IMG/VR virus record: IMGVR_UViG_3300032053_000675
Span: 1 to 20,279 of that record
Reading direction: 5' to 3' (one strand)
Source: a virus
Length of the DNA: 20,279 bases
A program made the translations under genes and the position numbers. The first letter of the stretch is position 1, and every line of letters begins with the position of its first letter. Of this stretch, positions 1-20,279 are shown piece by piece. A model generated the notes under the pieces. That model had not been told where the DNA came from and searched no databases. It saw only the letters and a list, made by a program, of their open reading frames with translations.

Positions 1-1825
1 TTTGTGACGGAGTCGCCGACAACCTCTTGTCGTAACGATTCAAATATTGTTCTTTTACTTTTTTAGCAAGAACTTCGTCAACACGAGTTTCTAAAGCAGC
101 AAGTTGTAAAGCAGACATCGGTTCGCCCAAAAACGCATCAGAAGCAGAACGAATATCATCTACAACAGCCTTAACAATTCTTACTGTAGTTAAACGCCGA
201 TAATCAGATTCGGCACGAGCAGCAGTAGGAGCATCAGAAATAACATAACCCTTTGGTTTGCTATGGAACGTAACATATTTAGCTCCAGCAAGAATATCTA
301 ACTTACTAATAGAAATCCTAAATGGTAAACGAATACCATCTATTAATTTATTAGCAGGAGAACTATTGGCCGGTAATTTAGAATAGAAACCACCATAAGT
401 AGCCGCGCCAGTAGAAACATAAGCAGAAGTCCTGGACGAATTAGAAAGAGTAGGATAAGCAGCTACTACACTTATGTATTGACCGATATCAACTAAAGCA
501 TCATTATCATCAGTTAATTGAGTACCATCAACAAAACCATCATCAGTACCAATAAAACCACCACCAAATAAACCGTCGGTATTATTTACTGTAAAAGCCG
601 GTAAACCACCTCTTCCAGCAGTACCTAGACGACCCATCATGAACTTATTACCAAGTAATCCACTACCATTAGTAGAAATAACAGTATTACCAGTAGTTTC
701 ATTTAAAGCAGCAACTGGGATTTTACCAATCCAATTAGATACATCTTTTGGTCCATAAGAAGCTGGGGGTAATACACCAATAACGCCCGTAACATCAATA
801 ACATTAGACGATTGGGTATAGCAGAAATCAGCTAGTTGATGGGCAAAATTAACTTCGTGGAAAGAACTACCAGTTAAAGGAGTCCCAGACGGACTAACAG
901 TTGCAGTACCACTACCGGCGGTAGAAAATATCTGAGCGCCACCATCGGCAGTAAACGTAGCATCTACATCAGCTTTAGGATCACTCGGAATCCACCAATG
1001 AAAACAAAATTCACCTTCGTACTCTTCGACATATACTTTCCCTAAAATATCTCCAGTAGTACCAAGAGTAGGATAAGCATTAGAAAGTGGTTGAGCAGCT
1101 TCAGAATCTGCAGCTATCATGTCCATACAGTTAGCGTCATCTAAAAATACATTCATAGGAATTACTACATCAAAAGCTTGATCTTCAAGTAGCTTATAAG
1201 CCTTATACAAAGCCTCATAGGTTTCCATCCGAGATAAAGTAAGACCATCAGTACCTGCGGTATATTCCGCTCCAGTATCTCCCCCCTGACCATCAGCAGC
1301 AGCTAAAGTAATTGGAGTAGGGAGAGTACCAATGTCTGTCCATGTCCCAGTACCAGCTTTTGCTCCAGTAACTTGTACTTCTCCAAGATCCACAGCAGAT
1401 AATGGATAAGATGGACTATTATCATAAACTAACGTATCGTCCGAAACACGCCATACCCGTAAACGACCAGTTGAATGTTCCCAAAATAACGTATAATCAG
1501 TACCAGTACTATCATCTCCCGCTATAGTTTCAATAAGAATACCACCACCGACATCATCTAACTTAGCAGCAGTAGCTCCTATACGAAATAAACGAAGATT
1601 TGTGGCTCCGCCACCATTGGCTTCGTACATACCACGAATTAAAGTACCGGAAGTTCCAAAAGTTTTTTTGGCTTCACTTAATCGCCGAACAGGATAAAAT
1701 GTTTCGGATACACCTTGGCCCGCAGTACCAATTACTAGTACTTTTGGATCATTAGAAGTCTCACTAATAACAAGATTCTGATCCAAACGACTTTCAAAGG
1801 TTGCAGGTAAATTATTATAAGCCAT
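1..1825 (-). CDS. Phage tail sheath protein (partial; 3' end outside window)
   Basis: This would be the contractile sheath subunit that polymerises around the tail tube and shortens during DNA injection. The open frame runs from ATG at 1825 to the window edge, giving at least 608 residues with no stop. Seen: an N-terminal VLVIGTAGQG segment typical of sheath N-termini, a middle region with LEDQAFDVVIPMNVF, and a C-terminal part with LTTVRIVKAVVDDIR followed by FLGEPMSALQLAALETRV. That last region resembles the conserved C-terminal sheath domain, in which an RIV...V...IR helix precedes a helix ending near the C-terminus. A strong AAGGAGG site lies at 1833-1839, seven bases before the ATG. It follows the putative tail-completion gene by 17 bases. 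The protein is longer than many sheaths, probably because of surface insertions in the middle. The family assignment is from pattern recognition, and the very C-terminus is not visible. Confidence 0.85.
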   Translation of the reverse strand, partial: MAYNNLPATFESRLDQNLVISETSNDPKVLVIGTAGQGVSETFYPVRRLSEAKKTFGTSGTLIRGMYEANGGGATNLRLFRIGATAAKLDDVGGGILIETIAGDDSTGTDYTLFWEHSTGRLRVWRVSDDTLVYDNSPSYPLSAVDLGEVQVTGAKAGTGTWTDIGTLPTPITLAAADGQGGDTGAEYTAGTDGLTLSRMETYEALYKAYKLLEDQAFDVVIPMNVFLDDANCMDMIAADSEAAQPLSNAYPTLGTTGDILGKVYVEEYEGEFCFHWWIPSDPKADVDATFTADGGAQIFSTAGSGTATVSPSGTPLTGSSFHEVNFAHQLADFCYTQSSNVIDVTGVIGVLPPASYGPKDVSNWIGKIPVAALNETTGNTVISTNGSGLLGNKFMMGRLGTAGRGGLPAFTVNNTDGLFGGGFIGTDDGFVDGTQLTDDNDALVDIGQYISVVAAYPTLSNSSRTSAYVSTGAATYGGFYSKLPANSSPANKLIDGIRLPFRISISKLDILAGAKYVTFHSKPKGYVISDAPTAARAESDYRRLTTVRIVKAVVDDIRSASDAFLGEPMSALQLAALETRVDEVLAKKVKEQYLNRYDKRLSATPSQ

Positions 1826-1842
1826 AGGCTATCCTCCTTAAA

Positions 1843-2577
1843 TTAACACATTTTAACATTTAATTGTACTATCAATTCTTCTAAAGTCTTAACACTAACC
1901 TTTGTTAATTCTTCAGTCCTTACAAAAAAATTGACTACCTTTCCATAAATTTTATTATTATTATTTTCTATCTTTATATCTCTATCTCTACCAAAAAACA
2001 TAAAACGAGTTACTCCTTGCATTCCTAACCACCAGTCATACTGACCAAGAATACTTTCTAACCACACAGCTCTTGATTCAGCCTGCCATGACGATTTAGC
2101 ACAACAAATAAACTGTATTATATTGTCATACCAGTAACCTAGAATAACTCTTTTATAACCGGGATTTTCTTCGTCGTCTTCTTCTGAACGATAAGTCGGG
2201 CGCAGATTTTTGACCTTTCCTTCAAAAGGAGCACCTTGAGAAAAAGCCCCAGGTTCCCTTCTAGCAATACGAAAAACTATTTCTTCAACTTCTTGTAGCA
2301 TATCTGGAAAATCACTAGTAAATTTAACTCTTTTATTAGTAGTAATTTTTTCATTATTTTGAATTGTATCAATAAGTTGCTTAACTAAATCTGGAATTTC
2401 AAGAATAGATTTAGCGGCATATGGAGTTCTAGAAAGTTTACCATTATCTTTTGCTTGAGCAATTAAGTTTTGATATTGCTGAAGAGCCGCATTTGAAACA
2501 GATTGTTCTTTAGTTACAGTAATAAACGGTCTTTCTACTTGTAACTCTTCAGGATATTTTGCAAATTCATAACTCAT
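1843..2577 (-). CDS. Putative tail terminator/neck protein (244 aa)
   Basis: The family is not firmly recognised. The C-terminal half (about residues 140-244) alternates beta strands and helices: YWYDNIIQFICCAKSSWQA, a helix with WLESILGQYDWW, then GVTRFMFFGRDRD and FFVRTEELTKVSV. This resembles small tail-terminator or tail-completion folds, in which two strands, a helix and further strands build a ring subunit. The N-terminal half is helical and polar. The gene lies immediately before the sheath gene and directly after the putative head-closure gene. Its ATG touches the preceding TAA (TAAATG), so coupled translation is likely; the upstream AGGTT is a weak ribosome site. Position is the main argument: in many myoviruses the neck and tail-terminator genes sit between the capsid and sheath genes. 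A plain neck or joining protein is the alternative. Confidence 0.5.
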   Translation of the reverse strand: MSYEFAKYPEELQVERPFITVTKEQSVSNAALQQYQNLIAQAKDNGKLSRTPYAAKSILEIPDLVKQLIDTIQNNEKITTNKRVKFTSDFPDMLQEVEEIVFRIARREPGAFSQGAPFEGKVKNLRPTYRSEEDDEENPGYKRVILGYWYDNIIQFICCAKSSWQAESRAVWLESILGQYDWWLGMQGVTRFMFFGRDRDIKIENNNNKIYGKVVNFFVRTEELTKVSVKTLEELIVQLNVKMC

Positions 2578-3159
2578 TTATAAACCTATATTTAATGGCA
2601 AAGTTTTATCTTCATAACCAATTGCTTGCCAATACTCTAATCTTCCGTTATCCAATCTATAATCATATAAATAACCAAGTCTATATATAAACCTACGACG
2701 CAATGGAATAGACGGAGTTCCATTTTTGCCTAACTCTAATTCTATCAGTAGATCATCCTTTGTTAAATTATTGCTATAATCTAAATAAAATAGCCGCAAA
2801 GGAACATTTAGTTTTCCCGGTAAAACTAACTTATCAGCTAATGCCTGAGTAGTATCAGACCCTGGTTCCCACCTATAAAACCAAACATAATCTTCGTCCC
2901 AAATATAACCAACTCCATGACAATACGGACAAAATCCATCTTTATCAGGAGAGTTCCAAGCAGAACTTGTACAAGCACATTTAATAGGAATACTATTAGA
3001 ATCACGTCTTAAAACACGAATGAGACCTTTTTGTTTTTTAGATATCTCAGAAAATGTACCATTAAAAGTATTAAGTAATTCGTCTCTCATACTTATTTCA
3101 GTACGACCAGAATTATATAAGGTCTGTTGAACAGAAGAATTATTATAAAAACGTCCCAT
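2578..3159 (-). CDS. Putative head-closure/neck protein with zinc-knuckle-like motif (193 aa)
   Basis: Seen: four cysteines arranged C61-x-C63 ... C77-PY-C80 followed by HGVGY (residues 61-85), a zinc-knuckle-like arrangement. A mostly beta, aromatic-rich C-terminal half follows, with WFYRWEPGS, LFYLDYSN and RRRFIYRLGYLYDYR. C..CxGxG motifs of this kind occur, from memory, in head-completion and joining proteins of several tailed phages. The gene lies in the neck region between a putative adaptor and the putative tail terminator, which fits a stopper role closing the portal channel after packaging. Its ATG lies three bases beyond the end of the preceding frame. No good ribosome site precedes it, only a G-rich stretch (GGGGCTGG), so coupling to the upstream gene is plausible. 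The function is inferred from motif and position only. Confidence 0.5.
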   Translation of the reverse strand: MGRFYNNSSVQQTLYNSGRTEISMRDELLNTFNGTFSEISKKQKGLIRVLRRDSNSIPIKCACTSSAWNSPDKDGFCPYCHGVGYIWDEDYVWFYRWEPGSDTTQALADKLVLPGKLNVPLRLFYLDYSNNLTKDDLLIELELGKNGTPSIPLRRRFIYRLGYLYDYRLDNGRLEYWQAIGYEDKTLPLNIGL

Positions 3160-3162
3160 TTA

Positions 3163-4149
3163 TTACCAGCCCCGTCCCCACCTACTTGAACTGAAATCAT
3201 TTCTCCATCTACGAGAGTCTGGAGTATTATTCTTTTCATTTGCGGCTGGGATGCGGCGGCTAATATTTCCGGTAGCAGTAGTTCTCCATAATCTTCCAAT
3301 TTGTGGTCTATCGGGATCTAGTTCTCCCTTAACTACCATAGCAGGGGGTCTTGTGGCGAAACCACCAGTTCTTAACTGAGCTTCCCATTTACCCAAACAA
3401 GCCGCAATACGATCTAATAAATCATTAAGAGCATTAAGATTATAGCTAACAGAAAAATCACCTAGACTTTTCTGACCGACTAAATTACCAGCCTTTGCAT
3501 TAGATGCTAATATAGCAGCTGCTTTGCAAGTAGTCCATTCCCTGCGAGCGTGTATAAAGAAATTATTATTCATATTTCCCGCAAAAGATAAAATACCTGC
3601 CTCTAAACTAGCTTCTAAAATAGCTCTATAAATTACTGAATCTGATATGTTTGGAAATGCCCCGCCAGCCTCTAAAACTACTTTATCTGAACTTGTATAA
3701 CAGGGGGTTATTTCTGTTAAAAAAGAAAACTCATAGCCATTTTCTAAAGAAGCGCCATCTGTAGCTAATATCCCAGAAGATAATGTAATAGTAACTTCGT
3801 TATTATAGTGTAATTGTCCTAAACTTAACGAACTTAATGAACCAGCATCAACAACATCAAAACTAAAAAGACCAGATAATAATTGACCATTTAATGTAGC
3901 ATACCATAAATCACTCCAAGTTCCCTTAGTAGCATCAGAAGCTATATCATAATTATAATAGTAAATTCCACCAGCCCAATTAGTAGCACTTCCTGAAGTA
4001 ATGGCATTATCTAAATCAGTCGTTTCTACAGAAGGTTCAAATATATAAACAGTTACTCCACTAGCTTGAATGGGGATAGTTTGATCGTCATATATCTGGG
4101 CACGTAGAGATATCGTTTGACCCAATCCTTGAGATCTATTAATCCCCAT
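3163..4149 (-). CDS. Putative neck/head-completion adaptor, two-domain (328 aa)
   Basis: No specific family is recognised. The N-terminal part (about residues 1-105) looks like a beta-sandwich: GLGQTISLRAQIYDD, then GVTVYIFEPS, then GIYYYNYDIASD, a strand pattern seen in Ig-like phage domains. The central part (about 165-260) is helical, with SDSVIYRAILEASLEAG, RREWTTCKAAAILASNAKAG and LGDFSVSYNLNALNDLLDRI. Helical bundles of this size are typical of portal-binding head-tail adaptors. The C-terminal 35 residues are rich in Arg, Asn, Ser and Trp and probably disordered. An AAGGAGA site precedes the ATG. The gene directly precedes the putative head-closure gene, supporting a neck assignment. 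A decoration or baseplate-associated role cannot be excluded. Confidence 0.45.
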   Translation of the reverse strand: MGINRSQGLGQTISLRAQIYDDQTIPIQASGVTVYIFEPSVETTDLDNAITSGSATNWAGGIYYYNYDIASDATKGTWSDLWYATLNGQLLSGLFSFDVVDAGSLSSLSLGQLHYNNEVTITLSSGILATDGASLENGYEFSFLTEITPCYTSSDKVVLEAGGAFPNISDSVIYRAILEASLEAGILSFAGNMNNNFFIHARREWTTCKAAAILASNAKAGNLVGQKSLGDFSVSYNLNALNDLLDRIAACLGKWEAQLRTGGFATRPPAMVVKGELDPDRPQIGRLWRTTATGNISRRIPAANEKNNTPDSRRWRNDFSSSRWGRGW

Positions 4150-4160
4150 TAAAATCTCCT

Positions 4161-4547
4161 TTATAAAGTATCTGTTTTATATTTTGCGTCAGTTCCAAAA
4201 CCAAAGGCAACATTGCCACCCGAAAAATTCCAAGTAACAGTTCTATAGTCTCCCGAATCTGCTGAATAGCTATCAAAGTCACCACTTAATATAACACTAG
4301 CGATAGTTCTTGAATTTGTTCCATCGATATTTAACAAGGTGCGTTTCATCTTTTTTAAAGCACCAGTAATTCCCCAAGCATTATCGTGTAAAGTCGTAGA
4401 CATATTCCTTTTCATTACACTTAAAAATTCAATTCCGAATTCATCTACTCCTATTACTGTGCCAGCCGCATTTAAATAAGTTCTAGTAGCTGTACCATTC
4501 CCAATAGGTTGAGGAAGATAATTACTTTCTGTTACATATATGCTCAT
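4161..4547 (-). CDS. Hypothetical small virion-region protein (128 aa)
   Basis: The family is not recognised. The protein is Gly-, Thr- and Ser-rich with likely beta structure: GNGTATRTYLNAAGTVIG near the N-terminus, then SRTIASVILSGDFDSY and TVTWNFSGGNVAFGFG in the C-terminal half. A basic helical stretch, WGITGALKKMKRTLL, lies near the middle. There is no signal peptide or membrane segment. A GGAGG site lies upstream of the ATG at 4547. The only sizeable intergenic gap in the neck region (4548-4643) is directly upstream, and the putative neck adaptor gene follows after 11 bases. Its position suggests a structural or assembly role. Confidence 0.6.
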   Translation of the reverse strand: MSIYVTESNYLPQPIGNGTATRTYLNAAGTVIGVDEFGIEFLSVMKRNMSTTLHDNAWGITGALKKMKRTLLNIDGTNSRTIASVILSGDFDSYSADSGDYRTVTWNFSGGNVAFGFGTDAKYKTDTL

Positions 4548-4643
4548 TTAAGGCCTCCATATAGATTTGATTATTACACACATACCTACTTTAAAGGTAA
4601 CACGGAAAAGAAGTTTTACAAGTTTTAAATTATTACAATTTTA
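4548..4643. other. Intergenic gap (96 bp) with no clear promoter or terminator
   Basis: This is the longest gap between genes apart from the capsid-gene terminator region. It is AT-rich. On the minus strand it holds the GGAGG ribosome site of the 128-residue gene and a short palindrome, CTTTAAAG. I could not find a convincing -35/-10 pair or a GC-rich hairpin with a T-run. A start-to-stop frame of 11 codons overlaps the ribosome site but has no support as a gene. Confidence 0.5.
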
Positions 4644-5006
4644 TTAAACAGTTATGCAAAACTGAATGCGGAATAATTCGGCGGGAGAAATAGAAATACT
4701 TTCTAATTCCGAGGGTTTAAGTAACTCGAACTCAACCTCTACCTCTTGAACAAAAAGTTTACTTAATTCATTATAATAAGCTTCAATATTTTCTGGAGAA
4801 ACTTCTAACATATCACTCTTATCTTCTTTTGCTTTTCCAAATCGACGTATTAAATTATTCCTAACCTTTTCAAAATCATTAAATGGAGAGGCTATAACAT
4901 TTAAAATTCTAAGAATCTTAAACGAAGTTACAAAAGGAAGTTCTTTATTCGAAATCTTCTTAAGCACTTCAACCGACTCGTAAATTTGTTTTAGATTTAA
5001 TTTCAT
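4644..5006 (-). CDS. Small phage protein resembling the DUF1617 type (120 aa)
   Basis: The layout is typical of a widespread small phage protein. It has an N-terminal MKLNLKQIYESVEVLKKI helix, then LPFVTSFKILRILNVI, then EKVRNNLIRRFGK, a linker, PENIEAYYNELSKLFVQEV, and a C-terminal LSPAELF-like ending (SISPAELFRIQF). From memory this resembles small late-region phage proteins such as DUF1617, whose role is unknown; the family name should be treated as tentative. The protein is all-helical and acidic in the middle, with no membrane segment. The AGGAG ribosome site overlaps the region just past the TAG of the preceding Ig-like gene. It may be a minor structural or assembly factor. Confidence 0.65.
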   Translation of the reverse strand: MKLNLKQIYESVEVLKKISNKELPFVTSFKILRILNVIASPFNDFEKVRNNLIRRFGKAKEDKSDMLEVSPENIEAYYNELSKLFVQEVEVEFELLKPSELESISISPAELFRIQFCITV

Positions 5007-5014
5007 TATTTCTC

Positions 5015-6052
5015 CTATATTTGTATAGTTAATGTTTGACCACTAACAGTTAAAAGTTTTGATAATTCACCATTTCTGTTTCCAGCTACCTGAGTATCCG
5101 CGAGAGGATGATCTGTCAAAGAGGTTACAGTCACCGTAACATTATCGTCTGTTACAGTAGACGCATCAAGAACTTTACTAAAATTAACTGTAATTAGGTT
5201 TAAATCTCTATTTACTTGCACATCTTCATCTGAAGGATCTGTAGTTAAAACTGTAATGGGAGTAATTGAAGAGGCTCCTAATTGATTTAAAGAAGACAAT
5301 ACAGATGTGGATGTAGTTGAAGACAAAGCCTGAATCGAACCACTCCCTGTATCAAATTCAAAATATATTTGGCCAGAATATAAAGTGGGTACACTAAGCG
5401 AAGCAGAATATGCGTCATCTATATTAAAAGTTCCACCTAAAAATTTTGCATATACATTATCGGTGAGCAGAATCTCTTCACGCCTGGACGATTGGAATGG
5501 GCCGTGAAGATTAAAAACATCCCCATCTACCCACCATATAAATTCAGCAACTCCACCAACACCAGATGTGGTTATTCGCATATTTATATTTTCAGCGCCA
5601 CCAGTCCAACTTCCCGTAAATTCAAATTCTCCATTCCCGACATTACCAGCATCAGCAGTAGTATCTCCGACAGATAAACTATATGCCTGATATAAATTAG
5701 CAGCATAATTTGTAGATGCTTTTAATGGGGTATCGGGCTGAAATAACATGCTCGTCTTATTAGCTGATTGAGTAAAAGTAAAATCTCCTGGGACTATGCC
5801 CTTCATTCCAGCGGAGGTTAAAAAATCATAAGACTGTCCTAATTCAACCGCCTCAATCGGAGAAGGGATGCTGGCAGAAGAATTGGGGCCAATTACCACA
5901 TCTGTATCTGGACCCTCAAGAAAAAAAGCATGCTCAACTGATTCTTCGTCCATCAATCTATCGAAATTAATAGTAATAGGACTTAATAGAGGAACTCCCT
6001 GCTGTTCATTAGCCGGACTGTAATTTTCAATAATATCTATTAAAGCGCCCAA
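5015..6052 (-). CDS. Ig-like (SbsA/Big_5-type) domain virion protein (345 aa)
   Basis: Probably a capsid-surface or accessory virion protein. Seen: two copies of the SbsA-type Ig-like signature. The first has YSPANEQQGVPLLSPITINF followed by DRLMDEESV (residues 11-39) and the closing FQPDTPLKASTNYAANLY (105-121). The second has TDPSDEDVQVNRDLNLITVN followed by FSKVLDASTV (271-300). In this family, P...gv..n..I.v.F...md..S is the start of the domain and L.p.T.Y.v a late strand. A beta-rich middle region (about 140-245, with FIWWVDGDVF) separates the copies. The second domain stops at TLTIQI, without the usual late strand. The start is TTG at 6052, chosen because AAGGGAG lies six bases upstream and no in-frame ATG is near. 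Such domains are commonly displayed on phage surfaces and may bind carbohydrates or cells; that role is inference. Confidence 0.75.
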   Translation of the reverse strand: MGALIDIIENYSPANEQQGVPLLSPITINFDRLMDEESVEHAFFLEGPDTDVVIGPNSSASIPSPIEAVELGQSYDFLTSAGMKGIVPGDFTFTQSANKTSMLFQPDTPLKASTNYAANLYQAYSLSVGDTTADAGNVGNGEFEFTGSWTGGAENINMRITTSGVGGVAEFIWWVDGDVFNLHGPFQSSRREEILLTDNVYAKFLGGTFNIDDAYSASLSVPTLYSGQIYFEFDTGSGSIQALSSTTSTSVLSSLNQLGASSITPITVLTTDPSDEDVQVNRDLNLITVNFSKVLDASTVTDDNVTVTVTSLTDHPLADTQVAGNRNGELSKLLTVSGQTLTIQI

Positions 6053-6058
6053 AATATT

Positions 6059-6065
6059 CTCCCTT
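6059..6065 (-). promoter_or_regulatory. Ribosome binding site deciding a TTG start
   Basis: AAGGGAG on the minus strand, six bases before TTG at 6050-6052, supports TTG initiation of the Ig-like domain gene. Confidence 0.75.
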
Positions 6066-6073
6066 ATAAATAA

Positions 6074-6463
6074 TTAATGTTTATAATAATTTTTCCCAAA
6101 GATTTTTCTTTTAAACCAATATTTTAGATTACTAATAAAGGCCAATTTTTTACGACGTTTTACAAAATCATAAATTTTATCTGGATCTATTACCCCGATG
6201 ACAATTTTTTCTACATCAACTACCTCTTTTTCATCATTATAGGTAACTTCAAGATAATACGCTTCAATAACTCCTCTATCAGGATATAATTCATTTTTTA
6301 TTTCTTTTAATAAATTGTCTTTATAAGATGTTTTATAACACCCATTCTTTCTAATATAATCATCTGCCTCAAGCTCAAGCTCTGAATCAGATTCAGATTT
6401 TAATAAAGTTTCTGCACAAAATTCATCATAATAAACAATACAAATATTACTTTTTTTCTTCAT
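6074..6463 (-). CDS. Hypothetical protein (129 aa)
   Basis: The family is not recognised. The N-terminus is MKKKSNICIVYYDEFCAETL. An acidic stretch follows (SDSELELEADD), then VIEAYYLEVTYNDEKEVVDV and EKIVIGVIDPDKIYDF, suggesting an alpha/beta fold. The C-terminus is strongly basic (KRRKKLAF, FKRKIFGKNYYKH). The frame is open 18 codons further upstream to an ATG at 6517. I chose ATG 6463 because GAGGAT lies seven bases before it and it begins one base after the TAA of the preceding gene. The upstream ATG would overlap that gene by 53 bases, with only a purine run touching the ATG. The position downstream of the capsid gene suggests a late-expressed accessory protein. Confidence 0.6.
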   Translation of the reverse strand: MKKKSNICIVYYDEFCAETLLKSESDSELELEADDYIRKNGCYKTSYKDNLLKEIKNELYPDRGVIEAYYLEVTYNDEKEVVDVEKIVIGVIDPDKIYDFVKRRKKLAFISNLKYWFKRKIFGKNYYKH

Positions 6464-6464
6464 T

Positions 6465-7112
6465 TTATAAATCCTCAATATTTTCTGTGATAGTAAGTTC
6501 AATCTCTTCAGCTTCATCTTCCGAAATATCTCCTACAAGTTCTTCACCAACCCTATATTTTTTAGGCATTTGAAAATCAGTTTCTTGTTTTACTGCTTCT
6601 TGAACTTGATCTTCAAATTCCCTTTTAGCTTCAATAATTTTATTTAATATACTTTTTCGTTTTTTACCTCGTTTTTCAGAAGCATATAAGAAATCTAATT
6701 CAGTAAGATTAGTAATTAATTTTAAATCTTTATATATAGAAAAGAGTTTTTGACCTAATAGTGTCACTAACTCTTTTTGTCTTTCGTTTGTAATTTTATC
6801 TGCCGGTTTTTTAACTAGAAGAATAGGTGCTGCAGGAACTACTACAGGAGTAGTATCATGTCTAACTAATCCATTAGCAACACTATCTCTGACAATTGGT
6901 ACATTAATAGGAGATATCGGAATGTCACTTTCAACCTGTTTAGTCATAATGGCATATCTTAATGCTCTTAAATCTTCGTCGCTCAAAGTTTCTAAATCGA
7001 CAAGTACTGGACCTGGGGCTTCATTAGTTAAATAAATCTTAGCCTTGGGTAAAAAGAACATACAAAATTTACTATTAGCATCTACAAGTTTAATATTTGC
7101 GTTTGTTGCCAT
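6465..7112 (-). CDS. Hypothetical protein downstream of the capsid gene (215 aa)
   Basis: The family is not recognised. The N-terminal part (about 1-50) looks beta-rich, with NIKLVDANSKFCMFFLPKAK and IYLTNEAPGPVLVDLETL. A short helix DEDLRALRYAIM follows, then a Pro/Val-rich linker (about 63-103) containing VVVPAAPILL. A long charged helical region (about 105-180) has ERQKELVTLLGQKLFSIYKD and RKSILNKIIEAKREFEDQVQ. The C-terminus is very acidic (DISEDEAEEIE). The helical part could form a coiled coil. An AGGAGAA ribosome site lies about five bases before the ATG. The gene is the first one after the intrinsic terminator that follows the capsid gene, so its expression depends on read-through. 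A structural or assembly accessory role is possible. Confidence 0.6.
   Translation of the reverse strand: MATNANIKLVDANSKFCMFFLPKAKIYLTNEAPGPVLVDLETLSDEDLRALRYAIMTKQVESDIPISPINVPIVRDSVANGLVRHDTTPVVVPAAPILLVKKPADKITNERQKELVTLLGQKLFSIYKDLKLITNLTELDFLYASEKRGKKRKSILNKIIEAKREFEDQVQEAVKQETDFQMPKKYRVGEELVGDISEDEAEEIELTITENIEDL
6471..6476 (-). promoter_or_regulatory. Ribosome binding site deciding the 6463 start
   Basis: GAGGAT on the minus strand, seven bases before ATG 6461-6463, favours the shorter 129-residue product over initiation at 6517. Confidence 0.6.
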
Positions 7113-7126
7113 TTATTTCTCCTATT

Positions 7127-7163
7127 AAAGAAAGAAAAACCCAGGGGTCTCTCGACCCCTGGG
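7127..7163 (-). terminator. Intrinsic (Rho-independent) terminator after the capsid gene
   Basis: On the minus strand there is a perfect 10-bp inverted repeat (CCCAGGGGTC / GACCCCTGGG at 7140-7163) with a 4-base loop, followed by TTTTTCTTTCTTT. It begins 35 bases past the major capsid stop codon and is the only strong GC-rich hairpin plus T-run I saw in the window. It should partly or fully end the capsid transcript, leaving downstream neck and tail genes to read-through or another promoter. Confidence 0.9.
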
Positions 7164-7197
7164 CTTATACTAGCACAATCTTATTGGCTAAGCAATA

Positions 7198-8415
7198 TTA
7201 AAGTACAGTAGAGTTACGACTAATAGTTCCTAGAGTAGAACCCGATACATCAATATTGGCTTGAGGAGGTAGAACAATTTCATTGGGTACAATATGAGCA
7301 TTCTTAATAACACCAATTTGTTGTTTCTCATGAAGAAGCATAATACCATAACGTTCTTTAATCTTTATTTTACGAATGTCGTTAGCTGGATTAGTGAATT
7401 CTTCAACGCTTACATCTTCGCCTACCACTAAAGCACCAAGTTCACGAGCATCAAAAATATAGATGTCAGTCAATTGGCGTCGGGGATCATACCATACAAA
7501 GGGCGATACCACGATACGGAACGGGAAGCCTAAATAGCTAGGTAGAACTGGAGCCGAATTCATCTGGGGATTATACCCGCCTACGCCAGTAGCAGAAGTT
7601 GTGCCTTCTGCCATAATGTTTTGGCCCGCGCCACCCTGCATACCACCTTGTAAAGCATTAGCCCAAACTTGTTGATTTACATTACCAGTCCAGTTGGCGA
7701 AGAAAGTCCCGCCACCGGCCTCAAGAGCAAAAGTCCTCAATACTGGATCTTTTACCCAGGTAATCCAGGTTAAAGGATGTACTAGAATAGTATTCGGCAT
7801 GAAACCTTGAAGCATAATGTGACCAATACAATCAAAAATGTCGTCCATAGTTACCGAACCATTACCAGCACCTTGAAGATTACGACCAGTACATACACCC
7901 TTCTGAGAAGTAGCAGGATTAACGTTATCGAATATTTTACAACCAGAAGCAATGTAATTAAAAATCTTCTCTTCTTTATGACGAGCAAGAGCGCGACCGG
8001 CCTGTTGTAACATCCAGCCAATCAAATCAAATTGACTATTCATTACCATTTCTTCAGTAATTTTTACTGCAAGACCTGATTTCTGAACATGAGTATGGGT
8101 CACGATTGCCCCACCGCGTTGAGGAGAAGTCTCAGGATATTCGCCACCTTCTGGAATATCTTGCGCGACTAAAGCCCCAGTAGCCGGATAGGTAATAATC
8201 TGACCGTTTTGATAATTTACACGCCGTAATAATGAAGTACCAACTAACAACGGTTCCATAGCTTCACGAACGATTTCAGTAATCACTTTCGGGAAAAACT
8301 GGGGAGCAGTAGTAGTCGCAAGGGCGTCTCTTAGAGAAATTTGGTTTTCACGAGCTACCAATTTCCCGCCGCTAAACAGTTGTTTATAATCTTGTATATT
8401 TAATTCAGCAGTCAT
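7198..8415 (-). CDS. Major capsid protein, HK97 fold (405 aa)
   Basis: This forms the icosahedral head shell. The N-terminal arm (1-40) is short, with no long delta-type scaffold region, consistent with a separate scaffold. The early domain contains FPKVITEIVREAMEPLLVGT, a feature of many HK97-fold capsid proteins, then RRVNYQNGQIITYPATGA. The core has VQKSGLAVKITEEMVMNSQF followed by a long helix DLIGWMLQQAGRALARHKEE, the typical E-loop-to-spine-helix succession. Later come ILVHPLTWITW, FPFRIVVSPFVWYD and the final P-domain strand with KERYGIMLLHEKQQIGVIKN. A strong AAGGAGG site (8424-8430) overlaps the end of the preceding gene and sits eight bases before the ATG, as expected for a highly expressed gene. 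A strong terminator follows. The order protease/scaffold, accessory, capsid supports the call. Confidence 0.9.
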   Translation of the reverse strand: MTAELNIQDYKQLFSGGKLVARENQISLRDALATTTAPQFFPKVITEIVREAMEPLLVGTSLLRRVNYQNGQIITYPATGALVAQDIPEGGEYPETSPQRGGAIVTHTHVQKSGLAVKITEEMVMNSQFDLIGWMLQQAGRALARHKEEKIFNYIASGCKIFDNVNPATSQKGVCTGRNLQGAGNGSVTMDDIFDCIGHIMLQGFMPNTILVHPLTWITWVKDPVLRTFALEAGGGTFFANWTGNVNQQVWANALQGGMQGGAGQNIMAEGTTSATGVGGYNPQMNSAPVLPSYLGFPFRIVVSPFVWYDPRRQLTDIYIFDARELGALVVGEDVSVEEFTNPANDIRKIKIKERYGIMLLHEKQQIGVIKNAHIVPNEIVLPPQANIDVSGSTLGTISRNSTVL

Positions 8416-8423
8416 TGTATTTT

Positions 8424-8430
8424 CCTCCTT
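8424..8430 (-). promoter_or_regulatory. Strong ribosome binding site of the major capsid gene
   Basis: AAGGAGG eight bases before ATG 8413-8415. It overlaps the TAA of the preceding gene, so the two genes share the junction. Confidence 0.8.
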
Positions 8431-9637
8431 ATCGACTTATCAAATTAATTTTGACTATTTTGTTAGCGCCGCCAGCATAATGAATCTTATCACTCACTCC
8501 ACCAGTAGCTGAACCAGGCATTTGATCCATTTGACCAGTATAACCAGGCAATGAACCAGTAGCCGAAGTACTAATTGAACTATAAGCTGTTTTTACTTTA
8601 TCTAAAGCGCTCTTCGGATAAGTTTGAACTTCTAAAATCTGACCGCAAATCTTATCAAAGAAATCGCTAGTAGCGCCGCTCAAAGTAGTTGCGCTGTCGC
8701 TCGGAGGAGCGGCCACGATATAATTTGAATAAGTATCAAATTTTACAAAATCGCCAGGTTGGAAATTGCCATACGCACAAGCAAATTTAGAAATTGAACT
8801 TACGGTTCCTACATAATAGTAATAATCAACATCAATCGTAGTAGGTTGAGCAGCAGCATAAACAGTTACTACACCAGTAGTAAGATCAATGTGCCAATCA
8901 CCCGATACTTTAACGTCAGCAGCAGCATCTTTTTCAACTAAGAATAATGTAGCCGCAGAACCACCACTAAAAGTAATGGGAGTGCGAACAGTATTTTTAG
9001 CAACTGGTTTATAAGTTACAGCAGTCCCGGTAGAAATATTACTAGTCGGAGAACTAAAAGTCATCCGCTCAGTAGACACTACGCCAGTAGGAACTAACGG
9101 TAATTCTAAACAATAGTCACAATTTACTGATACCTTACCTTGCCTCTGGTAATTGGTTTTACGAAGACCAAGAGGATTAAAACCATCATCATAAGCAGAA
9201 CCGTCACCGGCCCATTGAAGAATGGCATAAGGAGCAATACCGATAAATTGAGAAACATGTAGAGCTGTAGCAGAACGACCCATATAAGTAGTTACGCCAG
9301 AAACTGCTACGGTCTTAGTAGCGGTTAAAGCTACGCCAGTAGTCACATCAATAACGCCATTATCAACATCAGTCTGACTATAAACGATAGAGTGAGCCGG
9401 AAGTGCCCAGCCAGCAGGAACTAGATTGCCATCGTTATCTAACGACACGCCTTTACCAGGCATAATCACAATCCAATCTTCCATATACTTGTCATAAAAC
9501 TCTAACGGTAAATAGGGAGCAACCTTAAATGCACCAGGACGATCCCCTTCTGAACTTTCCACCACGGGAATTACATTCCCTAGATGATCCCACGCTTTGT
9601 AATCTCCGGTCATCTGACCATAAGAATTAAAACTCAT
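8429..9637 (-). CDS. Structural-type protein upstream of the capsid gene, possible head decoration (402 aa)
   Basis: The family is not securely recognised. The N-terminal region (about 1-75) has AWDHLGNVIPVVESSEGDRP and LPLEFYDKYMEDWIVIMPGK. The middle and C-terminal parts are Thr-, Ser-, Val- and Gly-rich with many predicted beta strands: DVTTGVALTATKTVAVSGVT, GDWHIDLTTGVVTVYAAAQP, DVDYYYYVGTV. Near the end a beta-barrel-like stretch FQPGDFVKFDTYSNYIVA is followed by ICGQILEVQTYP, which resembles barrel domains that monitor surface properties in capsid accessory proteins. There is no signal peptide. AAGGAGG precedes the ATG, implying high expression like the neighbouring capsid protein. Lying between the protease/scaffold and capsid genes, it could be a capsid decoration or stabilising protein (inference). 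Confidence 0.55.
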   Translation of the reverse strand: MSFNSYGQMTGDYKAWDHLGNVIPVVESSEGDRPGAFKVAPYLPLEFYDKYMEDWIVIMPGKGVSLDNDGNLVPAGWALPAHSIVYSQTDVDNGVIDVTTGVALTATKTVAVSGVTTYMGRSATALHVSQFIGIAPYAILQWAGDGSAYDDGFNPLGLRKTNYQRQGKVSVNCDYCLELPLVPTGVVSTERMTFSSPTSNISTGTAVTYKPVAKNTVRTPITFSGGSAATLFLVEKDAAADVKVSGDWHIDLTTGVVTVYAAAQPTTIDVDYYYYVGTVSSISKFACAYGNFQPGDFVKFDTYSNYIVAAPPSDSATTLSGATSDFFDKICGQILEVQTYPKSALDKVKTAYSSISTSATGSLPGYTGQMDQMPGSATGGVSDKIHYAGGANKIVKINLISR

Positions 9638-9654
9638 TTCACTTCCTCCTTGAA

Positions 9655-10974
9655 TTATCTACATTCAGTTTTTAATTTTATCAAATCTTCTACATCAACA
9701 CCATATTCATGCATAAAACTATTTCTATATTTCTTTTTCTTCTCTGCGCCCATTAAACTTGATTTCATGTAACCTACCATTATCTCAGTCATTGCTTCAT
9801 CAGTTAAATCTTTAATTTTAGCAATTTTTTTATCCATTTCCTTCTCATCAACAACTTCAGTAGCAACGTTTTGGACTGGCAAAGAAATAGGATTTGGAAT
9901 CTGCGCCAAATCTGGTTGCCTTACCATTCCATCATTAAGTTTCTCAGATATCTGCTTAATGTCAATTTTAGTATTTAATTTAACTATTTCTGCATCTAAA
10001 ATTTCAATCTTACTATCCTTTAAATCAGCACAATCTTCTACTTTTTTAGAATCAATAGAACGAAGTAATTTCAAATAATCCATTTTGTTATTTCGAATAA
10101 CCATTTGATCTGCAACATTTTTTTCTTGAATCAAAGAAACTTCACCCTGAATTAAATCATATTTAGCCTTAAGAACTTCATACTCGTCACGTAATGTACC
10201 AAGTTGAGTTTCAAGACAAGTTACTTCTTCAGTTAATGCTTTATTGTCAAGAACTACTGGATTAGAATTTTTAAGTTCCTCTACGGTCAATAGGTGATTT
10301 AGGATCTGAACTAACTTGTCGTTCTCTAGTTTCTGATCGTTAATGAAGTCTTTTACATCAAAAGTTTTAACTTCTTCTGTTTTAACTACATCAATAGTTT
10401 CTTGGTTGCATTCACAATCTTTTGTTTTGGTCGCACCTGGGCACCCGAGAGCTTTGCCCTTGCGTTCTATACAAGTCATAATCGAGCTCTTGTCTCCTTC
10501 ACCTTTATAACGACCAATTAGTTTCTTGGCGGCACTGTAGTGAGAACAATCTGGAACAGGGAAAGATCGACCTGGGCCACAAAATGAACTTGAGGGCAAA
10601 CTTTTACGTTTTTCCGTAGACAACTTAGCGTCTTTAATTTCTTCGTCTAACATCATTGTCTCATAAAGAAGATCGCTTTCTTCGTCAGTTAAACTCTCTT
10701 TAGTTCCAAAAATTTTATTTAAAATCTTCTCAACCTTATCTTCTTCGGGTTCAACTGACGGAACAACTTCCGTAGCTGGAGCTTCTACAGCATCTACTAC
10801 CGCTACAGGATTTTCTACAGGAAGAACTACTTGGGCTTCTGTTACTACCGCCTCGGTCTTAACCTCTTCGTCCTTAACTTCGGCAACTACTTCTTTAGGT
10901 GCCTCAACTACTGGTTCAGTTACTACTGGCCCAATAGTTTCAATTTTTACATCTTTAATCTCAGTTGGTTCCAT
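9655..10974 (-). CDS. Putative nested scaffold protein from internal start (439 aa)
   Basis: This is an in-frame internal ATG (M295 of the 733-residue protein) with AAGGAG nine bases upstream, placed exactly where the protease domain ends and the acidic linker begins. Translation from it would yield a 439-residue scaffold lacking the protease: acidic linker, DUF6582-like cysteine-containing domain, coiled coil (about 236-346 of the nested product) and a basic C-terminal helix region ending KKKYRNSFMHEYGVDVEDLI. Overlapping protease/scaffold genes are established in phages such as lambda, where Nu3 lies within C; they allow excess scaffold over protease. That this internal start is used is inference from the ribosome site and its position. 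Confidence 0.6.
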   Translation of the reverse strand: MEPTEIKDVKIETIGPVVTEPVVEAPKEVVAEVKDEEVKTEAVVTEAQVVLPVENPVAVVDAVEAPATEVVPSVEPEEDKVEKILNKIFGTKESLTDEESDLLYETMMLDEEIKDAKLSTEKRKSLPSSSFCGPGRSFPVPDCSHYSAAKKLIGRYKGEGDKSSIMTCIERKGKALGCPGATKTKDCECNQETIDVVKTEEVKTFDVKDFINDQKLENDKLVQILNHLLTVEELKNSNPVVLDNKALTEEVTCLETQLGTLRDEYEVLKAKYDLIQGEVSLIQEKNVADQMVIRNNKMDYLKLLRSIDSKKVEDCADLKDSKIEILDAEIVKLNTKIDIKQISEKLNDGMVRQPDLAQIPNPISLPVQNVATEVVDEKEMDKKIAKIKDLTDEAMTEIMVGYMKSSLMGAEKKKKYRNSFMHEYGVDVEDLIKLKTECR

Positions 10975-11856
10975 CCTTTTAATCTCCTTTTGGACATATT
11001 GAAGAGGAACCTGATGAATAGTCCCACCTTCTACTGAATTTCTAAATTCTTTTTGAACCACAACACCATTTGTTGATAGTTCTAATACTTGAGAAAACTG
11101 ATCTGCGGGTTGATTAACAATTGAATATTCATGATATTCGAGATTGCCCGTTTTAATAAAACATGTTTCACCATCATAAATTTTACCAGGCTCATGATCG
11201 CAGAATCCGTCAACTAACCAATCCTGTTGACACACAGAACAAACCGCTTCATCCGTACTTGCTCCAACTGAACCTGTTAAATAAATACCGTTTAAGAAAT
11301 TTTTTATCACTTCTTCTTTATCTTTTGGTACTTTAAAAGTGATATCTACATAACCAAGACCAGCATAATTATTTGCTTGATTACTTTGAATCTTATATAA
11401 ATCATTAGCTATACGAAGCTCATCTTTTTTAGATAATTTTCCGCGAACAAAATCTTCAATCACAGAACTTTGTAATACTGAATCTTTACTATTACAAAAA
11501 CTTTTCAATATCCCAGAAGTATCAACATATTTAGCCTCGATAACTCTACCTATTGGATCTGAAGCTCCCCCACCAAAAGGAGATGGAGTAGACATATGAT
11601 GCATTAAAATAGGCTTAGCAAATGGAGTCATAAAAGAAGCAGTGCCGTCTTTCATTTTTTCAGGCATATACATTCTGTTATTTATTACCATACCGCTATG
11701 CGATGCTGCCATATGCACAATTAAATCTTCATATTGATACATTTGATTATCTTTTACACAAGAAAAATCTTTAGAGTAACAATCTTTAATTGTTTGAATA
11801 GAAGTAGCCGTCAATTGACAGATATCGTTGAACTTTAAAAAAGTATTCTTATTCAT
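9655..11856 (-). CDS. Prohead protease-scaffold fusion (733 aa)
   Basis: Capsid maturation serine protease fused to a scaffold. The protease covers about residues 1-265. H86/H87 in ILMHHM followed by DPIGRVIEAK matches the His-containing part of S78-type prohead proteases. TGSVGAS (S196) matches the SxG serine region, and NLEYHEYSIVNQPADQ matches the E.SIV..PA closing motif. Between them lies a metal-knuckle-like insert with C206, C209, C219, H221 and C232. A Glu/Val/Pro-rich linker (about 300-375) follows. Next is a compact domain, LPSSSFCGPGRSFPVPDCSH to KGKALGC (419-472), resembling DUF6582 from memory. The C-terminal half (about 530-640) is coiled-coil. The ATG has an AAGGAGA site. An internal start at 10974 would make the scaffold alone. 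Catalytic residues are assigned by pattern, not alignment. Confidence 0.82.
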   Translation of the reverse strand: MNKNTFLKFNDICQLTATSIQTIKDCYSKDFSCVKDNQMYQYEDLIVHMAASHSGMVINNRMYMPEKMKDGTASFMTPFAKPILMHHMSTPSPFGGGASDPIGRVIEAKYVDTSGILKSFCNSKDSVLQSSVIEDFVRGKLSKKDELRIANDLYKIQSNQANNYAGLGYVDITFKVPKDKEEVIKNFLNGIYLTGSVGASTDEAVCSVCQQDWLVDGFCDHEPGKIYDGETCFIKTGNLEYHEYSIVNQPADQFSQVLELSTNGVVVQKEFRNSVEGGTIHQVPLQYVQKEIKRMEPTEIKDVKIETIGPVVTEPVVEAPKEVVAEVKDEEVKTEAVVTEAQVVLPVENPVAVVDAVEAPATEVVPSVEPEEDKVEKILNKIFGTKESLTDEESDLLYETMMLDEEIKDAKLSTEKRKSLPSSSFCGPGRSFPVPDCSHYSAAKKLIGRYKGEGDKSSIMTCIERKGKALGCPGATKTKDCECNQETIDVVKTEEVKTFDVKDFINDQKLENDKLVQILNHLLTVEELKNSNPVVLDNKALTEEVTCLETQLGTLRDEYEVLKAKYDLIQGEVSLIQEKNVADQMVIRNNKMDYLKLLRSIDSKKVEDCADLKDSKIEILDAEIVKLNTKIDIKQISEKLNDGMVRQPDLAQIPNPISLPVQNVATEVVDEKEMDKKIAKIKDLTDEAMTEIMVGYMKSSLMGAEKKKKYRNSFMHEYGVDVEDLIKLKTECR
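10984..10989 (-). promoter_or_regulatory. Internal ribosome binding site for the nested scaffold
   Basis: AAGGAG within the codons for Lys-Glu (residues 290-291), nine bases before the internal ATG at 10972-10974. It is as strong as the authentic sites of neighbouring genes. Confidence 0.6.
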
Positions 11857-11865
11857 AAATTCTCC

Positions 11866-14037
11866 TTATATTTTATACAATGAACATTGACATAATGGAT
11901 GAAATGGAGCCAAAGCAAGAACATTAGTTATATTTGTTTTAACTTCAGTTTTATGTTTAGATGCACAAATATCACAATCAAGATTAGATTCTATTCCTAA
12001 TTTTTCAATTCCTTGCACTTCACATCCCACCTGAAAACCAACATTATAAGCCCTATAAAATTCAGTTCTATCTATAAAATTAGCACGATATCTTATTGAG
12101 TCAAATACAGCTTTTAAATTATCAATACTATCAATCTTCTTTAAAAGAACGCTTAAATCGTCTTCAAGCCTACCTAAAGTAGCTCTAATATGTGTTCTTA
12201 AAAACGGCATACGTTTAACCTTAGCGTTTTCAAAATATATTTTAGAAGCATTGCTCTTTATAAAACCATTATAAAAATAACCAGTTATTTCTGTTAATAA
12301 CTCTTTTTCTATTTGAGAAAAAGCTAAATGTATTTGAGCGTAAACCCATGGAGACCTTAAAGACGAAACTGATTTAATAGTCCCTAATATCGCCTCTTCT
12401 ACTTGACTAAACTTCTTCTCAACTAAACCATCGGTTAAAACATTTAATGAACTAAATTGTTTTAATTGTTGTTTAACAGAGGGTGGTCTATCAGTTTTTT
12501 CAACGCCTGGGGTTCCGCGTTCTTGGGGTGATGGACTAGAGGTTTTTGACTCGGGACCAGAAGTTGGAATAGTAGTTGTGGTATACCCAGACTTACTATA
12601 AGAAGTATATGGTTCATCAACACTAGCGAGGAGTAGTCTGCGTTCCCCAAACAACTTCCACTGAGTTTTATACCACATAGGATATTTAGTTCCTAAATCA
12701 ACTTCACTATCATTTTCTTTAGCTGTAGGAACTTCAATAATATCTTTGCCACCTAAAATTCTTAATTCGTCATAAGTAAGAGCCTGCTTATCAAACTGAT
12801 CTGTTAGGTGAGCTTCCCATTTAATTTTCGCATCAATATCAATTTCATTAAATCTTAAATAAACCATATTCTCTTTATCTAATGGATTAATATCTGCAAA
12901 ATCAGATTCTAATAATAATTCTTTAATAATGAAAGTATTAAATTTGTTCTCGAATTCGCGCTGGAAATCTTTAACGGTATCTATTAAATTACGAGACATA
13001 TTGTCACTAGTAGATTTATTACTAGTATCAGATTCACCAAGATCTACAGCACTAATACCAAGACCAGAAATAACTCGTTGTTTAAAATAATCAAGATATT
13101 CCTTGGCTTGTAATGCTCGCGCATTAGCTCCCACAACTTCAATAGTGTGTCTATGACTTGTGACTATACCACCCTCAGATGGCATAAACTTTATTTCTTT
13201 TTTAAATAATTCTATTTCGTCTTGACCAAACTCATTTACTGTAGCTGGTTGAGCATCTGTTCCAACCTTATAATGGAATAAAGGAAATAAATGTTGATAT
13301 ATTAATAATTCAACATTTTCTTCTATTCGCCGTAAAGCTTCAATATCAGCTATAGCCGGAGTTAAAGTTGGGGTTCCAAAAACAAAACCATCTTTACAAG
13401 CATATTTAAAATGAACCACATCATCAGGATTAAATTCTATTGGATTTGGAACATCTGCTATTTTGTGTTCCCATCTAATTACTTTCTTTCCATCAGCATC
13501 GAGATTATATCTCATAGTCTCAGATGGGGCAGGGAAGTAGGCGGCTACCGGCAGTAGATCGGTCTTACCTTTCTTTCTGGCCTTCCCCCCAGAAGATTCT
13601 TCTCTTCTAACCTTAATAGCAAATGAGTTAGATTTCTTTATAAAAGATTCGCCTAGTTGACGAATAAAGGCTTCACTCGAAATACCAGAAACCTGTTCAA
13701 TTTGAGCAAATCGTTCTTCAATATATTTTAATGTTTTAGGATTATGACTTACAAGAGCATATCCCTGTTTAAACATTAGCCCTATCTTTTTAATAAAAGA
13801 TTGAGCTACCATACTTTCTACATCTTCGATACGACCTATTTCTGATAAATTATATTCTGAACTTAAAAAATATCCTCGTGGATTTCTAACTCCCGTTCCA
13901 TAAAGAGCCGAATACAAATAAGTAGGATTTTTTTCGATTGTAACTACTTTTGGAGTTTTGTTTTTAACAGGAGTAGCTCTTTCTATTTTAGGAACATCAT
14001 TTATTTCTAAGGGTCTTATATTTGAAATTATCGCCAA
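11866..14037 (-). CDS. Portal protein with C-terminal Mu gpF-like domain (723 aa)
   Basis: The dodecameric portal forms the packaging and exit channel at one capsid vertex and binds TerL. The portal domain covers about residues 35-460. FNPDDVVHFKYACKDG then FGTPTLTPAIADIEALRRIE is typical of HK97-type portals, as is ARALQAKEYLDYFKQRVISG then LGISAVDLG. A Ser/Thr/Pro-rich linker (about 475-525) follows. The C-terminal domain (about 530-723) matches Mu gpF/SPP1 gp7-type minor head proteins: RTEFYRAYNVGFQVG, DCDICASKH with C688, C691 and H695, and the ending PFHPLCQC with H713, C716 and C718. The start is TTG at 14037, chosen because AGGAGA lies five bases upstream and no ATG is near. The fusion puts portal and MuF in one chain, one MuF per portal subunit. 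Confidence 0.9.
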   Translation of the reverse strand: MAIISNIRPLEINDVPKIERATPVKNKTPKVVTIEKNPTYLYSALYGTGVRNPRGYFLSSEYNLSEIGRIEDVESMVAQSFIKKIGLMFKQGYALVSHNPKTLKYIEERFAQIEQVSGISSEAFIRQLGESFIKKSNSFAIKVRREESSGGKARKKGKTDLLPVAAYFPAPSETMRYNLDADGKKVIRWEHKIADVPNPIEFNPDDVVHFKYACKDGFVFGTPTLTPAIADIEALRRIEENVELLIYQHLFPLFHYKVGTDAQPATVNEFGQDEIELFKKEIKFMPSEGGIVTSHRHTIEVVGANARALQAKEYLDYFKQRVISGLGISAVDLGESDTSNKSTSDNMSRNLIDTVKDFQREFENKFNTFIIKELLLESDFADINPLDKENMVYLRFNEIDIDAKIKWEAHLTDQFDKQALTYDELRILGGKDIIEVPTAKENDSEVDLGTKYPMWYKTQWKLFGERRLLLASVDEPYTSYSKSGYTTTTIPTSGPESKTSSPSPQERGTPGVEKTDRPPSVKQQLKQFSSLNVLTDGLVEKKFSQVEEAILGTIKSVSSLRSPWVYAQIHLAFSQIEKELLTEITGYFYNGFIKSNASKIYFENAKVKRMPFLRTHIRATLGRLEDDLSVLLKKIDSIDNLKAVFDSIRYRANFIDRTEFYRAYNVGFQVGCEVQGIEKLGIESNLDCDICASKHKTEVKTNITNVLALAPFHPLCQCSLYKI

Positions 14038-14042
14038 TTTAT

Positions 14043-14048
14043 TCTCCT
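14043..14048 (-). promoter_or_regulatory. Ribosome binding site deciding the portal TTG start
   Basis: AGGAGA overlapping the TAG stop of the upstream gene, five bases before TTG at 14035-14037. The next in-frame ATG is about 75 codons further in and would remove conserved portal sequence. Confidence 0.75.
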
Positions 14049-15885
14049 AAACACCCGAAATCCAGCTATTCACTTCTTGTACTCCTGTTATAGAAACATT
14101 TTGAGAACATCCAAATACAACTTTAACAGGACTAGTAATCTTTTCAACTATGGTGGTTAATTGAGTATCTATTACTGGATCTCCAGTATTGGTTAAAATC
14201 TTACTTCCTTCTTTATGTGAACTAATTATCTCACCTAATAAAGCCCTGGCTGGCTCTAAAGCAGCATCGGGTTCTTCTATATGAATATCTCCCATAGCAT
14301 CTTTATAAACCGTAAAACCAGTTGGAGCTAATATTCCTTCCATAATCATTGTTGGAATATCTTTCTCGTCGCACTTAACACCATCTTTAATAGAGATAAA
14401 TAATTTCACTATAGTAGTAAAAATATTAATTAAGTTAATAATAGCTAACTTCTGCATAGCCCCGCGACCAAAGCTAACTCTATAACCAACCACAAACTCT
14501 TCAATCAGCTTTAAAAATTCTTCCAAAAATTGCTTAATCATAGCTTCAAATCTAGCTATTATGCTACGAAGTATAACTATAATATCCATAAACATACTAG
14601 ATATCATATTTCTAAGATTACTTGTCCATTCTTTAAACTGATTAATTTTATCCGTAAAAGCTTTAAGATCTGGTTGTTTTAAACTTATTCGTTTAGTCCA
14701 TGCTGGATCGTTCTTTGGAGTTCCAATACCAAAAGGAGAAAATTCTTTTTCAATTTTACTTAAATCTATTTTTTCTCCCGGCTCCATAGTTCTCCAGTTA
14801 CGATTTGAAATATTTTCAATTGAACCACCTAAACCAATATTCATTTTAGCTGGTGGATTATATTTATTAGGATCGTTATATTCAGCTTCACGCTCAGCAT
14901 CAGTTTTGTTTCTGTTTTTAATTGCCGTAAAATTTGGTAACCTAAAAGTAAAACTATCTGGAATTTTAAAACTAGAAAAATCTAATTTGTTTAAAGCTAA
15001 AAGTATCCCGTCAATAAAACACTGTAAAGGCTTAAGAACTATAACCAAAAATTGAGAAAGTAAATCAACAAAACCTTGTAGTGTAGGTAATACTAATGGG
15101 ACAATAAAAGATAATACCAAATCAATACCAAAACCATCTAAGAAAAATCCTATATCCATAAGAGCTGCAGAAAGCGCAGCTAATATACGATAAAAATCTG
15201 GTAAACAAGTCCATTCTAATAAAAATTTTAAAAACTGACATATATCAATATATTGACCTAAACCCTTAAGCATATTTCCTAAATCAATAAATCGTTGAAT
15301 TATATCATTCCACATAGCATCTAAACCCATTCGTAACTGCGATAAAATTCCCTCAAGACCACTTTTCCAATCAAAGTTTTTAATATCCTGAAGAGCTTGA
15401 CGTAAATCACAAGGAGGACATTTCTTTAATCCTTCCCAGGCAGCTCCCTTAAATTTATCCCAACTTTGAAACTTATCTAAAGGATTTGTCGTCTGGGCAG
15501 TCCCAATTCCTTGAACTGTTTGACTGTTAATTCCTGTATTATTATCTAACCCACCTATTGTACTAGCGTCGTCAAAACTAATAGTATCAGGAGCAGCATC
15601 TCCCGCCTTTTTCTTAATCTCCTTAAGAATATTATCAGTAGAAGGAGCATCTTCTAAAAGCTTATTCGCCTTCTTCATTTCGGCATTAAGCTCTTTATCT
15701 ATATTGCTAATAGTATCTGATAAAATTTCTTCGGTAGTTCTTTGAGTGGCGGCTGCCATTCCCATAACATTTTGAAGAAAAGGAGTAGTCATAGCAAAAA
15801 CAGAACGCTCATCGCTAGAAAAGGCACAACCCTTTTCATATGCTCTTATTATAGCCTGACAGTCTTGAAAATCAGTAACACCCAT
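14047..15885 (-). CDS. Large hydrophobic virion-region protein of unknown function (612 aa)
   Basis: The family is not recognised. The N-terminal third is polar and helical (about 50-95 with many Lys/Glu). A CPPC motif is at 156-159. A long hydrophobic region (about 205-300) includes YIDICQFLKFLLEW, YRILAALSAALMDIGFFLDG and VLSFIVPLVLPTLQGFVDLL. A polar linker (about 305-400) precedes a second hydrophobic helical region (about 425-500) with MFMDIIVILRSIIARF and AIINLINIFTTIVKLFISI. The C-terminal 110 residues are mixed. The hydrophobic helices could be membrane-spanning or amphipathic, so an internal head protein ejected into the host membrane is one possibility (inference). Translation is coupled by a TAATG overlap with the 211-residue gene, and no strong ribosome site is seen. 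The portal gene follows after 10 bases. Confidence 0.65.
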   Translation of the reverse strand: MGVTDFQDCQAIIRAYEKGCAFSSDERSVFAMTTPFLQNVMGMAAATQRTTEEILSDTISNIDKELNAEMKKANKLLEDAPSTDNILKEIKKKAGDAAPDTISFDDASTIGGLDNNTGINSQTVQGIGTAQTTNPLDKFQSWDKFKGAAWEGLKKCPPCDLRQALQDIKNFDWKSGLEGILSQLRMGLDAMWNDIIQRFIDLGNMLKGLGQYIDICQFLKFLLEWTCLPDFYRILAALSAALMDIGFFLDGFGIDLVLSFIVPLVLPTLQGFVDLLSQFLVIVLKPLQCFIDGILLALNKLDFSSFKIPDSFTFRLPNFTAIKNRNKTDAEREAEYNDPNKYNPPAKMNIGLGGSIENISNRNWRTMEPGEKIDLSKIEKEFSPFGIGTPKNDPAWTKRISLKQPDLKAFTDKINQFKEWTSNLRNMISSMFMDIIVILRSIIARFEAMIKQFLEEFLKLIEEFVVGYRVSFGRGAMQKLAIINLINIFTTIVKLFISIKDGVKCDEKDIPTMIMEGILAPTGFTVYKDAMGDIHIEEPDAALEPARALLGEIISSHKEGSKILTNTGDPVIDTQLTTIVEKITSPVKVVFGCSQNVSITGVQEVNSWISGV

Positions 15886-16520
15886 TATGCAATCTCATCC
15901 GGGATAGGAACACCCATTGGTTCTAGTGGTTTAAAAATAGGTTTAATAAAATTCTTCCATAACAGATTCATTAATTGTTTGAGTAATATCTTTTGTAAAT
16001 CTTCCATATTCAATGGTTTTACAATTTGTGGTTGCCCTCTGTCTGGACGTTCTAAACCCGTTTTACCTTCGGGAGTATCTGGCCACATAGTAACCATTTG
16101 ATTGGGATTTGCGCGGATCTTTTTCATCTCTTCTCTATCGGGATACATTTGTCTAGCAGCTTCATCCCCACGATCTTTCATTGCTTCCCGACATTCTTTA
16201 TATTGAGCGTATGTAATTTTATCTCCCGCGCCTGGGTATTTGCGGTTGAGGGCTGCAATAATGTGGTGATCTAAATCTTTATCTAAAGATATCGAAAAGT
16301 CTCCGACCTTACCATCGATTCTTACTTGAAAGACTTCTGCTAATAATTTACAAGCAAGTGCTTTATTAGCTAATGTTGTCCATTCATCTTTTATATCAGA
16401 TGGAGCTTTAGGAAATGGTTTTCCTTCGGGCATTCCCGCGTCTAATTGAGGTTCTACAAAATCGATTTCTGGCCGAAAATTTAGAATTGATCTATCAGAC
16501 TGTTCGAGAACGTGTTTCAC
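15885..16520 (-). CDS. Hypothetical protein between terminase and portal (211 aa)
   Basis: The family is not recognised. It is a soluble, mostly helical protein with ANKALACKLLAEVFQVRIDG (about 50-70), a basic segment DKDLDHHIIAALNRKYPGAG, and YAQYKECREAMKDRGDEAAR. A Pro-rich middle (PDTPEGKTGLERPDRGQPQ) leads to a C-terminal helix, LQKILLKQLMNLLWKNFIKP. GTG at 16520 is the start: it overlaps the TAG of the preceding gene (TAGTG), giving coupled translation, and no ATG is near. Its stop overlaps the next ATG (TAATG). Such tight packing suggests the 145-, 211- and 612-residue proteins are made together and may act in one structure. Confidence 0.6.
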   Translation of the reverse strand: MKHVLEQSDRSILNFRPEIDFVEPQLDAGMPEGKPFPKAPSDIKDEWTTLANKALACKLLAEVFQVRIDGKVGDFSISLDKDLDHHIIAALNRKYPGAGDKITYAQYKECREAMKDRGDEAARQMYPDREEMKKIRANPNQMVTMWPDTPEGKTGLERPDRGQPQIVKPLNMEDLQKILLKQLMNLLWKNFIKPIFKPLEPMGVPIPDEIA

Positions 16521-16957
16521 TATACAAGTACCTGTGTTGCAATAATTTTGAGTTTAGCCCCATTTAAATGCTGAACCGGAACTGAACGAGGAACATTAAC
16601 ATAAATCCAAAAAGGATTATAAGTTACAATTCCTGTTATATTGGGAATATCAATAGTATTTCCAGGAGTTATAGAATTCCATTCATCTATCGACGGCTGT
16701 GTATCTCCGGTTTTTAATTTAATCATAAAACCTGAAGTACCAATTGTTCCCAACAAATCAAGACCACCACTATATAAATAAGGAACTACTTGAACACTTT
16801 CATAATTATATAAAACATTACTATTTCTAACATAAAGTTCTTTTTCTATAGTCCCGCCAACACGACCATCAAAACTTAATATTAAAGAATTAGTATATAA
16901 ATTATCTATACTATAGCTAACTGTATCTCCAGAATTTTCATATATAGCTAATGTCAT
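16520..16957 (-). CDS. Beta-rich virion-type protein (145 aa)
   Basis: The family name is not recalled. The sequence looks like a compact beta-sandwich: LILSFDGRVGGTIEKELYVR, then VQVVPYLYSGG, DTQPSIDEWNSITPGNTIDI, and ITGIVTYNPFWIYVNVP. This arrangement (GxxGGxxEKxLYVRN, QPSxxEWN, NPFWIYVxVP) recalls unannotated small beta-structured proteins found beside terminase and portal genes of tailed phages. AAGGAG lies six bases before the ATG. The ATG overlaps the TerL TGA stop (ATGA), so it is coupled to TerL. A neck, head-vertex or decoration role is possible (inference). No signal peptide or membrane segment. Confidence 0.65.
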   Translation of the reverse strand: MTLAIYENSGDTVSYSIDNLYTNSLILSFDGRVGGTIEKELYVRNSNVLYNYESVQVVPYLYSGGLDLLGTIGTSGFMIKLKTGDTQPSIDEWNSITPGNTIDIPNITGIVTYNPFWIYVNVPRSVPVQHLNGAKLKIIATQVLV

Positions 16958-19900
16958 CTAAGACTCCTTGATTTAGGCCTCGATAAACCACCCCGGCCAT
17001 TATTAGGTTTTATTCTACCAGACCATACTCTACTTAACAAGCTTTCTTTGTCCCATTTGGGCATAGGTTCATCTCTACTAAATCCGTCCCATCCCCAAAG
17101 ACCTACTTCTGGTTGGATATCTTTCTGGTTCCCGCCAGGAATTGGCGAAGAACTTTTTAAATCTCCTCTGTTCGTCGAAGGCTTATTCTCTGTCTTATTG
17201 TTTTCGTTTTGAATAAATATCGTCGAAGACTTCGTATCTGCTTCGTCTGGGACTGCTTTATTGATGTTAGGAACAAAGCCAACATTATTTGTATGTTTAA
17301 TTTTTCCATAGGCACTTTTTTCTAAAGAGAAAGATACCAAGGCCAACATTAGAGAATCTAATAAGTGATCTCCTGCTCTTCCGGGTTTAAAAGATTTGCG
17401 GCCTGTATCAGAAATTCTATTAATAACATATCCTTGTAATTGTTCAGTTAAAATCTTATCAGAAGCTGGATATCTAACTATTTGATTTTCAAAACATCTT
17501 TGAGCATTTTCGACTAAAAATTCTTTAGCGGCTTTAGGAATTGGTTGTTTAGTAAAAGGATCTATTACTTCGATATTTTCCCCAAAACCAAAACCCTTAA
17601 CTTTTCTCAAATTTGAATCAGGATGATTAGCTCCTCTTTTCTTATCCTTCAAAGAAGTCCAACCCCAATTATGTAACTGCTCAATATTCATAGACCCATG
17701 ACCCTTATCTACATAAATAAATTCAGGCTGCCAAAATCGATTCATCTTAGCTACTTCATCACACCCAGCAGTTTGAGTCCATCCTTCTCTACTAACAATC
17801 TTTCTATCTAATAAATAATATTTTTGATCTTTAAGATTTAAGCCCAAAACAGAGATATTAGTTCCATTTGCTGTATCGTTCCAATCAACCCCTATCGCAT
17901 ATACCCAATTTTTGTGATCTGGAGCTATGTCTCCATAATTATAGTTACTTTGAGCAGCCTCAATATACATATGCTGAAAAATACCTTCTTCTATCTCACC
18001 AAATTCTGCCAAAATTTCGTGTTTGTATCCCATAGAAGAACTACTCTCACGAAAAGTTCTTTCCATGTCGTCTCCCCAAAGAGGATTAATAGAAGATGGA
18101 TAAAAAAATTCTTTCCAACCCATAGACTGACACGTCTCATAAAATCTTTCTCTTTTACCTGTTGGGGTAGAAGACATTAAAACAGAAGCATTAGGATAGT
18201 TAGTAATAATTGCTAAAGTAGCATCCATATCGCTTTGATTTAAATAATCTGATTCATCATAAACCAAACAATGAGCGTGCTGCCCGCGAGCACTTGCTGC
18301 TCCTGATCCACTCTTTGTTCCTGCCGTAAATCCCGTAACTTTTGAACCATTGGTTAATTCAAGGGTATAATGAGGAGACTGTACACTATGCAATATAGAA
18401 TTATTTAAAGAAACAGTCCTTTTTAATAAAGATAACATTCCGTCAAAAAGTAATTTAATTTGAGACTGAAATGGAGTTATAACGACTATATGATATCCCT
18501 CTTCGGGTGAAATCCCAGGTTTAATAAATAATCTATATAACATCGAAATCATTAATACTTCTGTTTTCCCTAATTGCCGTCCGCAATTATGTAGAATAAT
18601 TGAAGAATTTGCTATAAAAGTATGAACTGTATCTAAACTTAAATCAAAAAGTTCATCAGCAGGTAATAATTCAATAGACTTAATATGATCCCAAGTAATA
18701 ACACCTTCTGATTTAACTTTATTTTTTTCTTCATTTTGAGTAGCAATTAATTTCCCAATGGCACTTTGTTTTTCTTTTCCAAAAATTACACCACCAACTA
18801 ATTCAAAAAATATAAGAATATCTTTAGACTTTGAAATATGAAGTTTATAAAAATCTCTAGTTCCTTTATAAGACTTTTTACTCTCAATTCTAATATATGA
18901 ATTTATTCCAAATTTTAATAATAATGCCTTAATTTGTTTTAGATAAGGTAGAGCCGTAGAAGCAATTCCTAATGAACATCTATAAGTATCTCTATTGTTC
19001 CTTTTCACTACCTCAACCCATCCATCACCCGCCCACATTCTTCCTAATAATAATCCCGCCTGACGACGACTTAAATCAAAAATAAAATTAGGCAACAATC
19101 TTTTTTCCATTACTACGTCTTTACAGCCAATAGACTCTAACCATTTAGAAACCGGATTTAAAACAGATCTTCCATTAGAAATTATTAAATCAAATCCGTT
19201 AGATTTTGAATATCTTTTACAAGAACTTCCTAAATTATTACAACAGATTTCAAACTCATCCAGATATAAACTATTATTATTTGTAAATTTTGCGCTTTGT
19301 CTTTCCCCATAACTTCCATCAGTGATAAAATAACCAAGAATCTTTAAATGATCATCTGTTATATTTAAATTATCTAATTGTTGAAATAGAGAAGTATTAT
19401 TACAAATTGCAATACGATCTCCTGCTTGAAGACCTTGCTTTATCGTTTTCCATTGCATAGGTAAATCTCGAACAAAATAACTATGACTTTTATCTACTAA
19501 ACCTTCTTTAATTAAAAATGGATGATCATTAGAAACTATAACTTCATGTCCTTGTTTCGTCTTAACCTTATATCTTATCTTCTTTCCAGTAGAAACAATA
19601 TCTAAAATAGTTGAAATTTTTGAAGTTAAAGTTTTTTCATCTACAGATATAACTCTATCTCCAACCTTTAGATCTTTTATTATTCTAGTTTGCCCATTTT
19701 CTAGAGTAATTTCTGTATTGGGATCTACACAACGTAAAACTTTTCTTCTCGATTGACATCTTAATATTTCAGCTTGATATGGGCGATGATACTTACTTTT
19801 AAATTCACGACCTTCAGATAAACAAGTTTGTTTCCAGTCGTAATATCCAGCAGGATCTTTACGTTTCCATATTTCTCCATCAGGATCTAAACAATACCAA

Positions 19901-20133
19901 TCTAGATTCTTTTCTGCCCATTTAACTGGATCTAATAAAGTTAAAGCTTCTTCGCTTTCAATATTAGATAAACTAGAAAGTAATTTATTGTCTATATATT
20001 CTTTAGGGATTCCATCACATTTAATTTTAAATACTGGTTTTATATTTGCGTTTTTAAAATCATTTTCATGTTTCTTCTTATACTTTTTAAGACAAGAAAA
20101 ACAAGTTTCTGTACATTTGTTAAGGTCAAACAT
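16954..20133 (-). CDS. Terminase large subunit, intein-containing precursor (1059 aa; 677 aa after splicing)
   Basis: DNA-packaging motor ATPase and headful or site-specific nuclease. The extein comprises residues 1-134 and 517-1059. The Walker A motif CGRQLGKT (517-524) directly follows the intein and RRKVLR precedes it. Walker B is HCLVYDES (D626, E627), with a coupling motif MSSTPTG (653-659). The nuclease RNase H-like acidic residues are D750 (IGVDWN), D809 (YVDKGHGS) and D922/D926 (GDHLLDSLMLAL). The C-terminal tail (about 950-1059) is polar, then basic (SRPKSRSLR), possibly contacting the portal or the small terminase. The N-terminus has a cysteine cluster (C7, C11, C14). The ATG has no ribosome site but follows an extended -10 promoter. 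The stop overlaps the next ATG (ATGA). The spliced length is normal for TerL. Confidence 0.93.
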   Translation of the reverse strand: MFDLNKCTETCFSCLKKYKKKHENDFKNANIKPVFKIKCDGIPKEYIDNKLLSSLSNIESEEALTLLDPVKWAEKNLDWYCLDPDGEIWKRKDPAGYYDWKQTCLSEGREFKSKYHRPYQAEILRCQSRRKVLRCVDPNTEITLENGQTRIIKDLKVGDRVISVDEKTLTSKISTILDIVSTGKKIRYKVKTKQGHEVIVSNDHPFLIKEGLVDKSHSYFVRDLPMQWKTIKQGLQAGDRIAICNNTSLFQQLDNLNITDDHLKILGYFITDGSYGERQSAKFTNNNSLYLDEFEICCNNLGSSCKRYSKSNGFDLIISNGRSVLNPVSKWLESIGCKDVVMEKRLLPNFIFDLSRRQAGLLLGRMWAGDGWVEVVKRNNRDTYRCSLGIASTALPYLKQIKALLLKFGINSYIRIESKKSYKGTRDFYKLHISKSKDILIFFELVGGVIFGKEKQSAIGKLIATQNEEKNKVKSEGVITWDHIKSIELLPADELFDLSLDTVHTFIANSSIILHNCGRQLGKTEVLMISMLYRLFIKPGISPEEGYHIVVITPFQSQIKLLFDGMLSLLKRTVSLNNSILHSVQSPHYTLELTNGSKVTGFTAGTKSGSGAASARGQHAHCLVYDESDYLNQSDMDATLAIITNYPNASVLMSSTPTGKRERFYETCQSMGWKEFFYPSSINPLWGDDMERTFRESSSSMGYKHEILAEFGEIEEGIFQHMYIEAAQSNYNYGDIAPDHKNWVYAIGVDWNDTANGTNISVLGLNLKDQKYYLLDRKIVSREGWTQTAGCDEVAKMNRFWQPEFIYVDKGHGSMNIEQLHNWGWTSLKDKKRGANHPDSNLRKVKGFGFGENIEVIDPFTKQPIPKAAKEFLVENAQRCFENQIVRYPASDKILTEQLQGYVINRISDTGRKSFKPGRAGDHLLDSLMLALVSFSLEKSAYGKIKHTNNVGFVPNINKAVPDEADTKSSTIFIQNENNKTENKPSTNRGDLKSSSPIPGGNQKDIQPEVGLWGWDGFSRDEPMPKWDKESLLSRVWSGRIKPNNGRGGLSRPKSRSLR
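18586..19731 (-). mobile_element. Intein with LAGLIDADG homing endonuclease in TerL (382 aa)
   Basis: Protein-splicing element, residues 135-516 of the precursor. The N-terminal splice motif begins with C135 (CVDPNTEITLENGQTRIIKD). Block B is GHEVIVSNDHPFL with H204. The homing endonuclease has two LAGLIDADG motifs, LGYFITDG (D272) and LLLGRMWAGDG (D370), both with intact acidic residues. The C-terminal blocks are LFDLSLDTVHTFIAN and HN (H515, N516), followed by extein C517. This is a class 1 arrangement: Cys1, terminal His-Asn and Cys+1. The insertion is in the P-loop, a known TerL insertion hotspot. All blocks look complete, so splicing and endonuclease activity are likely (inference). One sampled 60-base line in the endonuclease part has 13 G/C, against 21 in an extein line, hinting at a separate origin. 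Confidence 0.95.
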
Positions 20134-20139
20134 GTGAAT

Positions 20140-20148
20140 ATTATACCA
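20140..20148 (-). promoter_or_regulatory. Extended -10 promoter before TerL
   Basis: A perfect extended -10 (TGGTATAAT) on the minus strand. No good -35 is found at 16-18 bp spacing (GTTTAA, TGTTTA, ATGTTT). The predicted start of transcription is six or seven bases on, at or next to the TerL ATG (20131-20133), with no ribosome site between. The message may be leaderless. The element lies between the upstream stop at 20158 and the TerL ATG. Confidence 0.65.
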
Positions 20149-20157
20149 TTTTAAAAG

Positions 20158-20279
20158 TTATTTAAACATACCCTTAATTGGATTAAAGGCTCTCCAATTA
20201 GTAGCACCTATATAATTAGAGGCTTGTCTAGCTTTCGCCTGGAGGCCCATAAAGGCATTGCGCCCGCTAATCATATTTC
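20158..20279 (-). CDS. C-terminal end of unidentified upstream gene (partial)
   Basis: The open frame from the window edge ends at TAA 20158-20160, giving about 39 visible residues ending NPIKGMFK. The sequence (ISGRNAFMGLQAKARQASNY then IGATNWRAFNP) is too short to identify. Genes just before terL often encode the small terminase subunit, but nothing visible shows this. The frame is the same as that of TerL, separated by one stop codon and eight sense codons without a start codon. Confidence 0.55.
   Translation of the reverse strand, partial: NMISGRNAFMGLQAKARQASNYIGATNWRAFNPIKGMFK

Follow-up and report, generated by a model that had tools for sequence, protein, structure and literature searches.

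The large terminase subunit (TerL) of an uncultivated tailed phage is interrupted by a class 1 LAGLIDADG intein placed directly before its Walker A motif. Judged by established intein biology, on which we base splicing, DNA cutting and homing, the element very probably splices out of the protein, homes by means of its endonuclease and behaves as a selfish element, not as a regulator.

The DNA analysed, an IMG/VR record of 20,279 bases (hereafter the window), encodes on its minus strand a head-and-packaging module in which the TerL, portal and major capsid genes are accompanied by several others that are structural or unknown. The host protein of the intein is identified as TerL by its PHROG 2 match (Table 1), with the portal and capsid genes downstream. 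The window phage and its TerL relatives share the gene order TerL, 145-residue protein, 211-residue protein, 612-residue protein, portal, 733-residue protein, which indicates that the contigs matched through TerL are true relatives. Searches of the window for RNA families and tRNAs found none.

Table 1 Coordinates of terL and its intein in the window, and intein sites in the same TerL clade
Feature	Position	Strand	Evidence or carriers
terL with in-frame intein	16954..20133	(-)	1059-aa precursor; ORF intact; PHROG 2 terminase large subunit, E = 2.4e-24
N-extein, residues 1-134, ending ...RRKVLR	19732..20133	(-)	HMM alignment to intein-free TerLs up to the junction
LAGLIDADG intein, residues 135-516, 382 aa	18586..19731	(-)	Pfam/NCBIfam; AlphaFold and Foldseek; empty sites in relatives
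Block B Ser67-Asn-Asp-His70	19522..19533	(-)	Sequence; His70 invariant in intein alignments
First LAGLIDADG helix, residues 126-138, acid Asp138 (GYFITDG)	19318..19356	(-)	Model helix; Asp138 invariant in alignment
Second LAGLIDADG helix, residues 222-236, acid Asp236 (RMWAGDG)	19024..19068	(-)	Model helix; Asp236 invariant in closer intein set
C-terminal His381-Asn382 of intein	18586..18591	(-)	Sequence; TIGR01443
Walker A CGRQLGKT, first Cys the +1 splicing residue	18562..18585	(-)	Sequence; aligned to GRQAGKT/GRRTGKT of relatives
C-extein, residues 517-1059, starting CGRQLGKT	16957..18585	(-)	30-50% identity to other TerLs
Site A	LR/C[ST]xxRK, 9 residues upstream of the window's site		L016, L029/L031, L056/L057, L106, L108, L109
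Site B	R/CGRQLGKT, before Walker A position 1		Window only
Site C	GR[QR]/xGK[ST], 4 residues (12 bp) after the window's site		L021, L046, ME3
Site D	GK/[ST]		L037-L039, KLEB27-3, second intein of L109
Site E	GF(S)/TAGTKSG		L040
Site F	DEADYL/S at Walker B		Second intein of L056/L057

Intein anatomy and fold

The insert in terL is a class 1 LAGLIDADG intein. It matches the Pfam families Intein_splicing (E = 3e-15), LAGLIDADG_3 (E = 2e-15) and Hint (E = 1.6e-8), and the NCBIfam models intein_Nterm (TIGR01445, E = 3.7e-9) and intein_Cterm (TIGR01443, E = 2e-4) start at residue 135 and end at residue 517, respectively. An AlphaFold model built from nine related inteins has a HINT and endonuclease fold (mean pLDDT 86, pTM 0.85); among PDB structures Foldseek ranks the TliVMA intein (7qsu, E = 1.6e-21) first, ahead of PhoVMA, PI-PfuI and PI-SceI. 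The significance of the Pfam, NCBIfam and AlphaFold matches makes a chance assignment untenable, and the coordinates proposed for the insert in the first-pass annotation are exact.

The frame reads ...RCQSRRKVLR / CVDPNTEI...IANSSIILHN / CGRQLGKTEV, the intein itself starting CVDPNTEITLENG... and ending ...IANSSIILHN ahead of CGRQLGKT. In precursor numbering it begins with Cys135 and ends with His515-Asn516, followed by Cys517 as the +1 residue. The class 1 residue set is complete in intein numbering (Cys1, block B Ser67-x-x-His70, block F His370, His381-Asn382 and Cys+1). Block B usually takes the form TxxH, and the window intein has Ser in place of Thr. Two LAGLIDADG helices, each with a terminal acid, are present in the AlphaFold model, as expected of a two-motif endonuclease. 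Sequence, alignments and model thus bear out the earlier listing of both LAGLIDADG acids and of C135, H515, N516 and C+1. The HINT splicing domain and the host protein share one ORF (Pfam, TIGR models, AlphaFold/Foldseek), and removal of the intein leaves a continuous host protein, for which empty alleles exist (for example, L024 and L011). Base composition was considered as a mark of recent arrival and rejected, the GC of the intein (0.28) lying inside the range of the phage genes (0.25-0.42).

Junctions and intein-free relatives

Relatives were found with a C-extein alignment of the window, Bacillus phage KLEB27-3, Acinetobacter phage ME3 and Moorella phage MTATph1, to the last three of which the window C-extein is 30-32% identical. 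This alignment query recovered 80 TerL relatives from viral contigs, up to 50% identical. Such relatives were reached by alignment queries only; single-protein scans gave no matches, whether run with the intein or the C-extein against viral contigs or with the C-extein against genome contigs.

Most of the relatives lack an insert and read KRKVFR-IGRQAGKT at the point occupied in the window by RRKVLR / intein / CGRQLGKT. The intein-free contig L024 reads RKVFR-CGRQIGKS, with the same +1 Cys (junction sequence RKVFRCGRQIGKS), and the junction of the intein-free TerL of L011 is RKVFRIGRQAGKT. The boundaries of the intein are settled because these relatives read straight across the junction. On the aligned sequences the insert directly precedes the first Walker A residue, the placement before CGRQLGKT that had been proposed from the window alone. 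Intein-free alleles, which the first-pass annotation had suggested seeking in close relatives, are indeed present at up to 50% identity; none above about 50% protein identity to the window TerL was found among the relatives.

Only Cys, Ser or Thr at the +1 position permits splicing. Of the 68 sequences with a readable pattern at site A, 39 have Cys there. Among the 57 distinct intein-free relatives that are readable at site B, L024 alone has Cys; the other 56 have Ile, Ala, Leu, Met, Val or Trp. Site B is therefore open only to rare Cys alleles or to co-conversion that carries the Cys along, and the scarcity of a +1 Cys in these sequences may explain the rarity of the site.

An intein hot spot around the TerL P-loop

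The TerL clade of the window contains six intein sites (A-F; Table 1), four of which fall in a 16-residue stretch around the P-loop, and inteins occur in 7 of the 43 clusters formed by the first 80 relatives. The site-C position is also taken by related inteins in other kinds of TerL (L095, L097, L105 and L107). Among the sequences found, site B is occupied in the window alone: scanning about 2.9 million viral contigs with two DNA patterns (CGRQxGK[TS] directly after His-Asn; HN[CS]GR[QR]xGKT) returned no second copy, both patterns demanding a penultimate His, so that variant intein ends would escape them.

Some proteins carry two inteins. The 1455-aa TerL ORF of L056/L057 has full-length inteins upstream of the P-loop and at Walker B (DEADYL/S). 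In L109 just 16 residues separate a class 1 intein from a second one at site D (after GRRTGK), which starts with Ala (AIDVETKIP...) and ends VTHN/S. A Trp close to block B (EEHTW), a block F Cys (VKCISVE) and the Thr that precedes HN give this second element the look of a class 3 intein.

Further inserts were seen outside the P-loop region. The TerL of L099 has a LAGLIDADG intein apparently in its nuclease domain (DQWN/C...HN/SVQSL), whereas the published mycobacteriophage TerL inteins all lie inside the ATPase domain. The portal ORFs of L024 (4658-8032) and L040 (12445-16035) share an insert at LGEG[DE]/CY...IQGN/T that looks like a LAGLIDADG intein ending in Gly-Asn; the window's portal is uninterrupted at the corresponding point (LGESDTSN).

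Lineage of the intein

The first-pass annotation had left open whether the lineage and DNA target of the element were new. Both questions can now be answered in part, in that its nearest relatives are other TerL inteins, mostly at the site 4 residues downstream. The closest is the site-C intein of L046 (about 36-39% identity), followed by that of L095 (34%; site C of a different TerL) and by site-A inteins (26-30%). Phylogenetic analysis places the site-A inteins in a clade of their own (support 100/100) that excludes the window intein and has the site-C intein of L107 as its sister, while the window intein forms a long branch among the site-C inteins without firm placement.

The closeness of sites B and C (12 bp) is compatible with a shift of site. 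One could envisage a single lineage that moved among the neighbouring sites A, B and C, which fall within 13 residues, a P-loop-aimed endonuclease founding sites a few codons away and the window intein being one such newly founded site. The window's site would then have been possible because its allele has Cys at a position otherwise filled by Ile, Ala or Leu. We regard this history as doubtful and, given the weak intein tree, do not claim a site shift.

The description of the intein as recently mobile finds no backing: no second site-B copy was found, the closest intein is distant and base composition is within the phage range. Its intact catalytic acids point only to an endonuclease without visible decay, not to recent mobility.

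Comparison with known systems

There are precedents for inteins in TerL, for inteins in P-loops, for TerL sites lying close together (TerL1-a/-b) and for TerLs with two inteins. Mycobacteriophage TerL1-a to -e are, like the window intein, inserted in the ATPase domain, sites a and b in Walker A and site e in Walker B (PMC5050341), in keeping with the first-pass annotation's statement that inteins at TerL P-loops are known. Those hosts belong to a different TerL family. TerL1-a lies between Lys and Thr of GKT, with b one residue away, whereas the window junction (R/CGRQLGKT) is 7 residues earlier and thus outside GKT. TerL proteins with two inteins are known from the crAss-like Delta group (PMC7886860). 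No published intein at exactly this TerL position was found in the literature searched, including the survey PMC5050341.

Within the clade, site-A inteins resemble that of the window in being full-length LAGLIDADG elements with Cys1, His-Asn and Cys+1. The L046 intein (IMGVR_UViG_3300048070_000144, L046:1-1011; site GRQ/SGKT) shares its TerL clade and endonuclease motifs (GYFITDGS, RMWAGDG) with the window, but ends Lys-Asn/Ser instead of His-Asn/Cys and is truncated N-terminally by the end of the contig. Lacking the usual penultimate His, it may splice slowly or in an altered manner. Two named isolates, Bacillus phage vB_BauM_KLEB27-3 (GK/T) and Acinetobacter phage vB_AbaM_ME3 (GRR/TGKT), have P-loop inteins in related TerLs at sites different from the window's. 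The KLEB27-3 (L002) site-D intein has lost its endonuclease acids (LLAGGH, FYGVSG), a decayed endonuclease where that of the window is intact, and ME3 has a 137-residue mini-intein without endonuclease. The TliVMA intein has the same HINT and LAGLIDADG architecture at 16% identity, in an archaeal VMA host protein.

Discussion

In the proposed mechanism, TerL would first be made as a 1059-residue precursor, from which Cys1, His70, the C-terminal His-Asn and Cys+1 would excise the intein through an N-S shift at Cys1, transesterification to Cys+1 and Asn cyclisation. Joining of R134 to C517 would rebuild the Walker A loop and give a 677-residue TerL. The endonuclease domain would be expected to cut intein-free terL of co-infecting relatives at or near the P-loop codons, and repair of the cut gene would copy the intein in (homing). 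The intein would persist as a selfish element, retained because its site is an indispensable, conserved part of terL. Mycobacteriophage TerL inteins of the ATPase domain splice quickly, and two cut intein-free partners (PMC5050341). At the window's own site neither a closer intein-free allele nor a second site-B copy was found that would document homing; a +1 residue that is mostly Ile, Ala, Leu or Met would also leave fewer alleles able to accept the intein without a co-converted Cys.

Unspliced TerL must have a disabled P-loop, and the first-pass annotation had suggested that splicing could time packaging. In such a switch, splicing would be delayed until a signal arrived, either late in infection or from the environment. 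RadA and mycobacterial DnaB provide documented cases of inteins that splice conditionally (PMC5790916, PMC6195587). A timing switch is nonetheless very unlikely here, and the suggestion gains no support: of seven mycobacteriophage TerL inteins, the five that were tested each spliced quickly (PMC5050341), most relatives of the window have no intein at any site, and the sequence indicates no control element. A nearby Cys in the N-extein is also present in intein-free relatives and so did not arise for control.

An element that still splices but is inherited vertically with an inactive endonuclease would account for the failure of the pattern scans to find further site-B copies in roughly 2.9 million viral contigs, and has a parallel in KLEB27-3, a relative without either endonuclease acid. 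We consider it improbable for the window intein, in which both acids, both helices and the full-length endonuclease domain are intact. That the insert, known from a single contig, is a non-splicing insertion or assembly artefact is extremely unlikely given the perfect extein continuity with intein-free relatives, the presence of every splicing residue and the independent related inteins in other TerLs.

The window intein is thus best read as a selfish element, a further TerL intein and a specimen for splicing and homing at a site absent from the earlier survey (PMC5050341). The packaging motor of one phage clade emerges as an intein hot spot unusually rich in sites, some of its proteins carrying two inteins. 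With six sites, four around the P-loop, and two-intein proteins, the clade offers a good natural set for studying site choice and site change by homing elements within an essential motif, and the same set bears on whether splicing ever regulates packaging.
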